From assembly GCF_011043775.1 (NCBI RefSeq), contig NZ_JAAKXY010000004.1, positions 62,001-126,000 of the forward strand: a stretch of DNA of 64,000 nucleotides, written 5' to 3'. The position numbers and the translations under genes were made by a program. Positions 1 through 64,000 of this stretch are shown here, one piece after another (position 1 is the first letter of the stretch; every line of letters begins with the position of its first letter). Source of the stretch: Natronolimnobius sp. AArcel1 (GTDB lineage: Archaea > Halobacteriota > Halobacteria > Halobacteriales > Natrialbaceae). The notes under the pieces were generated by a model. The model was not told where the DNA came from. It did no database searches and was given only the letters and a program-made list of their open reading frames with translations.

Positions 1-1011
1 GGGGTTGCGCTCGTCGCGGTCGTCGAGTTCGACGCGGAAGCCAGCCTCCTCGAGGTCGTCGGCAATGGACTGGGAGTACTCGAGGACGTCGTCTTTCGTA
101 TCCTCTTGCCAGATGGGGACGATGACGACCTGTGTGGGCGCGATGGTCGGCGGGAGCACGAGCCCCTGGTCGTCGGAGTGGGTCATGATGAGTGCGCCGA
201 GTGCGCGCCAGGAGAGGCCCCACGAGGTGGTGTAGGCGGTTCGGTCTTCCTCGTCCTCGTCGACGAAGGTGATGTCGAACGCCTCCGCGAACGATTGGCC
301 GAGGTGGTGGCTGGTGCCACCCTGGACGGACTTGCCATCGGGCATCAGCGCTTCGACGGTGGTCGTCGTGTCCGCGCCGGGGAACTTGTCGTGGTCTGGC
401 TTCTTCCCGCGCAGGACCGGGATTGCGAGTACCTCCTCGTAGACTTTCTCGTACTGTCCCAGTCGGGTCCAGACCTCCGCCCACGCGCCCTCGTCGCTCG
501 CGTGGGCGGTGTGGCCTTCCTGCCACATGAACTCCTTCGTGCGGAAGAAGGGCTTTGTTTCGGTTGCTTCCCAGCGAACCACGGAACACCACTGGTTCAG
601 TCGCAGCGGCAGATCACGGTGGCTGCGCGTCCAGTCGGCCATAAACGGCGCGATGATCGACTCACTCGTCGGTCGGACGGCGAGTCGCTCCTCGAGTTCG
701 TCGTGGCCGCCCTGGGTCACCCACGCGACTTCAGGGTCGAAGCCTTCGACGATGTCCTTCTCGCGCTCTAAGAAGGACTCGGGGATGAACATCGGGAAGT
801 AGACGTTGTCGACGTCGGTTTCTTTGAACCAGCCGTCGAGTGCGTCCTGAATGCGTTCCCAGAGGGCGTAGCCCCGTGGTTTCGTGACGATGAACCCGCC
901 CATCGGCGCGTAGTCGGCGAGACCGGCCTTCTGGACGACCTCGGCGTACCAGTCGCCGGGTTTGTGCGATTTCGACTCGGTGATCCCGAGTTCCTGACTC
1001 TCGTCGCTCAT
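1..1011 (-). CDS. proS: Prolyl-tRNA synthetase, N-terminal part (cut by window edge)
   Basis: Class II aminoacyl-tRNA synthetase that charges tRNA-Pro with proline in the cytoplasm. The 337 visible codons start at ATG 1011 (MSDESQELGITESK) and run off the left edge without a stop, so the anticodon-binding C-terminus lies outside. Typical archaeal/eukaryotic-type ProS segments are visible: YFPMFIPESFLEREK, a motif 2 region (WCSVVRWE, TKPFFRTKEFMWQEGHTAH) and the later GGTSHHLGQSFAEAF and TSWGLSWRALGALIMTHSDD blocks. The identity is clear. Function and location are family knowledge; the missing end is only a window effect. Confidence 0.95.
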   Translation of the reverse strand, partial: MSDESQELGITESKSHKPGDWYAEVVQKAGLADYAPMGGFIVTKPRGYALWERIQDALDGWFKETDVDNVYFPMFIPESFLEREKDIVEGFDPEVAWVTQGGHDELEERLAVRPTSESIIAPFMADWTRSHRDLPLRLNQWCSVVRWEATETKPFFRTKEFMWQEGHTAHASDEGAWAEVWTRLGQYEKVYEEVLAIPVLRGKKPDHDKFPGADTTTTVEALMPDGKSVQGGTSHHLGQSFAEAFDITFVDEDEEDRTAYTTSWGLSWRALGALIMTHSDDQGLVLPPTIAPTQVVIVPIWQEDTKDDVLEYSQSIADDLEEAGFRVELDDRDERNP

Positions 1012-1143
1012 ACATCGACTCACTGCCACCGCAGGCTTAAACGATACGAAGGGCCGACGCACCTCGAGGTCGGCTACACTCGTTTCGAATGTGAGTGAAA
1101 ACTATGATGTTTTATTACACCATACATTATATCCGAGGGTGGA

Positions 1144-2898
1144 ATGGGAGACAATAACAATCGAGACCAGCCGCGATCGACAGTCGGCCGGCGAACGCTG
1201 TTGTCGGCAGGAGCAACCCTTGGCGCACTCACCGTTGCCGGTTGCTCCTTTGGCGGCACCGAGAACGCACAGGCACTTCCCGACCAGCCAACTGCCGACG
1301 ACGGCACGGTCGCCTACCAGTACTTCCACGCCGAGTGGACAGAGATTGAGGCCGACGTACCCCGCCTCGCCGACGCCGGCATCGACGCCATCTGGGTGCA
1401 ACAACCTGCTCGAGGAAAGCTCGGCTGGGACGACCTCTCGTACGACGGCGAATACGGCTACTACGATGAGACCTCACCCTACGGCTTTCGTGACCCGCAT
1501 CCACCGGTTGGCTACCAACCTGTCGACCTCTCCGATCTCGACTCGACGTTCGGCACGGCGGACGAACTCGAGTCCATGATCGAGGCCTGCCACGCACACG
1601 ATATCGAGGTCATCGTCGACGTGGTCGCGAATCACATGGCGACGGCAGACGGGCCGGATGGGGAGGTGGAACTCCCGCAGTTCGACCGCGACGAGCACTT
1701 CCACGACAACGGCACGCTCGGCGAGGACTGCCAACTCGACGGCGAGGAAGCCGAGTACGAGTGTGATTTGCTCGGGTTGCCCTCGTTCGACCTCGAGAAC
1801 TCACACGTACAGGACGTACATGCTGACTACCTCGGGCAGATCGCCGACTTGGGCGCTGACGGCCTGCGATACGATGCGGCGGGCCACATCTGGCCGTGGT
1901 ACTTCGAGTCCGAGCTCAACGCGCTGGCGGACGACCTCGACCTCTGGCGCGTCGGTGAAGTCTGGGACTACGACGTGGAGCGACTGCTCGAGTTCGCCGA
2001 CACGGGCATGACGGTCTTTGACTTCCCGCTGTACGACGCCATCGTCGACGCCTTCGAGGGCGGCAGTATGGCCGAACTTTCACAGGACGCCGCCCGCGGT
2101 GTGGTCCACGAACGCCCCGAGGCAGCGGTGACGTTCGTCCAGAACCACGACACCGTCGGTCCGGGTGTCGACGAAGACGAACCCGAGGGCCGCGCGGTCG
2201 AACTTGCCGAGGCGTTCGTCCTCACCTACGCCGGGCTGCCGATGGTGTATCGCTCCGGCCCCGAAAACCGCTCCGAACTCGAGGATGAGGCGTTCCACGA
2301 CCTCGTTGCCGTCTCTCAGGAGTTCGCCCACGGTGAGGTGATCGACCGCCATGTCGACGACGATAGCTACGTGTACGAACGCGATGGGAACCTGCTGGCA
2401 GGCATCAATACGGACGAACAGGCCGTAACCCACACCGTCCAGACTGCCTGGACCAATGAGACACTGGTCGATCAGACCGGCCACGGCGATGGCGTCGAGA
2501 CCGACGGCGATGGACAGGCAACGCTCGAGATTCCGGCCGAAGGCTGGGTGATGTACACACCTGGCGAGCCAGACGATGGGGACGACAACGGAGACGATGA
2601 CGACGAAGACGACACTGGCGACACCGAGGAACGCACACTCCGCGTCACCGTCGACGTCGAGTACGGTGAATCGGTCTACTTCACGGGGAACACGGCCGAA
2701 CTGACTGAGTGGAACGGCGGGATCGAAGGCACCTGGACCGAGGGCAACGTCTGGGAAGTCACCGTCGACGCCGACGACGACCTCGAGTGGAAGACCCGTC
2801 GCGGCCCTACTGACGACACGGGTGACGTGTGGGAACGCGGCGAGAACCACACCGCGGCAGAGACGCACCCGACCCATCAGGGGTGGGAAGACGAGTAA
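1144..2898 (+). CDS. Secreted GH13 alpha-amylase, Tat lipoprotein with C-terminal starch-binding domain
   Basis: Hydrolyses alpha-1,4-glucan links of starch-like polymers outside the cell. The 584-residue protein starts with a twin-arginine signal (GRRTLLSAG) ending in a lipobox (TVAGC), so it is probably exported folded and lipid-anchored. The GH13 regions are in order: DVVANH (D159), GLRYDAAGH with nucleophile D244, GEVW with acid/base E272, and FVQNHDT with D336. A low-complexity D/E-rich linker (about residues 475-495) leads to a C-terminal module (about 497-584) with the CBM20-like VYFTGNTAELTEWN pattern. It stands alone between proS and a Nudix gene. Exact specificity (alpha-amylase or maltogenic type) cannot be read from sequence alone. 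Confidence 0.9.
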   Translation: MGDNNNRDQPRSTVGRRTLLSAGATLGALTVAGCSFGGTENAQALPDQPTADDGTVAYQYFHAEWTEIEADVPRLADAGIDAIWVQQPARGKLGWDDLSYDGEYGYYDETSPYGFRDPHPPVGYQPVDLSDLDSTFGTADELESMIEACHAHDIEVIVDVVANHMATADGPDGEVELPQFDRDEHFHDNGTLGEDCQLDGEEAEYECDLLGLPSFDLENSHVQDVHADYLGQIADLGADGLRYDAAGHIWPWYFESELNALADDLDLWRVGEVWDYDVERLLEFADTGMTVFDFPLYDAIVDAFEGGSMAELSQDAARGVVHERPEAAVTFVQNHDTVGPGVDEDEPEGRAVELAEAFVLTYAGLPMVYRSGPENRSELEDEAFHDLVAVSQEFAHGEVIDRHVDDDSYVYERDGNLLAGINTDEQAVTHTVQTAWTNETLVDQTGHGDGVETDGDGQATLEIPAEGWVMYTPGEPDDGDDNGDDDDEDDTGDTEERTLRVTVDVEYGESVYFTGNTAELTEWNGGIEGTWTEGNVWEVTVDADDDLEWKTRRGPTDDTGDVWERGENHTAAETHPTHQGWEDE

Positions 2899-2931
2899 GT
2901 GCAAGTGGACATCGCCTCGAATCAACCGGCG

Positions 2932-3468
2932 TTACCGGTCAGTTGAGAGCGACACACCTACCTCGAGGTCGCCGTCGACGAACGTCGCCTCGTCCAGCGG
3001 TTCCCCACCCTCGAATCGGAACTCGCCGCGAACTGTCTCGCCTTCGAGCACCGCCGGGAGCCAGAGTTCGTCGTCGTCCCACATCTGGTCGTACGGCACC
3101 GCATCGACCGGAACCCACTCCGGCCGAGCCTCCGGCGAGGCGGTCGGCTCGCCATCGAACGTCAGCGTCCGGAAAACGTGACAGTGGGTGTGGGCCTCGC
3201 CATCAAGTAGAAACGTTAGTTCAGCGGCTTTCTCGAGGTTGGCTGGCTCAATCTCGAGGCCGACTTCCTCGCGCGTTTCGCGGACGGCACACTCGCGTGG
3301 CGTTTCGCCGGCCTCGAGTTTGCCACCCGGGCCGTTGTACCAGCCCTCGCCGAGCCCGCGGCGTTTCTCGATCAGCAGTACCTCATCGGCCCTGCTGTCG
3401 GGGTCCGTCGAGTCGGAGTCACTATCGGGGCTCGAGCGCAGCGGAAAACAGAGCGTCGCCTCGATCAT
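2932..3468 (-). CDS. Nudix hydrolase, MutT/MTH1-like (probable 8-oxo-dGTP diphosphatase)
   Basis: Nudix proteins hydrolyse nucleoside diphosphate-X compounds; the MTH1 branch cleans oxidised purine dNTPs from the pool. A full Nudix box is visible at residues 49-71 (GKLEAGE, then REtrEEvG). The downstream segment PYDQMWDDDELWLP closely follows the MTH1 signature IPFKDMWPDD, which favours the 8-oxo-dGTPase branch over a generic Nudix call. The protein is 178 residues, slightly longer than MTH1 because of an acidic serine-rich insert at 12-26. It is downstream of and in the same direction as the DNA-repair helicase operon, ending 33 nt from the amylase stop (tail to tail). The substrate is inferred. 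Confidence 0.85.
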   Translation of the reverse strand: MIEATLCFPLRSSPDSDSDSTDPDSRADEVLLIEKRRGLGEGWYNGPGGKLEAGETPRECAVRETREEVGLEIEPANLEKAAELTFLLDGEAHTHCHVFRTLTFDGEPTASPEARPEWVPVDAVPYDQMWDDDELWLPAVLEGETVRGEFRFEGGEPLDEATFVDGDLEVGVSLSTDR

Positions 3469-3546
3469 GTACGGTGATTCGAGTGGGCGACAATAAACGC
3501 CAGCGGTCGGGCGTCACACAGGGTGACTGGCCGCCACTCGAGGGGA

Positions 3547-6500
3547 TCAGTCCTCCTCTAACGCCCGCGACTCGAGGCCGGAGGGAGCGCCGTACTCGTC
3601 GGGTGCACAGCCAAGTGAGCGATGCGGGCAGTGTTGGCAGTGTGGCCCGGGCTCTGTCTCGAGACTCGGATCGTCGACGGCGGTGAGCGTCTCGCGGACG
3701 GCCGTCCACGCGGGCAGTTCGTCGGGATCGAACAGCACCACGCGCGGCCCGTCCCCCTCGCCGACGTAGACGTAGCCGACTGCAGCGACCGGCTCGTCGA
3801 AGCGCTGCTCGCAGGCTCGAGCGTATAGCGAAAGCTGGACCGCGTCCGGGAGAGCGATTCGGTCGGCGGTCGCCTTGTAGTCGAGGACGGCGAGCCCGCC
3901 CGCCCACTGCGTGGCCTGTTCGTCGGTCGCGTTCGCCTCGGATGGCAGCCGGCGAATCGAGTCAATATAGCCGATGACGTCGCCGTCGACGCCGTCGACC
4001 GCCGACAGCGAGAACGGCACCTCCGCCGCGAGGTGGTCCCAGTCCGAAACTGGCTGTTCGAAGCCGGGTGCGTCCGCCTCGAAGTAGCGCTCGATACACG
4101 CACAGACGGCCTCGCGATGCTCGAGCAGATCCCGCGCGGTGAGGTGGCGAACAGCAGCATCCTCCCAGGCCGACTGCGTGTGATAGTCGCGATAGAACGC
4201 CTCCTCGGCGACATCGTGGAAGACGGTGCCAACGAGTCTGGAGTCGCCGCTCGAGTGGCGCTCAGAGTCCTCCGAACCGGTCAGCGAACGTGCCTGCGGA
4301 TCGTCGAGTGCGCGCACGACGTGGTCGAGATAGTGCTTGCGCGGACAGCTCTCGTAGGTGTCCATCGCGCTGTAACTGTGACGCATCGCCACGGGGAGTT
4401 CGGTCGCACTCGAGAGTGCCTCGACCGGGAAGCGGACGGTGTCGGGCGACAGCGCACCAGCGCGGCGGCCGTACGGCAGGGCGTTCTCGAGGCTGGGCTC
4501 ATCGCCGTAGCTGGCCGCATCCGCTGCTGGCAGTAGGGTTCCAGAGCGCAGGAGTCGCCCGAGTTCGTGGACGGTTTCGATTGCATCACGAGTCTCGAGC
4601 GGTTCGACCGTGCGGTCGTCGTAGTCGGCGTAGTAGGTGATCGAACCCGGCGTCACGTCGGCGGCGTGTGCGAGGTCGTCCGTCCGGTCGACGACGGTGT
4701 CGGGGTAGGTCGCCCGAACCCGCTCGAAGCTTGCAGACAGCGACGCCCACAGATCCATGCGCTGGCCGGCGGTCGACCACTCGATGTCGCCAGCGAGGCA
4801 GGCATCCGCCTGCGAGACGCCCAGTTCCGTCTCGTCGCCGTCGTACTCGTAGCCGGAGCCGAAGACGAACAGATGGTTCTCCGCACGCGTCAACGCGACG
4901 TGGAGCACGCGCCACTCCTCGGCGACCGTCTCGCTCGCGAGGTCGGCACACAGCGGCGAGTCGATATCGTCTGCGAGTGTCGCCGCGAGCAGCCGCTCTC
5001 GAGCCCGTCTGGCGTAGTCGCCGTCGACACACCACTCCTCATCCGAGAGGTAGGGGACGAGCACCGTATCGAACTCGAGGCCCTTCGCTTGGTGGACGGT
5101 CATCACATCCACGGAGTCACTCGATTGGGTGCCGCGAGTCCGCTCGCTGCCGCCCCCGCGAAGTGCCGCCTCGAGCGCGTCGACGAATGACGGCGTGAGT
5201 GTACTGACGACAGAATCGGGATCATAGGCTTCGACGAATCGGTCGAGTCGGTCGAGTTGGGCGCGCTCGTCGCTCGTGAGGAACCACTCGAGACGCGTCA
5301 GGTCGCGGAATCGGCGGATGAACCCCGACAGCGGGTAGACGTTCCGTAGTCGCTCGAGGGATGCGAGGTGTTCGCGCGCCTGCTCGAGTTGGGCTGGATT
5401 CTCGAGGGTCTCAGGCTCGATATCGAAGACCGCATCGTAGAGCGATCCATCCCGGCGTTGAAGCGTCTGGAGGTCAGCGTCGCCGAGTCGGTAGCGATAG
5501 AGCAACACTCGCCGAAGGTGGGCGTCGGCGTCGCGGTCGACGAGCACGCGGAGATACGACAGCAGCGTCTGGATGCCGGGCGAAATCTCCCCGCGTGGCG
5601 AGCCCGAAATCTCGTAGGGGATCTGACGCTCGCGCAACTCCTCGGCGATGGACTGGGCATGGCGATTGGTGCGGACGATCACCGCGAGATCTTCGAGATC
5701 ACGCTGTGGGACGTTCTCGGCAGCGCCGTTGAGCAGCCTCGAGACGGCCGTCCCGACTTGGGTCGCCGTCGACTCGGGAATCTCGTCGCTTTCGATTTTG
5801 ACGACGCGGTCGGCGCGGTTGTCCTCGGCCGCATATTCGCCAGCCTCGCGTCCAACCTCGCGCAGCGTTTTCGAGGACTGCGGGCCGTACTCACAGTGAT
5901 TCGTCAGATCGAGGATTTCCTGGCGCGACCGGAAGTTGAGTTCGAGCGCAATCGCCTCGTGGTCGTCGTACTGTGTCTCGAGGCGGTCCAGCCCCTCGCG
6001 GTCGGTGCCACGCCAGCCGTAGATCGCCTGATCCTTGTCGCCGATGGCGAGCAGATTCGGCCGGTCCGAGCCGCTTGTTAGTTCGGTAATCAACGAAAAC
6101 TGCGTCTCGTCGGTGTCCTGAAACTCGTCGCAATAGACTTGCGTCCACTGGCCGGTGATTTCCGCTGCAATCGCGTCGTCCTCGAGCAGGTCGGTTGCCG
6201 TCCGCACCAGTTCGTCGAAATCGAGCGCTCGCTGTTCCTCGAGGGCGTCGTGATAGTCCGCATACACCGCCGCGTAGTGGCGAGCGAGTCGAAGGAACTC
6301 GACGTAGTGTTTCAGTCGGCCGAATGGGCTTTGCTCGAGGCGGTTCGTCTGCTGTCGCCAGATTTCGTTGCCAAACAGCGCCCGCGGGAGCTGTTTCGTC
6401 GTCGAGTCCTCGAGTGAGAGCGCCTCGATGGTGTTTGTCACACACTGCTGGAGCACTCGAAGATACCGAGTTACGTCGTCGACAACCGCATCCTCGCGGA

Positions 6501-7227
6501 ACGCCTCCGGCGACTCTGCGACTTTCTCGCGGCAGTACTCGAGGAGTTTGCCGTAGCCGACGAGTGCCTCCTGGGCCGACTCAAGGTGGCTATCCTGTGA
6601 GAAGAATCGAAGCGCTTCGTTGTCGAACGAGAGGTCGCCGGCCCGCTGCTCGAGCCAGAGGACGAACTCGGTACAGAGTTCGATTGTTCGCACGTCGGGT
6701 AGGCCCTCCTCGAGATGCGCCGGTGTCACGTCCTCCTGGCTCATCGTCCGGATGAAGTCATCAACGGCGCTCGTGAGGTCCGTCCTCGAGCCGTCGTGTG
6801 CCGTCGCGGCCGCGAAGTCGTAGTCGGTCGTCGCGAGGAGGCGGCCGACGATTCGGCGGCGTTTGCGCTCGGTGACGACGTCGAACTCCGGCGAGTAGCC
6901 GAGGTAGTAGGCGTACTCGCGGACGAGGCGATGGCAGAACGAGTGGTAGGTGTAGACGTCGATAGCCGCCGCAGCCTCGGGGTCGAGTCGCTCGGCGACG
7001 GCATCGCGGATGCTGCCTGCGGCCTCGTTCGCGAACGTTAATACGAGGATATCGTCCGGTTCGACCGCGCCAGACTCGATTGCATGCTCGATGCGCAACA
7101 GCATCGTCGTCGTCTTGCCGGTGCCGGCTCCCGCATCGACCGAGATACAGGCCGCCTCGCTCTCGATGACCGCCGGTTGGTTTCCTTTCGGCTCGAGGGT
7201 CGTCTCTGGCTCGCGTGAGTCACCCAT
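3547..7227 (-). CDS. AddA/RecB-like SF1 helicase fused to Fe-S PD-(D/E)XK nuclease
   Basis: Probable motor and nuclease subunit of a double-strand-break end-resection complex. Start chosen at ATG 7227 (MGDSREPE), which overlaps the upstream stop by 8 nt; a longer frame reaches 7302 but runs inside the previous gene. The 1226-residue protein has helicase motifs: Q motif GNQPAVI, Walker A GAGTGKTT (33-40), LTFANEAAG, Walker B DEFQDT (D367/E368), LNFRS, VMTVHQAKGLEF (from 708) and VALTRA. The C-terminal nuclease has D1089 and DYK (D1116, K1118), framed by C961 and C1197/C1200/C1207, the pattern of an AddB/Cas4-type 4Fe-4S staple. In bacterial AddAB that staple sits on AddB, so subunit roles appear redistributed. 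Last gene of a three-gene operon. Confidence 0.88.
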   Translation of the reverse strand: MGDSREPETTLEPKGNQPAVIESEAACISVDAGAGTGKTTTMLLRIEHAIESGAVEPDDILVLTFANEAAGSIRDAVAERLDPEAAAAIDVYTYHSFCHRLVREYAYYLGYSPEFDVVTERKRRRIVGRLLATTDYDFAAATAHDGSRTDLTSAVDDFIRTMSQEDVTPAHLEEGLPDVRTIELCTEFVLWLEQRAGDLSFDNEALRFFSQDSHLESAQEALVGYGKLLEYCREKVAESPEAFREDAVVDDVTRYLRVLQQCVTNTIEALSLEDSTTKQLPRALFGNEIWRQQTNRLEQSPFGRLKHYVEFLRLARHYAAVYADYHDALEEQRALDFDELVRTATDLLEDDAIAAEITGQWTQVYCDEFQDTDETQFSLITELTSGSDRPNLLAIGDKDQAIYGWRGTDREGLDRLETQYDDHEAIALELNFRSRQEILDLTNHCEYGPQSSKTLREVGREAGEYAAEDNRADRVVKIESDEIPESTATQVGTAVSRLLNGAAENVPQRDLEDLAVIVRTNRHAQSIAEELRERQIPYEISGSPRGEISPGIQTLLSYLRVLVDRDADAHLRRVLLYRYRLGDADLQTLQRRDGSLYDAVFDIEPETLENPAQLEQAREHLASLERLRNVYPLSGFIRRFRDLTRLEWFLTSDERAQLDRLDRFVEAYDPDSVVSTLTPSFVDALEAALRGGGSERTRGTQSSDSVDVMTVHQAKGLEFDTVLVPYLSDEEWCVDGDYARRARERLLAATLADDIDSPLCADLASETVAEEWRVLHVALTRAENHLFVFGSGYEYDGDETELGVSQADACLAGDIEWSTAGQRMDLWASLSASFERVRATYPDTVVDRTDDLAHAADVTPGSITYYADYDDRTVEPLETRDAIETVHELGRLLRSGTLLPAADAASYGDEPSLENALPYGRRAGALSPDTVRFPVEALSSATELPVAMRHSYSAMDTYESCPRKHYLDHVVRALDDPQARSLTGSEDSERHSSGDSRLVGTVFHDVAEEAFYRDYHTQSAWEDAAVRHLTARDLLEHREAVCACIERYFEADAPGFEQPVSDWDHLAAEVPFSLSAVDGVDGDVIGYIDSIRRLPSEANATDEQATQWAGGLAVLDYKATADRIALPDAVQLSLYARACEQRFDEPVAAVGYVYVGEGDGPRVVLFDPDELPAWTAVRETLTAVDDPSLETEPGPHCQHCPHRSLGCAPDEYGAPSGLESRALEED

Positions 7228-8296
7228 CGAATCGCACCTCCTCAGCGATGTACTCCTGACAGCAGACGGTGTAGGCACAGTCCGGGCAGGACTCACTCGC
7301 AATGCGATCCCAGCGGTCGGACGGGTCGAACGCGCCCGAAGCGATTCGGCTGGCGAGCGACTCGAGGCGACTATCGACAGTCGTGTTTCGGTGTTCGAGT
7401 GTCATGCCGAAGGTGTGATGATCGACGTAGGCATCGGTGAGGTCGACCGGCTCGAGGCTCGTTTCGACCGTTTCGCGCACCCAGTTGACCGACGTGTGCT
7501 CGCGGTCGGCGAGTGGAATCTGGACGTAGCGACAGGTTCGGTCCTCGAGACCGAGTCGGTCACACAGCGAGCGCAGTCCGGCGAGGACGACGCTGGTTTC
7601 GAACAGGGCACCGATTGGGTCGGGTTCGAACGTCTCCATTTCGGGGTCGAAGTGATCGACGAACGATTCGGCGACGCGCTCCCAGTCGTCGCGATAGCGC
7701 AGGAAGCCAAGCGGGCGCACTGACGGGACGAACCGGACGCCGACGACCGACGAACCATCGCCAAAGACGTAGTCGACGCTCGCCTCGAGCGTGGCCGTCT
7801 CCTCCGATTCCTCGCCGATGGAAACCGAACTCGAGAGCGTGAGATCCGGGCCGACGAGGTCTGCGAGCGGGTCATTTTCCTGATCGTCAGCGGCGGCGAG
7901 CACCTGACGCAGGCCGGCGGCATGAGCGGGGCCGACAGCCTCGACGTAGGCGTCGACCGTAGCCTCGAGCACCTGCCGTTCGTGGCGGCGCTGTGCGCGT
8001 GAGTGAAATCGTTCGTCGTGGCGCTCCCAGCGCGTCGCGAGTGCCTCGAGCGCGCGGTCGGCAAGTGCCTCCTGTTCGATCTCGCCTGTGTGCCGGGTAG
8101 TCTGCTCGAGCGTCGTACAGAGCGCTCGCCGGAGAAGGGCGACGCGCTCGTCGGGGCCGTCGTCGTCGCTGTCGTCGAAGCCGTGGACGTGGGCGAACTC
8201 GTACCGGCGGGGACAGTGGATATACGTGCGAAGGCCGTCGGCAGACAGCGTGACCGGCGTGGTTCCATCACCATCCGAGTCTGCATTTTCACTCAT
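7220..8296 (-). CDS. Fe-S PD-(D/E)XK family protein, catalytic motif probably lost
   Basis: A 358-residue protein between the two helicase-like genes, with 8-nt overlaps on both sides (start ATG 8296, MSENADSDG). It begins and ends with cysteine motifs of an AddB/Cas4-like Fe-S nuclease fold: HCPRRYEF (C28) and C337-x2-C340-x5-C346 near the C-terminus. The central region has the aspartate of motif II (LEASVDYVF), but the expected (D/E)xK strand reads VVGVRFVPS, so the metal-binding and lysine residues look absent. It may therefore be a structural or DNA-recognition subunit rather than a nuclease, as inactivated nuclease domains are in RecC. Function is inferred from fold motifs and operon context. 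An in-frame extension upstream lies wholly inside the preceding gene and is not used. Confidence 0.75.
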   Translation of the reverse strand: MSENADSDGDGTTPVTLSADGLRTYIHCPRRYEFAHVHGFDDSDDDGPDERVALLRRALCTTLEQTTRHTGEIEQEALADRALEALATRWERHDERFHSRAQRRHERQVLEATVDAYVEAVGPAHAAGLRQVLAAADDQENDPLADLVGPDLTLSSSVSIGEESEETATLEASVDYVFGDGSSVVGVRFVPSVRPLGFLRYRDDWERVAESFVDHFDPEMETFEPDPIGALFETSVVLAGLRSLCDRLGLEDRTCRYVQIPLADREHTSVNWVRETVETSLEPVDLTDAYVDHHTFGMTLEHRNTTVDSRLESLASRIASGAFDPSDRWDRIASESCPDCAYTVCCQEYIAEEVRFDG

Positions 8297-10592
8297 TCCG
8301 GACCACCTCCCCGGACGCGAACTCGAACTGGGACCGTACTGCGTCCGCAAGGTCGTCGTCGATATCGCCTGCCTCGAGGACGACGGCGATCTCCTCGAAC
8401 AACTCCTCCGTTTCGGCCAGATCGGCGTTCCCACCCGTACTCGCCTCCCGAAGGACGCGCTCGAGTTCGGCACGCGGCTGATCAAGCAGCGTCTCGAGGG
8501 CGTTCGTCTTCCCGTGAATCGCGGCACCCGTGTGGGCGTCGACAGCCTCGAAATCGATTCCCGGCGTCGACTCGAGGAGTTTGAGATAGCGTGATTCGTC
8601 GTAGGTTCGACGCAGGCCGCCAGCCCCGCGTTCGTACGAACAGCAGTACAGGTGTCTCGTCGCCGCACGGGTTCCAAGCGCGAGTCGTCGCCGCGTCCGC
8701 TGGGCGTGATACGTCTCGAAGGGATCACCAGCGGTTCGATCCGCGACTGGCGTTGGCTGGCCATCCTCGAGCGGGCCGAACGTCGATTCGATGGTGTCTG
8801 CGTCGGGTGCGGTGACCGCCGGGTAGGCCTCCAGTTCGCGGAGCCACGCGGTCGGGAACAGCTGTGTGAGAAACTGCTCGCCCGGATACGTGGTGTCGAT
8901 CAGATCCAGCAGGAAGACCGTCTCGTAGGTGTCGTATTTGAGGTCATCGAGTGGACAGACGGTCACCCCGCCGGTCGGCGGCTGTGTCTCGACGGCGTGG
9001 ACGTAGGGCGCGTCGTACTGGATCGTCCGGCGCAGCATCCGATTCAACCCATCCCAGTCCGGGCCAACGAGGTCGGTCTCCTCGACGAACGCTGCAATCT
9101 CGAGGACGCGGCGCACACTGGCGTACTGCTCGCGGGCGTCGACCCAGTCCTCAGTCGCGGCGATACGGCCTTTCAGATCGGTGCGGACGATCCACTCTGC
9201 CAGCGACTGGGAGACGCTCGAAGAGGTACAGTCCTCGAGCAGCGTCGGCGAAAACTCGGGCACACGAGCACGAAGGCGCTCGAGCGAGGTGGTGTAGCGC
9301 TGACTCGAGTGGTCGTGGTGCTGTTCTTTATCCTTGAGTTCGGGACCGCCTCGAGCGCGCTCGCGCTGGACGGTGACGAAGGCGTAGAGTTCGTTTACGG
9401 CCGGGTCCTCCGCGAGCGACGGCGTGCCAATCGTCGCCGTCGGAACGCCAGCGTCGCGAAGCCGCCGTCGCGTCTCGGGCACGCGTTCGATTCCGGGGAC
9501 CGCAACCGCGAACGCGTCGAATCCCCAGTCGTGGCGACCCGCAAGCGACTGGATCTCTGTCGCGACCGCCCGAACCTGTTCGCGGGACGTTCCAGCCCGA
9601 ATGCGACGCGCTCGAGCGAGCGAGTCCGTGTCCCCATTGGCTGTGTCGGATGGCGTCGCCTCTGCTTCGCCCGCCGCCGACGCCGACCCCGTCGCGAGCA
9701 GTTTCGTCATTTCGCGATGGGGTGGCTCGAGACTCGGCCCGGTGTCGCCGAGTTCGTCTGGCTCGAGCAGGTTGACCTCGAGATCCGGGCCAACGTGGTC
9801 GTCGATTCGCCCCGGCTCGACGCGCGTTCGCTCGACGCTCGCATGGTGCTCGCCGAAACAGACGAGTTCGGCATCGCTGGAAATTGCCGTGAGATATCGG
9901 CGGTCAAGCTGGCGGTATTCCTCGAACTCGACTGCAAGTACCGCGTCGTAGGACGACGTGACTCGATCCTGCAGGTCGTCGGCGTTATCCTCGAGCAACT
10001 CGACTGCCTGGGGAACCACGTCAGCACGCTCGACGTAGCCACGATTTTCGAGTTCTGCGTGAAACCGGTCGTTCATCGCGTACAGAAACTCAAGACACTC
10101 GCGTGGCTCACTGGGACCCGTCGGGGACGCTTCGTCCTCGAGGCCGGCGAGTCGAATCCGCTGGCGTGTCGCCTCGAGCAGCAGTTGCCCCACATCACGG
10201 GCGAAACTCTCGTGGGTCGCCGCCCGCTCGAGATACGCGGGCACGTCACGACTCGCGCCGTCGATCACCAGCGAAATCAGTTCGATTCGCTCTTCGTACT
10301 CGAGGCGGTCGAGCGTCGGATCGTACTCCTCGAGCGTCTTCGAGGCGTGTTCGGGCAGCGACTCGAGGCGTGGCGACTGAGGCGTGCCGTCGGTCAATTC
10401 GACGGCTGCAAGCGCCTCCCGAAGGGACTCGAGTCCCGACGGATGGCGCTTGAGCACCAGCACGTTTCGCGGGCCGTACTCGGCGGCCAGATCAGCATAT
10501 CGGCGCGCGACTGCCTCGCAAAGCGCTGGTCCCGGAACGGGTTCAGTAAGGAGCGTGCAGGTCCCATCGAGACTGCCAGTCGGAGGCGACAT
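8289..10592 (-). CDS. AddB/RecC-like protein, degenerate SF1 helicase fold
   Basis: A 767-residue protein, first gene of the resection operon (start ATG 10592). No Walker A lysine motif is visible near the N-terminus, where an active helicase would have one. Degenerate counterparts of later helicase motifs can be seen: a motif V-like stretch (VCPLDDLKYDTYETVFLLDL) and a motif VI-like stretch (RRRLALGTRAATRHLYCC). This matches the role of AddB and RecC, which keep the helicase fold but do not use ATP and instead guide the strand to the nuclease. It is transcribed divergently from a CBS-domain gene. Alternative: a very diverged active helicase; absence of the P-loop argues against that. Confidence 0.7.
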   Translation of the reverse strand: MSPPTGSLDGTCTLLTEPVPGPALCEAVARRYADLAAEYGPRNVLVLKRHPSGLESLREALAAVELTDGTPQSPRLESLPEHASKTLEEYDPTLDRLEYEERIELISLVIDGASRDVPAYLERAATHESFARDVGQLLLEATRQRIRLAGLEDEASPTGPSEPRECLEFLYAMNDRFHAELENRGYVERADVVPQAVELLEDNADDLQDRVTSSYDAVLAVEFEEYRQLDRRYLTAISSDAELVCFGEHHASVERTRVEPGRIDDHVGPDLEVNLLEPDELGDTGPSLEPPHREMTKLLATGSASAAGEAEATPSDTANGDTDSLARARRIRAGTSREQVRAVATEIQSLAGRHDWGFDAFAVAVPGIERVPETRRRLRDAGVPTATIGTPSLAEDPAVNELYAFVTVQRERARGGPELKDKEQHHDHSSQRYTTSLERLRARVPEFSPTLLEDCTSSSVSQSLAEWIVRTDLKGRIAATEDWVDAREQYASVRRVLEIAAFVEETDLVGPDWDGLNRMLRRTIQYDAPYVHAVETQPPTGGVTVCPLDDLKYDTYETVFLLDLIDTTYPGEQFLTQLFPTAWLRELEAYPAVTAPDADTIESTFGPLEDGQPTPVADRTAGDPFETYHAQRTRRRLALGTRAATRHLYCCSYERGAGGLRRTYDESRYLKLLESTPGIDFEAVDAHTGAAIHGKTNALETLLDQPRAELERVLREASTGGNADLAETEELFEEIAVVLEAGDIDDDLADAVRSQFEFASGEVVRNE

Positions 10593-10708
10593 CAGTATGA
10601 CTCTCTTCTAGTCGAGTTCGTACATAAATGTGCGCCGGGAGGGAGTCGAAACCGGTTTGCCGTGCCATCTTCGCCAATTCTTAGTAGTCGCACGAGCCAT
10701 GTGAACGT

Positions 10709-11113
10709 ATGGAAGACATCTTCGTTGCACGAGTTATGTCTGCCTCGCTCGAGACTGTCGGTTCGGACACGCTCGTCGAGGACGCCGGTCAAGTGATGCT
10801 CGAGAAAGACATCGGTTCCGTCGTCGTTACCGGCGAGGACAATGAACTCGAGGGAATCCTGACGACGACTGACTTCGTCGATATCGTCGCACAGAGTCAC
10901 CCGAAAGCCGAGACGACGGTCGCACGCTACATGACCGAAGACGTTGTCACGGTCTCAGCACAGGATAGCATCCGCGACGCGGCAGATCTGATGGTCGAAC
11001 ACGGCTTCAAGCACCTGCCGGTCATCGACGAGGACGAGGGCGTCATCGGCATGATTACGACGACCGATCTGGCCTCCTACGTCTCGCGAATTCAGTCGCC
11101 AAGCCCCGAATAA
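10709..11113 (+). CDS. Stand-alone two-CBS-domain protein
   Basis: A 134-residue protein made of two CBS repeats (about residues 6-60 and 72-128), each with the usual pattern of a V(M/T) start, a D.I..A...M core, and a G(I/M)(L/I)TTTD end (EGILTTTDFVDIV, IGMITTTDLASYV). CBS pairs bind adenosine nucleotides and sense energy state or regulate partners. No effector domain is attached, so the target is unknown. It is divergent from the resection operon, with a 116-nt shared upstream region. A short T-run follows the stop. Confidence 0.9.
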   Translation: MEDIFVARVMSASLETVGSDTLVEDAGQVMLEKDIGSVVVTGEDNELEGILTTTDFVDIVAQSHPKAETTVARYMTEDVVTVSAQDSIRDAADLMVEHGFKHLPVIDEDEGVIGMITTTDLASYVSRIQSPSPE

Positions 11114-11124
11114 CCCTGTTTTTG
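11114..11124 (+). terminator. Possible T-run terminator after the CBS gene
   Basis: Five Ts (about 11118-11122) lie just after the TAA stop and between ccc and ggg. Archaeal transcripts often end at short U-runs without a strong hairpin. The call rests only on that position and composition. Confidence 0.35.
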
Positions 11125-11173
11125 GGTCCCGGTCGGACACAGCCACACGGCCGGCCCCGGCCTCGGTATTCGA

Positions 11174-11563
11174 TTAGCCGTCTGAACTGCTGTTCTCGCC
11201 GTGTGCTGTCTTGTCGTCGGCAGTATTGGCCACCCACCGCACCGTCTCGTTCAACCGATCTCGCAACAGCTGCGCTTCAGCAGGCGTCAACTCCACATCC
11301 ACGTGTCCTGTCGCGTGATCGCCCGCCATCGCATCGATACTGAGGCCAATCCGTGCCTCCTCACTCGAGACCGGCTGCACGGCGATATCCGCCCGATCCG
11401 GATACTCTCGCGGCGGGCCGACCTCGACGGCTTCCTCGCCGCGACTAACCCCGATCCGAATCCGTTCCGTATACTCGAGGTCGAACGAGTCCGTCGGATC
11501 GTCCTCGAGCGCTGCTCCATCCACTCGATCCTGTTCCTCGAGTCGGTCAGTGTCGTCGGCCAT
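11174..11563 (-). CDS. Conserved-looking haloarchaeal protein of unknown function
   Basis: A 129-residue acidic protein. Start chosen at ATG 11563 (MADDTDRLEEQDR); the frame stays open upstream but that part is arginine/serine-poor filler without acidic character. The middle holds a strand-like block (YTERIRIGVSRGEEAVEVGPP) and the C-terminal half a helix (TPAEAQLLRDRLNETVRWV) that looks like a dimerisation or DNA-spacing helix. No known catalytic motif is visible. It is convergent with the CBS gene and divergent from the next one, so it is a single-gene unit. Confidence 0.7.
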   Translation of the reverse strand: MADDTDRLEEQDRVDGAALEDDPTDSFDLEYTERIRIGVSRGEEAVEVGPPREYPDRADIAVQPVSSEEARIGLSIDAMAGDHATGHVDVELTPAEAQLLRDRLNETVRWVANTADDKTAHGENSSSDG

Positions 11564-11673
11564 ATGCTGTATGGTAGCTATCGACGCACTTGGCTGTTCG
11601 TGTCGTGGGGACACAACGAACGCACGGGCATCAGGAAGCTTATGCCGATTCGGTTGCCAGCACTCGTCCGTCT

Positions 11674-12012
11674 ATGAGTAACCAGCCGCCGTCCCCGCCC
11701 TCCCCCTCCGGACCGTCGGCCGCGATGCCGACTGCACCCACAGCCACACCCGACACCGACGAACAAGTGCTCGTCACGACGACCCAACTCGAGGCCACAC
11801 TCGAGGACCATCTCGCCGTCTCACTCGACGGCGACACCCTCGAGACGCTGCTGGTCGAACTCGACCGCGCCGGCTACGTCGAGTGGATCGCCGTCACAGC
11901 GTCCGGCGACTACGTCTGGAACCTCGCCGACTCTCCCGAACAGATCAGTGAGGCGATTGCAACCGGGATTGCAAATCGACTCGAGGACTGGGTGCGTTCG
12001 CAGCTTCGGTAA
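11674..12012 (+). CDS. Small haloarchaeal protein, unknown function
   Basis: A 112-residue protein. Start set at ATG 11674 (MSNQPPSPP) because a TATA-like ttatgc lies about 33 nt upstream, fitting a leaderless mRNA; the frame itself is open further upstream. The first 35 residues are proline/serine/threonine-rich. The rest (TTTQLEATLEDHLAVSLDGDTLETLLVELDRAGYVEWIAVTASGDYVWNL) resembles a small winged-helix with a wing, so a DNA-binding role is possible but not demonstrated. Confidence 0.65.
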   Translation: MSNQPPSPPSPSGPSAAMPTAPTATPDTDEQVLVTTTQLEATLEDHLAVSLDGDTLETLLVELDRAGYVEWIAVTASGDYVWNLADSPEQISEAIATGIANRLEDWVRSQLR

Positions 12013-12214
12013 ACAGTCGGATATGCCTGCTCGAGTGCAGTCGGTGAGTCGATAGGCTGTGAGTGGTGTGCTCGAGATCATCGTGGCGACCCGCCCTCGA
12101 GCATGGAGTCACGTTCCCAGATCCAGTTCGCTCTGGTTCAAGATGAAGTCCCACGAAGCGTAGCCTATAGAGCGACCACGAACCGACTGCGAAGGTGGGA
12201 AAGAACAGCTATGG
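12013..12214. other. Intergenic stretch before the tRNA-Pro repeat
   Basis: About 200 nt with no supported gene. Open frames here have no initiation signal and include the tRNA and its repeat. The sequence may be remains of an inserted element (see the repeats at 12215 and 12359). Confidence 0.5.
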
Positions 12215-12233
12215 GGGCCGGCGCGAATTCGAA
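12215..12233. repeat. 19-bp copy of the tRNA-Pro 3' end (att-like direct repeat)
   Basis: The 19 bp at 12215-12233 are identical to 12359-12377, which encode the acceptor stem and T-arm end of tRNA-Pro. The two copies are in the same orientation, 144 bp apart. A duplicated tRNA 3' end is what a tyrosine integrase leaves when an element inserts at a tRNA gene. No integrase gene is in the window, so this would be a scar. Identity and spacing are read directly; the integration history is inferred. Confidence 0.75.
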
Positions 12234-12301
12234 CAGATGCGAGACGGTCGCGCTCACTTCGTTCGCGCACTGCGACTCGCGTGTTCGAATCTGCTTGGAT
12301 T

Positions 12302-12359
12302 CATTTTCCCGCACCACAGACCGCTCGCTGCGCTCGCGGTGTTACGGTGCGGGAAAATG
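12302..12359. repeat. Perfect 13-bp inverted repeat beside tRNA-Pro
   Basis: cattttcccgcac at 12302-12314 is exactly the reverse complement of 12347-12359. The 32-nt loop contains a second dyad (ccgctcgctgcgctcgcgg). The right arm ends on the last base pair of the tRNA acceptor stem. On the minus strand this sits immediately downstream of the tRNA and ends in a T-run on that strand (attttc), so it may act as a terminator; it could equally be the end of a lost mobile element. Confidence 0.65.
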
Positions 12360-12430
12360 GGCCGGCGCGAATTCGAATCGCGGTTACGGCCACCCGAAGG
12401 CCGAAGGATACCAGGCTACCCCACCGGCCC
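12358..12430 (-). tRNA. tRNA-Pro, anticodon CGG
   Basis: Read on the minus strand the 73 nt fold as a cloverleaf. The acceptor stem GGGCCGG pairs with CCGGCCC, with discriminator A. The anticodon stem CGGCC/GGCCG carries loop TTCGGGT, giving anticodon CGG. The T stem CGCGA/TCGCG encloses TTCGAAT. The D-arm has the GG of the D-loop (CCTGGTA), with one imperfect D-stem pair. CCA is not encoded and no intron is present. It reads CCG proline codons. It lies next to trmY, whose product modifies the T-loop of tRNAs, and its 3' end is duplicated at 12215. Confidence 0.93.
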
Positions 12431-12503
12431 GCATTCGAACGTAGCCCGGCAAATCGCTTACCGATTATGCCCAGATCCCGAGCCAATTTCCAGGTACACA
12501 GGC

Positions 12504-13106
12504 TTAAAACCGCTCGTAACCGTCGGTATCCAGATAGTGATGGGTGACAGTGATCGCCTGATCCGCATGCAGCAGTTCGGGACCGAGTCGAAGTCGCTGG
12601 TCGACCACATCGGCGAGCACATCCGATTCCTCGTCGGTGAAATCGTGGTGGTCCGAGAGGACGAACACCGAATCTGCGAGCGTGTCAGCCTCGAGATCGA
12701 CCATCGCGTCGCCGTCTTCGTGGAGTTGCACAAGCGGTCCGTCACCCTCGAGGTCGGCGAGCGTGGCCTCGAAGCCGCGGCGATAGAGTTCGATGCCGGG
12801 GCTTGGTTCGGCCGGCAGGGAGCCGATGGCTTCCTCGCGGTGCTCGAGTGCGTTTCGAACCAGTGCAGCGGTGGAGCGTTCGTCCGGATTGAGTCGGCGG
12901 AGGTCGCGGCCGTCGAACGTGATCGTGACTGTATCCTGGACGACGAGGTGGACGCGAACATCCTCTCGGATGCCGTGGGACGTGACGAACGCGGCCGTAA
13001 TCGAGCGACAGAGGGCATCGAGTCGACCGGCACCGCCGGCGAGGTCGTCGAGTGAGAACCCGGCGTCGAGTGGCACGTCGTGTCCGAGCAGAACGAACTG
13101 GCGCAT
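12504..13106 (-). CDS. trmY: tRNA (pseudouridine54-N1)-methyltransferase
   Basis: SPOUT-class SAM methyltransferase that converts pseudouridine 54 of the tRNA T-loop to N1-methylpseudouridine. Start chosen at ATG 13106 because archaeal TrmY proteins begin MRQFVLLGHD; the frame is open upstream but that part is not family-like. The 200 residues show the N-terminal GGAGRLDALCRSITAAFVTSHGIREDVRVHLVV block and the C-terminal HHDFTDEES knot region. Its substrate is made by Pus10, encoded 2.4 kb away at 15550. The gene is upstream of, and in the same direction as, tRNA-Pro. Confidence 0.93.
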   Translation of the reverse strand: MRQFVLLGHDVPLDAGFSLDDLAGGAGRLDALCRSITAAFVTSHGIREDVRVHLVVQDTVTITFDGRDLRRLNPDERSTAALVRNALEHREEAIGSLPAEPSPGIELYRRGFEATLADLEGDGPLVQLHEDGDAMVDLEADTLADSVFVLSDHHDFTDEESDVLADVVDQRLRLGPELLHADQAITVTHHYLDTDGYERF

Positions 13107-13361
13107 ACTCGAGCGTTGACGATCATAGGGATAGTCGCCACGGTTTTGGGCGGGAGCCCGGCGGTCAGGAGTCAATGGCTCCGTGGTGCGCTGTTGCGTT
13201 TCCCTCACGTCCTGAACGCCGGTGTCGTGAATTCAACAAAAGCAAGGCCGCCTTCGGCCAACGGATGCGCGAGTGCTTACTGAGCGTGTGAGTCCCCTCA
13301 CCGATTGCTCATTGCATACCCAGGGTCAAGCGTTTCCAGTGAGCCAGTATGCTGTCCCTGT

Positions 13362-13547
13362 ATGGCGAAATCTCAGACAACAACGGATCACACGGAGGGC
13401 CGCGTTCTAGCGATTCTCGATGGGCGGCCATGCCCAAGCGATGACTGTGACGGGGACCTCGAGCGTGGAACGTACAAGGATAATAAGGCGGTCGTTTGCG
13501 AAGATTGTGGCACGCCGCAGGCACAGGTCTGGGCGCCGTCGTCGTGA
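13362..13547 (+). CDS. Small zinc-finger protein (possibly HVO_A0556 family)
   Basis: A 61-residue protein starting MAKSQTTTDHTEG (ATG 13362). Four cysteines form two pairs, CPSDDC and CEDCG, separated by a short loop (ERGTYKDNKAVV), a zinc-ribbon layout. Haloarchaea carry many such micro zinc fingers; the RVLAILDGRPCP...RGTYKDNKAVVC pattern recalls the HVO_A0556 family, a match from memory. The role is unknown; small zinc fingers of this kind often bind nucleic acid or proteins. Confidence 0.75.
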   Translation: MAKSQTTTDHTEGRVLAILDGRPCPSDDCDGDLERGTYKDNKAVVCEDCGTPQAQVWAPSS

Positions 13548-13599
13548 CAACATCGACTCGGAAGTGAGCAACTGGACGGCTAGGATGTACTCTCGAGCG

Positions 13600-13803
13600 T
13601 TACACTCGACCACGTGTGCGATCGCAATCAGGTGAGTAGTCCTGCCCAATTGCGAGCGCGATGACGTTGACCGTCACAAGGCCGACGAACAGCCCCAGTC
13701 GCGTCATCGAATCGATACCGCTGACGAAGATGGGGAGATACGCGACTGGCAGGAGGGTACCGAGCCAGAAGCCGACGCCGGTGAGTGTGCTCCCCAGGTG
13801 CAT
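13600..13803 (-). CDS. Small two-helix membrane protein
   Basis: A 67-residue protein with two hydrophobic segments (about 6-28 and 36-53), starting MHLGSTLTG at ATG 13803. It begins 4 nt after the stop of the upstream gene (13808-14014) and is probably co-transcribed with it. No enzymatic motif is visible. The charged tail (DCDRTRGRV) follows the second helix. Confidence 0.65.
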   Translation of the reverse strand: MHLGSTLTGVGFWLGTLLPVAYLPIFVSGIDSMTRLGLFVGLVTVNVIALAIGQDYSPDCDRTRGRV

Positions 13804-13807
13804 TGGC

Positions 13808-14014
13808 TTAGCGCATCGACTCGAGGGCGACGAACGAGTCGTTCTGCGCGCTAATCCAGTTGGTCATCAGTTCGGCCTCGCTTGCGTCGTCAGGAAAGAT
13901 CGCACACTCGTCAGGAGCATCGTCGTTTTCAACGGTGACGCTTACCAGGTCAGGTGCGTCCAACTCGAGTTCGGGAGTGGTCGATCTATCCGTGGCGTCA
14001 GTATTCGTGGACAT
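13808..14014 (-). CDS. Small haloarchaeal protein, probable DUF7511 family
   Basis: A 68-residue acidic protein starting MSTNTDATDRS at ATG 14014. The C-terminal block (VSVTVENDDAPDECAIFPDD, then WISAQNDSFVALESMR) matches what I recall as the DUF7511 signature; that assignment is from memory. It forms a two-gene unit with the small membrane protein that follows 4 nt downstream. Function unknown. Confidence 0.7.
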   Translation of the reverse strand: MSTNTDATDRSTTPELELDAPDLVSVTVENDDAPDECAIFPDDASEAELMTNWISAQNDSFVALESMR

Positions 14015-14299
14015 AGCAGACAGGCGGGATGCGCCACCGAAGACGAAGGTCCAGACCAGCATAGTTATCGAGTTGCTAACCCACCTCGGCTACGATCTGC
14101 TCGCTGCCAGGTCAGGATTCGAGCCGACGATTGTCGCGAAAAAGAATTCGATCAATACTGACCTGTATCGATTCAATACGGACGATGTGTGCGTCGAAGG
14201 CAGGTACTAGAACCTGGTAGGCAATCCATGACCAGGGTATGAAGCGTCCCGTTCGTCAGCTGTGCGTGCGTTCAGATCGTTCAGGTATCGAGTTCACGG

Positions 14300-15406
14300 T
14301 CAGCGACTTCGCGTTCCAAGTGTCAACGACTCGGTCGTCTCGCTCCCGTCGCGCCAGAGGCTGATCTCGACCGTCTCGTCGGGGCTGGTCTCGAGTGCGA
14401 GATGTGTCGCGAGTGCGTGTCGGTCCGGGATCGGTTCGCCATCGATTTCGAAGATGACGTCGCCGCCAACGGGGATCGGTTCGCCGCGGCGTTCGACGGT
14501 GCTCGTCGCTCCTTCCAAGACGCCGTCTGCTGGGCCGCCTGAGACGATGTCGGTAACGGCGACTCCGGTGGCCGCCTCGAGGCCGTTCTCCTCGGCGACG
14601 ATCCGATCAACCGAGAGCAGGCCAATCCCCAGATAGGAGTGATCGTACTCGCCGTCGTCGATCAACGTGGGAACAACGCGGTCGGCCAGCGCCGCCGAGA
14701 TGGCAAAGCCGATGTTGTTACCGCCGCCTGCGTGGACGACGCCGACGACGTTGCCATCGAGGTCGACGAGCGGGCCGCCACTGTTGCCTGGGTTGACCGC
14801 GGCATCCGTCTGGACCACATCGGGGAACGAAAACTGGCGATCGGGTGCGTTGACCGAACGCTCAATTCCACTGACAATTCCCTTGGACATCGACCCCTCG
14901 AGACCGTAGGGATTCCCGATTGCGAGCACTTCCTGGCCGACAACGGGGCGTTCGTCGGAGAGCGAGAGTGGAGTTGCATCGTCGGGGGCGTGGTCGACCT
15001 CGAGGACGGCGAGGTCGCTGAAGTAGTCGGTTCCGACGAGGCGGGTGCCGGTCCAGTCGCCGTTGATGTACTGGAGGTCGACTTCTTCGCCGTCGGCGAC
15101 GACGTGGTCGTTCGTGACGAGGTGGTTCTCGTCGTAGAGAAAGCCCGAGCCCTGCCCGCGGCCTTCATCGTCGGTCAAGGGATCGCTTACGCCGAAGACG
15201 CGGACCTGTGTGACGGAGTCGATTATCGACTCGTAGACCTCGGTGAAGGATGACCCGTCTGCGGTGTTGTCGCGGTCAATATCGCGTGTAGGGCCGCCTT
15301 CGATCGAACTGGTTCCGCTGGGCGCGGAACAGCCAGCAACAGCGCCGACGAGACCGGCACCTGTCGCTGCGAGAACCCGGCGCCGGGTTGGTCGATCGTC
15401 GTTCAT
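14300..15406 (-). CDS. HtrA/DegP-like serine protease, Tat lipoprotein with PDZ domain
   Basis: Trypsin-fold protease on the outer face of the membrane, probably for quality control of exported proteins. Start chosen at ATG 15406, giving a Tat motif (PTRRRVLAATG) and lipobox (AVAGC, C26); the frame upstream of it is open but unrelated. The catalytic triad is visible: H101 (TNDHVV), D131 (SDLAVLEVD) and S209 (GNSGGPL). A PDZ-like domain follows (about 270-360: YLGIGLLSVD, GGPADG, GGDVIFEIDGEPI). The 368 residues fit the single-PDZ HtrA architecture. It is divergent from pus10. Confidence 0.92.
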   Translation of the reverse strand: MNDDRPTRRRVLAATGAGLVGAVAGCSAPSGTSSIEGGPTRDIDRDNTADGSSFTEVYESIIDSVTQVRVFGVSDPLTDDEGRGQGSGFLYDENHLVTNDHVVADGEEVDLQYINGDWTGTRLVGTDYFSDLAVLEVDHAPDDATPLSLSDERPVVGQEVLAIGNPYGLEGSMSKGIVSGIERSVNAPDRQFSFPDVVQTDAAVNPGNSGGPLVDLDGNVVGVVHAGGGNNIGFAISAALADRVVPTLIDDGEYDHSYLGIGLLSVDRIVAEENGLEAATGVAVTDIVSGGPADGVLEGATSTVERRGEPIPVGGDVIFEIDGEPIPDRHALATHLALETSPDETVEISLWRDGSETTESLTLGTRSR

Positions 15407-15549
15407 AGCTGACCGGTAGGACCCCACCCATTTGAACACCGGGGAGACCCGACTGGGCTCGAGTATAGTTGTGACCAACTGCCATGTTGACGGCGAGCGA
15501 ACGAATGGAAGGGAAAACGTGTTACCCACGGCACCCCGATGCTCGAGGT

Positions 15550-16905
15550 ATGACTACGGACGACGCCCGCGCGCTGCTCGCGACCGGGTCGATCTGTGAC
15601 TCCTGTCTCGGCCGCCCCTTCGCCGAGCGGAGTTTCGGACTGACGAACGCCGAGCGCGGCCGGGCGCTGCGAACCACGATTGCACTCGAAGACGACACCG
15701 ACTTCGACCCCACGCCCCCAGCGGAGTGTTGGGTCTGTGACGGCTACTGTGACACCTACGATGCCATCGCCGACACCATCGTCGACGCACTCGAGGGTGT
15801 CGAGTTTGCGACCTATCAGGTCGGCACGCGCGTGCCACCATTGGCCGAGGAAAACGAACGGCTCCTGCGCGAAGACGCCGGTCTCGAGCCAGATGTTGGC
15901 GAGTCGTTCAAACGCGAATTCAATCGCGAAGTCGGCCGCCGCGTCGGCGCAAAAACAGGCACGGACGTCGACTTCGACCGCCCGGACGTGCTCGCGATCA
16001 TCGACCTCGAAGCGTTTGACCCGCTCGAGGCGGCCGACAACGACTCGGTGACGAGCCACGCGGTCGACGTCCAGATCAATCCGGCGTTCGTCTACGGGCG
16101 CTACCGCAAACTCGAGCGCGATATTCCCCAGACGGAGTGGCCCTGCCGGGAGTGTGGCGGCAGTGGCGTCCAACTCGGCGACTCAGGCGAGGAACCCTGC
16201 GACTACTGCGGTGGCTCGGGCTATTTGTACGACACCAGCGTCGAACAGGTCGTCCGCCCGCACGTCGTCGAAGCAATGGACGGTGACGAAGGCAAATTCC
16301 ACGGTGCGGGCCGCGAAGACGTCGACGCCCGCATGCTCGAGACCGGCCGGCCGTTCGTCCTCGAGGTCAAACGGCCGAACCGACGCGATCCCGATCCCGA
16401 AACGCTCGAGCAGGAGATCAACGAGGCCGCTGCTGGGTCGGTCGAAGTCGATGGCCTCCGGCTGGCAACGTACGACATGGTCGAACGCGTCAAAGAACAC
16501 GACGCAAGCAAGCAGTATCGCGCCGATGTCGAGTTCGCCGAGCCACTCGAGGAGGAGACGTTCAAAACAGCACTCGCGGAACTCGAGGGGACGACTGTCG
16601 AGCAGGACACCCCACAGCGTGTCGATCACCGACGAGCGAGTCTCACCCGCACGCGGACGGTCTACGATATTGGTGGCGAGTTGCTCGAGCCGACTGAAGC
16701 AGAGGTGTCCGTCCACGGCGAGGGCGGTCTCTATATCAAGGAACTCATCAGCAGCGATGAGGGGCGCACGGAGCCAAGCCTCGCTGGGCTGGTCGAGACG
16801 GACGCCGAAGTGACCGCACTCGACGTCACCCGTGTCGAAGGCGAGGACGAACCGTTCGAACTCGAGGAGTTCTTCCTCGACGAACCCCGAGACAGCGACG
16901 AGTAA
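15550..16905 (+). CDS. pus10: tRNA pseudouridine(54/55) synthase Pus10
   Basis: Makes pseudouridine 54 and/or 55 in the T-loop of archaeal tRNA. Start set at ATG 15550 (MTTDDARALL); the frame is open upstream to 15484. The 451 residues contain an N-terminal cysteine-bearing accessory domain (C16, C19; later CWVCDGYC), the Pus10 YGRYRKLERDIPQT block, a second zinc-ribbon-like insert (CRECGGSG...CDYCGGSG), and the catalytic region GREDVDARML, where D257 aligns with the Asp of TruA-type R-x-D motifs. Its product is the substrate of TrmY, encoded nearby. The next gene in the same direction is rnhB. Confidence 0.93.
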   Translation: MTTDDARALLATGSICDSCLGRPFAERSFGLTNAERGRALRTTIALEDDTDFDPTPPAECWVCDGYCDTYDAIADTIVDALEGVEFATYQVGTRVPPLAEENERLLREDAGLEPDVGESFKREFNREVGRRVGAKTGTDVDFDRPDVLAIIDLEAFDPLEAADNDSVTSHAVDVQINPAFVYGRYRKLERDIPQTEWPCRECGGSGVQLGDSGEEPCDYCGGSGYLYDTSVEQVVRPHVVEAMDGDEGKFHGAGREDVDARMLETGRPFVLEVKRPNRRDPDPETLEQEINEAAAGSVEVDGLRLATYDMVERVKEHDASKQYRADVEFAEPLEEETFKTALAELEGTTVEQDTPQRVDHRRASLTRTRTVYDIGGELLEPTEAEVSVHGEGGLYIKELISSDEGRTEPSLAGLVETDAEVTALDVTRVEGEDEPFELEEFFLDEPRDSDE

Positions 16906-16977
16906 GCCGCCAGCAGTTTCGTTTTCCACTCGCTCGAGAGTCACAATCGTTATCCGGTCATCCGACGACCTCCCGGT

Positions 16978-17670
16978 ATGCCATTCGGCGTCGACGAAGC
17001 CGGGAAGGGGCCAGTCTTCGGGTCGATGTTCGCTGCAGCCGTCTCGCTCGAGAATCCCGACTGGCTCCCCGAGGGAATCGCGGATTCGAAGCAACTCACA
17101 CCCACCAGACGCGAGGAACTCGCGGCGACGATTCGCGCGGACGAGCGCATTCGCGTCGGTGTCGCGGAAATCACGCCCGAACGGATCGACGACCCCGAGA
17201 CGGACATGAACTCGCTGTCAGTCGCCGCCCACGCAGAAGCAATCAACGACGCGTTCGCTGGACTTGAGGAGGGCGGCATTCTCGATGACGAAAGCACCAT
17301 CTCCGGACTCTGTGACGCCTGTGACACCGATGCGGATCGGTTCGCCCGGCGAGTGCACGACGCTTGTGAGCAGACACTCGAGACAGATCACTCGCTCGAG
17401 ATCGACGCTCGTCATGGCGCAGATGACGAGTCACCGATTGTTGGCGCGGCGAGCATCATCGCGAAAGTCAAGCGTGATGCCCACGTCGCGGCCATCGCCG
17501 AGGAGTACGGCGAGATCGGCAGTGGCTATCCGAGCGACCCGAACACCCGCGAGTTTCTCGAGACCTACGTCGACGACCACGGCTCGTTGCCGCCGTTTGC
17601 CCGTGAGTCGTGGTCGACCTGCGAGGACGTACTCGCGGCGGCCCAACAGACCGGCCTCGGGCAGTTCTAA
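16978..17670 (+). CDS. rnhB: Ribonuclease HII
   Basis: Cleaves RNA in RNA-DNA hybrids and removes single ribonucleotides and primers from DNA. The 230 residues begin at ATG 16978 (MPFGVDEAGKGPVFG), with the acidic pair D6/E7 of the DEAGKG motif. The DSKQLTPTRREEL block and GAASIIAKVKRDAHV segment are typical of archaeal RNase HII. GSGYPSDPNTREFL near the end is the conserved substrate-side loop. It lies 72 nt after pus10, in the same direction. Confidence 0.95.
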   Translation: MPFGVDEAGKGPVFGSMFAAAVSLENPDWLPEGIADSKQLTPTRREELAATIRADERIRVGVAEITPERIDDPETDMNSLSVAAHAEAINDAFAGLEEGGILDDESTISGLCDACDTDADRFARRVHDACEQTLETDHSLEIDARHGADDESPIVGAASIIAKVKRDAHVAAIAEEYGEIGSGYPSDPNTREFLETYVDDHGSLPPFARESWSTCEDVLAAAQQTGLGQF

Positions 17671-17717
17671 GGGGCCTACGGCTTGGTTTTATACGCGCCC
17701 ACGGTGGACTGTGAGCC

Positions 17718-18695
17718 GTGCTCGAGGTTCTGGCGCTGCTCGTCATCGCCACTGTCGCAACTGGAGTCGTCTGGAAAGGGAGCACCTGGCTCGAGGCTGC
17801 AGCGAACGACCTCGCAGCGGGCTACGGCGTCCCCGCAGTGGTTCAGGGCGCGGTCATCGCCGCCGTCGGCTCGAGTATGCCGGAACTAATGAGCGTCATC
17901 ATTGCGACGCTGCGCTACGGCGAGTTCGAACTGGGCATCGGTGCTATCGTCGGCTCGGCGGTGTTCAACCTCGTCGGCGGTCGGATGGACACGAACCGCG
18001 ATTTGGTCTACAAGGAGGCGCTGTTCTACATGCTCGCCGTTGCCGTGCTCCTGTTGACGTTCTCGCTTGCCGTCATCTACTCCCCGCTCGAGGGCGAGCC
18101 ACTCGAAGGGACGATCACCCGCCCACTCGCGCTCGTCCCGCTCGGACTGTACGCGCTGTACCTGTTCGTCCAGTACCTCGACGTCAGCGAACACGATGGG
18201 ACTCGAGCAGAGATCCCCATAGCTCGGACCTGGGGCTGGTTCGCAGTCGGACTTGTGGTCATCATCGTCGGCGTCGAAGGACTCGTGCAGGCCGCAATCG
18301 GCCTTGGCGACGCCTTCGGCACGCCCGCGTTTCTCTGGGGCATGACCATCGTCGCCGCCGGCTCGAGCGTGCCAGATGCGTTCGTCAGCGTCGCTGCAGC
18401 CCGTGAGGGCCGCTCGAGCGTGAGCCTCGCGAACGTCCTCGGGAGCAATATTTTCGACCTGCTCGTTGCACTCCCCGCCGGCGTCCTCGTCGCCGGTTCG
18501 CTGGCGATAGCGTTCCCCCACGTTGTCCCGATGATGGCGTTTCTCATCCTCGCGACGGTCGTCTTCTTCGCTATCGCACGGACGGACATGCTGCTCTCGC
18601 GGACTGAGGCGTGGACATTGCTGGGACTCTATGGCCTGTTCGTCGTCTGGCTCGTCCTCGAGAGCCTCGACGTGGTGACTGTGTTGCCGACGTAG
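17718..18695 (+). CDS. Sodium/calcium (CaCA) exchanger family membrane protein
   Basis: Cation antiporter of the YrbG/CaCA type with about ten membrane helices. The start is GTG 17718. The two alpha repeats are visible: GSSMPE (51-56) followed by GAIVGSAVFNL, and GSSVPD (215-220) followed by ANVLGSNIFDL. Each repeat normally provides an acidic ion ligand (E56, D220 here). The central loop (about 155-170) is acidic and cytoplasmic. It is 48 nt after rnhB. Substrate ion not determinable by eye; calcium/sodium is the family default. Confidence 0.85.
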   Translation: MLEVLALLVIATVATGVVWKGSTWLEAAANDLAAGYGVPAVVQGAVIAAVGSSMPELMSVIIATLRYGEFELGIGAIVGSAVFNLVGGRMDTNRDLVYKEALFYMLAVAVLLLTFSLAVIYSPLEGEPLEGTITRPLALVPLGLYALYLFVQYLDVSEHDGTRAEIPIARTWGWFAVGLVVIIVGVEGLVQAAIGLGDAFGTPAFLWGMTIVAAGSSVPDAFVSVAAAREGRSSVSLANVLGSNIFDLLVALPAGVLVAGSLAIAFPHVVPMMAFLILATVVFFAIARTDMLLSRTEAWTLLGLYGLFVVWLVLESLDVVTVLPT

Positions 18696-18736
18696 TTCGA
18701 CGTTCGAAAATGCCGGACGAAAGCGTGAAACCCGCG

Positions 18737-20359
18737 TTAGCGGTCAGTCAGCAGTCGCTGGAGGATGTCCCCGTAGGCTGGCCGGGTGATGAGGACACCG
18801 ATCAGCACGCCGAGGATGGTGATGATGGCGAAGCCGCGCAGGTCGCCCAGACTGAGGACGGCAAGCGGCGAGAGTGCGATGATCGTTGTCGCCGCGGCGG
18901 CCCCGATGATCCAGAACGCCTTGCGGAAGCGAGATTCGAACACCCGCTGAGAACTTACCTCGCCTTCGTCCATCACCTCGTCGGCAATGATGATGAGGTC
19001 ATCCACCCCCGTCCCAACGACGGCGATAAAGCCAGCGACGTGAGAGAGATCCAGCGGCATGCGTATCAGCGCCGCAAAGCCAAGCAAGATTACCACCTCC
19101 GCTGTCGCAGTCAGGATCATCGGCATGGCCACCTTCGGGTTCCGGTAGCGCAGGAAGACCATCCCGCTGACTGCCAGAATCGAAAGGCCACCGATCAGCA
19201 GCGAGTAGAGCTTGAACTGATCTGCCAGCGCTGGCTCAACGGAGAGGGTCTGTTCCTGGCTGAAATCAAGCGGCGCGGGCATGGAGCCAGCCCGGAGGTT
19301 CACCGAGAGCAACTGCGCCTGATCGAGTTCAGGCGCACCCATGAAGAAGCTGGGATCGTCCTGCCAAGTCCCGGCGTTCATGTTATCGGCCAGCCGTGGT
19401 CCCATGCTGTGGGCGTCAATCGCTTCACCGTCGACCACAGTGACGAGACAGTACTGCGAACGGTCGTACTCGCCTTGGAACTCAACCTCGCCGCCAACAC
19501 CGCTGAGATCACATTGGCCCTGTCCCTCGCTGGTGAAGCCGAGTTCGTTCAACCGGTCCTGGTACCCCGGTGCAGCACTTCCATCGACCGAAATCGGCAC
19601 CTCGTAGCCCGGGTTTTCCTCACTCGAGCGCGGGGCGTCTACGGTATCGATCTCTTCACCGGTCAGGACCGTCTCGTTCGTGTAGGATCCATCATCTGTC
19701 TGGTAGTACGCCTGCAACTCGACGATACCGCGCTCTTCGAGTAGTTCGCGGAGTTCGTCGGGGTCCATGTCAGGAACTTCGGTGACGATGTAATACCCCT
19801 CGCCGAGCGTGTCTTCCTCGTAGGCGGTACCGCCGGTCAAGCCGGCTTCGTTGACACGGTCTTGAATCGTGTCGATCATCTGTGCACGCGTCTGTGCGGA
19901 GACGCCGCTTCGGATATCGTCTTCGTCAACGTCGACACCCTGGTCTTGGAGGACCGCAGCGAACTCCTCCTCGCTCACCTCGTCCGTGTAAATCTCGGCC
20001 GAAACCGTGCCGTCATCAGTAATCGTGACGCTTGCGTCGCCGGTCTCGAGGTCGAGTTCCTCGTATATCGCGTCCTCTAGACTACTGCTTCTGTCGTGGT
20101 CGACCGACCCGTCTTCATCGACGATGCCGGCGTCGATATCTTCGGCGACGAGCCCGGTAATCGGCGCACTAATTCGAGTCCCGCCATCTAAGTCGATCCC
20201 GTACTCGAGGTTGCTCGCGGTGTCGTCAACTTCGTCTTCGACGACGGCGTCGTCGGCCATGATACCGCCGGGGTAAAACAGCGCGACAAGCGCAGCGGTA
20301 ACGAACAGGATGAGCAAGATGAGCCGCCAGTACTCTTTGATGAAGGCTTTGGGTCCCAT
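18737..20359 (-). CDS. secD: Protein-export membrane protein SecD
   Basis: RND-like partner of SecF that helps pull proteins through the Sec channel using the ion gradient. The 540 residues show an N-terminal membrane helix (about 9-30), a large extracellular domain with the conserved YGIDLDGGTRI motif, and a five-helix C-terminal bundle (from about 385) with VGTGVDDLIIIADE. The start ATG 20357-20359 overlaps the secF stop by one base (TAATG), so translation is probably coupled. Archaea lack SecA, so the role is inferred to be late translocation. Confidence 0.95.
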   Translation of the reverse strand: MGPKAFIKEYWRLILLILFVTAALVALFYPGGIMADDAVVEDEVDDTASNLEYGIDLDGGTRISAPITGLVAEDIDAGIVDEDGSVDHDRSSSLEDAIYEELDLETGDASVTITDDGTVSAEIYTDEVSEEEFAAVLQDQGVDVDEDDIRSGVSAQTRAQMIDTIQDRVNEAGLTGGTAYEEDTLGEGYYIVTEVPDMDPDELRELLEERGIVELQAYYQTDDGSYTNETVLTGEEIDTVDAPRSSEENPGYEVPISVDGSAAPGYQDRLNELGFTSEGQGQCDLSGVGGEVEFQGEYDRSQYCLVTVVDGEAIDAHSMGPRLADNMNAGTWQDDPSFFMGAPELDQAQLLSVNLRAGSMPAPLDFSQEQTLSVEPALADQFKLYSLLIGGLSILAVSGMVFLRYRNPKVAMPMILTATAEVVILLGFAALIRMPLDLSHVAGFIAVVGTGVDDLIIIADEVMDEGEVSSQRVFESRFRKAFWIIGAAAATTIIALSPLAVLSLGDLRGFAIITILGVLIGVLITRPAYGDILQRLLTDR

Positions 20360-21255
20360 TAGGATCGTACCCCCTCGAATTTGTACCAGCGAAGCAGGCT
20401 TAGGTTCAACATGTACGTATTCATCAGGTCAGCCGCAAGGCCGACGAAGAGGATGATGCCGACCGAGGCGAGCAGTTCGACGCCGAACAGCGTTGCAGCG
20501 ACACCCATCACGAGCATCGCCGCCATCGACGTGACAGTCATCGTCACACCCGTTCGGGTCGCCCGGTGGGTACTTTCATAGAAGTCTCCCTGTCGGCGCA
20601 GAATGTGATTGTTTAAGAGGATATCCGAGTCCACTGAGTATCCGATCAGCATTAACAACGCGGCAACGGTCCCCAGCGAGAGCGAAATATTCGCCAGTGA
20701 CATGAACGCGAGCGGGATCACAATGTCAGAAAACGCCGAGAGGACAATTGCAATCGACGGGACGAACGTCCGAAACAGCAAGAACGCGATGACGCTCATC
20801 CCAAGAAACGCAACAGCAATGCCAAGCAGTGCCGTCTGCTGTGTCTGTTCGGCGAACGTCGGTGAGACTGTTGACTGGGATTGGACCACCGACGCGTCAC
20901 CGTCCGCTTCTAGATTTGTCTCCGCCTGCTCGCTTAACGTCTGAATCACATCGTTGTCCTCGATGCCAGCGAACTGAACGGTGTACTGGTTCTCGACACC
21001 GGGTGCCTGGACGGATTGGATCGAATCAGGCTCGATATCGAACGCTCCCTCGATCTCAGACTCCGAGGAAGTCGTCTGAACAGTCAACTCCGCACCGCCG
21101 GCAAAATCCATCCCGAGTGGAACCGGCGTCCCGGTGAGTAAAAAGCTCCCGCTCAGAACGAGTAACGCGACCGCGAGGACCGCGAGTGGTACCGCCGCGA
21201 GCTGGCGGTCGGTGTACCGGGTGTAATCTATCTCCGGTACGTCGAAATACCCCAT
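20359..21255 (-). CDS. secF: Protein-export membrane protein SecF
   Basis: Forms the SecDF membrane complex. Start chosen at ATG 21255 (MGYFDVPEIDYTRYT); two further ATGs lie at 21264 and 21267, but haloarchaeal SecF proteins begin close to the VPEIDYTRYT block. Visible features are a first helix (about 20-45), the GMDFAGGAELTV motif, and a C-terminal bundle with LMLIGYSVDSDILLNNHIL, where SecF proteins carry the D-S-D motif. It is first in the secF-secD pair, ending in the secD start codon. Confidence 0.95.
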   Translation of the reverse strand: MGYFDVPEIDYTRYTDRQLAAVPLAVLAVALLVLSGSFLLTGTPVPLGMDFAGGAELTVQTTSSESEIEGAFDIEPDSIQSVQAPGVENQYTVQFAGIEDNDVIQTLSEQAETNLEADGDASVVQSQSTVSPTFAEQTQQTALLGIAVAFLGMSVIAFLLFRTFVPSIAIVLSAFSDIVIPLAFMSLANISLSLGTVAALLMLIGYSVDSDILLNNHILRRQGDFYESTHRATRTGVTMTVTSMAAMLVMGVAATLFGVELLASVGIILFVGLAADLMNTYMLNLSLLRWYKFEGVRS

Positions 21256-21372
21256 ATACCCCATCACACGAAGTCCCCCGAAGTAAGCCTTCCCAATTAG
21301 ACTAGTCTGTTTTCTGGCGAATCACGCTCACCCAACCGCAGATTCAAGCCGCTCGAGCGCCTCTCATGGCGT

Positions 21373-21756
21373 ATGCCGAACGACACAAACCAAGCCACCG
21401 AAACGCGGTCGGAGGCAGGCGACGGCCAGGGGGCACCCGGCGATGACCACGCCGATCGGATCGTCGTTTCCTACCCCGAAGACCTCTCGAAGTGGGGCCT
21501 GTTCCAACTCGAGAAGTCCTCGTTCCGAACCTATCTCCTGAAAGTGTACGACGACGTGGCCGTCGGCGATGTCTGGGAGGAGTTCCTCGACGTTGGCTGC
21601 TGTGGCAGCGCGATGGACGTCTCCCTTCACGTCGAACACCTCGAGGGCGGAACCCGAATCAATCAGGAGACAACCCTCGAGTACGAATCGAGAGACAGCG
21701 TCGAGATGGAAGGCAGTTGGCAGGCCCAGAGCGAGGGTGGCCCGAAACGCGCCTGA
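21373..21756 (+). CDS. Conserved-looking haloarchaeal protein, unknown function
   Basis: A 127-residue acidic protein starting MPNDTNQATETRS. A disordered, acidic first 28 residues precede a compact domain (DRIVVSYPEDLSKWGLFQLEKSSFRTYLLKVYDDV). A double cysteine (VGCCGSAMDVSLHVE) follows and a beta-rich C-terminus. No motif points to a reaction. It is convergent with the DUF5812-like gene and divergent from secF. Confidence 0.7.
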   Translation: MPNDTNQATETRSEAGDGQGAPGDDHADRIVVSYPEDLSKWGLFQLEKSSFRTYLLKVYDDVAVGDVWEEFLDVGCCGSAMDVSLHVEHLEGGTRINQETTLEYESRDSVEMEGSWQAQSEGGPKRA

Positions 21757-21788
21757 AAGCGGCGAGTACGCCAGTGCTTTCAGTCGGT

Positions 21789-22262
21789 TCAGTCCGGCAG
21801 GTATCGAACACTCAACACGCCGTCGTCGGCTGAACGACGAACCTCCACGCGAACTGCCTCGAGTCGTGCAGCACGCGCAACAGTTTCTTCGTCCTCGAGG
21901 ACATCAGTAGCCGCGTCCTCGATGTCTTCTTCCGGCACGCGGAAAATGTGGAGTTCACCGGTTCCAGCGCGTTCTTCCTGGATTAGGTCGCCGACCTCGG
22001 CATCGGCTGCGAGTTCTTTTTCGTGTGTGGTCGGCTCGAGGTCGCTGTCGATCACATCGACCGTTCGTCGCTCCTCGACGTCGATCACTTCCCAGGTGAC
22101 CTCGAGCGGGGGTTCCGGTGCGACAGTCGCCTCGAGGACGTCGTGTAACTCGAGACCGGGATTGGACGCGAGTGTATGAACCTGTGCAGTGTCGACATCG
22201 CGGACGACGGCCGACTCGCTTTCGGCGTGGGTGACAACGAAAGTGCCCGTTGTTTCGCTCAT
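21789..22262 (-). CDS. DUF5812-like haloarchaeal protein
   Basis: A 157-residue protein starting MSETTGTFVVTHAESES at ATG 22262. The pattern VVRDVDTAQVHTLASNPGLE, then ATVAPEPPLEVTWEVIDVEERR, then a helical acidic C-terminus matches what I recall of DUF5812. The N-terminal part looks like a small beta-barrel similar to OB or RNA-binding folds. Function unknown. It is divergent from pgi. Confidence 0.75.
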   Translation of the reverse strand: MSETTGTFVVTHAESESAVVRDVDTAQVHTLASNPGLELHDVLEATVAPEPPLEVTWEVIDVEERRTVDVIDSDLEPTTHEKELAADAEVGDLIQEERAGTGELHIFRVPEEDIEDAATDVLEDEETVARAARLEAVRVEVRRSADDGVLSVRYLPD

Positions 22263-22394
22263 ATCCGCCTATAGATCAAGGATGGGTTTTGGGGTTTCGG
22301 CTTCTGTCCGGTCGGCAGGGACACTCATCGCCTCGCGCCGACGCCGCCAGCGAATGACGGAACGCCTTTACTCCGCGCGGTTGCCGTCTCGAGC

Positions 22395-23696
22395 ATGAAC
22401 ATCGATATCGGCAATGCACTTGCCACCGTTGCGTCGCCGGGCGTCTCGAAGGAGAGCCTCGAGCGACTGGACGCACAGGTCGCGGACGCACACGAACGCA
22501 TCGAGCAGGGGATGGCAAATTCCGAACACGGTTACGAGGCACTGAACCTCCCCGAGAACGTCGATCCCGACGACATCCGCCAGGCCGTCAAACCGGTCGC
22601 GGACGCCGACGCGCTCATCACGGTCGGCATTGGCGGCAGCGCACTCGGCGCGGCGACACTCACGGACGCACTCGCCGACGAGAGCGACACCGAGGCCATC
22701 TACCTCGACAACGTCGACCCCGACTGGGTCTCGAGTCACCTCGAGCGACTGGATCTCGAGAGCGCGGCGATCAACGTGGTCTCGCGCTCGGGAACCACCG
22801 CGGAGACGCTCGCGAACTTTCTGGTCGTCCGCGAGGCGTTCGAGGACGCTGGCGTCGACTGGACCGAACGCACAATCGTAACGACCGGCGAGTCCGGCCC
22901 GCTTCGGGACCTCTCGGATCGCCACGATCTCCCCTCGCTGAAAGTGCCGGACGGCGTTCCTGGCCGTTTTTCGGCGCTCTCTGCTGTGGGACTGGTCGCC
23001 GCCGAAGTCTGTGGCCACGATGTTGAGGCCTTGCTCGAGGGCGCTGCTGCCGAGCGTGAGACGCTTACTGGCTCGTTGTTTGACTGTCCGGCCTACGCTT
23101 ACGGCGCGACGAGTTACGCACTCGACCAACGCGGCGCGGCGATCAACGCGATGATGCCCTACGCGGAGTCACTCGAGACCTCGGCGGAGTGGTTCGCCCA
23201 GCTCTGGGCCGAGAGCCTCGGCAAAGACGACCTCGGGCAGACGCCCGCTCGAGCGCTCGGCGTGACTGACCAGCACTCCCAACTCCAACTCTACCGCGCG
23301 GGACCGCGAGACAAACTCGTCACCTTCGTCGTGCCTCAGGAGCAGTCGGATCGAGCGATTCCCGACACCGAGGTCGAGGACCTTGCCTATCTCGGCGATT
23401 CGACGCTCGGCGAACTGCTCTCCGCGGAGTTCGAGGCGACCGAAGCGAGCCTCGCCGCTGCAGGCCGACCGAACGTCCGAATCGAACTCGAGCGCGTCGA
23501 CGAGTACGAACTCGGCGGGTTTCTGTACGCGATGGAAGCGGCCTGCGTGCTCGCGGGCGAACTGTACGGCGTCAACACGTTCGAACAGCCGGCCGTCGAA
23601 TGGGCGAAAAAGGCGACTCGAGGGCTACTCGGCGGCGGCGACTTCGAAGAGGCTGACGCGGTTGCGGAGAAGACGGAACTGCGCATCGAGCGATGA
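22395..23696 (+). CDS. pgi: Glucose-6-phosphate isomerase
   Basis: Interconverts glucose 6-phosphate and fructose 6-phosphate, used in haloarchaea mainly for gluconeogenesis and sugar supply. The 433 residues contain the sugar-phosphate-binding VGIGGSALGA loop (about 77-86), the SRSGTTAET segment, and the C-terminal KDDLGQTPARALGVTDQHSQ block with the catalytic Glu/His surroundings. It is shorter than bacterial Pgi, as usual for archaeal forms of the superfamily. The TGA stop abuts the end of the downstream insertion sequence. Confidence 0.95.
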   Translation: MNIDIGNALATVASPGVSKESLERLDAQVADAHERIEQGMANSEHGYEALNLPENVDPDDIRQAVKPVADADALITVGIGGSALGAATLTDALADESDTEAIYLDNVDPDWVSSHLERLDLESAAINVVSRSGTTAETLANFLVVREAFEDAGVDWTERTIVTTGESGPLRDLSDRHDLPSLKVPDGVPGRFSALSAVGLVAAEVCGHDVEALLEGAAAERETLTGSLFDCPAYAYGATSYALDQRGAAINAMMPYAESLETSAEWFAQLWAESLGKDDLGQTPARALGVTDQHSQLQLYRAGPRDKLVTFVVPQEQSDRAIPDTEVEDLAYLGDSTLGELLSAEFEATEASLAAAGRPNVRIELERVDEYELGGFLYAMEAACVLAGELYGVNTFEQPAVEWAKKATRGLLGGGDFEEADAVAEKTELRIER

Positions 23697-23702
23697 CATC
23701 CT

Positions 23703-23722
23703 CCCCGGCGCGAACGCCGGGG
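23703..23722 (-). terminator. IS right-end hairpin, probable guide-RNA scaffold end or terminator
   Basis: ccccggcg (23703-23710) pairs perfectly with cgccgggg (23715-23722) around a cgaa loop. It lies 22 nt downstream of the tnpB stop and 7 nt downstream of the pgi stop on the other strand. In IS605 elements, reRNA/omega RNA covers the tnpB 3' end and the right end, so this hairpin is likely part of it. It may also stop pgi transcription. Confidence 0.6.
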
Positions 23723-23743
23723 TTTCCTCCGTGGGAGTCTCGG

Positions 23744-25090
23744 CTATGCCAATTCCCCGGAGGCAATATTCCCGTCACGGTGGACGGTACTCGGGTCTGT
23801 GCGCTGTTCTTTGGGACTTTCGTGAGGATATGGTATTCCCGACCAATCATGGTCGTCCCACTCGAACCGCACGGGCCGTGCCATCAGCCCGACTGCCTGC
23901 TCTGCGTGCCGTCTCAGGAACGTTTCCGACGCAGTGAGATCGGCGTGCCCCTCGAACCCGCACGGGCAGGTGAGCGTGTCCTGATGCCGTGTGGTGCGGT
24001 CTGTGCCGCCGCACTGCGGGCACTCTTGACTGGTCCACGCTTCCGACCGCACTTCGACCGTGATACCGTATTCTTCGGCGGAACACGCCAACCGTTTGGT
24101 GAATTTCTTGAACGCCCAGAAGTTGTGCGTCTTGGCGTTTGTCTCGACCGACCAGTGCGTGTCCAGCACGTCAGTCAAGCCACCGATATACACCGTGTCC
24201 ACACCGCCCTTGTACAGACGTTCCAGCAGATCACGACACAGTGCCTCTTCGGCGTGGTCGCGGCGGCGGGTTCGCTTACGGTACAGCCGCCGGATACGCT
24301 TGCTACTGTATTGGCCTTCTTCGAGTTTCGACTGTAACCGGGCGATTTCTCGCGTCGTCTCGCGGAACCGCTGGAACAACTCACGGCCCTCATACAGGTA
24401 TTGCTCGCCAGTCGTTGTGGTACAGGCAACGAGATTGTTTGCACCAATATCCAGAGCGGCCTTTTTATCGGCCAGTGGAGTGTCCCGCGCATCGTCAGAA
24501 ACAGTCACGGGTTGCGAAGCTCGGAAGGTGCTGTCTGTCTCGTCGTACCACAAGTCTAACCGGCCCTGTTTCTCGTACTCGGACCAATTCGGGTTGCCAG
24601 CGATTTCCAGCCGGAGACGCCCGGTGTGGCCGTATTGGTCTTTCAATTCGCTCCCGACCAGTATTTCGAGCCGGGAACAGTCTCCCCATTTGATGGTGTA
24701 CGACGTGTTGCGGATGACGGTATGCAGTTTTCGTCCGTCGTCTTTGTTGCCCCAGAACCCCGGTGGCTCCGGGTGTTCAGTGACTGACGTATTCGACTCG
24801 TCGTGATACTTGTTCTTCGTATCGAAGAACCCACGCCATGCTTCGGAGTTCTTCCGTATCACTTGTTGGGCGGTGGACGCACCGAGAACGCCTTTGTACG
24901 TGCCTTCGAGTCGGCCAGTATCGGTGTCCCACACGTCCTCGTCTTCGTAGCCGTCTTCGTCGTTGTACCGCATGAGGCGTTCGTAGTTAACCTCGTTCCA
25001 GAGAGCGGCGGAAGCGTCCAACAAGTCTAGTAGCAGTTGCTCTCCCTTGTTGGAGAGCGGGCGCACGGCGAACGTGTTGGTGCGCTTCAC
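23744..25090 (-). CDS. tnpB: TnpB-like RNA-guided nuclease homologue (IS1341 type)
   Basis: A 448-residue protein of the TnpB family, ancestors of Cas12, which cut DNA guided by RNA from the element end. The RuvC-I Asp is in ALDIGANN (D214). The zinc finger CPQC...CPCG spans 357-377, and RuvC-III Asp is in GHADLTASE (D384). At the usual RuvC-II Glu position (normally I-x-x-E-D-L) the sequence is VYIGGLTDV, with glycine 303. E350 in [11 protein letters not shown] may substitute, as in reported rearranged TnpB sites; otherwise the protein may bind but not cut. It is divergent from the RHH gene. Confidence 0.88.
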
Positions 25091-25132
25091 GACAACAGAT
25101 TATTATACTTTTGGTCTTAAAGTCTTTTCGTC

Positions 25133-25276
25133 ATGCGACCCAACATCGATATTTCACACACGCTCGGTGGCCGAGTCAAAGACCACGCAGAAGCGAACGA
25201 TTTGGACCTTTCGGAAGCCTATACTGAGGTTTTAGAAGCAGGTCTGGAAGCAACGGAGACTCAGGATCAGCAGTAG
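25133..25276 (+). CDS. Mini ribbon-helix-helix protein linked to the IS element
   Basis: A 47-residue protein (ATG 25133, TAG 25274-25276) starting MRPNIDISHTLGG. A short strand (PNIDISHTL) followed by two helices (GRVKDHAEANDLDLSEAYTEVLEAGLEA) fits a CopG/Arc-type ribbon-helix-helix DNA binder. It is divergent from tnpB, with starts only 42 nt apart, so it probably binds the shared AT-rich promoter (tattatactt, 25101-25110) and may control tnpB. Too small for confident family assignment. Confidence 0.65.
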   Translation: MRPNIDISHTLGGRVKDHAEANDLDLSEAYTEVLEAGLEATETQDQQ

Positions 25277-25283
25277 CAGGACG

Positions 25284-25396
25284 AGGTTCCCACCGGAGCT
25301 TACGCGATTCACGCCCGTTGAGCAAACCGTAGGTTTGCGATGCCCATCAGAACGCTATGCGTTCTGAGGACGCCGTGAACGGTGGGACTCTCTCGC
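25284..25396. repeat. Nested hairpins at the IS left side
   Basis: Two adjacent perfect hairpins: gcaaacc/ggtttgc (25322-25328 and 25332-25338, loop gta) and cagaacgc/gcgttctg (25348-25355 and 25359-25366, loop tat). They lie inside a wider dyad where tcccaccg (about 25288) faces cggtggga (about 25380). Such structures suit the single-stranded ends of IS200/IS605 elements, but a structured RNA is an alternative. Confidence 0.6.
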
Positions 25397-25432
25397 TGTT
25401 GAAAGGTAGTCCGCTCGTTCGAAGTCAGTCTG

Positions 25433-26041
25433 CTACTCGGCGCGGTTTCGAAAGACCAGACAGTACGAGTGATCGTAGCCGTAGCCGAAGTTGCCGTCGC
25501 GGTCGTTGTCGCCGTCATCGTCCCACGTGACAACGACCTCGCCCTCGTGTTTCATGTTCGCAACGTCGATGATAACTGCGCTGTCCGGGTGTAACACGGA
25601 TTCCAATCGAGTGAACGCGGTTTCGATATCTGCGAGATACGCCTCGTACGTACTCTCGCCGCCGTAGTTTTCGAACGGGTTGCGCTCGTCGTCTTTCCAC
25701 ATAAACGGCGGCGACGTGAAACAACAGTCACAGGCCGGGATCCACGACGCCTCGAGTTCGAGCACGTCGCCGTGGCGGACGGCCTCTGCGGTCTCGAGTT
25801 GGCCCTCGATGTATTCGACCCGATCAGCGTCGTACTCGATCCCGTACGGCTCTCGGTCCAGTCGGTCGGCGACCGTTAGTGTCGTTCCGTACCCGGCGAA
25901 CGGATCGATGACCCGATCACCGGGTTCGGAGTACTCCCGCAGGAAGTGCTCGACGAGCGTGGCCGGCGTTCGCACCTCGTTTGCGTGTCCGGGTGGTAAC
26001 TCGTCTGGATGAGCGTACTCGAGCGATAGATCTGTCTGCAT
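25433..26041 (-). CDS. DNA methylase (N-4/N-6 type), short orphan
   Basis: A 202-residue SAM-dependent methyltransferase; start ATG 26041 (MQTDLSLEYAHPDELPPGH), since the open frame upstream is arginine-rich non-haloarchaeal-looking sequence. SAM motif DPFAGYGTT precedes the catalytic SPPF motif (CCFTSPPFMW), so motif order is I then IV, opposite to the common beta-class order. There is little room for a target-recognition domain and no restriction gene nearby. It may methylate adenine or cytosine in DNA (or a DNA-like substrate); which cannot be told by eye. It sits right beside the IS left side. Confidence 0.8.
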   Translation of the reverse strand: MQTDLSLEYAHPDELPPGHANEVRTPATLVEHFLREYSEPGDRVIDPFAGYGTTLTVADRLDREPYGIEYDADRVEYIEGQLETAEAVRHGDVLELEASWIPACDCCFTSPPFMWKDDERNPFENYGGESTYEAYLADIETAFTRLESVLHPDSAVIIDVANMKHEGEVVVTWDDDGDNDRDGNFGYGYDHSYCLVFRNRAE

Positions 26042-26196
26042 AGCATACCGTTCTGATCTACAACGACTTCGGTTTTGGCTCCGGTTTCGGTTTCCAGGAC
26101 GACGACTGTCACCTCGAGGGAAATCGATCCATGCCCCGGTCTGATCGACTCTACCGATTGCGGTGCGCCTAAGACGAGCCACACGAAACTGACTGT

Positions 26197-27318
26197 ATGA
26201 CCGAGACTGCACGGGCCGACGACGCGACCCCGTTCGGACACAGCGCCGTCCCCGGAATTGGGGCCGCACTCGCTGCGGTCACCCTCGCCGCGATGGCCGT
26301 CCCGATCCAGCGCGGCCTCGAGGACCCTGTTGTCTGGAGCGCTGGAGGCTTCGCTGCCGTCGCCGTTCTCGCCTTTCTTGGCAGTCGCTACAGTGTCCTC
26401 GAGCGGCGGGTCGCTGCACTGGCCGCACTCGCCTCGAGTGTCGGCGTCGTCCTTCTCTCTGGCTACGCGATGAATCAGGGCATCGCTGCCTCGGTGACGG
26501 TCCCCGGCCTCGAGACCTCGATTTCGCTCGTCTTTGCGGGCTTCGTCACGGCAGCGCTGACTGCCGGTGTGAGTATGGCTACGTTCTACGGACTCACGCT
26601 TGGTGCACTCACAGAACGCAGTCTCGAGACGGCAACGATGTCAATTCTGGGCTTTGCCGGACTGTTGGCAGCACAGATTTCCACACTGCTAATTGCCCAG
26701 CCGGCCTTTATTGTCACTGACACCCTCTCACAAGTCGAACTGATCGTCATCAGCCAACTCGGAATGGCACTCGGGATGGGTGGACTCGCACTCGCGTACG
26801 TCTCCGTCATGGACTACGACTGGTCGTTTATCGACCTCAAGATCCCGACAGCACGCGATATCGTCTGGACGGTCGGGGGCTTGTTCGTCCTCTTTGGTGC
26901 CTTATTTGCGATTTCGATGCTGTTTCACACGACTGGTGTCGAAAGCGCAGACCACGGCACAACTGAACAAGCACAAGAGAACCCCGAAATCCTGCTCGTG
27001 TTGATTCCAGCGGCCATCCTCATCATCGGCCCCTTTGAGGAACTACTGTACCGAAACGTCATCCAAAAGGCACTGTACGGCACGTTCTCGCGCTACGGCG
27101 CCGTCGTCGTCGGCAGCGTCATTTTCGCGGTCGTCCACACACAAGCGTACTGGACCGCCGGGCCGGGACAGGTCGTCGCGAGCCTTGGTACGATCTTCGG
27201 GCTCTCGATCGTCCTTGGAACGATCTACGAACGAACGGATAATCTACTCGTACCAGCACTCGTCCACGGCGTCTACAACGCACTGCTCTTTGCGAATCTC
27301 TACTTCCTGTATGGGTAG
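26197..27318 (+). CDS. CPBP-family intramembrane metalloprotease
   Basis: A 373-residue polytopic membrane protein with about ten hydrophobic segments. The C-terminal ABI/CPBP domain has the three motifs: FEELLYRNVIQ (E281/E282, R286), FAVVHTQAY and LVPALVHGVYNALLF, which supply the glutamates and histidines of the zinc or metal-free active site. Such proteins act in prenyl-protein processing, bacteriocin immunity or membrane signalling; the substrate here is unknown. Promoter-like cctaag lies about 30 nt before the start. Single-gene unit divergent from the methylase. Confidence 0.85.
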   Translation: MTETARADDATPFGHSAVPGIGAALAAVTLAAMAVPIQRGLEDPVVWSAGGFAAVAVLAFLGSRYSVLERRVAALAALASSVGVVLLSGYAMNQGIAASVTVPGLETSISLVFAGFVTAALTAGVSMATFYGLTLGALTERSLETATMSILGFAGLLAAQISTLLIAQPAFIVTDTLSQVELIVISQLGMALGMGGLALAYVSVMDYDWSFIDLKIPTARDIVWTVGGLFVLFGALFAISMLFHTTGVESADHGTTEQAQENPEILLVLIPAAILIIGPFEELLYRNVIQKALYGTFSRYGAVVVGSVIFAVVHTQAYWTAGPGQVVASLGTIFGLSIVLGTIYERTDNLLVPALVHGVYNALLFANLYFLYG

Positions 27319-27485
27319 CCGGCCGCGGTGACCACTGCCGCTCATCGCTTCACTTGTATCACTTGCACTCGAGGGGTGTGTCCGTGTGCTCTCGAGTGCG
27401 ACAGCCGGGGGAGACGCGCACACGTATCTGCTCGAATGCCGGCGGTGGGCCGGAGCGGAACTGGGCCGATGTGGACGAAACCGAG

Positions 27486-27944
27486 CTACGAGGGATTCTT
27501 GCGGGCCAGATCCGAACCACAGATCGGGCACCGATCTTTTTCCTCGTCGAACTCGCGCCCACAGCCTTGACACTGGTACCGCCACTGTCGCTGTTCTTCG
27601 ATGCCGTCGCGGGCGATCACTTCGACGTCGACGTGTAGTTTCTCAGAGACGTTTTGCATCGCGTAGTCGTCGGTGACAAGCGTTGCATCGAGTTCGAAAC
27701 TGGCAGCGACGAGACGAATGTCTGTATCCGAGAGCACGCCGAGGTCGCCGGACTCTTTCGCGGCGCGGCGAACTTTCTCGGTGGTGTCATCGTTGGGAAT
27801 GTGGATGTGCATCCCCGATCCCTCCATCGCATCGTAGCGATAGGCACTCTCGTCCTCGAGTTCGTCGCGGACGAGTGGGATCGTTGCAGTCTGTTCTGTC
27901 GTGTGGAAGTCGTGGATAAAAGCCGAGGAGTCGAGAACGTACAT
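27486..27944 (-). CDS. nob1: Endonuclease Nob1 (small-subunit rRNA 3'-end maturation)
   Basis: PIN-domain endonuclease that cuts at the 3' end of pre-16S rRNA during ribosome assembly. Start at ATG 27944 (MYVLDSSAFIHDF), where D5 is the first PIN acidic residue. Further acidic residues are in VRDELED, LSDTDIRLVAA and VTDDYAMQNV. A C-terminal zinc ribbon is clear (CQGCGREFDEEKDRCPICG). At 152 residues it matches archaeal Nob1. It starts 4 nt after the stop of the PRC-barrel gene, so the two form an operon, and infB is divergent from them. Confidence 0.92.
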   Translation of the reverse strand: MYVLDSSAFIHDFHTTEQTATIPLVRDELEDESAYRYDAMEGSGMHIHIPNDDTTEKVRRAAKESGDLGVLSDTDIRLVAASFELDATLVTDDYAMQNVSEKLHVDVEVIARDGIEEQRQWRYQCQGCGREFDEEKDRCPICGSDLARKNPS

Positions 27945-27948
27945 ACCG

Positions 27949-28194
27949 TTAGCGCTGGACGACAATGTAGTCTTTGACCGCCTGAACGCGGCTCACTGGG
28001 ACGAGGAACCGGCCGGCGTCGTTGATATCGAAATCGACGGTCCGGGGCGAGATTTCTTCGTCCGGCTCGATGATGAGATCATGGAGTTCGCCGGATTTGA
28101 GATCCATCGTGATGTTGTAGAGCAATCCAAGCTCGGTTCCGTCCGAACCCATGACGGATTTCCCCGAGAGATTTTCAGCGAGTATATCGCTCAT
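27949..28194 (-). CDS. PRC-barrel domain protein
   Basis: An 81-residue single-domain protein starting MSDILAENLSGKSVMGSDG. The pattern LSGKSVMGSDGTELGLLYNITMD and the C-terminal FLVPVSRVQAVKDYIVV fit the PRC barrel, the fold also present in RimM. In archaea such proteins are found beside translation and rRNA-processing genes, as here (upstream of nob1 by 4 nt), so a role in ribosome maturation is likely but not proven. Confidence 0.88.
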   Translation of the reverse strand: MSDILAENLSGKSVMGSDGTELGLLYNITMDLKSGELHDLIIEPDEEISPRTVDFDINDAGRFLVPVSRVQAVKDYIVVQR

Positions 28195-28475
28195 GCATAC
28201 CCGTATTTACTAATCGGTATTAAAGACCACGGGGTCACAAACGTGACTGAGACGGTCGATTGTGACACAGTCTCTGCGAAACCGCAAGCCCGCATGCGAT
28301 TGGATCACCAGTGGCTTCTGAGAGTTCTGAGGCAGCGAGTTCCAACAGTGAGTGTTTGGCTCGAGTCAATTCGAACCCCGTGAGCGGTTCGATATCGCTT
28401 ACCAGACACGCGTGACGATGGGTTTAACTACTGGCCTGCGGACGCTCTAGGCAAGACCTTCTCGGGTGGTTCACC
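28195..28475. other. Divergent promoter region between PRC-barrel gene and infB
   Basis: 281 nt without a supported gene. An AT-rich stretch just upstream of the PRC-barrel gene (about 28201-28225, tatttactaatcggtattaaag) probably carries its minus-strand promoter. No strong repeat is seen. Confidence 0.5.
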
Positions 28476-30299
28476 ATGTCGGATACGGACACTGATACTG
28501 ATACGGAGTCGAATTCACGGGACCCTACATCCCTGCGAACGCCAATCGTCGCCGTCCTCGGACACGTCGATCACGGAAAAACGAGCCTGCTCGATAAAAT
28601 CCGCGGCTCGGCAGTGATCGAAGGCGAAGCAGGCGCAATTACCCAACACATCGGAGCGACAGCCGTCCCGCTCGATATTATCTCTACCATTGCGGGCGAT
28701 CTCGTCGATCCGGACGATTTCGACCTTCCCGGCCTTCTCTTTATCGACACGCCGGGGCACCACTCCTTTACGACGCTTCGCTCTCGAGGCGGCGCACTCG
28801 CTGATATCGCCATCCTCGTCGTCGACGTTAACGACGGCTTCCAGCCACAGACGCTCGAGGCGCTGGACATTCTCAAACGGTCTCAGACCCCATTCATCGT
28901 CGCGGCGAACAAGATCGACACTGTGCCGGGCTGGAACGTAAACGAGGATATGCCGATCAACGCGACCTACGACGCCCAGTCGGATCGCGTGAGTTCGCGC
29001 CTCGATGAGAGTCTCTACGAGATCATCGGGAATCTTTCGGATGAGGGCTTCTCCGCCGACCTCTACTGGCGCGTCCAGAACTTCCAGCGCAACGTCGGTG
29101 TCGTCCCCGTCTCGGCGATGACCGGCGAGGGTGTGCCCGACCTGCTCGCGGTCATGATGGGACTCTCCCAGCGCTACATGAAAGAGGAGATGGAAATCGA
29201 CGTTGCCGGCCCCGGCGTCGGCACCGTCCTCGAGGTCAAAGAGGAGAAAGGATTCGGGAAGACGGTCGATATCGTCCTCTACGATGGGACGATCCGCGCG
29301 GACGATACCATCGTCGTCGGTGGCCAGAACGATCCAATCGTGACCGAAGTCCGTGCCCTGCTCCAGCCCCGCCCGCTCGCTGAAATCCGAACCGAGAGCC
29401 GGTTCGAGAAAGTCGACGAAGTCGGTGCCGCAGCCGGGATCAAGGTCGCCGCACCGGATCTCGGCGATGCGATGGCCGGCGCACCGGTTCGTGTCGTCCG
29501 CAACCGCAGCCTCGATGAGGTCGTCCACGAAGTCCGCGCGGAACTCGCTGATATCGCCGTCGACACCGCCGAAGAGGGTGTCGTCGTCAAAGCCGACACG
29601 CTCGGCAGTCTCGAGGCGATGGCCGACGCACTCGACGAAGCCGAGGTGCCAATCGTCCGGGCAGAAGTCGGTGATATTGCCCCGCGAGATATCTCCGTTG
29701 CGTCGACCGCTGAGGACCCGAAACAGCAGGCGATTCTTGGCTTCAACGTCGATACGCTGTCGGACGCTGATCGGCGAGCCGAAACCGACGACGTACAGCT
29801 GTTTACCGACCAAGTCATCTATCAGCTCATCGAAGAGTACGAAGAGCATATCGAGGAACTCGAGAAAGCCCAGCAGGATACGATCCTCGACAACATCGTT
29901 CGACCGGCACGATTCCGCATCCTGCCCGATCACACCTTCCGCCAGAACGACCCCGCAGTCGTCGGTGTCGAAGTGAACTCGGGAACCATCCAGAACAACG
30001 CGAACGTCGTGAAGTTCGACTCGAACGAGTCCGAGCGCGTTGGTCAAGTAAAGGGAATTCAGGAACAGGGCGAAGATGTCGACGAGGCTCGTGCAGGCAA
30101 TCGTGTCTCGGTCGCAATCGACGGGCCAACCGTTGGCCGCCAGATCGAAGAAGACGACGAACTCTGGATCGAAATCCCCGAAAAACACGCAAAGATCTTA
30201 GAGCAGGAACTGACTAGTGAGATTCCAGCCGACGAACTCGAGGCGCTGAACATGTACCTCGACAAACAGCGCAGTCGCGACCCCTTCTGGGGCAAGTAG
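28476..30299 (+). CDS. infB: Translation initiation factor aIF5B (IF-2)
   Basis: GTPase that promotes ribosomal subunit joining at initiation. The 607 residues start with a short acidic repeat (DTDTDTDTES), then the G domain: GHVDHGKTS (G1), DTPGHHS (G3) and AANKID (G4). These are followed by the beta-barrel domain II (GPGVGTVLEVKEEKGFGKT), domain III and the C-terminal domain IV (PARFRILPDHTFRQNDPAVVGVE). The length fits archaeal aIF5B, which lacks the long eukaryotic N-terminus. Confidence 0.96.
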   Translation: MSDTDTDTDTESNSRDPTSLRTPIVAVLGHVDHGKTSLLDKIRGSAVIEGEAGAITQHIGATAVPLDIISTIAGDLVDPDDFDLPGLLFIDTPGHHSFTTLRSRGGALADIAILVVDVNDGFQPQTLEALDILKRSQTPFIVAANKIDTVPGWNVNEDMPINATYDAQSDRVSSRLDESLYEIIGNLSDEGFSADLYWRVQNFQRNVGVVPVSAMTGEGVPDLLAVMMGLSQRYMKEEMEIDVAGPGVGTVLEVKEEKGFGKTVDIVLYDGTIRADDTIVVGGQNDPIVTEVRALLQPRPLAEIRTESRFEKVDEVGAAAGIKVAAPDLGDAMAGAPVRVVRNRSLDEVVHEVRAELADIAVDTAEEGVVVKADTLGSLEAMADALDEAEVPIVRAEVGDIAPRDISVASTAEDPKQQAILGFNVDTLSDADRRAETDDVQLFTDQVIYQLIEEYEEHIEELEKAQQDTILDNIVRPARFRILPDHTFRQNDPAVVGVEVNSGTIQNNANVVKFDSNESERVGQVKGIQEQGEDVDEARAGNRVSVAIDGPTVGRQIEEDDELWIEIPEKHAKILEQELTSEIPADELEALNMYLDKQRSRDPFWGK

Positions 30300-30371
30300 G
30301 ATACCGCTCGAAACGGTCCTCCGATAGACAACACAGCCTCGAGAACGCTTCTCCGAACTACCCAGTCCGTT

Positions 30372-31430
30372 TCAGGCGTGTTCTGACGTTCGCTCGCGCG
30401 TTGTGTCAGTGTCTACTGTGGAGTCAGCGCCAGATTGTGTCGTTGTGTCTGCATCCTGATCAGGCACAGTCCGCTCAGTTTCAGCCATGTTGCTCGCTGC
30501 TGGTGACCGGCGCGCCCCATCTCGAGTCCGCTTGATAGTCTCGAGCACCGCCTCGGGATCAGCCATCGCAGCACGGTCACAGTGAATATCGCGGGCGAAT
30601 CCCTCGCGTTCAATAACGAGTGCCTCGTCGGTCAGGCGAATATCCAGAATTGCGTCCCACTCAAGGAGTGTTCGATTCTTGAGGACGAGTCCGTCGTCGT
30701 AGACTGCAATTGTCGGTGGGTTCCAACGCTCGCCCGGGTCGGCCCACGACGCTGACTCGTACTGGCTCGAGAGTGCGAGAAAGCCGCCGTACCCCGCCAA
30801 GAACAGACCGAACAGACCCCCGTCTGTCGCGAGAGCCACGCCAGAGATGAGCAAGAACAGCCCGGTAACCATCGAGATGGTGTCACTCGAGTATCTGCCC
30901 ACTTGCACCCAGTCCCAACTGAGAATCGGTTCGTCATCGGTTCGAGAATCGACGTAGCGCGTTCGACTCAGCCGGTTCAGTCCGTATGCAGCGCCAGCGA
31001 CCACGAGACCGGACGCGGCCGCGACGGCACCGAGACGGGGGGTAGCCTCGAGACCAAGTGGTGCATCCGGCAGGAGCGCAAGCCCACCTGGAATGGCAAA
31101 CAGAGCCGCTACCGGCAGGTACGACGCCCCGCGTCGCAGGAGGCTGCCACCGATCCGCTCGGGGAGGCCTCGAGTGCGGCGTGCGATGAAATGGCCGATG
31201 AGCGTGACGATCAACAGCGTACTGGGGACCAGTCCGAACAGCGCTCCGGTCGTGACGGTGGCAAGGATGCCAGCGATCATGACGCCCGCAGTCACGACAA
31301 GCCCGAGATAGAAGCCGAAACCGGCCTGAAACGCGATATCGGGTTCGTCGGGAGCGGTGCCGAGATCACCGCCGCTGTCACCAGCGTCGAGATCGGTGCC
31401 ATCGGCAGGCGGGTCGTCGCGAGAGACCAC
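30372..31430 (-). CDS. Multi-pass membrane protein with PH-like cytoplasmic part, unknown function
   Basis: A 352-residue protein with an acidic N-terminus, about six hydrophobic segments (roughly 35-80, 100-120, 133-152, 185-225), then a soluble strand-rich part (IAVYDDGLVLKNRTLLEWDAILDIRLTDEALVIERE), which looks like a bacterial PH-like domain. A disordered, Ser/Thr/Asp-rich tail closes it. No catalytic motif. Convergent with infB. A role in membrane signalling or stress is a guess only. Confidence 0.7.
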   Translation of the reverse strand: MVSRDDPPADGTDLDAGDSGGDLGTAPDEPDIAFQAGFGFYLGLVVTAGVMIAGILATVTTGALFGLVPSTLLIVTLIGHFIARRTRGLPERIGGSLLRRGASYLPVAALFAIPGGLALLPDAPLGLEATPRLGAVAAASGLVVAGAAYGLNRLSRTRYVDSRTDDEPILSWDWVQVGRYSSDTISMVTGLFLLISGVALATDGGLFGLFLAGYGGFLALSSQYESASWADPGERWNPPTIAVYDDGLVLKNRTLLEWDAILDIRLTDEALVIEREGFARDIHCDRAAMADPEAVLETIKRTRDGARRSPAASNMAETERTVPDQDADTTTQSGADSTVDTDTTRERTSEHA

Positions 31431-31552
31431 AGTGGTGGTGTTTCAACGTCGACACGTAATATATGCTTGGAGTGGCCAGCATGTGCCCGTGTGCTGTCAC
31501 CCAGTCAGGTGCCCGTGTAACCATTATCAGGCTGCTTGTCGTGTCTCGGCAC

Positions 31553-31915
31553 ATGCTCATCCATTGTAGGCAGTACAAACACGAGGAAGTCCAGTTCGAC
31601 GACAATCGAACGACCGGCGAGTCCCAGACCGAGGATGCGGTCGATCCGGAGCCAGAGGAATACTTCGGGAAGAGCATCGACGAGTTCGACCTCGAGACGT
31701 GGGAGACTGTCGAATACGAGGGCGATCCGATCCAGCGCCGAGCGGTAACAATCGATGGGGCGACGGCTGTCTCAGTGCAGGATGCGAGCGACGACGCCGA
31801 CGATTCGGCACTGCCGGGACGGACGATACAGATTCGACTGGCAGGTGGCACAGAGAACCTCGAGAACGCAGAACTCGTCGAAGTGCAGGATATGGAGCCA
31901 CAGGCGGACTCGTGA
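31553..31915 (+). CDS. Small acidic haloarchaeal protein, unknown function
   Basis: A 120-residue protein. Start set at ATG 31553 (MLIHCRQYKHEEVQFDD); the frame is open to 31463 but the extra part is not acidic. The body (EYFGKSIDEFDLETWETVEYEGDPIQRRAVTIDG) is followed by a repeat-poor strand-rich end. No known domain recognised. It precedes pyrG by 172 nt in the same direction. Confidence 0.6.
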   Translation: MLIHCRQYKHEEVQFDDNRTTGESQTEDAVDPEPEEYFGKSIDEFDLETWETVEYEGDPIQRRAVTIDGATAVSVQDASDDADDSALPGRTIQIRLAGGTENLENAELVEVQDMEPQADS

Positions 31916-32087
31916 TACTGCCGGACAACACGAGTCACGGCCTGCCGACGACCGATTCCTCGAGACAGCACTCGAGTTGGTGACGTGGTGAGTCAGGAGC
32001 GAAACGTATCACGAACCAGAATGACAGGGTGTGTCGGACGCAATGTAGTCCCGAAATCGTTTTCAATTGGTCGCGCGCACACTCGGT

Positions 32088-33734
32088 ATGCCGACGGAAT
32101 CGGACACTGATTATGACCCCACACTGGGGAACAAGTTTATCTTCGTCACCGGTGGCGTAATGTCGGGATTGGGCAAGGGGATTACGGCCGCAAGCACCGG
32201 CCGATTGCTCAAAAACGCCGGCTTCGATGTCACCGCGGTGAAGATCGACCCGTACCTGAACGTCGACGCCGGGACGATGAACCCGTACCAACACGGCGAG
32301 GTCTACGTCCTCAAAGACGGCGGTGAGGTTGACCTCGACCTCGGGAACTACGAGCGGTTCCTCGACGTCGATATGACCTCGGACCACAACATCACCACGG
32401 GGAAAACGTACCAACACGTCATCGAGAAAGAGCGCGCGGGCGACTACCTCGGAAAGACCGTCCAGATCATCCCCCACATCACCAACGACATCAAGCGTCG
32501 CATTCGCGAAGCCGCGGAGGGCACCGACGTCTGTATCGTCGAGGTCGGCGGAACCGTCGGTGACATCGAAGGGATGCCTTACCTCGAGGCGCTGCGTCAG
32601 TTCGCCCACGAGGAAGACGACGAGGATATCCTCTTTACGCACGTGACGCTCGTCCCGTACTCGAAAAACGGCGAGCAGAAAACGAAACCGACCCAACACA
32701 GCGTCAAGGAGGTCCGCTCCATTGGCCTCCAGCCCGACGTGATCGTCGGCCGCTGTGAGGACAAACTCGATCCCGAGACGAAAGAGAAGATCGCGCTGTT
32801 CTGTGACATTCCAACGGACGCCGTGTTCTCGAACCCGGACGTCGAGGACGTCTATCACGTCCCGCTGATGGTCGAAGAGGAAGGGCTCGACCAGTACGTC
32901 CTCGAGCGATTTGGCATGGCCGAGGATGCCCTGCCGGAAGGTGAGCGCACGAACGGCTGGCGTGAGATCGTCACCACCGAAAAAGACGGCGAAATCGACA
33001 TCGCCCTCGTCGGAAAGTACGACTTAGAGGACGCGTACATGTCGATCCACGAATCACTGAAACACGCCGGCTTCGAAGTTGGGATCGACGTGAACGTCCA
33101 TTGGGTCGCCGCCGACGAGATGGCCGACGGTCACGACGGCCAACTCGAGGGGATGGACGGAATTATCGTCCCCGGTGGCTTTGGCATGCGCGGCACGGAA
33201 GGCAAAATCGAAGCGGTTCGATACGCCCGCGAGAACGACGTGCCCTTCTTGGGACTCTGTCTTGGCTTCCAGATGGCCGTCGTCGAGTACGCCCGCAACG
33301 TGTTGGGCTACGAGGAGGCCCACTCCGCAGAGATGGAAGCAGACACGCCCCATCCGGTCATCGACATCCTGCCCGAGCAGTACGAAGTCGAGAACATGGG
33401 CGGCACGATGCGCCTCGGCGAGCACACGACCGTGATCGAGCCGGAGACGCTGGCGTACGACCTCTATAATGATACCTCGTGTACCGAGCGCCACCGCCAC
33501 CGCTACGAGGTCAACCCCGAGTACTTCGAGGACTTCGAAGACGAGCCACTGGTCTTCTCAGGCACCGCTGGGAATCGGATGGAGATTCTCGAACTCGAGG
33601 ATCATCCGTACTTCCTCGGCACGCAGTACCACCCCGAGTACACGTCCCGACCCGGCCAGCCGAGCCCGCCGTTCCTAGGCCTCGTCGAAGCAGTGCTTTC
33701 GGCGGACGTGCCTGTCGCCGACGCCGACGACTGA
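32088..33734 (+). CDS. pyrG: CTP synthase
   Basis: Converts UTP to CTP using glutamine and ATP. Start chosen at ATG 32088 ([12 protein letters not shown]), just before the synthetase motif [18 protein letters not shown]. The 548 residues carry a synthetase domain (about 10-280) and a class I glutaminase domain with nucleophile C391 (GLCLGFQ) and the C-terminal His/Glu (YHPEYTS). From memory, this gene is often followed directly by guaAB in haloarchaea; here 5.2 kb of accessory genes lie between them. Confidence 0.96.
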
Positions 33735-33908
33735 GACGGACACAGTCAGTGAGTGCGAAAATTCGTTCTTTTAGCCGGAATTTGTCGGGTTGGGGACTCG
33801 GTAGAGACACGACTGCGTTCCGAATAAATCGACGTTTGCTGAGCGTTGCGTACGTTCGCAGGGTTTCGGTCCCAAACATTAATATTCACAAACAGTATTG
33901 GTGGAATT

Positions 33909-34931
33909 ATGGCACACAATGAGACGGCGGTACAGACATCCGCTCGGCGCCGAACGGTCCTCCGTGGCCTCGGTGCAGGCATCCTCGCCGCCACCGGTGC
34001 CGGAACGGCCAGTTCGGTCGCTGCACAGTCCAACGACATCACTGTCCATGACATCCGCGAGTCGCCGGACGCAACGCTTCCCGTCGTCGACGAACTCCTC
34101 GTCTTCGCACACGGGTGGATGGGTAGCAGCGCCGGCCCCGATCAGGCCGCAACACTCGCTGACGTCCTCGCTGCTGCTGGCTACGAGGCCGACGAAACCG
34201 TCGCCTTCGTGTACGACGCGAGCACCCCCGACCCCGACGCGGTACTAGAGGACGCAGCGGATGCCGGCGCTGCACTCGCCGACCTCGTCCAGACCGCCGT
34301 CGATGAGGGCGTCGAGTCGATTCGGCTCGTCGGTCACTCGCTTGGCGGCCGCGTCGTCCTCGAGACGCTCGCGACCCTCGAGGAGGGCTACGTCGTCGAT
34401 ACCGTCGCGCCGCTTGGCATCGCCGCGGACGGCTCGATGGTGACTGCGGGCGGCCACTGGTACGACGGCATCGCGAATCGGGCCGGCGAGGTCCGGAACT
34501 ACCACTCCGAGAACGACGATGTCATCCAGCCGGACTTTGGCAACGGGGACGATACCGCACTCGGAGCCGAAGGCGCGCCGGACGCGGCGGCGACGCCGGA
34601 GACGTACACGGACGTCGACGTTACCGACGCCGTCGAGGACCACGGCGCATACATGAGCAGTTCGGCGTTGGGCCAGGATCTCGCCACGGCGATGACCGAC
34701 GACGAGGGGCCGCCACCGATTGGGGATAGCGCGTCCGCACCGACGGATCCGAACGGCGACGGGCTGTACACCGATATCACCGGCGACGGCGAGACCACCC
34801 ACGACGATGTCGAGACACTGCTTGCGAATCTCGAGGATGACGCCGTCGAGACCAACACCGAGTACTTCGATTTCGCCGACAACGGCACCGTCGGTTTCAG
34901 CGACGTACTCGCCCTAATGAGGGGGATCTAA
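33909..34931 (+). CDS. Secreted alpha/beta-hydrolase with C-terminal dockerin-like module
   Basis: A 340-residue Tat-exported protein: signal SARRRTVLRGLG with a cleavage-like ASSVAAQ. A lipase/esterase-type domain has FAHGWMG and the nucleophile elbow GHSLGG (S144). The C-terminus (about 272-340) holds two calcium-loop repeats (DPNGDGLYTDITGDGETTHDD and FDFADNGTVGFSDV) with the D-x-N-x-D-G pattern of type I dockerins. The same module ends the next gene, whose start is one base past this stop. Start set at ATG 33909; a TATA-like ttaatatt is about 30 nt upstream. The substrate is unknown. Confidence 0.82.
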   Translation: MAHNETAVQTSARRRTVLRGLGAGILAATGAGTASSVAAQSNDITVHDIRESPDATLPVVDELLVFAHGWMGSSAGPDQAATLADVLAAAGYEADETVAFVYDASTPDPDAVLEDAADAGAALADLVQTAVDEGVESIRLVGHSLGGRVVLETLATLEEGYVVDTVAPLGIAADGSMVTAGGHWYDGIANRAGEVRNYHSENDDVIQPDFGNGDDTALGAEGAPDAAATPETYTDVDVTDAVEDHGAYMSSSALGQDLATAMTDDEGPPPIGDSASAPTDPNGDGLYTDITGDGETTHDDVETLLANLEDDAVETNTEYFDFADNGTVGFSDVLALMRGI

Positions 34932-34932
34932 T

Positions 34933-36696
34933 ATGACTGAACCGACTGGAGTTGATGCACCTGATCGACGACGGCTGCTGCAAGCAATCGGTGCCGGAAC
35001 GATTGGTGCAATTGGTGTGGCTGCAACGGGTGTCTCCGCCTCGCCCACGAGCACGAGTAGCGACGACTGGTCCTACGAGAACCCGCTGTACGGTCCGGAC
35101 TTTCCGGACCCGTCGATCTACCGCACCGACGACGGGACTTGGTGGGCGTACGCCTCGAATATGAGCTATACGGATAACGACGACGAGCGATTGGTGCCGA
35201 TCCTTTCCTCGCCGGACCTCGTCGATTGGACGTACGAAGGCGAGGCGTTCGACTCTCGTCCTGGCTGGCTGTACGGCTCGATCTGGGCACCAAACGTCAA
35301 CTACCACGACGGGCAGTGGGTGCTGTTCTATGCGCTCTGGCCACGGGATGACGACGATGATGAGTTGGAACCCGGAATCGGCGTCGCGACATCCGAGACG
35401 CCCGACGGTCCCTTTACGGATCATGGGGAACTGCTCTCGAACTCGGACCATCCCTATCCCGGCAACACCATCGATGCCTACTTCGTCGAACACGAGGGGA
35501 CGCCGTACCTCTTCTGGGCTAACTTCAGGGGCGTTTACGTCGTCGAACTCACCGACGACCTTCAGGAGTTCCAGTCAGAGACGTTCGACCAGATCGCCGG
35601 CGATGCCTACGAAGGCCCAACCATCTTCCAGCGCAACGGCTACTGGTACTTCTTCGGTGCGACCGGCGACTGCTGTGATGGATTCGATAGCACCTACGAG
35701 GTCGAAGTCGGCCGGTCGGAGTCCCTCCTTGGACCGTACTACGACCGGGACGGAACGCCGATGCTCGAGCGCGACGAGTGGAACGACGGCTCGACACACC
35801 TTGGTGACAACGAGCGTTTCGTCGCGCCGGGTCACGGCGATGTCACAGTCGACGACGATGGTACCCACTGGTTCTGCTATCACGCCTACGACACCGAGGG
35901 GCCGGAGCTAGCAGACGACTATGGCTGGCCGCCCGCGAGGCAGTTGTTCATGGATCGCATCTACTGGACCGACGACGACTGGCCGATCATTGGCGGGGAC
36001 GAAACGCCGAGCGTGTCAGCTCCCGCACCGAATCTTGGTCAGCAATCCGCGCCCGTGGCTGATGGCACCTATCGCATCGTCAACGCCGACGGCGGGTCCC
36101 TCGCAGTCGATGGGACTGGCGATGGGGCGAGTGCAGTCGTCACGACGACCGACGACGACGACTCCACGGCCGAGTGGCACGTCTCACGCCTGTCGGGCGG
36201 TGAGTACCTGCTGGAAAACGTTGCGAGTGAACAGGCACTCGAGGTCGAAACCGCCGACACGGACGAGGGAGCCAATGTCCAGCAGTGGCCGTGGCACCGC
36301 CACCCAACCCAACGCTGGTATCTCCATGCGAACGGCGATGGGACGTATCGCCTCGAGAATGCCTGTAGTGGGCACATCGCCGCGCTCGAGGGGGCGAGTT
36401 CGAACGTAGTCCAGTCGGCCTGGACTGGCGATGACGACCAGCGCTGGACGTTCGAGGCGGTCGATACTGACGGACCCGCACCGATTGGGGACAGCGCGTC
36501 CGCGCCGACGGACCCGAACGGTGACGGGCTGTATACCGACATCACTGGTGATGGCGAGACTACCCACGACGACGTAGCCACCCTCTTCGAGCAGCTGCAG
36601 GACGAGACGGTGCAGGACAATGCCGAGTACTTTGACTTCGCTGGGAACGAGGACGTGGGCTTCAGCGACGTGACCGAGTTGCTCCGGCACGTGTAG
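34933..36696 (+). CDS. Secreted GH43 glycosidase (arabinanase-like) with ricin-type lectin and dockerin-like module
   Basis: A 587-residue Tat-exported enzyme (signal DRRRLLQAIGAG). The GH43 five-bladed propeller shows the three acids: D59 (FPDPSIYR), D181 (NTIDAYF) and E227 (YEGPTIF). WAPNVNY and GHGDVTVDDDGTHWFCYHAY are further GH43 marks pointing to arabinanase/xylosidase activity. A beta-trefoil (ricin-type/CBM13-like) domain follows (about 378-515, with QxW-type DDQRW, TQRW), then a C-terminal dockerin-like module (about 520-587) nearly identical to that of the preceding gene. One-base spacing indicates an operon. The natural polysaccharide is unknown. Confidence 0.86.
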   Translation: MTEPTGVDAPDRRRLLQAIGAGTIGAIGVAATGVSASPTSTSSDDWSYENPLYGPDFPDPSIYRTDDGTWWAYASNMSYTDNDDERLVPILSSPDLVDWTYEGEAFDSRPGWLYGSIWAPNVNYHDGQWVLFYALWPRDDDDDELEPGIGVATSETPDGPFTDHGELLSNSDHPYPGNTIDAYFVEHEGTPYLFWANFRGVYVVELTDDLQEFQSETFDQIAGDAYEGPTIFQRNGYWYFFGATGDCCDGFDSTYEVEVGRSESLLGPYYDRDGTPMLERDEWNDGSTHLGDNERFVAPGHGDVTVDDDGTHWFCYHAYDTEGPELADDYGWPPARQLFMDRIYWTDDDWPIIGGDETPSVSAPAPNLGQQSAPVADGTYRIVNADGGSLAVDGTGDGASAVVTTTDDDDSTAEWHVSRLSGGEYLLENVASEQALEVETADTDEGANVQQWPWHRHPTQRWYLHANGDGTYRLENACSGHIAALEGASSNVVQSAWTGDDDQRWTFEAVDTDGPAPIGDSASAPTDPNGDGLYTDITGDGETTHDDVATLFEQLQDETVQDNAEYFDFAGNEDVGFSDVTELLRHV

Positions 36697-36856
36697 TCGG
36701 CTTGGGTATAGTCTCGAGTCTGAAATCGCCGCGTCGGCGGGGCGAATCACGCGCTCGACGTGCTCGAGGGCGGTTGTTCGCTCTCGCTGGTGTGGCGGTG
36801 TGACAGACCGAGGTGGCAAGCGAGGCTGGGCGGTTGGCTGTCGACCGTGACAGCCG

Positions 36857-37180
36857 TTATGGGCCGGCGTAGTAATCACCGGACCGGCCGGCGTGATTCT
36901 GCAGGTGGACCGCGAGCCTCGAGATGGGTTGGCGGCTGGTTTCTCGCCACTCGCCGTCGGCTCGCTCGCGGGTGATCCGCCGCGCGTCGTCGGCGTCCGT
37001 GGCTGGAACGTAGGTGACGCGCTGGCGACGGCCATCCATCGTCGTATACTCGAGGGTGAGTGTGAATTCGGGCGTGGCGGGTGGGTTCTGGCCGCCGTCA
37101 GTTCGAAGCGTTGGGAGTGTGTGCGGGCGATACGACTCTCGAGCGGAGGCTTTATTCTCCGCAGTATCGTGCGATTGCAT
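36857..37180 (-). CDS. Small hypothetical protein
   Basis: A 107-residue frame starting at ATG 37180 (MQSHDTAENKAS). The middle (EFTLTLEYTTMDGRRQRVTYVPATDADDARRITRERADGEWRETSRQPI) reads like a small strand-rich haloarchaeal protein. The rest is low-complexity and the frame could be a chance one, since the composition is not strongly acidic. It lies within the accessory island, between the GH43 gene and the structured element at 37198. Confidence 0.5.
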   Translation of the reverse strand: MQSHDTAENKASARESYRPHTLPTLRTDGGQNPPATPEFTLTLEYTTMDGRRQRVTYVPATDADDARRITRERADGEWRETSRQPISRLAVHLQNHAGRSGDYYAGP

Positions 37181-37197
37181 GCGTCCGTAGCCTGAGT

Positions 37198-37286
37198 ACG
37201 GAAGCCACGCGGGCCGGTGTGGTAGCACCGGGTCCGCAATTCTAACGAACTCGTAACCCACAGAAGTGGGTCTCTCTGGCTTCCGT
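37198..37286. other. 89-nt structured element (three-way junction)
   Basis: A perfect 10-bp outer stem (acggaagcca 37198-37207 with tggcttccgt 37277-37286) encloses two hairpins. The first has stem 37209-37215/37231-37237 plus ggtg/cacc (37216-37219/37226-37229). The second is acccac/gtgggt (37256-37261/37266-37271) with an agaa loop. No T-loop TTCGAA is present, so it is not a standard tRNA. It could be an RNA gene or a small mobile-element end. Confidence 0.55.
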
Positions 37287-37396
37287 TGTTGTCACTCACG
37301 AACGCATGGAACATAAATTTGATCCCGTACAGTATCAGATCTAATGCTGAATAGTATTGAGTCCGGCTATGCCACCCGTAGTTATGATGGCGAAGT

Positions 37397-37681
37397 GTGA
37401 GACTCAGGCCAATGCGCCCGCTGGTATCGTGGATGACGAAATCAGATCCCGCCATCCTCGAGTTCTTTGAGGAAACAGGGATCGCAATGCCACCAGCGGT
37501 AGTTTCGTACAATATACATGGTGTCTCTCACCCGACTGTGAAACGACGGCTTCCCGTTTTGGTTGAACACGAGCTCCTCGAGAAAGTCGATGAAGACCGT
37601 GGGTACTATCGGGTCGCTAACCGCGGCCGTGCCTATCTCAGTGGAGAACTTGAAGCCGACGAATTAGAGCCTGAAAAGTAG
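37397..37681 (+). CDS. PhiH1-repressor-like winged-helix DNA-binding protein
   Basis: A 94-residue protein; the start MRLRPMRPLVSWMT is kept at ATG 37397 because haloviral PhiH1-like regulators often begin with a basic MR(L/R)RP...WMT segment; ATG 37433 is the alternative. The middle forms a winged helix (DPAILEFFEETGIAMPPAVVSYNIHGVSHPTVKRRLPVLVEHELLEKVDEDRGYYRVANRGRAYL). Such proteins are typical of proviruses and integrated elements. It marks the start of an AT-rich stretch in the island. Confidence 0.78.
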   Translation: MRLRPMRPLVSWMTKSDPAILEFFEETGIAMPPAVVSYNIHGVSHPTVKRRLPVLVEHELLEKVDEDRGYYRVANRGRAYLSGELEADELEPEK

Positions 37682-37929
37682 AAATACCAGTATACAAAGA
37701 TCGGGGGTGTCGTGGATGTCGCTGCTGAGACTACTATTTGAAGATTGGTCGCTTGAACTCGGCTGTCACTGTCGGAGACGGCCGGAATTTCGCGATCGAC
37801 TTCTCATTGACTTCTGTCTGACAGTATGATGATCGTATCCTCGAAACCCTGATAGGAGCATGTAGACATCAACAAGTTCTATTCCAACATTGGTTGATTT
37901 TATCACAGTTGCTTCCAGATACTGGCATA

Positions 37930-38646
37930 ATGCAAATACCATTTGAGATATCAGTTCCAGTAATCGCAGGTTTGTCGGGTTTGTCAGGCTCTCTTTTGGG
38001 AGTGTGGTACCAATCAAAAGTAGAGCAACGGAAAGAAAGGCGGGATAACATATATCGCCCCCTCTATGATGAGGTAGATAGAATTGTTCGTAATGGAGAA
38101 CTCCCATATGATGTGAAATCTGGTGAGTTTAGAACCATTTGGTACGATTTCGATGGGTATCAACACCGATTGGTAGAAGGTCATATCGGGGGTAGAATGA
38201 GACAATTAGAGAATCAAATGAAGAGTCTAAATGAGTTTACTCTCATTTTCAGAGATCTCCTTGAAGAAATTCCTAATAGCAGGCTTGCTGGGACAGAAGA
38301 TGGCACAACATTTTTTGTGATAAGAGAAAGTGATGATGAGTACACAGACGATATCATTGTTGAGGCGAATGACTGGATTCGAGTATTCGCACCTGCATTA
38401 GTCTACGCAGAATCACCCGATGAACTTCGGGAAGAGCTTATCGAACTCTCCAAAGAAGAACGCCTGTCATTTTTTATGCACTATGAGAATTGGGACGATG
38501 AAAAACTTGATATTTTGTGGAAGATGGTAAAAGTGGCTGAAAGCAGATGGACATGGGGTGTAAAAGAAACCACTTCCGACTCCTTCAGTTGGACACTGGA
38601 TCATTCTCGTAGCATACGAGACGATATCGAACCTTTGGTTCTATAG
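37930..38646 (+). CDS. AT-rich membrane-anchored protein, unknown function (probably transferred)
   Basis: A 238-residue protein. Start set at ATG 37930 (MQIPFEISVPVIAG); a TTG start at 37894 is possible. One hydrophobic segment (about 6-24) is followed by a charged, mostly helical cytoplasmic-like region (KVEQRKERRDNIYRPLYDEVDRIV). Base composition is visibly poorer in GC than the surrounding genes, codons are A/T-ended, and the protein is less acidic than the neighbours, all pointing to recent transfer. No known domain recognised. A single-TM anchor with a helical body is common in phage-defence effectors, but nothing here proves that. Confidence 0.75.
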   Translation: MQIPFEISVPVIAGLSGLSGSLLGVWYQSKVEQRKERRDNIYRPLYDEVDRIVRNGELPYDVKSGEFRTIWYDFDGYQHRLVEGHIGGRMRQLENQMKSLNEFTLIFRDLLEEIPNSRLAGTEDGTTFFVIRESDDEYTDDIIVEANDWIRVFAPALVYAESPDELREELIELSKEERLSFFMHYENWDDEKLDILWKMVKVAESRWTWGVKETTSDSFSWTLDHSRSIRDDIEPLVL

Positions 38647-38939
38647 CTTTCAAAGTACCTATTTTTGTGTTTTAGCTAGTTTTTCATGCTGAGGCAGTGT
38701 AGAGAACTGTAGTTTTTGGTACTATCCCTTGGAAACACCAATTGGTAGATCTTCCAATTAGACTAACGTGTTATATCTGAAGAATTGTCACTTCCACCTA
38801 ACCAATCCACCTCGAGACACAGCCGACTACCAATTCAAAATCGTTTTGTCCGTCCCGTTCCGAAAGTCGGCATGGCGAGTACGCTCGATAGCACTATTTT
38901 GGACGCAGTTGCGCTGAGACGACAGGAGAGTGACCCCGC
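38647..38939. other. AT-rich intergenic region upstream of guaAB
   Basis: 293 nt with no supported gene. The first part keeps the low-GC character of the preceding gene; the change back to normal composition occurs around 38800, which is probably the right edge of the island. No direct repeat with the left side was recognised. Confidence 0.5.
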
Positions 38940-39857
38940 ATGGTAGAGACAGATACGTTCGTCCCAGAAGCAGTCGCAGAGATCGAAGACGAAATCGGCG
39001 ATGCAAACGCCGTCATCGCCCTCTCGGGCGGCGTCGACTCGAGTGTGGCCGCCGCACTCGCATACGAGTCGATTGGCGACCAGCTCACGCCGGTCTACGT
39101 CGACACCGGCCTGATGCGCAAAGGCGAAACCGACCAGATCGCAGAGACCTTCGACTACATGGAGTCGCTGCGAATCGTCGACGCCAAGGATCGATTCCTC
39201 GAGGCGCTCTCCGGCGTCACGGACCCCGAAGAAAAGCGCAAGATCATCGGCGAGCAGTTCATCCGCGAGTTCGAACGCGAAGCGACGGATGCCGATGCGG
39301 ACTACCTCGTCCAGGGGACGATCTACCCCGACCGCATCGAGAGCGAAGGCGGGATCAAGTCCCACCACAACGTCGGCGGACTCCCCGATGTCGTCGACTT
39401 CGACGGCATCGTCGAACCCGTTCGCGACCTCTACAAGGACGAAGTCCGCGAGGTCGCCCGCCACCTCGGTCTGGACGAACTCGTCGCCGAACGGATGCCG
39501 TTCCCCGGCCCCGGACTCGCCGTGCGCGTCATCGGCGAAGTCACCGACGAGAAACTCGAGGTCGCCCGCGACGCCTGTCACGTCGTCGAGGAGGAACTCG
39601 AGGAGTACGAGCCGTGGCAAGCCCTCGCCGCCGTGATCGGCAAGGCAACCGGTGTCAAAGGCGATAATCGGGTCCACGGCTGGGTCGTCTCCGTGCGCTC
39701 GGTCGAATCGCGTGACGGGATGACCGCCCGTGCCCAGGAAATCGACTGGGAAACGCTCCAGCGCATCCAATCTCGTATTACGGGCCAGAACGACAACGTC
39801 GCCCGCGTCGTCTACGACGTGACGCACAAACCGCCAGCGACCATCGAGTACGAATAA
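38940..39857 (+). CDS. guaAB: GMP synthase, PP-loop ATP pyrophosphatase subunit
   Basis: Converts XMP to GMP together with a separate glutamine amidotransferase subunit. The 305 residues start at ATG 38940 ([12 protein letters not shown]), with the PP-loop SGGVDSS (about 30-36), the IYPDRIES segment, [10 protein letters not shown], and the C-terminal dimerisation domain ([14 protein letters not shown], then PATIEYE). In archaea GuaA is split in this way; no glutaminase partner is in the window. It overlaps the next gene by one base (TAATG). Confidence 0.95.
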
Positions 39858-40186
39858 TGGCGGTCACGAACGCAGTCGTTGCCGGACCCGACGAGGACGG
39901 CATTACCGACGCACTCGAGGCTGAAGGCGTCGAGGTCGCCCGACTCGAGGGCGTGATTTCGCGCCCACAACTCGAGGAAGCCGGCATCGTCGACTCACAG
40001 CTGTACGTCCTGACGGACGTCTCGCAGGCGACGACGATTCCAATCGTCTGTGATCTCACCGACGACATTCGAACCGTCGTCTACTCGAGTGACTCGAGTC
40101 CCGAGTTCATCAAGGCACAGCTCGATTTCGCGGTTGACCCCAACCTGCTCGAGCCGGCAATCGTTGCCGAAGAGCTGCTCGGGTAA
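39857..40186 (+). CDS. Small protein coupled to guaAB (probable DUF7126)
   Basis: A 109-residue protein starting [15 protein letters not shown] within the stop of guaAB, so translation is coupled. The fold looks Rossmann-like/NAD-domain fragment: VVAGPDEDGITDALEAEGVEVARLEG, then LYVLTDVSQATTIPIVCDL. I recall this family as DUF7126, sometimes misnamed CTP synthetase; that name is from memory. Its stable place after guaAB suggests a role in purine nucleotide metabolism. Confidence 0.75.
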   Translation: MAVTNAVVAGPDEDGITDALEAEGVEVARLEGVISRPQLEEAGIVDSQLYVLTDVSQATTIPIVCDLTDDIRTVVYSSDSSPEFIKAQLDFAVDPNLLEPAIVAEELLG

Positions 40187-40357
40187 GCAGGTGTAACCGG
40201 GCCGATTCGAGTACCGACAAATTTTGTTACCTTCAAGAACGATAATCAGCTATATCGCTAATATGAACCGTCTCAAGCCCGATTTCAGTCTGTTAAATCC
40301 GAGTTAAATCCGGCAGAATTCGGCGTAAGACCGATATACCGTCTCCCCCGTTCAAGT

Positions 40358-40562
40358 AGTTGCCCCGGATAGGAATGGGTGGAGGTCGACGGGCAACCGC
40401 CACAGTGGCACATTGCCTGTTCCCGTGACTTCCAGCAATCCCACCACAGCACCCTTCCCCCCACCATTGCCATACCGTTCCGACGCAGGCTGCTGCACCG
40501 GCCTGCGTCGTTCCTTGCGGTTTTGGCATCCGGGACGTATTTGCGTCCCGGGCTGTTTTACA
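40358..40562 (+). ncRNA. Candidate structured RNA gene, about 200 nt
   Basis: No convincing protein lies in 40187-40598. A TATA-like atata (40334-40338) is followed after about 27 nt by gttgccc (40359-40365), which pairs with gggcaac (40391-40397). Further on are a perfect 10-bp hairpin cgacgcaggc/gcctgcgtcg (40481-40490, 40501-40510) and an 8-bp hairpin ccgggacg/cgtcccgg (40530-40537, 40544-40551), followed by gctgtttta. This has the layout of promoter, structured transcript and terminator. It does not look like tRNA, SRP RNA or RNase P RNA. Strand is inferred from the TATA box and T-run. Confidence 0.5.
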
Positions 40563-40598
40563 CTCGAGAGCAACAGCGCTACACCACGTATCCGGCGC

Positions 40599-41300
40599 TC
40601 ACTCAAGCGTGTCCAAAATCGGAATTTCTGTACGCTGTTCGTCACCCAGTTCGTTCCAGTCAATCCCTGACGGTCGTTCAACATCCGGATTCGTCTCGAG
40701 AACGCGCGCTGGTGTGACGACCAGATCCATGAACACGTCGTGTGGCGAAAACGAAAGCGTCGCGTCGGTGACCTGCATCTCGTGAACTGTCGTGACGGTC
40801 ACCGTCTCGTCGTCGACGAGGTCGAACTCGCGGAGAATTGCATACTCGAGGTCACTGTAACCTTCGCCTTTGCCGACGCGACCGCCATCTGGCGTGACGA
40901 CGACGCTACCGGCGACAATCATATCGACTGGGCCGACCTCGTCGGGATGGACTGGAACGCCGACCTCGGCCGAACCGCCAACCGTTGTCGCGTGATCGAT
41001 ATCGTCAATTTCGTCGGGGTCAAGCCGCAGAAAACACTGTTCCTCACGCAGTCGCGGAACAGCCATGTAGACCGTCTTTCCGGCCCGCAGCGCTGCCCGA
41101 CGAACCGGCAACTGTGGGGCGTCGGGGTTTGCCTTGATCACGTCGGCGCGTTTCCAGGCTGCGGTCTCTGCGAGTCGGTCTGCAGCCTCGTCTGCCCCCG
41201 CAAAATTCGGAATCCGGCCATGTGGCGGGAACGGAAATCGTGCCTCACCGCTGTCCTCGAGGTCGTCCCAGAGTTGCTCGCGGAGTCGCTGTTTGTTCAT
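40599..41300 (-). CDS. 5-formyltetrahydrofolate cyclo-ligase family protein
   Basis: A 233-residue protein; start ATG 41300 (MNKQRLREQLWDDLEDSG). The layout follows the MTHFS-like fold: PFPPHGRIPNF, KANPDAPQLPVR, then a nucleotide-loop-like GGRVGKGEGYSDLEYAIL, which is the family's most characteristic segment. The closest relatives I recall are MTHFSD-like archaeal proteins, so activity on 5-formyl-THF is plausible but not certain. It is convergent with the guaAB unit and the RNA candidate. Confidence 0.82.
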   Translation of the reverse strand: MNKQRLREQLWDDLEDSGEARFPFPPHGRIPNFAGADEAADRLAETAAWKRADVIKANPDAPQLPVRRAALRAGKTVYMAVPRLREEQCFLRLDPDEIDDIDHATTVGGSAEVGVPVHPDEVGPVDMIVAGSVVVTPDGGRVGKGEGYSDLEYAILREFDLVDDETVTVTTVHEMQVTDATLSFSPHDVFMDLVVTPARVLETNPDVERPSGIDWNELGDEQRTEIPILDTLE

Positions 41301-41439
41301 ACCTGTGCTTGGAGCTGGATTCACAATAGTACCAACTGAAACGGTTTACACACTGATCGCCGACCCGTCTGTCGATCAGGTGTGCACTGACTTGCAGTGG
41401 CTCCTTTACGCAATGGCTGGTAGTCGACGGGCCCTCGCA

Positions 41440-42099
41440 TTAGGAGTCGGTGTCAGTCTCACCCGCACGTTCGCTGTCAGTGGTGTCGCTGTCGTCGTCC
41501 GCAAACGCCGGTTCAGCGGCCGACTCAGTCGCTTTCCCGTGCCCTTGAGCGAGCTCGATCAAGTGCCGGGCTTCGGGGAGGATGACCTCCTCGGTCGCCA
41601 GTGTGGTCGCGTCAGCGTTTCCGGGGAGACAAAAAACAGGTTTTCCGTCGGCGACGCCTGCCCGCGTTCGCATTGCAACGACGCGGGAACCAATCCGTTC
41701 TGCGGCGTACATGGTGAACAACTCACGAAAAGCGGTCAGTTCCTTATCGAACAACGGCTCGACGGCTTCGATGACGACGTCGTCGGGTTCGATGCTGGTC
41801 GATCCGGCAGTGATGACGAGATCGACATCGCCTCGCTCGATCAGTCGCAAGACGATAGACTGCACACGATCGTGTTCGGCGGCAACGTGCTCACGCGTCG
41901 TGAGTTCGTAGCCAGACTGCTCGAGTGCGGTCTCGATTGCCGTCCCAGCTGCATCAGAGGCAAGCGACCGGTCCGTCGCGACCGTAATGATACCGACTCC
42001 AAGTGGCTCTGTAGTCGATTCTCCCGCAGGGTCTGTGTCTGTAGCTGGATCAGACTCACCCGTCGACTCAGCGTTCTGCGACGTCTCGGCTCCGGTCAT
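41440..42099 (-). CDS. MoaB/MogA-like molybdopterin-binding protein, variant motif
   Basis: A 219-residue protein (start ATG 42099, MTGAETSQNAES). Long disordered acidic ends flank a MoCF-binding core (about 31-195): PLGVGIITVATDRSL, then DLVITAGSTSIEPDDVVIEAVEPLFDKEL, and DGKPVFCLPGNADA. The family signature T-T-G-G-T-G reads T-A-G-S-T-S here (97-102), so molybdopterin binding or adenylylation may be altered. It is probably a paralogue of MoaB. Single-gene unit divergent from the alcohol dehydrogenase gene. Confidence 0.8.
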   Translation of the reverse strand: MTGAETSQNAESTGESDPATDTDPAGESTTEPLGVGIITVATDRSLASDAAGTAIETALEQSGYELTTREHVAAEHDRVQSIVLRLIERGDVDLVITAGSTSIEPDDVVIEAVEPLFDKELTAFRELFTMYAAERIGSRVVAMRTRAGVADGKPVFCLPGNADATTLATEEVILPEARHLIELAQGHGKATESAAEPAFADDDSDTTDSERAGETDTDS

Positions 42100-42214
42100 A
42101 TCCGGCTTTCGACCGCCGGGCGGAAAACCTTGCCCACCTGCTGCGCGCCACCCGCCTCGGAGTGGTTCGCCGACAGCCCAACTGTTATGGCTCGAGTGGC
42201 CGTCAGTCCCGCGT

Positions 42215-43255
42215 ATGCAGGCAGTCAAGATCACCGAACACGGTGACACCGACGTGATCGAGTACGGCGAGTACCCTGACCCGACGGTCGGTCGCGACCA
42301 GGTGCTCGTCGATATCAAAGCCGGCGCGCTCAATCACCTCGATATCTGGGTCCGCCGCGGGCTGCCGACGCTCGACCTCGAGATGCCCCATATTCCGGGT
42401 AGCGATGCAGCGGGCATTGTCGAAGAAGTTGGCAGCGACGTGACGCAGTTCGAACCCGGTGACCGAGTCGCCGTTACGGCGGGCGTCAGTTGTGGCGACT
42501 GCGAGTTCTGTCGCGACGGCGATCCAACGCTCTGTGTCAACTTCCACCTGCTCGGCGAACACGTCCCCGGCGTTCACTCGGAGTACGCTGCTGTCCCAGC
42601 GGACAATCTGATTCCGGTTCCTGACGGCGTCGATTGGGTTACTGCGGGGTCGACCTCACTTGTCTTTCAAACCGCCTGGCGGCTATTAATTGACCGCGCC
42701 GATCTCGAGCCTGGCGAAAAGGTCCTTGTTCTCGGTGCGAGCGGCGGTGTCGGCCACGCTGCCGTCCAGATCGCCGACTACGCTGGCGCGGAGGTCTATG
42801 CAACGGGCAGTACCGAGGCAAAACTCGAGCACGCACGCGACCTTGGCGCGGACCACGTTGTCAACTATGAGGAAACGAACTTCGCGGAGTGGGTCCGCAG
42901 CGAAACTGGCGGGCGCGGCGTCGACGTCGTCATCGACTACATCGGGGCCGGCACGTGGCGTGATTCGATCAAGAGCCTCGCAAAGAACGGCCGTCTCGTC
43001 ACCTGTGGTGGCACTGCGGGAGGCAACCCGGAAACGGATATTCCGCGAATCTTCTGGAACCAACTCCAGATTATTGGCTCGACGATGGGCACGCCCGGCC
43101 AGATTGACGACGTAATGGAACTGGTCTGGGACGGCACCTTCGAGCCGTCAGTTCGCGAGGTATTGCCGATGAGTCAGACGGCACGCGCCCACGAAATCGT
43201 TGAACAACGCGAAGGGTTCGGGAAAGTCGTTGTCCGCCCTGATAGCGAGTTATAA
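42215..43255 (+). CDS. Zinc-binding alcohol dehydrogenase/quinone oxidoreductase family protein
   Basis: NAD(P)-dependent medium-chain oxidoreductase of 346 residues (ATG 42215, MQAVKITEHGDTD). The structural zinc lobe is intact (C93, C96, C99, C107 in CGDCEFCRDGDPTLC). The catalytic zinc ligands of alcohol dehydrogenases are replaced: N40 (GALNHLD) for the first Cys and GSD for the GHE motif. The nucleotide loop is LGASGGVGHAAVQIA. So it has a structural zinc only, as in some quinone-reductase-like relatives. The substrate is unknown. Confidence 0.85.
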   Translation: MQAVKITEHGDTDVIEYGEYPDPTVGRDQVLVDIKAGALNHLDIWVRRGLPTLDLEMPHIPGSDAAGIVEEVGSDVTQFEPGDRVAVTAGVSCGDCEFCRDGDPTLCVNFHLLGEHVPGVHSEYAAVPADNLIPVPDGVDWVTAGSTSLVFQTAWRLLIDRADLEPGEKVLVLGASGGVGHAAVQIADYAGAEVYATGSTEAKLEHARDLGADHVVNYEETNFAEWVRSETGGRGVDVVIDYIGAGTWRDSIKSLAKNGRLVTCGGTAGGNPETDIPRIFWNQLQIIGSTMGTPGQIDDVMELVWDGTFEPSVREVLPMSQTARAHEIVEQREGFGKVVVRPDSEL

Positions 43256-43353
43256 CGTGCTGAACTGAAGCCGCTGGTTCGCCAGCCAGAAACGATCACC
43301 CAGACTAAGGGCTGAACCGTGAGGGCTATCACCACGGACTCGAAACGTCCACT

Positions 43354-43668
43354 GTGACTTCGAACTCGAGCGACGACGGCGGCTACGTCCACGATCCTTC
43401 GGCGTTCGACGAAGACGGGACGCCTCGAGACGATGGCAGTGAGTGCGAATCGACGGACAACGGCCCAGTTCATCCTGCTGCTGTCGATCGAGAGTTTGAC
43501 TGGCGAGGGTGGACACTCATTGGCGTGATCGTCTTTGCATTCATTGTCGCGCCAACGACTATCCTCTTGATACCGCCAGCAGACTACCTCTTTGCGCTGA
43601 TTATCCTCCCGCTCGCACCGGCTGTATTGCTCGCGGTGACTGCCGTCTGGGCAACGACGCGACCCTAA
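43354..43668 (+). CDS. Small two-helix membrane protein
   Basis: A 104-residue protein with GTG start (43354). The first 45 residues are acidic and probably cytoplasmic; two hydrophobic segments follow (about 52-73 and 78-99). No motif beyond the helices. It lies 98 nt after the dehydrogenase gene in the same direction, perhaps in one transcript. Confidence 0.65.
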   Translation: MTSNSSDDGGYVHDPSAFDEDGTPRDDGSECESTDNGPVHPAAVDREFDWRGWTLIGVIVFAFIVAPTTILLIPPADYLFALIILPLAPAVLLAVTAVWATTRP

Positions 43669-43800
43669 TGCAGAGTGTCTAATGACTGTTAACTGATAAG
43701 TAGTGGTGATCTGTCTTTTAGCAGCCGTTGATCAGTACACACGAGTAGAGCATACGCAGCACATGCTACTCGAGCCAGACACATGCAAAAAGAGTCGTTG

Positions 43801-44130
43801 TTACTGCTCGTGCTCGAGTTCGTCGAACTCGAGACGGTCATCGAGTGCATCGATGACAGCCGATCCGTGTGCGGCGTCGTCAGCCGGGGTCCCTGAACGT
43901 TCGACGTAGTCACACAGGATGACAGAGAGTTGTCGAGCCTGATAGCTAGTGAACGTATTTTCGCCGTCGGATTCAACGGTTTCGAGGGCGGCAAGCACCC
44001 ACGAGGGCGGTGTGTCGCCATCGTCAATCAACGCATCAGCATGGTCGACGAGTGCGTGATGAACGATCCACTGTTCGTCTCGCGAGAGATCAATATCGTA
44101 CGTCTCGGCTTCCGGTGGTGGGGAGCTCAT
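43801..44130 (-). CDS. Small haloarchaeal protein, possibly DUF7853
   Basis: A 109-residue acidic, helical protein with start ATG 44130 (MSSPPPEAETYDIDLSRDEQ). The opening DLSRDEQWIVHHALVDHADALID and the C-terminal ARQLSVILCDYVER form a helical bundle. I associate the pattern with DUF7853 from memory. Function unknown. The upstream frame is open but not acidic and is not used. Confidence 0.6.
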   Translation of the reverse strand: MSSPPPEAETYDIDLSRDEQWIVHHALVDHADALIDDGDTPPSWVLAALETVESDGENTFTSYQARQLSVILCDYVERSGTPADDAAHGSAVIDALDDRLEFDELEHEQ

Positions 44131-44279
44131 TTCGTCACACGGACCGGTTCTGTCGGTCCTCACACGACGGTACGGATGGGGGTACCATAAGCCTTGCTTC
44201 TTGGTAACTAGTAGCACGGTAGATCTCGGACTCGAGTCACCAGCGCGTTCGAAAATTCGACCCAAAATCGGTAGAAACG

Positions 44280-44843
44280 TTACTGCTGGACGTCGCGGCG
44301 CATCGCGATTTCAAACCAGGGGCAGAGTCGAAGCTGTCGGTACCACTCTGGATTTTCGTGAAGTCGCTCGTATGGCACCCACATGAGACCAGCGACTTCT
44401 TCGGGGTCCGGCTCGAGGCTGCGATCCGTCAGCGTGAGTTTCAGGACGGCACAGACTTCGTGTTCGACGCCGGCGTTTTCGAAGTAGCGCTTGTACTCGA
44501 AGCGGTCGGTCAGGCGCACGTCATCGTACTGATCCGGCGTAATTCCTAGTTCCTCCTCGAGTCGCTGGCGCGTTGCCTCCTCCTGGCTCTGGCCGTCGAC
44601 GGGGTGGGAGGCGACGGTGCCGTCCCAGTAGGTACCCCAGAGACGTTTCCCGGGTGCGCGCTGGGCGAGCAAGATGTTTCCCTCTCCGTCGAATACGAGC
44701 GAGGTGAACGCACGGTGACGAATCCCATCGCCCGTGTGGGCCTCGAGACGATTGACGAGTCCCTGCTCGGTGTCGTCAGCGTCGACGGCGATCACGTCCT
44801 GTTTCGCGTTTTCGTGCTCGAGATCCTCCTGTGGCGCGCTCAT
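44280..44843 (-). CDS. idi: Isopentenyl-diphosphate isomerase type I homologue, catalytic Cys replaced
   Basis: Idi-1 interconverts IPP and DMAPP for isoprenoid lipid synthesis. The 187-residue protein has the Nudix-like core: HRAFTSLVFDGEGNILLAQRAPGKRLWGTYWDGTVASHP, the Nudix box, then E127 and E129 (VEHEVC) of the active site. In E. coli Idi the motif is NSVCGHP with catalytic Cys67; here the aligned residue is A78 (TVASHP) while the following His is kept. Either the haloarchaeal subfamily uses another mechanism or this is a different Nudix hydrolase. Gene symbol is tentative. Confidence 0.75.
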   Translation of the reverse strand: MSAPQEDLEHENAKQDVIAVDADDTEQGLVNRLEAHTGDGIRHRAFTSLVFDGEGNILLAQRAPGKRLWGTYWDGTVASHPVDGQSQEEATRQRLEEELGITPDQYDDVRLTDRFEYKRYFENAGVEHEVCAVLKLTLTDRSLEPDPEEVAGLMWVPYERLHENPEWYRQLRLCPWFEIAMRRDVQQ

Positions 44844-44915
44844 ACTGGTATCCTCGGACAGGAGCCTGAAACCAGTATCGTCTCGGTGCGACGCTGCAGA
44901 AACGACGGGTGTGGC

Positions 44916-45352
44916 TCAGACGTGCCAGTCGCGATTCGGGTTTCGGGTTTGCCTGTCGTCGACCGCGTTGTCGTCTGGATCCGTCCGATAGCTCGGCCCG
45001 ACGACAACCTCGAGCACTTGCGGACGCGTTCGCAACTCCAGCGTTTCCGCTTCGAGCAACTCGCCGTCAACGACGAGACCGTCTCGAGTGTCTGCTCGAC
45101 GTACGCGAGGATGCCCCACTCGCGTTTCTCCTCGGACGAGATTGCAGCGCTCGCCTCCGCCGTGACGCCGCCAACGCAGGAGTTGATGAGCGGCCGCCCG
45201 CTCGCGACGTCGAAGTCCATACGTCGACACCGACTCGACTCACGAATCTCAAAGGCGTGCTCGATGCCCTCGTTCTCGGTGAGGCTGATCGACAGGTCGT
45301 ACTCGCGAGCGAGTTGCGTCACTCGATTGGCGTGGTCGGCGCTGTCGCTCAT
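44916..45352 (-). pseudogene. Frameshifted haloarchaeal gene
   Basis: Two adjacent reading frames together make one plausible protein. The first reads MSDSADHANRVTQLAREYD from ATG 45352 to about 45085 (WGILAYVEQTLETV). After that the coding-like sequence (LVVDGELLEAETLELRTRPQVLEVVVGPSYRTDPDD) continues one frame over, to a stop at 44916. The span of 437 nt is not a multiple of three. The first frame instead runs into serine- and arginine-rich, non-haloarchaeal-looking sequence. The break is around 45075-45090. It could be a real pseudogene or a one-base sequencing error. Confidence 0.6.
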
Positions 45353-45450
45353 CGGACTGCAGATCACTTCCCCCCTCGCCGCTCTCGGTCCGACTCATAC
45401 GACCACTAGCAGTAGCAAGAACAAAATTCGCTGTTCACGTACCTCGACAT

Positions 45451-46209
45451 ATGTTCGCTGTCGACCTCCACGCGCATACCCGGTTCTTCCACGGTCGCCG
45501 CCAGCTTGGTGACCGATTCGATCCGTACGGGTTTCGGCTGCTCGCCTGGGTCCTCGAGCGACGCGGTCTCGACGGCGTCTCAACGACGAACCACGACTAC
45601 TGTACCTCGTTCACGTCGGATCGAATCGTGTCCATCCCCGGCATCGAGGTATCGACAACGCACGGTCACGTCCTCGTCGTCGGTCCAGACCCGCCGACAG
45701 AGACGGTCCCGCTCGAGTACACGCCTATGGAGATCGTCGAACTGGCCCACGAGCGAGGGTGTGCAGCGATCATCGCGCATCCGTATCGCAACAGCGACGT
45801 TGCGAGCGAGCGATTCGCTGACGTTCCGTTTGACGCGATTGAAATCAACGGAAAGCATCCACGCACGCGTCCCCTCGTTGAGCAGATCGCTGCCGAGCGT
45901 GATCTCCCCATCGTCGCCGGAAGCGACGCCCACTTTCCGTTCGAAGTAGGCCGTGCTTACACCGTAATCGACGCTGACGAACTCACGCCCACCGCCGTGG
46001 TTGCGGCGATTCAAGACGGCCGTGTCGAGCCACGCGTGACAAACGGGCCGCTGAATACCTCCATCCGGCAGGGCTATCGCCGTATCCACGAACGAACGGA
46101 TCCCGACACGGTTCTGGCACACTCACCGGCAGCCGTCAAACAACTCGTCCGGACTCGTGGCAGGCATCTCGAGGATGGTCGGAGCGATACGGTCGATGCC
46201 AACGACTAG
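45451..46209 (+). CDS. PHP-domain metal-dependent phosphoesterase
   Basis: A 252-residue protein with PHP motifs: DLHAHT (residues 5-10), TNHD, GIEVSTTHGHVLVVG, AIIAHPYR and GSDAHF. PHP proteins coordinate three metal ions and act as phosphoesterases or as DNA-polymerase proofreading domains; this single-domain form resembles archaeal phosphoesterases of the TrpH-like group. The C-terminal 40 residues are a basic/acidic mixed tail. It is divergent from the frameshifted gene. The substrate is unknown. Confidence 0.88.
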   Translation: MFAVDLHAHTRFFHGRRQLGDRFDPYGFRLLAWVLERRGLDGVSTTNHDYCTSFTSDRIVSIPGIEVSTTHGHVLVVGPDPPTETVPLEYTPMEIVELAHERGCAAIIAHPYRNSDVASERFADVPFDAIEINGKHPRTRPLVEQIAAERDLPIVAGSDAHFPFEVGRAYTVIDADELTPTAVVAAIQDGRVEPRVTNGPLNTSIRQGYRRIHERTDPDTVLAHSPAAVKQLVRTRGRHLEDGRSDTVDAND

Positions 46210-46386
46210 TTTCAGCGGATGAAATGGAGTGAGTGTTGGTACACTGTGTTGAGACCGCGCCAAGACACTGAGAATCGCCTGACGGCACCGTTTACAGAAC
46301 AGATACAGGCCATTGCCTCTGTAACAGATAGCCGTACGCTACAATAACTAACAAACGGGACGCGGCTTAGTCGGAGTAGACCACAG

Positions 46387-47499
46387 ATGGCCCAGCAAGC
46401 CAGCACAACTGCACCGCCACAACGGGACGCACCGACCACTGCTACCGTCCGGACGCTGACGGACACTGAGTCAGGCCTCACAGCGGCCATCGTTGAGACG
46501 ATCCAAGCGATCGACCGGGATCGCTGGAACGCCCTCGTCGAGCGCGCCGATCTCGGGACTGTCTTCCACCGCTACGAGTGGCTCGAGGCGGTTGAGAGGG
46601 GCCTGAACTCGCCGGCACGACACATCGTTATCGAGAAAGATACGAATCTCATTGGACTGTTTCCGAACTTCATTGTTGACCTCCCAAAAACGCCGTTCTA
46701 CCGGTTAAGCTCTATTTACCCCGGATTTGGCGGTCCTCTGCTGACGACCGACGTGGCCGACTCACTCGAGATCGTTCTTGAGGCAATCCCTGCGTCCTGT
46801 GACGGACGGACAATCGTTCATGAAATCCGCGCCTGCAATCCCAACTTCCTGCGCTACAATGACCGCCTCGAGGCCGAGGGCTACGACTCAGGACGTGTTA
46901 GCGGGCGATTCTTGTTGAACCTCGAGAAGGGGTACGACCGGGTGTTCGACGAGATGTCCAGCTCGAAACGGCGGGCGATCCGCCGGGGGCGAGAGCAAGA
47001 GTATGAAATCGTAGCGGCAGAGCTCACACAGTCGAATCTCCGACAGTTTTACCGGAAGTACAAACAGCACATGGAGAACGTCGGCGGGAAGATCTACCCG
47101 TTTTCCTTTTTCGAGCAACTGGCGGGAATGGACGACCGTATCCTGTTGCCCATGCTCTACGTTGACGGCGAGTACGCCGGCGGCTTCGTCGAATTACTGA
47201 ACGACGAGCAAAACACCGTCCACGGATTCTTCGCGGGCGTTCCCTCCGATTTCTTCGAGTATCACGCCTCGGAGTTGCTGTACGATTACGTCTTCCAGTG
47301 GGCAATCGACAACGGCTACGAAACCTACGATTTCGGCGGTGGCGGGGCGGATTTCGAAGACGGTGCCTTCCAGTTCAAGGAGGAATTCGGCGGCGAACTC
47401 GTCCCGAACCTCTACTGGGAACGAGGCACCAATCCGGCCTGGAAAGTCGTTGAGACGGGACGCTCGCTGTACAATCGCTACAATTACGGAACGGATTGA
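46387..47499 (+). CDS. FemAB/GNAT-fold acyltransferase family protein
   Basis: A 370-residue protein with two GNAT-like halves. FemX-type features are visible: WNALVERADLGTVFHRYEWLEA at the N-terminus, FLLNLEKGYDRVFDEMSSSKRRAIRRG (acceptor loop) and a C-terminal ELLYDYVFQWAIDNGYETYDFGGG block ending in FQFKEEFGGELVPN. In bacteria FemAB enzymes add amino acids to peptidoglycan; archaea lack murein, so in haloarchaea the target is probably a cell-surface or polysaccharide component. The substrate is unknown. Single-gene unit. Confidence 0.82.
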   Translation: MAQQASTTAPPQRDAPTTATVRTLTDTESGLTAAIVETIQAIDRDRWNALVERADLGTVFHRYEWLEAVERGLNSPARHIVIEKDTNLIGLFPNFIVDLPKTPFYRLSSIYPGFGGPLLTTDVADSLEIVLEAIPASCDGRTIVHEIRACNPNFLRYNDRLEAEGYDSGRVSGRFLLNLEKGYDRVFDEMSSSKRRAIRRGREQEYEIVAAELTQSNLRQFYRKYKQHMENVGGKIYPFSFFEQLAGMDDRILLPMLYVDGEYAGGFVELLNDEQNTVHGFFAGVPSDFFEYHASELLYDYVFQWAIDNGYETYDFGGGGADFEDGAFQFKEEFGGELVPNLYWERGTNPAWKVVETGRSLYNRYNYGTD

Positions 47500-47616
47500 A
47501 GCGGTCTGCTGTACTGCTGTCCAGCCCAATCGTAGGACAACTACACATCCTGCCCAGTAGAACTGACTGAGTAGCGTACAAGAGTCCGTCTGACCAGCCT
47601 GACACAGAGCCATGAC

Positions 47617-47631
47617 TTTCGAATTTCGTAC
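47617..47631. promoter_or_regulatory. Third Lrp-like box, downstream of lrp
   Basis: tttcgaatttcgtac at 47617-47631 matches the 15-bp palindrome at 48147 in 13 of 15 positions. It lies 66 nt beyond the lrp stop. Could be a distal binding site or chance. Confidence 0.4.
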
Positions 47632-47696
47632 TTCGGCCGTCACAACGACCGCATAGTGTCTCGTGTCTGGCCCGTCCTTCGAACCGCCGGTCGCAG

Positions 47697-48110
47697 TTAG
47701 CCAAGTTGTTTCTCGAGGATGAGCCGCGTTTTCGTGCTGACGACTTCCTCCTGATCGCGGGCTTTTGTAATGAGGTCGTTGACCCCGCGCGTGTCCGCGG
47801 CGTCGACGACGAGGACGATGTCCTGCTCGCCCGAAACCATCCAGACGCGGTCGACTTCTTCCCACTCGGCCATCCGCTCAGAGACGGCTTTCGTGTCCAC
47901 ATCGACGGCGACACTGATCTCGAGCATGGCTTGAACGTTGCCCGTTCGGGTCGAGATGGTAAAGCGTTCGATCACGTTATCATCCATCATGCGCTCGACG
48001 CGATTGCGAACGGTTCCTTCGCTCGTTTCGACTTCGTCGGCGATCTCGGTGTAGGGCGTACGGGCGTCTCGCCGGAGGATATCGAGGATTTGTCGATCCA
48101 GCTCGTCCAT
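47697..48110 (-). CDS. lrp: Lrp/AsnC family transcriptional regulator
   Basis: A 137-residue regulator (start ATG 48110, MDELDRQILDILRRD) with an N-terminal winged helix (about 5-50, TPYTEIADEVETSEGTVRNRVERM) and a C-terminal RAM ligand-binding domain (about 65-135, VDVDTKAVSERMAEWEEVDRVWMVSGEQDIVLVV). Lrp proteins bind amino acids and form octamers wrapping DNA. It is divergent from carA with two palindromes between them, so it probably controls itself and carA in response to an amino acid such as glutamine. That last point is inference. Confidence 0.93.
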   Translation of the reverse strand: MDELDRQILDILRRDARTPYTEIADEVETSEGTVRNRVERMMDDNVIERFTISTRTGNVQAMLEISVAVDVDTKAVSERMAEWEEVDRVWMVSGEQDIVLVVDAADTRGVNDLITKARDQEEVVSTKTRLILEKQLG

Positions 48111-48146
48111 GGAGGGCTGATGGTACACACAGTGGGCACTTACCGA

Positions 48147-48161
48147 TTACGAATTTCGTAA
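48147..48161. promoter_or_regulatory. Perfect Lrp-type palindrome between lrp and carA
   Basis: ttacgaatttcgtaa: two 7-bp arms around one central base. It overlaps the lrp promoter region (about 40 nt before the lrp start), which fits autoregulation. Confidence 0.75.
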
Positions 48162-48177
48162 CTGAGCTTCGAAGACA

Positions 48178-48213
48178 ACACTTATGTTGGTGGGATCAAT
48201 ACGTAGTTCGTAA
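48178..48213 (+). promoter_or_regulatory. carA promoter with second Lrp-type box at the start codon
   Basis: A TATA-like cttatg (about 48181-48186) sits about 30 nt before ATG 48213, fitting a leaderless carA mRNA. A second palindrome copy (48199-48213, 13 of 15 matches to the first) overlaps the transcription/translation start. Box centres are 52 bp apart, close to five helical turns, so one protein could hold both. Confidence 0.7.
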
Positions 48214-49289
48214 TGACAGAAGCGTACGTTGCACTGGAAGGCGGCCACGTCATCGAGGCTCGTGGACGTGCTCCAGGCACCGCTCGCGGGGAACTGGTTT
48301 TCACCACAGCATATACCGGCTACGAAGAAAGTCTCACCGACCCATCGTACGAGGAACAGATTCTGACGTTCTCGTACCCCCTGATCGGCAACTACGGCGT
48401 CCGCGAGGAGCGATTCGAGGACGACCGCATCCACCCACGCGCCGTCCTCGCAAAGGAACTCACCGAGGACGTCGCTGAGTGGCTCGCGAGCGAGAACGTC
48501 CCAGCCGTTGACCACCTCGACACCCGCGAAGTCGTCACCGACATCCGCGACGAGGGTGCAATGAAGTGCGGTATCGCCGTCGGCGAGGACGTCACCGAAG
48601 ACGACGCACTCGAGCAACTCGAGGCCTGCAAGGGTATGAGCGAGCACACCGACATCGGCGCACAGGTCAGCGTCGACGAATCCGAACTCTACGGCGCGGA
48701 CAACGACGGCAAAACTGTTGCCCTCGTCGACTGTGGCGCAAAGGGCTCGATTGTCGACTCGCTGGTCGCCCGTAACGCCGAAGTCCACGTCCTCCCATAC
48801 GACGCAAGCGTCTCCGACGTCGAGGCCGTCTCCCCCGATATCCTCTTTATCTCGAACGGCCCCGGCGACCCAACGAACTACCAGCAGGCAATCAGTCTCG
48901 TCGAGGAGTTCGTCGAGGACACACCCGTTGCCGGCATCTGTCTCGGCCAGCAGATCGTCGCCGAAGCCCTCGGCGGCACCACCGAAAAGATGACCTTCGG
49001 CCACCGCGGCGTCAACCAGCCAGTCCTCGACCTCGAGTCCGGGAAGGTCGTCATGACCACCCAGAACCACGGCTACACCGTTTCCGATCCCGGCGAGCAC
49101 CTCGAGATCACCCAGATCAACGTCAACGACGACACGCCAGAAGGCATCGACGGCCTCGAGTACGATGTCATCACTCGCCAGTACCACCCCGAAGCCAACC
49201 CCGGCCCGGAGGACACCCTCGACTTCTTTGACGATGTCCTCGCAATGGGCGATGCTCGAGCAACGACCGCTGTCCCCGCCGACGACTAA
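48213..49289 (+). CDS. carA: Carbamoyl-phosphate synthase, small (glutaminase) subunit
   Basis: Provides ammonia from glutamine to CarB for carbamoyl-phosphate, precursor of pyrimidines and arginine. The 358 residues have the N-terminal CarA domain (LEGGHVIEARGRAPGTARGELVFTTAYTGYEESLTDPSYEEQIL) and a class I glutaminase domain with C243 (GICLGQQ) and the His/Glu pair in YHPEANPGPED. carB is not adjacent on the right, where an unrelated lipoprotein gene follows on the other strand. Controlled probably by Lrp (boxes at 48147 and 48199). Confidence 0.95.
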   Translation: MTEAYVALEGGHVIEARGRAPGTARGELVFTTAYTGYEESLTDPSYEEQILTFSYPLIGNYGVREERFEDDRIHPRAVLAKELTEDVAEWLASENVPAVDHLDTREVVTDIRDEGAMKCGIAVGEDVTEDDALEQLEACKGMSEHTDIGAQVSVDESELYGADNDGKTVALVDCGAKGSIVDSLVARNAEVHVLPYDASVSDVEAVSPDILFISNGPGDPTNYQQAISLVEEFVEDTPVAGICLGQQIVAEALGGTTEKMTFGHRGVNQPVLDLESGKVVMTTQNHGYTVSDPGEHLEITQINVNDDTPEGIDGLEYDVITRQYHPEANPGPEDTLDFFDDVLAMGDARATTAVPADD

Positions 49290-49336
49290 ACCGCGACGCT
49301 GACGATAGGTGACGTATTTTCGAAAGTCGAAACCGC

Positions 49337-50095
49337 CTACTGTTCTGTAAACCCGTAGTCCACGGTCACACTCGCGGTGACGCTCACCGGATCGGCATCG
49401 ATTTCTGTTCCTGTCTCCGCAGCATCGTCTGCTGCGAGCATGTCCTGACCGGCATCGTATCGCACGGAGTGAACATCCACGTCACTCGTCGTCACTGAAT
49501 TCGTCCCGGTGAGTTCGACGCCGCGGTTGGCAGCGACGTGGTCGGCTTCGGCATCAGCACTCGCTAACGCGTCATCAATCGCGTCGGTCCGCAGGTCGTC
49601 TCGAGTCTCCTCGGCCAGCGTGAAGTTGACGCGGCCGATATTGTCAGCGCCAGCTTCGACCGCAGCGTCGATGACCTCACCGACCCGGTCGGTCTCCTCG
49701 ACTGTGACATCGAACGAGTGGACGCCGCGGAACTCCTCGACCTCGTCATCCCGGTCGTGGACCGGTGTGACACGATACTGACCCTCCTCGATGTTATCCG
49801 CTGGTATCTCGAGGTCCTCGAGTGCGTCGCGCAGCCGGTCGGCGTCGGCGGCGAGGTCGTCAGTAGCCGCCTCAGATGTCTCCCCGCGTGATTCGACGCC
49901 GATGGAGAGTTCGGCCTCATCGGGATCGGTTTCGACTTCGCCCTCTGCGCTGACGGTGATCTCTCGGTCTGTTACGCTGCCGGTTTCAGCACCCTCATCT
50001 GGCTCGTCATCCGTACTGAGAACGCTCCCAACGCAGCCCGCCATCGCCGTTGCGATACCGACACTCGAGGCTGCGAGCAATTGTCGTCGATTCAT
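49337..50095 (-). CDS. SIMPL-domain (DUF541) lipoprotein
   Basis: A 252-residue exported lipoprotein: Tat-like signal MNRRQLLAASSVGIATAMAGC with lipobox AGC (C20 or so). The body is the SIMPL/DUF541 fold (EITVSAEGEVETDPDEAELSIGVESRGETSEAATDDLAADADRLRDAL, then VTVEETDRVGEVIDAAVEAGADNIGRVNF). SIMPL proteins are periplasmic/outer-surface proteins of unclear role. The start is ATG 50095; a much longer open frame upstream is created by the repeats at 50190-50517 and is not coding. Confidence 0.85.
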   Translation of the reverse strand: MNRRQLLAASSVGIATAMAGCVGSVLSTDDEPDEGAETGSVTDREITVSAEGEVETDPDEAELSIGVESRGETSEAATDDLAADADRLRDALEDLEIPADNIEEGQYRVTPVHDRDDEVEEFRGVHSFDVTVEETDRVGEVIDAAVEAGADNIGRVNFTLAEETRDDLRTDAIDDALASADAEADHVAANRGVELTGTNSVTTSDVDVHSVRYDAGQDMLAADDAAETGTEIDADPVSVTASVTVDYGFTEQ

Positions 50096-50189
50096 ACGAC
50101 AGCCTACGAACAACACGCAGAAAAACACCTTGGGTAGGTGAAATGAGTCTTTTACTCTCGAGGGGAGACGCGCTGCCGAATCGCTCAGT

Positions 50190-50280
50190 CGTGTCTGAAC
50201 GACCGCTGTCCCGTAAACGCCATCGCAGATCCACCTTTTTCCGCTCGGGTTCACTTCGCTCACCCTCACGCAAAAATCTG
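50190..50280. repeat. Copy 1 of a 91-bp repeat containing the purNH 3' end
   Basis: Identical to 50427-50517 except one base. Its first 37 nt correspond to the last codons of purNH (antisense, here complete with the stop surroundings). See the findings for interpretation. Confidence 0.85.
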
Positions 50281-50426
50281 TCTGGCGAGAGTACTCTCGC
50301 TGACCTTCGCTCACTTCCCTCGCGAAGAGATCAAAAAGCTGCTCACTCACTTTGATCACGGGTCGCGACGCTCCCCGTTCACATTTTCGCGGCGCAACGC
50401 GCCGCGCGCCGTTCGCAGATGCTAAT

Positions 50427-50517
50427 CGTGTCTGAACGACCGCTGGCCCGTAAACGCCATCGCAGATCCACCTTTTTCCGCTCGGGTTCACTTCGCTCAC
50501 CCTCACGCAAAAATCTG
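50427..50517. repeat. Copy 2 of the 91-bp repeat
   Basis: Same sequence as copy 1 with one base difference; 16 extra matching bases upstream (50411-50426) are shared with the true purNH end (50547-50562). Copies 2 and 3 are 136 nt apart. Confidence 0.85.
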
Positions 50518-50557
50518 GACCAAAAAGCTGCTCACTCACTTCATTCGTTCGCAGATG

Positions 50558-52192
50558 CTAATCGTGTCTGAACGACCGCTGGCCCGTAAACGCCATCGCG
50601 ATGTCGTGCTCGTTCGCGGCTTCGATCACATCGTCGTCGTTGACCGAGCCACCGGGCTGGACAACCGCCTCGATGCCCGCCTCGGCGGCTTCCTCGAGGC
50701 CGTCCGGGAACGGGAAGAAGGCGTCCGAAGCCATAACTGCGCCCTCGGCGTCCTTGCCTTCGGCGTGCTCGTCAGCCTTCATCGCTGCGAGGCGGACCGC
50801 GTCGACTCGAGAGACCTGTCCCATGCCGATGCCGACCGTCTCCGTGCCATCCGCAAAGAGGATACCGTTCGATTTCACGTGTTTGAGCGTCTGCCACGCG
50901 AAGGTCATCGACTCGAGTTCCTCGTCCGTTGGCTCGCGGTCAGTGACAACCTCGAGGTCGTCGACCGAAATCGATTGCAGGTCGCGTTCCTGAACGAGTC
51001 GGCCACCAACGAGGGGCTTCTCGGTGAAGCGTTCGGTGCGCTCGCCCAGTTCGCCCACGTCGAGGACACGCAGGTTATCCTTCTCGAAGAGCACCTCGAG
51101 GGCGTCCTCGCTGTAGCCGGGGGCAACGACGACCTCTTTGAACGAGTCGATGATCTGCTCGGCCGTCTCGGCGTCGCACTCGCGGTTCAGGGCGACGATG
51201 CCGCCAAAGGCGCTCATCGGGTCCGTCGAGAGGGCTTTCTCGTAGGCCTCGGCAAGCGAGTCAGCCGTGGCGCAGCCGGCGGGGTTGGTGTGTTTGATGA
51301 CCGCCGCTGCGGGCTCGTCGAACTCCTTGATCAGGTTGAGCGCGCCGTCGGCGTCGTTGTAGTTGTTGTACGAGAGTGCCTTCGCGCCCTCATTCAGCTG
51401 ATCGGCGTGGATAACGCTCGCTTCGTCACAGGTGTAATCGGCGTATACCGCCGCATCCTGATGGGGATTCTCCCCGTAGCGAAGCGTGTCGAGTCGGTCG
51501 TCGGAGACGAATCGTCGACCCGGTAGTCCGTCGTGGTCGTCACCGTCGGTGGTCGCCACGTCGGTGTCGACCGAGACCTCACCTGCCGCCGTATCGACCT
51601 CGACACTCCCCTCGGCGAACCACTTCACCGCACGCGGGTACGCGCGGAACTCGCCCTCGTAGAGAACGCGCTCTTTCAGGCTCTCGGCGTCGTCGCCCTC
51701 GTAGACCGGAATCGGCTCCTGTGTGACGATTGGGCCGCCGTCGACCTCGCTCTCTATGACCTCGCCGTCTCCGTCGGTCGCGTCGGTAACCACGTGGACC
51801 GTACAGCCCGTCACCGAGACGCCCGTCTCGAGTGCATCGCCCCAGGCATCCATGCCGGGGAACGCAGGCAGCAAGGAGGGGTGCACGTTCAGCGTCGTCG
51901 GCGCTTCCTCGAGGAAGGTGTCCGAGAGGATGCGCATGTAGCCATCCAGACAGACCAGATCGAACTCGTACTCCGAGAGAACCTCGAGCACAGCTTCTTC
52001 GTGTTCGCTGCGGCTCAGGTCGCCCTGTGGAACGACTTCGGTTGGAATCCCGCGCTCGGCTGCGGCCTCGAGCACCGGCGCGTCCTCGCTGTTTGTCAGT
52101 ACGACAGCGAGTTCGGCTCCGCCCGGTTGTCGGTCAGCGATATTCAACAGGTTGCGCCCTCGGTTGCCGGCCATCCCGGCGATTCGCGTCAT
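50558..52192 (-). CDS. purNH: PurN-PurH fusion: GAR transformylase and AICAR transformylase
   Basis: Two purine-synthesis steps in one chain of 544 residues. The N-terminal half (about 1-185) is a PurN-like GAR transformylase (MTRIAGMAGNRGRNLL..., DGYMRI, NVHPSLLPAF). The C-terminal half is the AICAR transformylase domain of PurH (RYGENPHQDA, KHTNPAG, SAFGGIVALNRE, EGAVMASDAFFPFPD, QPGGSVND). The IMP cyclohydrolase (MGS) domain of bacterial PurH is absent; archaea use PurO for that step. Start chosen at ATG 52192. Divergent from purB by 177 nt. Confidence 0.93.
   Translation of the reverse strand: MTRIAGMAGNRGRNLLNIADRQPGGAELAVVLTNSEDAPVLEAAAERGIPTEVVPQGDLSRSEHEEAVLEVLSEYEFDLVCLDGYMRILSDTFLEEAPTTLNVHPSLLPAFPGMDAWGDALETGVSVTGCTVHVVTDATDGDGEVIESEVDGGPIVTQEPIPVYEGDDAESLKERVLYEGEFRAYPRAVKWFAEGSVEVDTAAGEVSVDTDVATTDGDDHDGLPGRRFVSDDRLDTLRYGENPHQDAAVYADYTCDEASVIHADQLNEGAKALSYNNYNDADGALNLIKEFDEPAAAVIKHTNPAGCATADSLAEAYEKALSTDPMSAFGGIVALNRECDAETAEQIIDSFKEVVVAPGYSEDALEVLFEKDNLRVLDVGELGERTERFTEKPLVGGRLVQERDLQSISVDDLEVVTDREPTDEELESMTFAWQTLKHVKSNGILFADGTETVGIGMGQVSRVDAVRLAAMKADEHAEGKDAEGAVMASDAFFPFPDGLEEAAEAGIEAVVQPGGSVNDDDVIEAANEHDIAMAFTGQRSFRHD
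50563..50599. repeat. Copy 3 = true 3' end of purNH
   Basis: The 37 nt that end purNH on the minus strand (encoding the conserved MAFTGQRSFRHD tail). The match to copies 1 and 2 stops where purNH codon sequence continues, so this is the source copy. Confidence 0.85.
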
Positions 52193-52369
52193 ACTAGCAT
52201 GCCCAGCCGCGAACGGGAAAGCCGTTGCGGTCTTTCGGCTCGATGTGTTCACGTTCGTGTATTACTCGCTCGATAATTATCCGATGATTGCTCGAGATGT
52301 GCACACTCGTGGCTCTTTCAGGGGCTGGGTTTCGACACGCTTTTGGACCGTGCTGGAAAGGGTCGCACA

Positions 52370-53755
52370 ATGACCGAAACTGACGCACTGTACGCCGTGT
52401 CGCCGCTGGACGGCCGCTACAGTGGCCGGACCGCACCGCTGTCGCCCTATACGAGCGAAGCCGCCCTCATGCGCGCTCGCGTCCGCGTCGAAGTCGAGTA
52501 CCTGATCGCACTCGCAGACCTCGAGGCCACGCCCCTTGAGATCGATCTCGAAGAGCGCGAACACCTCCGTGGACTGTACAAGCACTTCGCCGAAGAGGAT
52601 GCCCAGTTAGTCAAGAAACTCGAGACAGAGGGTCACGCCGAGTTCGATGCGACGAACCACGACGTAAAAGCGGTGGAGTACTTCATCCGGCACAATCTCG
52701 GCGACGAAAGCGACGCGTCGGCCTGGATTCACTTCGGGTTGACCAGCGAGGACGTGAACAATCTCGCCCACCGGTTGCTCGTCCGTGACGCCGTCTCGGA
52801 AGTGCTCCTACCGGAACTGTACGAGTTGCAAGACACCCTCGCCGACATGGCCCGCGAACACCGCGACCTGCCGATGCTCGCCCGGACTCACGGACAGCCC
52901 GCGACGCCGACCACGTTCGGCAAGGAATTGGCCGTCTACGCTTCCCGTCTCGGGCGTGCAACCGGTCGCATCAAGACAGCAGCCGACGATCTGCGCGGCA
53001 AACTCGGCGGCGCATCTGGAACGTACGCCGCCCACGTCGCGGCGTATCCGGACGTCGACTGGCAGGCCTTCGCCGAGTCGTTCATCACCGAGGGACTCAG
53101 CCTCGAGTTCGAGCCACTGACGACGCAGGTCAACCCGTGTGACGACCTCGCGGCCGTCTTCGACGCCTTCCGCGGCGCGAACGACGTCCTCCTTGATCTC
53201 GATCTGGATATGTGGCTCTACGTCTCGGATCGCTACCTCGGCCAGGAAGCAGTCGAAGGCGAAACCGGCTCCTCGACGATGCCCCACAAGGTCAACCCTA
53301 TCGACTTCGAAAACAGCGAAGGCAACCTCTCGAAGGCGAACTCGGATCTGACGTTCCTCGCCGACTACGTCACTACCTCGAGGCTCCAGCGCGACCTTTC
53401 GGACTCGACCGTCAAGCGCAACATCGGCTCGGCATTCGCTCACTGCCTGATCGGCTACACCAAGGCCGCGACCGGTCTCTCGAAGGTCGTCCCCAACGAA
53501 CACGTCATGCGCGACGACCTCGAGTCGACCCCCGTAATCATCGGCGAGGCCGTCCAGACGATCCTCCGGCGCGAAGGCCAGGAAGACGCCTACGAGCAGG
53601 TCAAAGCCCTCACGCGCGGAAAGTCGGTTACGCTCGCGGACTTCCGAGAGCTGTTCGACGACCTCGAGGTCGACGAATCGGTTCGTGAAGAACTTCGCGA
53701 GTTGACGCCGACCGGGTATACGGGCGTCGCAGACGAACTGGTCGACGACGCGTAA
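52370..53755 (+). CDS. purB: Adenylosuccinate lyase
   Basis: Cleaves SAICAR and adenylosuccinate, releasing fumarate, in purine synthesis. Start at ATG 52370 (MTETDALYAVSPLDGRYSG); the 461 residues include the superfamily signature SSTMPHKVNPIDFEN, LARTHGQPATPTTFGKE and NPCDDLAAVFDAFRGAND. Length is usual for the enzyme. It is divergent from purNH, so both purine genes may share upstream regulation, although no clear shared operator was seen. Confidence 0.96.
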   Translation: MTETDALYAVSPLDGRYSGRTAPLSPYTSEAALMRARVRVEVEYLIALADLEATPLEIDLEEREHLRGLYKHFAEEDAQLVKKLETEGHAEFDATNHDVKAVEYFIRHNLGDESDASAWIHFGLTSEDVNNLAHRLLVRDAVSEVLLPELYELQDTLADMAREHRDLPMLARTHGQPATPTTFGKELAVYASRLGRATGRIKTAADDLRGKLGGASGTYAAHVAAYPDVDWQAFAESFITEGLSLEFEPLTTQVNPCDDLAAVFDAFRGANDVLLDLDLDMWLYVSDRYLGQEAVEGETGSSTMPHKVNPIDFENSEGNLSKANSDLTFLADYVTTSRLQRDLSDSTVKRNIGSAFAHCLIGYTKAATGLSKVVPNEHVMRDDLESTPVIIGEAVQTILRREGQEDAYEQVKALTRGKSVTLADFRELFDDLEVDESVREELRELTPTGYTGVADELVDDA

Positions 53756-53783
53756 GCGGTTATTCCGTCAAAAGACGGCTCTA

Positions 53784-54872
53784 TTAGATTCCGAGCGACT
53801 CGAGCGTTGACTCGAGCGTATCTGCTGCCGTCTCAATATCCGACAGTCGAACGTACTCGCGTTCGGCGTGCGCAACCCCGCCCTCGTCGTCCGAGAGCAC
53901 GCCCGGGCCGAAGACGACGGTGGGCGCGTGGGTCGCAAAGAAGCCGGCTTCGGTCGCCGCACCAAACGGACGCACCTCGCCGCCGCTTTCGTCTGCCAGC
54001 GTCTGCACCAGCGGATCGTCTGACTCCGTCACGAACGCCTTCGGGAACGGTGTGTCGGGGCGGATGAGGTCGACTGACGCCTCGAGCGCATCCGGAACGC
54101 GTTCCTCGAGATACTCCTGCAGCGCCCCCTGGAACGATTCGCTCGTCTCCGGTGGGACGCTGCGCCGGTCGAACGTGAGCGTTGTCGCGTCGGGAACGCG
54201 ATTTGGCGCTTCACCGGCCTCGAGCATCGTCGCCGTCAGCTTCGGTTCGCCAAGGACGTCGTCTGCGCCTGGGCCTGCATCGTCGTCGTAGCTCCGAAGC
54301 GCCTCGAGCACGCTCGAGAGCCCGAAAACGGCGTTTCGGTCGGCGGGCACTTTTGCGGCGTGGCCGCTCTCTCCGTCGATCGTGATCGTCCCCTCGCACT
54401 GGCCTCGAGCGGCAATGCAGACGTCGAGATCGGTCGGCTCGCCGACGATGAACCTGTCTGCAGCGGGAGCCAGCGACTCCTCGAGTCCCGCCGCGCCAGT
54501 CATCAGCGTCTCCTCGTCGGTGGTGATCGCAAGCGTCAGTGTCCCGGCCTCGGGCTCGACACGCAGAAACGCGGCGAGCAGGGCCGCAAGTGGTCCCTTC
54601 GCGTCGCACGCACCGCGTCCGCGGACGATGTCGCCCTCGCGTTCGTAGGGGACGTGCGGAGCGACGGTGTCGATGTGGGTGTTCAGGACGATGTGCGGGC
54701 CGTCAGCGTTGCCGTGGCCGCGTGTTGCGAGCACGTTTCCGAGATTGTCGACTTCGGGCTCGAGGCCGGCGTCCTCGAGCGTGTCGACCAGCAGATCACG
54801 CATTTCGGTCACGTCCTCGTGTGAGGGCGTCGAGACGGCGTCGGCGTGGAACTGGGCGATATCGAACGCCAT
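53784..54872 (-). CDS. dapE: Succinyl-diaminopimelate desuccinylase-like M20 peptidase
   Basis: Metallopeptidase that removes succinate from N-succinyl-LL-DAP in the lysine pathway. The 362 residues show metal ligands in LNTHIDTV, GRGACDAKGPLAALL and TTDEETLMTGA. The start ATG 54870-54872 overlaps the lysA stop by one base, so it is the last gene of the lysine operon. Related M20 enzymes (carboxypeptidase, ArgE) look similar; the operon context decides for DapE. Confidence 0.88.
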   Translation of the reverse strand: MAFDIAQFHADAVSTPSHEDVTEMRDLLVDTLEDAGLEPEVDNLGNVLATRGHGNADGPHIVLNTHIDTVAPHVPYEREGDIVRGRGACDAKGPLAALLAAFLRVEPEAGTLTLAITTDEETLMTGAAGLEESLAPAADRFIVGEPTDLDVCIAARGQCEGTITIDGESGHAAKVPADRNAVFGLSSVLEALRSYDDDAGPGADDVLGEPKLTATMLEAGEAPNRVPDATTLTFDRRSVPPETSESFQGALQEYLEERVPDALEASVDLIRPDTPFPKAFVTESDDPLVQTLADESGGEVRPFGAATEAGFFATHAPTVVFGPGVLSDDEGGVAHAEREYVRLSDIETAADTLESTLESLGI

Positions 54873-56107
54873 TACTGCTCGAGTCGCGTCACGTCCTCGA
54901 GTGTCTCTCGACGGCGTCCAATGCGCGCCTCGCCGTCCTCGAGGACGACCTCGGCTGGCTTTGGCTGCGAGTGGAACTGATTCGCGAGTTCGTAGCCGTA
55001 GGAGCCGGCGTTGCCGATTGCGAGGATATCGTTGCGCTCCGGTCGCGCAATCGGTCGGTCGTGGGCGAAGACGTCCGCGCTGGTACAGACCGGGCCGCCG
55101 ACGGTAACCTCGAGCGGCTCGCGGCCGGGCGCGCTGACGTTCAGCATCGGGTGGTAAGACCCGAACATCGCCGGGCGGATCAGCGTCGAGAGACTGGCGT
55201 CGACGCCGACGACGGTCGTGTCGGGTGCCTCCTTGATCGTGTTGACTTCCGAGAGGATCAGCCCCGCGTCGGCGACGATGTATCGGCCGGGCTCGAGTTT
55301 GAGTTGTGCCTCGAGGTCGCCGACGGCGTCGCGGACCATGTTTGACGTTTTTGTGAGGTCGAGCGGCTGTTCGTCCTCGCGGTAGGGAACGCCGTAACCG
55401 CCGCCGATATCGACGAATTCGAGGTCGTCGTCGCCGACGCGGCGGGCCATGTCGCCGATGCGCTCGATTGCTCGGCAGTGGTCCTCGAGGTCGTCGGTCA
55501 GAACGCCGCTGCCGGCGTGGGCATGAATCCCGACGAGGTCGAAGTCCTCGCGCACGCGGTCTGCGACCTCGGGAACGCGCTCGTAGGGAATCCCGAACTT
55601 CGCGTCCGCGCCGGTTGCGACCTTCTCGTGGTGACCCGTTCCGATACCCGGATTGATTCGGATGGCGATTCGGCCGTCGTAGCCGCGTTCGTTGAGGCGC
55701 TCGAGCGTGTCGAGCGCGCCGATGGTGATCGTCAGTCCAGGGTTTTCCGCCCCTAACTCTGCGGCGTAATCGAGGTCGTGTGCGGGTGGGTTGACCGCCG
55801 TGTACTGGAGTTCGTTCGGATCCGCGCCTGCCTCAATCGAGCGCTGGAGTTCTCCCCAGGCAGCACACTCGATGGTGCCGCCGGCCTCGAGGACGGCCTC
55901 GAGCACCGCCTTTCCAGTGTGAGCCTTCGCGGCGTACATGACGTGTGCGTCCGGAAACGCGTTCGAAAAGCGGGTATAGTTCGCTTTCACGCGATCGAGA
56001 TCCATCACATACAGCGGCGTGTCGTACTCGGAAGCGAGATCCTCGAGTTGCTCGAGGTCCCAGTCGTCGAGCCGGCGGACAGCCAGTGACTCGGCGTTGT
56101 CGGTCAT
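54872..56107 (-). CDS. lysA: Diaminopimelate decarboxylase
   Basis: PLP enzyme making lysine from meso-DAP. Start ATG 56107 (MTDNAESLAVRRLDDWDL); the frame is open upstream but without family similarity. The 411 residues contain the PLP lysine K61 (MYAAKAHTG), GIHAHAGSG, DIGGGYGVPY and the C-terminal GGPVCTSADVFAHDRP and GNAGSYGYELANQF motifs. It is followed directly by dapE; from memory haloarchaea often have dapF between lysA and dapE, which is missing here. Confidence 0.95.
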   Translation of the reverse strand: MTDNAESLAVRRLDDWDLEQLEDLASEYDTPLYVMDLDRVKANYTRFSNAFPDAHVMYAAKAHTGKAVLEAVLEAGGTIECAAWGELQRSIEAGADPNELQYTAVNPPAHDLDYAAELGAENPGLTITIGALDTLERLNERGYDGRIAIRINPGIGTGHHEKVATGADAKFGIPYERVPEVADRVREDFDLVGIHAHAGSGVLTDDLEDHCRAIERIGDMARRVGDDDLEFVDIGGGYGVPYREDEQPLDLTKTSNMVRDAVGDLEAQLKLEPGRYIVADAGLILSEVNTIKEAPDTTVVGVDASLSTLIRPAMFGSYHPMLNVSAPGREPLEVTVGGPVCTSADVFAHDRPIARPERNDILAIGNAGSYGYELANQFHSQPKPAEVVLEDGEARIGRRRETLEDVTRLEQ

Positions 56108-56277
56108 TACCCGCTTCAAGTGACCGCGAGGATTCAAGCGTTTGGGTTCGGAGTTGTGCGTCCGCCGTCTCAGAGTGTGTGGGGATGATACCGTCACCTG
56201 TGTCCTCGAGTTTGTCACAGTCGCCCGGTTAGTGAACCAGAAACAGAATTAAGTAATTCGGAGTGGAAGTATTACCC
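56108..56277. other. Divergent promoter region between lysA and vapB
   Basis: 170 nt. The TATA-like ttaagta (about 56249-56255) sits about 28 nt before vapB ATG 56278, so vapB is probably leaderless. No further gene. Confidence 0.6.
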
Positions 56278-56292
56278 ATGTCAAGTAATACT
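56268..56292. promoter_or_regulatory. vapBC autoregulatory dyad
   Basis: agtattac (56268-56275) is the exact reverse complement of gtaatact (56285-56292), 9 nt apart, overlapping the vapB start codon. A place typical for the antitoxin to bind and repress its own operon. A role is inferred. Confidence 0.65.
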
Positions 56293-56583
56293 ACCGGCGA
56301 AGAGCGTATTGTCTCTGTCACCGAAAAAGGACAGGCGACGATTCCGAAGCAACTCCGGGAGAAACACGGGATTCCTGCACCAGGGCGGGTCAAATTCGTC
56401 GAGAACGAAGACGGAGAAATCGTTGTTCATCCGGTGGGTTCAATGCGCGAGTTCCGCGGCCTCGAGCGCGACGGCAGCGAGGACCAGCCTGCAACAGCAG
56501 TTCTTCGCGAGGAACGCGACCGTGACAAACAGCGAGCGGATGACCTCGTCGAGCGCTTTTCCAGCGAGTCAGAGGACGCATGA
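56278..56583 (+). CDS. vapB: AbrB-type antitoxin VapB
   Basis: A 101-residue protein starting MSSNTTGEERIVSVTEKGQ at ATG 56278. The AbrB/SpoVT swapped-hairpin DNA-binding domain is clear (RIVSVTEKGQATIPKQLREKHGIPAPGRVKFVENEDGEIVVHPV). The C-terminal part is acidic/basic mixed and probably wraps the toxin. It overlaps vapC by four bases (ATGA). Together they form a toxin-antitoxin module on the strand opposite to the lysine operon. Confidence 0.9.
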   Translation: MSSNTTGEERIVSVTEKGQATIPKQLREKHGIPAPGRVKFVENEDGEIVVHPVGSMREFRGLERDGSEDQPATAVLREERDRDKQRADDLVERFSSESEDA

Positions 56584-56993
56584 CAGAGACGATTGTGTTC
56601 GATACGGAGCCGCTCATTGCCTACTTGGACGACGAGCCAGGGAGTGATACTGTCGAAACGTGGATCGACCGCGTTGCCGCCGGTGAGGTTGAGGGGTATA
56701 TCAGTCCAGTAACGAAAACAGAGGTTCTCTACGTTGGTTCTCGGGTTGGGTTCCGTCCTGGGGCTGTCCGGGCAAGCCTCGAGCGTCTCGAAGAGTTGGG
56801 GGTCTCAGTCTCCGATCCGCGCGAGTGTTGGGACAGTGCAGCAGCCCTCAAAGAAGCGTACACGATGGCACTCGGCGATGCATATGCCCTTGCAACAGCT
56901 GATACTGTGGATGGGGCACTTCTCGTCGGTGCCGACGATGATTTCGATGATGTAGACGCCGACATCGTACGGTTCCGCGACGAGCCAGCGTAA
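56580..56993 (+). CDS. vapC: PIN-domain toxin VapC
   Basis: Probable tRNA- or rRNA-cleaving endoribonuclease toxin, neutralised by VapB. The 137 residues carry the PIN acids D8 (VFDTEPL), E48 (TKTEVLY), D100 (ALGDAYALATA) and D119/D120 (GADDDFDD). Start ATG 56580 overlaps the vapB stop. It separates dapD from lysA. The substrate RNA is not predictable from sequence. Confidence 0.9.
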   Translation: MTETIVFDTEPLIAYLDDEPGSDTVETWIDRVAAGEVEGYISPVTKTEVLYVGSRVGFRPGAVRASLERLEELGVSVSDPRECWDSAAALKEAYTMALGDAYALATADTVDGALLVGADDDFDDVDADIVRFRDEPA

Positions 56994-57050
56994 CGACTCG
57001 TCGAATCACCAGCGTGGAATATATTGGACCGAAACGAAACGTGGTGGTCG

Positions 57051-57887
57051 TTATTCGCGCAGCGCGTCTTCTCGCTCGGTCGCCTCGAGCGTCTCTTCTT
57101 CGACATCAGTCGCGACGACGGCAGGCTTGAACGCACCGCCCTCGAAGAGGTCGTGATCGCTGACGGAGGATTCGACGAAGCGCGTGAACGCACGGCGGTT
57201 TGCGGGCAGTTCGCCGTAAATGACCTCTTCCTCGACAAGGTCGTAGACCGGAATTCGCGGCGTCAGCAGCGTGTTCTCGCCGACGATGCTGTTTTCGCCG
57301 ACGACGAATCCAGAGGTGACGCGACAGCCAGCGCCGAGCGAGACGTTGTCCTCGACGATGACCGGGGCGGACTCGACGGGCTCGAGGACACCGCCGATGA
57401 GCGTGTTCGCGCCGAGTTTGACGTTCTCACCGATCTGGGCGCAGGAACCGACCGTATCACAGGAGTCGACGAGCGTGCCGTCGCCGACGTACGCGCCGAT
57501 GTTGACGAAGCTCGGGCTCATCATAATGCAATCAGAACCGAGGTACGCACCGCGGCGGACGGCCGTCCCATTCGGTGTGTTTCGGGTGCCACGCTCGCCC
57601 AAGTCCTCGGTCTCTCGGAGCGGGAGCACATCGTAGTGCTCGACGCCGCCGTACTCGAAGGCCTGATTCTCGCGCAGGCCGAAATTGAGCAGAATTCCTT
57701 GTTTGACCCACTCGTTGGCCCCCCACTCGCCACCGCGCTTTTCGGCTGCGCGGATGTCGCCGTCCTCGAGTGCGGACAAGAATGCCTCGAGCGTGGCGTG
57801 TTCGTCCTCGCCGGCGGACTGGGCGTCGACCTCGCCGTTCTGTTTGCGCTCCCACAGCGTCTCGATGTCGGTCTCGAGCGTACTCAT
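57051..57887 (-). CDS. dapD: 2,3,4,5-tetrahydropyridine-2,6-dicarboxylate N-succinyltransferase
   Basis: Third step of the succinylase branch to DAP and lysine. The 278 residues have the left-handed beta-helix made of hexapeptide repeats (VNIGAYVGDGTLVDSCDTVGSCAQIGENVKLGANTLIGGVLEPV) with RRGAYLGSDCIMMSPSFVN before it, as in DapD. Start ATG 57887 (MSTLETDIETLWERKQ). It lies 53 nt after dapB. The downstream gene lysA is separated by the inserted vapBC pair. Confidence 0.93.
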   Translation of the reverse strand: MSTLETDIETLWERKQNGEVDAQSAGEDEHATLEAFLSALEDGDIRAAEKRGGEWGANEWVKQGILLNFGLRENQAFEYGGVEHYDVLPLRETEDLGERGTRNTPNGTAVRRGAYLGSDCIMMSPSFVNIGAYVGDGTLVDSCDTVGSCAQIGENVKLGANTLIGGVLEPVESAPVIVEDNVSLGAGCRVTSGFVVGENSIVGENTLLTPRIPVYDLVEEEVIYGELPANRRAFTRFVESSVSDHDLFEGGAFKPAVVATDVEEETLEATEREDALRE

Positions 57888-57940
57888 GACTGTCCGAGGA
57901 TGGCGGGTGCAGGGCTAAAATTCCATCCATTCGCGCCGAC

Positions 57941-58708
57941 TCAATCGGCGAGGACGTCCGCGAAATCGTAGCTTCCGGGTTCGCGGTCGGCAAGCCAGAC
58001 CGCCGCGTCGACTGCGCCAGCGGCGAAGACGCCGCGATCCTCGGCGCGATGGGTCAGTCGGACCTCCTCGTGATTGTCCGCGATGACAATTTCGTGCTCG
58101 CCGGTCACGTTCCCCGCTCGGAGAACATGGACGCCGATTTCGCCTTCCTCGCGCGGATCGAAGCCTTCGCGGCCGTGTTTCCGGCCGCTAAAGTCGCCAT
58201 TCGCTTCGATCTCCTCGAGCAAGCGATTCGCCGTCCCGCTGGGTGCGTCGCGTTTCTGGTTGTGATGCGTCTCGACGAGTTCCACGTCGTAGCCCGCCAG
58301 ATCCTGGACGGCGTCGCCGACGACGTTGACGAGCGCCTGGACGCCGCGGGCGAAGTTCGGCGCGTGAAGGAGCGGGGTGGCTTCGCTCGTCGCCTCGAGG
58401 TGCTCACGCTGGTCGTCGTCGAAACCCGTCGTGCCCGTAACGAACGCAACGCCCGCGTTGGCACAGGCCTGGGCGTACTCGAGGGCGGAGTCAGGACCGG
58501 TGAAATCGATCACGGCCGTCGGCTCGTACTCGTGGACGAGGTCCGCGAACTCGCGTGCGGGTTCGACAGCAATGCCATCGACCGTTGCGCCGTCGGGATC
58601 GCGATTCACCGCAAACGCGACCTCGCAGTCGTCGTGCTTGTCGACGGCGGCAATCACTTCCTGTCCCATCCGGCCCGTCGCGCCGGTGACGCCGATCCGA
58701 ACCGTCAT
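57941..58708 (-). CDS. dapB: 4-hydroxy-tetrahydrodipicolinate reductase
   Basis: NAD(P)H-dependent reductase of the DAP pathway, 255 residues. The nucleotide loop is GVTGATGRMGQEVI, TGTTGFDDDQ follows, and the substrate motif ETHHNQKRDAPSGTA is the DapB signature. The start ATG overlaps the dapA stop by four bases (ATGA), so the two are translationally coupled. Confidence 0.95.
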   Translation of the reverse strand: MTVRIGVTGATGRMGQEVIAAVDKHDDCEVAFAVNRDPDGATVDGIAVEPAREFADLVHEYEPTAVIDFTGPDSALEYAQACANAGVAFVTGTTGFDDDQREHLEATSEATPLLHAPNFARGVQALVNVVGDAVQDLAGYDVELVETHHNQKRDAPSGTANRLLEEIEANGDFSGRKHGREGFDPREEGEIGVHVLRAGNVTGEHEIVIADNHEEVRLTHRAEDRGVFAAGAVDAAVWLADREPGSYDFADVLAD

Positions 58709-59637
58709 CGATCACCCTCCGCTCCGGCCGGGTCGGCGACCGCAGGCGACGAGTTCTCGAGCGCAGCGAGGACGGCCTCGAGATCGTCGCGATACTCCTC
58801 AGAGAGACGGGACAGCGGTGGGCGCATCCGAGCTGGACCGTAGCCGCGGATCTGCATGGCTTCCTTGACCGGGATCGGATTGGTCTCGACGAACAGTTCG
58901 CGGAACAGTGGTCCGAGTTCGTGGTGCAAGTTCTGTGCGCGCGCGTAGTCGCCGTCGAGTGCCGCACCGACCATCGCGCAGGTCCGTTCGGGTTCGATGT
59001 TCGCTGCAACGCTGATCGCGCCGGTCGCGCCGACCGAAATCATCGGCAGTGTGAGTGCGTCGTCGCCCGACAGCACTGCAAAGTCTTCGTCGGTCGTCCG
59101 CTCGGCGATTTCGCCGATCTGGCCGAGGTCGCCGCTTGCGGCCTTGTAGCCCGCGATGTTCTCGTGGCTGGCGAGTTCGACCGCTGTGTCCGGTTCGATA
59201 TTCTGGCCCGTTCTCGAGGGCACGTTGTAGACGATCTGGGGTAGATCGACGGCGTCTGCGATTGTTTGGAAATGCTCGAGCAAGCCGCGCTGTTCGGGCT
59301 TGTTGTAGTACGGCGAGATGAGGAGCAGGCCGTCAGCGCCTGCGTCAGCCGCGCGCTCGGACAGCTCGAGCGCTTCGCGGGTGTTGTTCGAGCCGGTACC
59401 CGCGATGACGGGCACATCCTCAACGGCCTCGATGACTGCCTCGACGACACGGACGTGTTCGTCGTGAGTCAGCGTCGCCGATTCGCCGGTCGAGCCAACT
59501 GGAACAAGGCCGTCGACGCCGGCGGCCTCGAGGCGCTGGGCATCCGTCTGCAGTGTTTCGAAGTCGATCTGTTCGTCCTCGTCGAAGGGCGTACACATTG
59601 CTGGGAAGACGCCCTCGAAGTCGATTGGTGAACTCAT
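58705..59637 (-). CDS. dapA: 4-hydroxy-tetrahydrodipicolinate synthase
   Basis: Condenses pyruvate and aspartate semialdehyde, the first step of the DAP branch. Start ATG 59637 (MSSPIDFEGVFPAMCTPFDE); 310 residues. Schiff-base lysine K165 (AGYKAASGD), Y137 (VYNVPSRTG) and the GSTGE loop (48-52) are present, all class I aldolase features. It is the first gene of dapA-dapB-dapD-lysA-dapE. A palindrome lies 16 nt upstream. Confidence 0.95.
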   Translation of the reverse strand: MSSPIDFEGVFPAMCTPFDEDEQIDFETLQTDAQRLEAAGVDGLVPVGSTGESATLTHDEHVRVVEAVIEAVEDVPVIAGTGSNNTREALELSERAADAGADGLLLISPYYNKPEQRGLLEHFQTIADAVDLPQIVYNVPSRTGQNIEPDTAVELASHENIAGYKAASGDLGQIGEIAERTTDEDFAVLSGDDALTLPMISVGATGAISVAANIEPERTCAMVGAALDGDYARAQNLHHELGPLFRELFVETNPIPVKEAMQIRGYGPARMRPPLSRLSEEYRDDLEAVLAALENSSPAVADPAGAEGDR

Positions 59638-59652
59638 GGTGATTGGGTGTAT

Positions 59653-59668
59653 GTCGGTGGCCACCGAC
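59653..59668. promoter_or_regulatory. 16-bp perfect palindrome just upstream of dapA
   Basis: gtcggtgg/ccaccgac with no spacer, 16-31 nt before the dapA start codon on its leader side. It may be an operator of the lysine operon or an mRNA hairpin. No regulator gene is adjacent. Confidence 0.5.
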
Positions 59669-60027
59669 CGTTCGTGGGTGGTGTGTCGGTCAGCAGCCTG
59701 TAGTAGTTGTTGATCGGTCGTCGCGCCGAATCGCGCCCGGAACGGGGTGCCACGCCCGCACTGAGCACATCAGTTGCTGCGTTTCAGGCGTTTCGAAACG
59801 GCGGAAAAACGAGCGGCGTCGCTTACGATGGGGTCGACACGTAGGGAAGCGACGCGACGCATACTCGAGCAACGAACGGCCGGAAACTTAGCCGTTGTGA
59901 CTTGGCGCAGTTGGTGCAAGCGAACGCAGGGAGATGAACTGGGCAACCAGCCTGTCAGTCGCGCCCGCCGGTTGCTCAGCAAAATCGTGAACAACCGTTA
60001 TGCTCTGAGACAGCCTGTAGGATAGCG
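59669..60027. other. Intergenic region upstream of dapA and the SnoaL-like gene
   Basis: 359 nt with no supported gene on either strand; no T-loop or cloverleaf, and no CRISPR or riboswitch pattern recognised. A ttatgc TATA-like box (about 59998-60003) precedes the GTG at 60028 by about 28 nt. Confidence 0.5.
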
Positions 60028-60471
60028 GTGAGTGAGATGTTGCAAGTAGATCCCAGAGACATTGTTCAGCACGAAATCGAGGCGGTCTGGAACGACGAGG
60101 ACCTCGAGAAAATCGACGAACTCGTGGCCGAGGAGTTCGTTTACCACAACCCGATGGTCGCCGAGGAGGTGCGCGGTCCCGACGGCTATCGGCAGCTTGT
60201 CGAGGAGTTCCGCGGTGCGATGACTGATTTCCACATGGAGATTGACGCACAGATTGCAGACGATGATACTGGACTGGTCGCGACACGATTTCGCACAACT
60301 GGCACCCACGACCGAGACCTGATGGGCGTCGAGGCGACCGGCAACGAGATCGATGTGACGGGGATGCTGTTCGACCGCATCGAAGACGGCACACTCGTCG
60401 AACGATATGTCAACGACGACGCCTACGGCTTCATGCGCCAGCTCGGACTGATCGATCAGCACCCGTTCTGA
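60028..60471 (+). CDS. SnoaL-like (NTF2-fold) protein
   Basis: A 147-residue protein of the ester-cyclase/SnoaL-like group (PRDIVQHEIEAVWNDEDLEKIDELVAEEFVYHNP, then DFHMEIDAQIADDDTGLVATRFRTTGTHD, and IDVTGMLFDRIEDGTLVERYVNDD). NTF2-fold proteins bind small molecules; the ligand is unknown. GTG at 60028 is preferred over ATG 60037 because a TATA-like box lies about 28 nt upstream of the GTG. Confidence 0.8.
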   Translation: MSEMLQVDPRDIVQHEIEAVWNDEDLEKIDELVAEEFVYHNPMVAEEVRGPDGYRQLVEEFRGAMTDFHMEIDAQIADDDTGLVATRFRTTGTHDRDLMGVEATGNEIDVTGMLFDRIEDGTLVERYVNDDAYGFMRQLGLIDQHPF

Positions 60472-60579
60472 CCGCCGCAATCACCATTTTTCAGTAACCG
60501 ATTTTGTGTGTCAGTTGGACACATACCGTGTCCGCTTCCCACGAGCTTTATACGTTTGAATACGAATTACCCACCGCAC

Positions 60580-61392
60580 ATGAATAATACCGGCCTTAAG
60601 CTTCGGATGGCAGTCGTCGGAACCATCCTCTTTGCGCTGTACTTTGGCGCAGCACTCGTCTTCGATGCGATGTTCCCTAACGTTGGCCTCCTGCCAATAC
60701 TGGCGGTCAGCCTCGTTCTTCTCCCCGCCGCACAGTACAAAATCGGCAAATGGATGGCGCTTCGTGGCACCGAAGAGATGCCAGACGAAGGCCAATACCG
60801 TCAGATTCACCAGATGACCGAATCCCTCGCACGCGATATGGGCATGGACAAACCCAAACTCGTCGTGCAGGATATGGGCGTCCCGAACGCCTTCGCAACC
60901 GGCCGCCGCAGTGCCGGCGTCGTCTGCGTTTCGAACGAACTCATCCGACTGCTCGACCGTGACGAACTCGAGGGCGTCATCGCTCACGAGCTCGCCCATC
61001 TGGACAACCGCGATACGATCACGATGATCATCGGCCAGTCGATTGGAATGATCGTGAGCTACGCGGTCTTCTTCCTGCTTCGCGACGACAACAACTTCCT
61101 CGTCGCCTATGCAGGCTCCGTCGTCGCCCAGATGCTGACAATGATCTTCGTGATGGCCATCTCCCGGTACCGCGAGTACGTCGCCGACGACGACGCTCGC
61201 CAGTACATTGGCAGCGGCGAACCACTCGCCCGCGCCCTCGAGAAGATTTCCCGTGGCTCCGAAGGCCGCGAATCCCGCGTCGACGACAACGTCAGCGCGC
61301 TGTGCATCCTGAACGTCGACCGGAGCTTCCTGCAACAGATCTTCTCGACGCACCCACCGACGGAAAAGCGCATCGAGAAACTCCGCAGCTAA
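60580..61392 (+). CDS. htpX: Membrane zinc metalloprotease HtpX
   Basis: Membrane protease that degrades misfolded membrane proteins. Start ATG 60580 (MNNTGLKLRMAVV) with a TATA-like tttatac about 30 nt upstream. The 270 residues have four hydrophobic segments, zinc motif HELAH (H136, E137, H140) and a later glutamate in SRYREYVADDDA as third ligand. Ends in STHPPTEKRIEKLRS as usual for HtpX. A T-run follows the stop. Confidence 0.93.
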   Translation: MNNTGLKLRMAVVGTILFALYFGAALVFDAMFPNVGLLPILAVSLVLLPAAQYKIGKWMALRGTEEMPDEGQYRQIHQMTESLARDMGMDKPKLVVQDMGVPNAFATGRRSAGVVCVSNELIRLLDRDELEGVIAHELAHLDNRDTITMIIGQSIGMIVSYAVFFLLRDDNNFLVAYAGSVVAQMLTMIFVMAISRYREYVADDDARQYIGSGEPLARALEKISRGSEGRESRVDDNVSALCILNVDRSFLQQIFSTHPPTEKRIEKLRS

Positions 61393-61415
61393 CTCTCACG
61401 GGTCGCGTTTTTTCG
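61393..61415 (+). terminator. T-run after htpX
   Basis: Six Ts at 61408-61413 after a GC-rich ggtcgcg, 16 nt past the htpX stop. Probably terminates htpX transcription. Confidence 0.5.
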
Positions 61416-61497
61416 TCAGCTTCGTTCGCCTTGAGGAGCGGCTGCCGTGTGACCGGAACGATGCGCATTTTTAACGCTGGCCATACCAACGTAGGCT

Positions 61498-61995
61498 ATG
61501 ACCGAGATTCACCCCGGCCAGCGCGTCGCCATGCTCGTGGATGCGCAAAATCTCTATCACACGGCACAGAGCCTCTACAGCCGAAATATCGACTATTCGT
61601 CCCTTCTCGAAAAGGGCGTCCAGAACCGAGAACTCACGCGCGCGATTGCGTACGTTATCCGCGCAGATTCGCCCGAAGAGGAGAGCTTCTTCGATGCGCT
61701 GGTCGATATCGGCTTTGAGACGAAGATCAAGGACATCAAGACGTTCGCCGATGGCTCGAAAAAGGCCGACTGGGACGTTGGGATGAGCCTGGATGCGGTG
61801 ACGCTCGCGAATCACATCGATACGCTCGTGCTCTGTACGGGCGACGGCGACTTCTCTCGCTTGTGTTCACACCTGCGTCACGAAGGCGTCCGCGTCGAAG
61901 TAATGGCGTTTGAATCCTCAACTGCTGAAGAACTCATCGATGCGGCAGATTCCTTTATCGATCTAGGTGAGCGACACGAAACGTTCCTCCTATAA
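61498..61995 (+). CDS. NYN-domain (LabA/DUF88-type) predicted RNase
   Basis: A 165-residue single NYN/PIN-like domain: VAMLVDAQNLYHTAQ with the first Asp, then WDVGMSLDAVTLANHIDTLVLCTGDGDFSRLCSHLRHEGVRVEVMAFESSTAEELIDAADSFIDL, which holds the other acids of the fold. NYN proteins are predicted RNases or RNA-binding regulators. Single-gene unit. The substrate is unknown. Confidence 0.88.
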   Translation: MTEIHPGQRVAMLVDAQNLYHTAQSLYSRNIDYSSLLEKGVQNRELTRAIAYVIRADSPEEESFFDALVDIGFETKIKDIKTFADGSKKADWDVGMSLDAVTLANHIDTLVLCTGDGDFSRLCSHLRHEGVRVEVMAFESSTAEELIDAADSFIDLGERHETFLL

Positions 61996-62018
61996 TAGCT
62001 CGCACGTGGCGAGTACAC

Positions 62019-62201
62019 CTACTTTTTGCGTGCGGTACACGCATCTCGAGCAGTCGCTGTCAACACGGCACCCGTCCCAACGAGCAGTGCTACCCCAGTG
62101 AGACCGGCAATGAGAGACGGATCGAGTGTTGACGAACCGAGGAACGCCAGCCCGCTGATCGCCAGGAGCCCAACCCCGAGGGCGATCTGTGTCAGATCCA
62201 T
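62019..62201 (-). CDS. Small two-helix membrane protein
   Basis: A 60-residue protein starting MDLTQIALGVGLLAI at ATG 62201, with two hydrophobic segments (4-22, 32-50). A clear TATA element on the minus strand (attatatac, 62226-62234) lies about 29 nt upstream, supporting a leaderless start here rather than at earlier ATGs of the same frame. Function unknown. Confidence 0.65.
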   Translation of the reverse strand: MDLTQIALGVGLLAISGLAFLGSSTLDPSLIAGLTGVALLVGTGAVLTATARDACTARKK

Positions 62202-62225
62202 TACGAACTCGAGTATACAGCCAGA

Positions 62226-62234
62226 GTATATAAT
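62226..62234 (-). promoter_or_regulatory. TATA box for the 62019-62201 gene
   Basis: attatatac on the minus strand, centred about 29 nt upstream of ATG 62201. Among the clearest TATA boxes in the window. Confidence 0.6.
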
Positions 62235-62319
62235 GGCCATGATATTTGACTGAAAATGGTGCGAGTCGTCGTCCGAGCAGGTCGAAGGGCTTTCGACGCA
62301 CCACACCAAAGCGAGGGCA

Positions 62320-62811
62320 ATGACTGACGCCACCGACGGCAACGCGGGCCTGCCGGCGCTGCGGACGATTGCGGACTACCAGTTCGGCGCGGGTGCAGGG
62401 GAGGCACTCTTTCCCACGGCGGAAACCGACTCGCTCACGGTCAAACGCACCTCATCCGGCCGACCGCGACAGGTCCACGCCGATGCTGGCCGACTCGTCT
62501 CGTTCGGCACTGACGGGCGCTTTACCCTCGGTCTCGAGGGCGGCCGGCGCCTCAAAGCAGCCCTCGAGCATCCTGCGTACCGCATCGTCGTCGATGACGA
62601 GAGCGAACCGTTCGTCCGCGACGAGAAGAACGTCTTTTCGAAGTTCGTCCTCGAAGCGGGGTCCGAGATTCGGCCAGGCGATGAGGTGCTCGTCGTCCAC
62701 GAACGTGGCGAGTTGATCGCAGTCGGCCGTGCGGAACTGGATGCCGCCGCAATCGGCGAGTTTGAGACCGGCGTGGCAGTCTTCGTTCGCGAAGGCGCGC
62801 CGGCGGAGTAG
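62320..62811 (+). CDS. PUA-domain protein (related to archaeosine tRNA-guanine transglycosylase C-terminus)
   Basis: A 163-residue protein with a PUA domain in its second half (RIVVDDESEPFVRDEKNVFSKFVLEAGSEIRPGDEVLVVHERGELIAVGRAEL), the fold that binds tRNA or rRNA. The first half (LRTIADYQFGAGAGEALFP, RPRQVHADAGRLVSFGTDGRFTLGLEGGRRL) resembles the region before the PUA domain in archaeal TGT/ArcS. It is probably an RNA-modification accessory protein. Confidence 0.85.
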   Translation: MTDATDGNAGLPALRTIADYQFGAGAGEALFPTAETDSLTVKRTSSGRPRQVHADAGRLVSFGTDGRFTLGLEGGRRLKAALEHPAYRIVVDDESEPFVRDEKNVFSKFVLEAGSEIRPGDEVLVVHERGELIAVGRAELDAAAIGEFETGVAVFVREGAPAE

Positions 62812-62843
62812 TGTGGTGACGGGAACTCGCAGTGTGAGCGCAG

Positions 62844-63560
62844 TTACGATGAGAGCGCGCCGGGAGAGTGTTTCCGTGAGACGGGATAATACCGAGCGAC
62901 GAGTCCGGCGGCGACGGCAGCCCCACACAGTATGAGCGCGTCATCTGGCCGGCCAGTGAAGACACCACCAAGGGCGAGGACGCTGCCAAGGCCCAACAGC
63001 ACGGGAACCGGTCTCGAAACGCGCGCTCGGATCGCAAGCGTTCCCGCGAGATAGAGCCCGCCGAGTACGATACCGGCCAGGACATCACCCGGGTAATGAA
63101 CGCCAAGTGCAACTCGTGAGAGCGCAACAAGGACAATAATGGCCACGCAGACGGCGACCCGCTGTCGACGGGAGCCACGCGTGGAATCGACCGCGACGAG
63201 CCCCCAGAAGACGGTTGCAGCGATGGCGTGTCCGCTCGGGAAACTCGAGGAGGTAAAACCCAGTCCGAGGTCGTACAGTATTGAGAGCCCGGCAGGCAGG
63301 AGGTCGGGGCCAAACGGTGGATTGGTTGCAGGACGCGGGACCGAGAACAGCGGTTTGAGTGTCACGAAAATGCCGTAGCCGCCGATAACGATGCCAGACC
63401 ACGTCATCGTCCGGCGGCGATCACCGAACAGCGACGCCCAGAGCAGCCCCGGGATCACGACGTAGACGCTCCCGAGAAACGAGATGATGAGCAATGCGAC
63501 CGCTAGCCAGACCGGAATCGCATTCGTGAGTCCATCGACGACCGTGCCGTCGAATAGCAT
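62844..63560 (-). CDS. PAP2-family membrane phosphatase
   Basis: A 238-residue membrane protein (start ATG 63560, MLFDGTVVDGLTN; ATG 63587 possible) with about six helices. The acid phosphatase motifs are present: KPLFSVPRP, SSFPSGHA and SRVALGVHYPGD. Such enzymes dephosphorylate lipid phosphates such as undecaprenyl/dolichyl diphosphate or phosphatidate on the outer face. The substrate is unknown. Confidence 0.88.
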   Translation of the reverse strand: MLFDGTVVDGLTNAIPVWLAVALLIISFLGSVYVVIPGLLWASLFGDRRRTMTWSGIVIGGYGIFVTLKPLFSVPRPATNPPFGPDLLPAGLSILYDLGLGFTSSSFPSGHAIAATVFWGLVAVDSTRGSRRQRVAVCVAIIVLVALSRVALGVHYPGDVLAGIVLGGLYLAGTLAIRARVSRPVPVLLGLGSVLALGGVFTGRPDDALILCGAAVAAGLVARYYPVSRKHSPGALSS

Positions 63561-63757
63561 TATCTTCGCTAACGAGAACAACATCAAAAAAGACTGGAGT
63601 GACTTTCTCGTGTGGAAAATCCGCTTGACGATTTATACTGACAAACGTGATACCGTTGGCTATCGGTCGCTGCGAATGGTCGGCATACCGTTGTCCAGGT
63701 TGTGCCGCCGGAACCGCGCTCCAACTCCCTGATGACGCCCCCTCCACGAAGCAAGTG

Positions 63758-64000
63758 ATGTCGACAACGACAGCCCTCCTCGAGTCCGTTCTGGCAGTTG
63801 TTCACCTCGTAGGTATGCCCGCATTGTTTGTCATCTTCGTGCTTAAGGGAGCGCTCATTGGGAAAGTGTTTCCGACAAGTGTGTTCCTCTCGGGATACGT
63901 TGCCGTGATCGGGCCGACCTACTGGGGAGCCGTCACTATCGTCGTGTTGGTAACGGTCGCTCACGTGCTCGGACAGGGAGCCATCTTCGCGGGAAGCAGA
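63758..64000 (+). CDS. Membrane protein N-terminus, possibly DedA/VTT family (cut by window edge)
   Basis: ATG 63758 opens a frame to the window end (81 codons, MSTTTALLESVLAVVH). Two hydrophobic segments and the pattern FVLKGALIGKVFPTSVFLSGYVAVIGP resemble the first part of DedA-like proteins, which are lipid scramblases. The call is tentative because only a third of a usual DedA length is visible. Confidence 0.5.
   Translation, partial: MSTTTALLESVLAVVHLVGMPALFVIFVLKGALIGKVFPTSVFLSGYVAVIGPTYWGAVTIVVLVTVAHVLGQGAIFAGSR

Follow-up and report, generated by a model that had tools for sequence, protein, structure and literature searches.

Three adjacent genes, here called A, B and C, lie in the 64,000-nt stretch of Natronolimnobius sp. 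AArcel1 DNA that was analysed (the window; Table 1). They very probably form an operon for a helicase-nuclease of the AddAB/AdnAB type in which two separate proteins make up the AddB subunit. As A matches AddB residues 2–768 and B residues 785–1138, the cut falls between residues 768 and 785, and with A and B as the halves of one AddB the three chains would make up two functional subunits. The preliminary description of this DNA had proposed an AddAB/RecBCD-like helicase-nuclease operon, which is borne out by the tiling of AddB by A and B and by the motor-nuclease architecture of C. It had further seen a three-subunit machine with two decayed partners. Three chains there are, but A and B are better read as one AddB cut in half than as two decayed subunits.

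Table 1. Positions of the operon, of key residues of C and of other genes in the window
Feature	Position	Strand	Length	Description
Gene A	8289..10592	-	767 aa	Probable N-terminal part of AddB; SF1 helicase fold without ATP-binding motif
Gene B	7220..8296	-	358 aa	Probable C-terminal part of AddB; PD-(D/E)XK fold, Fe-S-type cysteines
Gene C	3547..7227	-	1226 aa	UvrD-type SF1 helicase and C-terminal PD-(D/E)XK nuclease, Fe-S-type cysteines
A/B overlap	8289-8296	-	8 nt	ATGAGTGA
B/C overlap	7220-7227	-	8 nt	ATGGGTGA
Walker A region of C	7110..7134	-		AGAGTGKT, residues 32-39; G33, G35, G37 and K38 invariant in 71/71
Catalytic residues of the C nuclease	3874..3963	-		D1089 to D1116-x-K1118; invariant in 72/72
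Cysteines of C	3607..3639	-		C1197, C1200 and C1207; invariant in 72/72
Fourth cysteine of C	4345-4347	-		C961; invariant in 72/72
Pus10 gene	15484-16902	+		tRNA pseudouridine synthase
HtrA-like gene	14303-15529	-		Trypsin-PDZ protein
Alpha-amylase-type gene	1144-2895	+		With starch-binding domain

Coordinates, strand, lengths and both 8-nt junctions of the three minus-strand genes were confirmed as originally described, and no error was found in the earlier residue list for genes A–C. A profile search of named genomes with gene A yielded 77 loci, in which A and B are separate genes throughout. A, B and C are contiguous and in constant order at 76 of them, the 77th being cut by a contig end inside B; co-conservation of the three genes in other haloarchaea, which had been set beforehand as a test, was thus observed. 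An A/B overlap of 8 nt was counted at 52 of the 77 loci and one of 4 nt at the other 25; for B/C, 48 of 76 loci overlap by 8 nt and a further 26 by 4 nt. Compared with the nearest relative, A has a dN/dS of ~0.21 and B one of ~0.12. The constant gene order, the short overlaps at nearly every locus and these low dN/dS values place the locus far beyond chance. Gene A found no match in phage records, and a phage origin of the locus was rejected on this ground. A tree of C splits the loci into two clades (SH-aLRT 96 and 99), of which clade I contains the window; its root is unsure owing to the quick method and the long outgroup branches.

The nearest relatives of the window's genome by sequence are Natrialbaceae. 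Among 116 Halobacteria genomes, A was found in 43, B in 42 and C in 44, the mismatches reflecting fragments of A (G065) and of C (G099, G103) and a distant C-like protein (G022); in G003, where candidates were scored only in part, C was possibly missed. The three-gene set is present in ~42 of the 116 genomes and missing from ~63% of them; each of the 26 complete genomes checked, that of the window among them, has NurA-family proteins. On this distribution and the presence of NurA, the operon was rejected as a general haloarchaeal substitute for RecBCD, a role that had been suggested for it. The NurA-family match in the window's genome lies at G000:C2:82651-83601, and a further one was obtained in the control Haloferax volcanii, although a review, in its accessible part, describes H. 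volcanii as lacking HerA and NurA (PMC7776575). The window's genome also encodes, elsewhere, a Dna2-like protein (L002, G000:C1:281675-285370), in which a Cas4-type nuclease with cysteines is followed by an SF1 helicase.

Since single-sequence searches were insufficient for A, giving nothing meaningful against Pfam, NCBIfam and PDB sequences, the protein was identified through a family profile and a structure model. Against the PDB, the profile placed B. subtilis AddB first (3u44_B, E 5.5e-9), followed by UvrD1 and AdnA, the latter with a modest E of 0.0025; within the family, Pfam ADDB_N was matched by 8 of 55 members and UvrD_C by 27 of 55. The AF2 model (pLDDT 83, pTM 0.85) aligns over residues 9–758 to AddB residues 2–768 (VIA-align, Z 22, 636 residues aligned). 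UvrD scores higher (Z 26), but this alignment is limited to the core and ends near residue 687. A also resembles the motor part of AdnA. The protein displays a motif II-like VEFEE (residues 221–225), a motif V-like VFLLDLIDTTYPG (residues 559–571) and a motif VI-like RTRRRLALGTRA (residues 632–643). At the position of motif I, a Walker A sequence is absent from all 78 homologues; the GAAIHGKT at residue 689 is a chance occurrence seen in the window's A protein only. The original view of A as an AddB/RecC-like protein devoid of Walker A thus agrees with the AddB matches of profile and model and with the 78 homologues.

For B, the sole single-sequence match among Pfam, NCBIfam and PDB sequences is Pfam PDDEXK_1 (E 1e-7), and its profile hit PDB sequences only by chance. 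The AF2 model (pLDDT 90, pTM 0.90) aligns to AddB residues 785–1138 (VIA-align, Z 15.8), to the AdnA nuclease (VIA-align, Z 15.4) and to ACE1, an Argonaute-associated Cas4 (PDB 9iac/9iab, Z 13.9). By model alignment, and for A also by profile, the two proteins hence match AddB and not unrelated families, which had been a further test of the reading. C28, C337, C340, C346 and D175 of B are invariant in 77/77 homologues. The (D/E)xK and H motifs are both lost in the window's protein, as they are in all B proteins of clade I. Fe-S cysteines without (D/E)xK are what had been reported for B. Twenty-eight of the 77 B proteins do contain (D/E)xK, and every one of them belongs to clade II, in which this motif is found in 28/28 and the H motif in 27/28 proteins. 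A nuclease-dead B, as initially claimed, is therefore correct for the window and clade I but not for the sister clade, where the active site is kept. Because the nucleases of AddB and AdnA work, loss in clade I is the simpler reading.

C possesses the complete SF1 motif set, including Walker A and DEFQD, with invariant helicase residues, and matches Pfam UvrD-helicase (E 4.7e-53), UvrD_C (E 9.7e-30) and PDDEXK_1 (E 6.3e-18). The nuclease residues H1004, D1089, D1116, K1118 and Q1131 are invariant in 72/72 homologues, and the Walker A count in Table 1 refers to the 71 homologues with letters at that position; the earlier assignment of all helicase motifs, a nuclease and four cysteines to C stands. 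Ranked against PDB sequences, the helicase matches PcrA, UvrD, AdnB, AddA and RecB in this order, and the nuclease profile finds AdnA and AdnB as best matches. Two observations count against an AddAB with a split AddB: the motor is nearer to UvrD/PcrA/AdnB than to AddA, and C has Fe-S-type cysteines whereas methanogen AddA-like ORFs show none. With four invariant cysteines on C besides those of B, both halves of the machine carry an Fe-S-type set. The set on the AddB side is in its normal place; what is unusual is the second set, on C. The proposed rearrangement of Fe-S parts accordingly applies to the extra set on C but not to B, whose set has not moved from the AddB position. In PADLOC, C matched GajB and DRT helicases over the helicase core only; this reflects general UvrD similarity, and membership in Gabija was rejected.

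As in AddAB and AdnAB, an active SF1A motor is joined to a PD-(D/E)XK nuclease (C), an SF1 fold without a working ATPase represents the second subunit (A), and Fe-S-type cysteines, one before and three after the nuclease core, are located on the AddB-type subunit (B). The likeness to B. subtilis AddAB covers the ATP-dead AddB-type helicase, the Fe-S PD-(D/E)XK domain that comes after it and the single active SF1 motor-nuclease, and extends to the tiling of AddB residues 2–1138 by A and B. AddAB in the strict sense differs, however: AddB is not a single polypeptide at any of the 77 loci but split in two genes, its nuclease is not competent in clade I including the window, and C departs from AddA in its motor and in its own cysteines. 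Loci of several methanogens, found with the profile of A, contain an unsplit AddB-like ORF (1026–1049 aa, nuclease from ~residue 710) adjoining an AddA-like ORF; in four such pairs (L143, L145, L146, L148), Fe-S-type cysteines are visible on the AddB-like member only. Similarity to mycobacterial AdnAB consists in the AdnA-like nuclease fold of B and in AdnB outranking AddA for the helicase of C. AdnA is nevertheless a single chain without an A/B split and has a competent nuclease, which is inactivated by mutating D934/D935. Clade I further shares with RecBCD the presence of one nuclease and a dead nuclease domain retained as structure, as in RecC, a resemblance that would be convergent loss. 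Yet the operon has one motor only and lacks a RecD-like SF1B second motor, and we know of no Fe-S site in RecC. ACE1 shares the fold of B but is one Cas4-family chain, and its PDB entries contain no helicase parts. A description of the three-gene unit as an AddAB-like system was not encountered in the largely open-access haloarchaeal and Argonaute-Cas4 (ACE1) literature covered by our search.

The layout of C, an SF1 helicase followed by an Fe-S-type Cas4-like nuclease, is identical to that of the UvrD-Cas4 fusion proteins described by Hudaiberdiev et al. 2017 (PMC5704561). It is highly improbable, however, that C acts alone as a helicase-nuclease of this kind, with A and B as accessory proteins comprising no AddB-like half. 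Fusions of similar size do stand alone in methanogens, and such proteins also do so in bacteria (PMC5704561), but C has two constant neighbours that tile AddB from end to end. In addition, A, B and C were not found intact apart from each other, save for the one genome in which C was possibly missed, and overlapping start-stop junctions are retained at nearly every locus. Still harder to credit is the idea that B is a decaying gene, kept merely through its position in the operon. The active site is gone throughout clade I, and at longer distances the divergence of B outpaces that of A and C; on the other hand, the dN/dS of B to its nearest relative is low, its four cysteines and D175 are invariant, and its structure is modelled with confidence.

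An AddAB-type machine with a split AddB may serve different purposes in the two clades. Clade I is chromosomal and consists almost entirely of Natrialbaceae, plus two long basal lineages, whereas in clade II short branches join different haloarchaeal families and the operon is also found on plasmids. Sixteen plasmid records from haloarchaea contain relatives of A, of which 15 span at least 80% of its length and most have clade II-like identity; one A-bearing plasmid has a VirB4-type gene nearby. Neighbours in clade I are mostly housekeeping genes (ProRS, UvrA, NUDIX, CBS, pterin-binding enzyme), and in the window a NUDIX gene lies downstream and a CBS-type gene upstream of the operon. Clade II neighbours include many defence genes, e.g. 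methyltransferases and pAgo (PADLOC) and Mrr and Eco57I (Pfam). They match 126 PADLOC families, as compared to 26 in clade I (from about equal numbers of neighbouring proteins, 97 and 100), although these counts derive from mechanical ORF calls and a family list with many overlapping models, and those of clade II depend on the 10-kb flanks and contig ends. Clade I thus probably functions in chromosomal repair. That it mainly degrades viral or plasmid DNA, like clade II, appears unlikely, even though its sister clade resides among defence genes and on plasmids, UvrD-Cas4 fusions have been proposed as defence components (PMC5704561), and the operon is dispensable, being missing in 4 of the 28 genomes of the window's family. 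Against this, housekeeping neighbours predominate, far fewer PADLOC families are matched than in clade II at similar protein numbers, and the clade is confined to Natrialbaceae bar the two basal lineages, with the operon in 24/28 genomes of the family.

A link to Argonaute belongs to the sister clade, as no Piwi-domain match was obtained in the window's own genome. In clade II, an Argonaute gene (888–895 aa) is located upstream of A in 8 of 29 loci, and at 7 of these 8 an intact PLD gene (agaP) lies behind ago and ends 5 nt before A; in Halocatena (L100), agaP is partial. Natronomonas LN261 (L089) contains a 126-aa agaP remnant at the usual agaP position, suggestive of a loss of ago-agaP at this locus. 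Piwi domains are encoded by 16 of the 116 genomes, in 5 of these beside the operon. The ago-agaP pair is known as the APAP system, and its authors saw a helicase encoded close to certain ago-agaP operons, according to the accessible passages of their paper, which contain no description of an AddAB nature of the adjacent unit (PMC11442185). UvrD-PD-(D/E)XK proteins in pAgo operons were recorded in an earlier survey (PMC6299218). The adjacent ago and agaP genes that define APAP are absent from the window's genome and present in part of clade II only.

The row divergent AAA ATPase-Argonaute-PLD (agaP)-A-B-C, in which agaP ends 5 nt before A, is seen at L092, L094, L095, L097, L104, L109 and L111 and on plasmid NZ_CP100464.1 (L149), in whose annotation the genes of the row are given as unrelated single proteins. 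Where Argonaute is missing in clade II, the AAA ATPase gene may stand directly upstream of A (L090, L102 and plasmid NZ_CP024045.1/L150); on the latter plasmid, pAArc1-01, C is followed by a tyrosyl-DNA phosphodiesterase-type gene and a DEAD/DEAH helicase gene. We offer as a tentative idea, somewhat unlikely as it stands, that the clade II set is a mobile private AddAB serving Argonaute-PLD immunity, by chopping DNA ends into single strands that become guides or by opening duplex targets, and that clade I is a repair form settled in the chromosome, which lost one nuclease and thereby went from AddAB to RecBCD logic.

Mechanistically, A, B and C would assemble into a 1:1:1 complex and load onto a double-stranded DNA end. 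C would pull one strand as an ATP-driven motor, for which the motifs are seen, with a presumed 3'-5' polarity as in the UvrD family. A, by its sequence and model a helicase fold predicted to be unable to bind ATP at motif I, would receive the 3' strand and might act as a passive scanner or brake. We know of no Chi-like sequence in haloarchaea; the analogy for A is with the N-terminal domains of AddB and RecC, where a dead helicase domain scans for Chi (PMC4824097). B, which has retained its Fe-S-type site but not its active site, may be the structural remainder of the AddB nuclease and close A onto C. The cysteine sets of both B and C probably bind Fe-S clusters. In clade I, the C-terminal nuclease of C would, by its motifs, be the only competent one and strand cutting would thus follow the one-nuclease logic of RecBCD; the enzyme would likely resect chromosomal breaks, leaving 3' tails on which RadA can act. 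The two intact nucleases of clade II could cut both strands according to AddAB logic, and the likely job would be to degrade or process invading DNA alongside defence genes.

End resection in haloarchaea has been described around Mre11-Rad50, and the accessible part of the main Haloferax review names no archaeal enzyme of the RecBCD type (PMC7776575). With an AddAB-type unit conserved in one lineage, haloarchaeal end resection becomes testable by deletion. For most prokaryotic Argonautes, the origin of the guides 'broadly remains to be understood' (PMC12904381), and a concrete candidate for guide supply is the helicase-nuclease whose genes directly follow ago-agaP. Finally, the two clades allow a natural comparison between a machine with one working nuclease and its counterpart with two, of relevance to the origin of RecBCD from AddAB-like ancestors.

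What the first reader, a model, noticed from the sequence alone, without database searches (positions are those of the whole stretch)
23744..25090. TnpB with glycine at the RuvC-II glutamate position
Seen: D214 and D384 fit RuvC-I and RuvC-III, but the RuvC-II segment is [13 protein letters not shown] where active TnpB has I-x-x-E-D-L. Known: some TnpBs have a rearranged catalytic site with a glutamate placed elsewhere. Inference: E350 ([11 protein letters not shown]) may take over, or the protein is an inactive, possibly repurposed, RNA-guided binder.
Basis: partly seen in the sequence, partly recalled or inferred. Interest (0 to 1): 0.62.

Follow-up and report, generated by a model that had tools for sequence, protein, structure and literature searches.

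The report
TnpB with relocated catalytic glutamate
This haloarchaeal mobile element encodes an RNA-guided DNA-cutting protein (TnpB) whose third catalytic acid sits at an alternative, already described position, so it is very probably an ordinary active enzyme of a known subgroup; less expected is a small companion gene, probably a DNA-binding regulator, next to it.

Summary
The gene lies on the minus strand (25090 to 23744). G303 stands where canonical TnpB has its RuvC-II glutamate, and D214, E350 and D384 are present. It is not an oddity of this copy: among 103 distinct haloarchaeal relatives G303 is invariant (103 of 103) and E350 is present in every one that covers it (102 of 102), with synonymous codons varying at both sites.

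E350 lies exactly six residues before the zinc finger, the published alternative position (Ealt) of Fanzors and a TnpB clade. In 133 TnpBs outside the close family, canonical and alternative glutamates never co-occur and are never both absent. So E350 very probably completes an active site; the 'inactive, repurposed' alternative is not supported.

The element (1713 bp, 23693-25405) is inserted at the pgi stop codon after CTAC. It has a covarying omega RNA at its right end, and its guide matches the empty site in a same-genus genome.

The TnpB is a new member of a known kind. Less expected is a conserved divergent 47-aa ribbon-helix-helix-like gene inside the element. That family was found beside TnpB at 23 of 30 places, in two arrangements; I found no report of it in the library searched.

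The parts
23744..25090 (-). tnpB, 448 aa, GTG start; alternative-glutamate (Ealt) TnpB
   Evidence: Pfam OrfB_IS605 1.2e-29 and Cas12f1-like_TNB 9.2e-14; NCBIfam guided_TnpB 7.8e-44, above its cut-off
24449..24451 (-). codon of D214, RuvC-I aspartate
   Evidence: D in 102 of 103
24182..24184 (-). codon of G303 at the canonical RuvC-II glutamate position
   Evidence: G in 103 of 103, four synonymous codons used
24041..24043 (-). codon of E350, alternative RuvC-II glutamate
   Evidence: E in 102 of 103, GAA 81 and GAG 21
23960..24022 (-). zinc finger C357-x2-C360 ... C375-x-C377 (TNB domain)
23939..23941 (-). codon of D384, RuvC-III aspartate (HADLTAS)
   Evidence: D in 101 of 103, 2 gaps
23693..23817 (-). 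omega RNA scaffold and right end of the element (stretch aligned; exact 5' end not known), ending GGGGAGGATGTCAT
   Evidence: alignment A3 of 43 sequences: 19 pairs, 99.0% of cells paired, 83 cells changed on both sides, 0 of 500 shuffles reach the covariation score; sharp loss of conservation after GTCA[T/A]
23673..23692 (-). first 20 bases of the guide (flanking DNA, 3' end of pgi)
   Evidence: begins where conservation ends; matches the empty site with one mismatch in the 14 guide bases searched
23693..25405 (-). whole insertion, 1713 bp, no target duplication; boundary ambiguous by 1 base
   Evidence: empty site in the same-genus genome G001, locus L126; end alignments
25406..25409 (-). 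CTAC, putative TAM / target site next to the left end
   Evidence: present in the empty site; CTA[C/T] in most relatives
25133..25276 (+). divergent 47-aa gene inside the element, ribbon-helix-helix-like
   Evidence: 136 of 136 pairs with pN below pS; model pLDDT 81.5 with two helices
22395..23696 (+). pgi (glucose-6-phosphate isomerase, name from knowledge) whose last base of the Arg codon and stop codon are supplied by the element

Best explanation
It is an active-type, RNA-guided TnpB nuclease of the alternative-glutamate (Ealt) clade, carried by a TnpA-less IS200/IS605-type (IS1341-type) element inserted at the 3' end of pgi. D214, E350 and D384 form the RuvC active site: G303 replaces the canonical RuvC-II glutamate and E350, between the last RuvC strand and the zinc finger, supplies the acid instead. 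The 3' end of the tnpB transcript is the omega RNA scaffold; the guide is the adjoining pgi sequence. The complex would cut the empty pgi allele (CTAC + guide), favouring retention of the element, while the occupied allele is safe because the element separates CTAC from the guide match. Shown: sequence, conservation, covariation of the RNA, empty site. Inferred: active-site geometry, cleavage, maintenance role. The divergent 47-aa gene is probably a DNA-binding autoregulator (inferred).
For: E350 is E in every covered relative and G303 is invariant, with synonymous codon changes at both. E350 fits the published Ealt spacing, E + six residues + CxxC. Outside the close family, 124 of 133 TnpBs have E at RuvC-II and none at 350, 9 of 133 the reverse, 0 both, 0 neither. 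The Ealt proteins fall on one side of a branch in a 128-protein tree, SH-aLRT 93. The model has strand 344-349 ending directly before E350, the place named for the catalytic E of Fanzor in PMC11423790. SpuFz1 E541, D383 and D606 bind metal (PMC10432273). One RuvC-II-rearranged TnpB (clade RII-r5) cleaves DNA (PMC10278001). Purifying selection on tnpB: 8 of 8 comparisons with dN/dS below 0.25. Covarying omega RNA. Empty site with CTAC + guide.
Against: No activity data. The published RegEx for Ealt TnpBs does not match this protein, because its second zinc knuckle is CxC. Which published rearranged clade (RII-r3 or RII-r5) it belongs to was not settled. The complementarity count is not independent of ancestry, and the viral set was confirmed with a canonical-glutamate query. 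Only one empty-site genome was found, and no TnpA lies in the element.
Confidence: 0.86

Rival explanations
1. Nuclease-dead, RNA-guided DNA binder or repressor (like TldR or Cas12m2): the lost RuvC-II glutamate abolishes cleavage and E350 is structural.
For: The canonical glutamate is missing. Binder-only relatives of TnpB and Cas12 are known (Cas12m2, start of abstract in the listing; TldR, start of abstract in the listing).
Against: The alternative triad is kept in every covered relative except one with D214 changed. Guides differ between most loci, unlike a fixed regulatory target. The element looks mobile, with an empty site. A rearranged RuvC-II TnpB has been shown active.
Confidence: 0.08
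2. Decaying insertion-sequence remnant with no function.
For: Many haloarchaeal tnpB copies are broken; 13 of 103 distinct relatives are fragments or contain stops, and published counts show many disrupted tnpB in Haloquadratum (PMC3119063).
Against: This copy is full length; dN/dS against its nearest comparison (L045) is about 0.23, against the other seven 0.12-0.18; both ends and the omega RNA are intact.
Confidence: 0.04
3. Misread alignment: an ordinary TnpB with a canonical glutamate nearby in RuvC-II.
For: 64 of 103 relatives have an E within positions 298-310.
Against: That E is nearly always at position 310 and is not invariant; the window has D there. The PDB alignments put G303 on the catalytic E.
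Confidence: 0.02

Closest known systems
Ealt TnpBs with D-hydrophobic-G RuvC-I motif (PMC10711439, Nucleic Acids Res. 2023; sections 10 and 23 and passages read)
   Same: D-I-G motif, E six residues before the CxxC zinc finger, no RuvC-II glutamate, separate clade from Ecan TnpBs
   Different: Second zinc knuckle is CxC, so their published RegEx would not have collected this protein; the word archaea does not occur in the main text
TnpB clades with RuvC-II rearrangement, RII-r3 and RII-r5 (PMC10278001, CRISPR J. 2023; passages read)
   Same: RuvC-II glutamate not at the usual position; one RII-r5 ortholog active on dsDNA
   Different: Assignment of this protein to either clade not tested
Fanzor (SpuFz1, PMC10432273 abstract and passages; GtFz1, PMC11423790 section 7 and passages; mimivirus Fanzor2, PDB 9b0l)
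   Same: Catalytic glutamate on the loop before the TNB zinc finger; Foldseek match to 9b0l, E 1.9e-8
   Different: Fanzors have DPG in RuvC-I and are eukaryotic or viral; this protein has DIG
IS1341-type (TnpA-less) IS605 elements of haloarchaea with sense-overlapping RNAs (PMC3119063, PMC8303175, PMC12558985; passages read)
   Same: tnpB without tnpA, structured RNA overlapping the 3' end, few close copies per genome
   Different: Those papers do not treat the active site in the passages read; Rfam RF02656 and RF02657 did not match here

Membership tests
TnpB (guided_TnpB, NF040570) | Profile match above curated cut-off | tested here: met
   150.5 bits against 100; Pfam PF01385 and PF07282 above cut-off
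TnpB (guided_TnpB, NF040570) | RuvC fold with zinc-finger TNB domain | tested here: met
   Foldseek to AsCas12f, ISFba1 TnpB 8iaz and Fanzor2 9b0l, from a low-confidence model
TnpB (guided_TnpB, NF040570) | Omega RNA at the element's right end with guide outside | tested here: met
   Covarying structure and sharp conservation boundary; transcription not tested
TnpB (guided_TnpB, NF040570) | RNA-guided DNA cleavage | not testable with these tools
   needs bench work
Canonical (Ecan) TnpB | Glutamate in RuvC-II about 50 residues before the zinc finger | tested here: not met
   G303 in 103 of 103
Ealt TnpB clade | Glutamate six residues before the first CxxC | tested here: met
   E350, six residues, C357; 102 of 103
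Ealt TnpB clade | Published RegEx D{P}G...ExxxxxxCxxC...CxxC...D | tested here: not met
   No match because of CxC at 375-377; matches if CxC is allowed. This is a search filter of the authors, not their definition of Ealt
Ealt TnpB clade | Phylogenetic separation from Ecan | tested here: met
   17 Ealt against 111 Ecan proteins split by one branch, SH-aLRT 93, long branches flagged
Fanzor / pro-Fanzor | DPG motif in RuvC-I | tested here: not met
   DIG; position 215 is I, V, L or M in 103 of 103
TldR (exapted, nuclease-dead TnpB) | Degraded RuvC triad and fixed regulatory guide (recalled) | tested here: not met
   Alternative triad complete; guides vary between most loci

The most novel reading that the evidence does not exclude
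Haloarchaeal TnpB elements carry a dedicated ribbon-helix-helix protein in two arrangements: divergent from Ealt tnpB (as here) and co-directional, overlapping the start of Ecan tnpB. It represses or tunes the tnpB/omega RNA promoter, so that the nuclease is kept in check until the element has newly arrived or has been lost from one allele.
Probability: 0.45. Interest if true: 0.55.

Novelty: new member of a known kind. Interest (0 to 1): 0.36.

Why it matters
It shows by comparison of many genomes that the missing RuvC-II glutamate is a fixed, compensated property of a large haloarchaeal TnpB clade. Such proteins should therefore not be annotated as dead, and motif searches that require CxxC twice will miss many of them. 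The element gives a clean natural test: an occupied site, an empty site, a guide and a putative TAM in two members of one genus. The small companion gene suggests that some TnpB elements bring their own transcriptional control, which can be tested directly.

Tried and rejected
Structure prediction of the TnpB from 45 haloarchaeal sequences gave only pLDDT 57.8; no coordinates were found in the Python box, so superposition on ISDra2 TnpB was not possible. The second and last structure job went to the small companion protein, not to a deeper TnpB alignment. Foldseek of that small model gave no significant single hit (best E 1.4); the ribbon-helix-helix reading rests on the many such folds in the list (named from knowledge: CdbA, CopG, MatP, SvtR, Arc, VapB and MazE antitoxins) and is inferred. 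HMM searches of its alignment against the PDB found nothing significant; Pfam gave only weak Tra_M matches in 15 of 27 members (best 0.0032) and MatP_C in 1. Viral-contig scans with A1, L014 and L007 gave 1, 0 and 0 relatives. Rfam: only sub-threshold HgcC and CRISPR-DR29 matches in the window stretch. In one search the strand of loci was mishandled; its output was discarded and redone. One search parsed only 36 of 59 loci; one search replaced it (57 of 59). In one search the regular expression reads the alternative column one residue early for Y-T-S types; none becomes E by this. A last statistic asked of the tree program failed; the table printed before it gave the count. Considered and rejected: canonical glutamate hidden nearby; pseudogene; exapted repressor.

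Full report
What is there. The finding's interval holds one open frame of 448 aa on the minus strand. Its families are OrfB_IS605 and Cas12f1-like_TNB in Pfam and guided_TnpB in NCBIfam, all above cut-off. PDB sequence alignments put G303 opposite the glutamate of the E-D-L motif of AsCas12f1 and E350 opposite a proline.

Conservation. I collected 110 loci that encode the protein or a close relative: the window's own, 29 from unnamed relatives and 80 from named genomes. Some genomes appear in both collections. They give 103 distinct proteins. G303 is glycine in 103 of 103. E350 is E in 102 and a gap in one fragment (L044). D214 is D in 102 of 103, D384 is D in 101 with 2 gaps. The neighbouring 304 varies (G 51, D 44, A 5, R, E and Y 1 each). 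Codons vary synonymously: E350 GAA 81, GAG 21; G303 GGC 57, GGT 37, GGG 8, GGA 1. In 8 of 8 comparisons of the window gene with relatives dN/dS lies between about 0.12 and 0.23. 13 of 103 are fragments or contain a stop.

Complementarity. Outside this family I classified three sets. Of 70 distinct viral-contig TnpBs, 70 have E at RuvC-II and none has E at the 350 column; they come from 80 loci, of which 77 gave a frame without stops. Of 8 other TnpBs of the window's own genome, 6 have G or S at RuvC-II with E at 350, and 2 have E with P. Of 59 TnpBs taken by the Pfam TNB domain from relatives and the phylum, 57 could be parsed and 55 have both columns: 52 have E and no E, 3 have G and E; the 2 without a RuvC-II column are one E and one not. 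Together 124 plus 9 of 133, with none having both and none neither. These counts are not independent of ancestry, and the viral set was confirmed with a canonical-type query. In a tree of 128 proteins the 17 Ealt rows are one side of a branch, SH-aLRT 93, with long branches flagged by the program.

Known counterpart. PMC10711439 (sections 10 and 23 and passages read) defines Ecan and Ealt. Ealt lies six residues before the zinc finger, in Fanzors and in a D-hydrophobic-G TnpB clade. E350 is followed by six residues and C357 and fits this exactly. Its RegEx would miss the window protein because the second knuckle is C-x-C. PMC10278001 (passages) describes RuvC-II-rearranged clades and reports one active ortholog. 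PMC11423790 (section 7 and passages) places the catalytic E on the loop between the fifth strand and the TNB domain. PMC10432273 (abstract and passages) reports metal bound by E541, D383, N385 and D606 of SpuFz1. Papers that I recall on this topic (Altae-Tran 2023, Jiang 2023, Wiegand 2024) were not held.

Structure. The model of the TnpB is weak (pLDDT 57.8, pTM 0.45), but strand 344-349 ends directly before E350, and Foldseek finds AsCas12f, ISFba1 TnpB and mimivirus Fanzor2.

The element. Alignments of flanks show conservation up to GGAGGATGTCA[T/A] on the right, then none (98 of 110 loci carry the motif with at most one mismatch). A left-end motif was found in 49 loci, preceded by CTA[C/T] in most of them; at least one (L113) looks spurious. 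In the only other genome of the genus searched, pgi ends GAGCGG TAG GGCCGCTCG, where the window has the element between the two halves. The insertion is 23693-25405, next to CTAC (25406-25409), with one base of ambiguity; the element supplies the last base of the Arg codon and the TGA of pgi. The joined sequence CTAC + guide is absent from the window's genome at up to 2 mismatches. In the same-genus genome it is present once with 1 mismatch, at the empty site, and once elsewhere with 2 mismatches that alter CTAC; the backward-read control gave 2+1 and 1+1 matches in the two genomes, so a 2-mismatch hit means little. The element has no TnpA; the genome has 6 Y1 transposase matches elsewhere.

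The RNA. 43 aligned right ends share a structure of 19 pairs: 99.0% of cells pair, 83 cells show changes on both sides, and 0 of 500 shuffles reach the covariation score; slid controls pair in 37-55% of cells. The number of pairs with changes on both sides (8) is reached by 85 of 500 shuffles, so it alone says little. The terminal hairpin carries most of the covariation. Of 98 right ends, 82 remained after dropping duplicates and those with a long inserted hairpin, and 43 of these 82 were aligned.

The companion gene. On the plus strand 25133-25276, inside the element, lies a 47-aa frame. A similar frame is found divergently upstream in 36 of 103 loci examined, all with E below 1e-12; 6 further listed hits with E of 0.004 or more are not counted. 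All 136 pairs of 17 coding sequences have pN below pS, medians 0.126 and 0.557. A profile of 27 members finds 30 places in 61 genomes. 23 of 30 are beside a TnpB: 14 divergent from this TnpB family, 9 co-directional with other, canonical-glutamate TnpBs. In two of these 9 read in full the small gene overlaps tnpB by 17 bases (L261) or 4 bases (L269). 7 of 30 show no TnpB in the stretch held, one of them on a short contig. The 14 are expected from how the profile was made; the 9 are not. The model (pLDDT 81.5) is an extended N-terminus and two helices, and the fold list is rich in ribbon-helix-helix proteins without a significant single hit. Searches of the held library for TnpB with ribbon-helix-helix (3 papers), with CopG (1 paper) and with regulator words showed no report of such a companion; the 3 papers and the one were checked at the matching passages, the listings only by title and start of abstract.

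Verdict. The TnpB is a new member of a known kind. The companion gene is the less expected part and deserves its own look.

Noticed in passing
window 25133-25276 (+); L242-L271: 47-aa ribbon-helix-helix-like gene family next to TnpB at 23 of 30 places, in two orientations.
   Followed up: partly
L059, L060, L063, L070 (guide start 3893): Four loci from different haloarchaea carry the same TnpB type with an identical guide start (ACTCCACGCTTCTACG) and 94-95% identical flanks over kilobases, with a ~114-bp repeat of the guide-side sequence about 280 bases downstream: either a shared mobile replicon or a fixed guide.
   Followed up: partly
window 23681-23776 (-); G000:C8:80703-80875, G000:C5:130074-130180, G115:C1:1078344-1078495: Sub-threshold matches to Rfam HgcC (RF00062) fall at the 3' ends of several TnpB genes (read from coordinates), which suggests that HgcC may be related to an omega RNA family.
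   Followed up: partly
L257:568-1683 (-): A match to the companion protein forms the N-terminal part of a 371-aa frame with no TnpB nearby.
   Followed up: no
L049, L071, L092, L019 upstream of tnpB: The companion gene lies about 265-270 bases from tnpB instead of about 45, leaving room for another short gene between them.
   Followed up: no
G000, whole genome: The genome holds 24 matches to this TnpB at E <= 0.001, among them both canonical and alternative-glutamate types, and 33 TNB-domain matches.
   Followed up: partly
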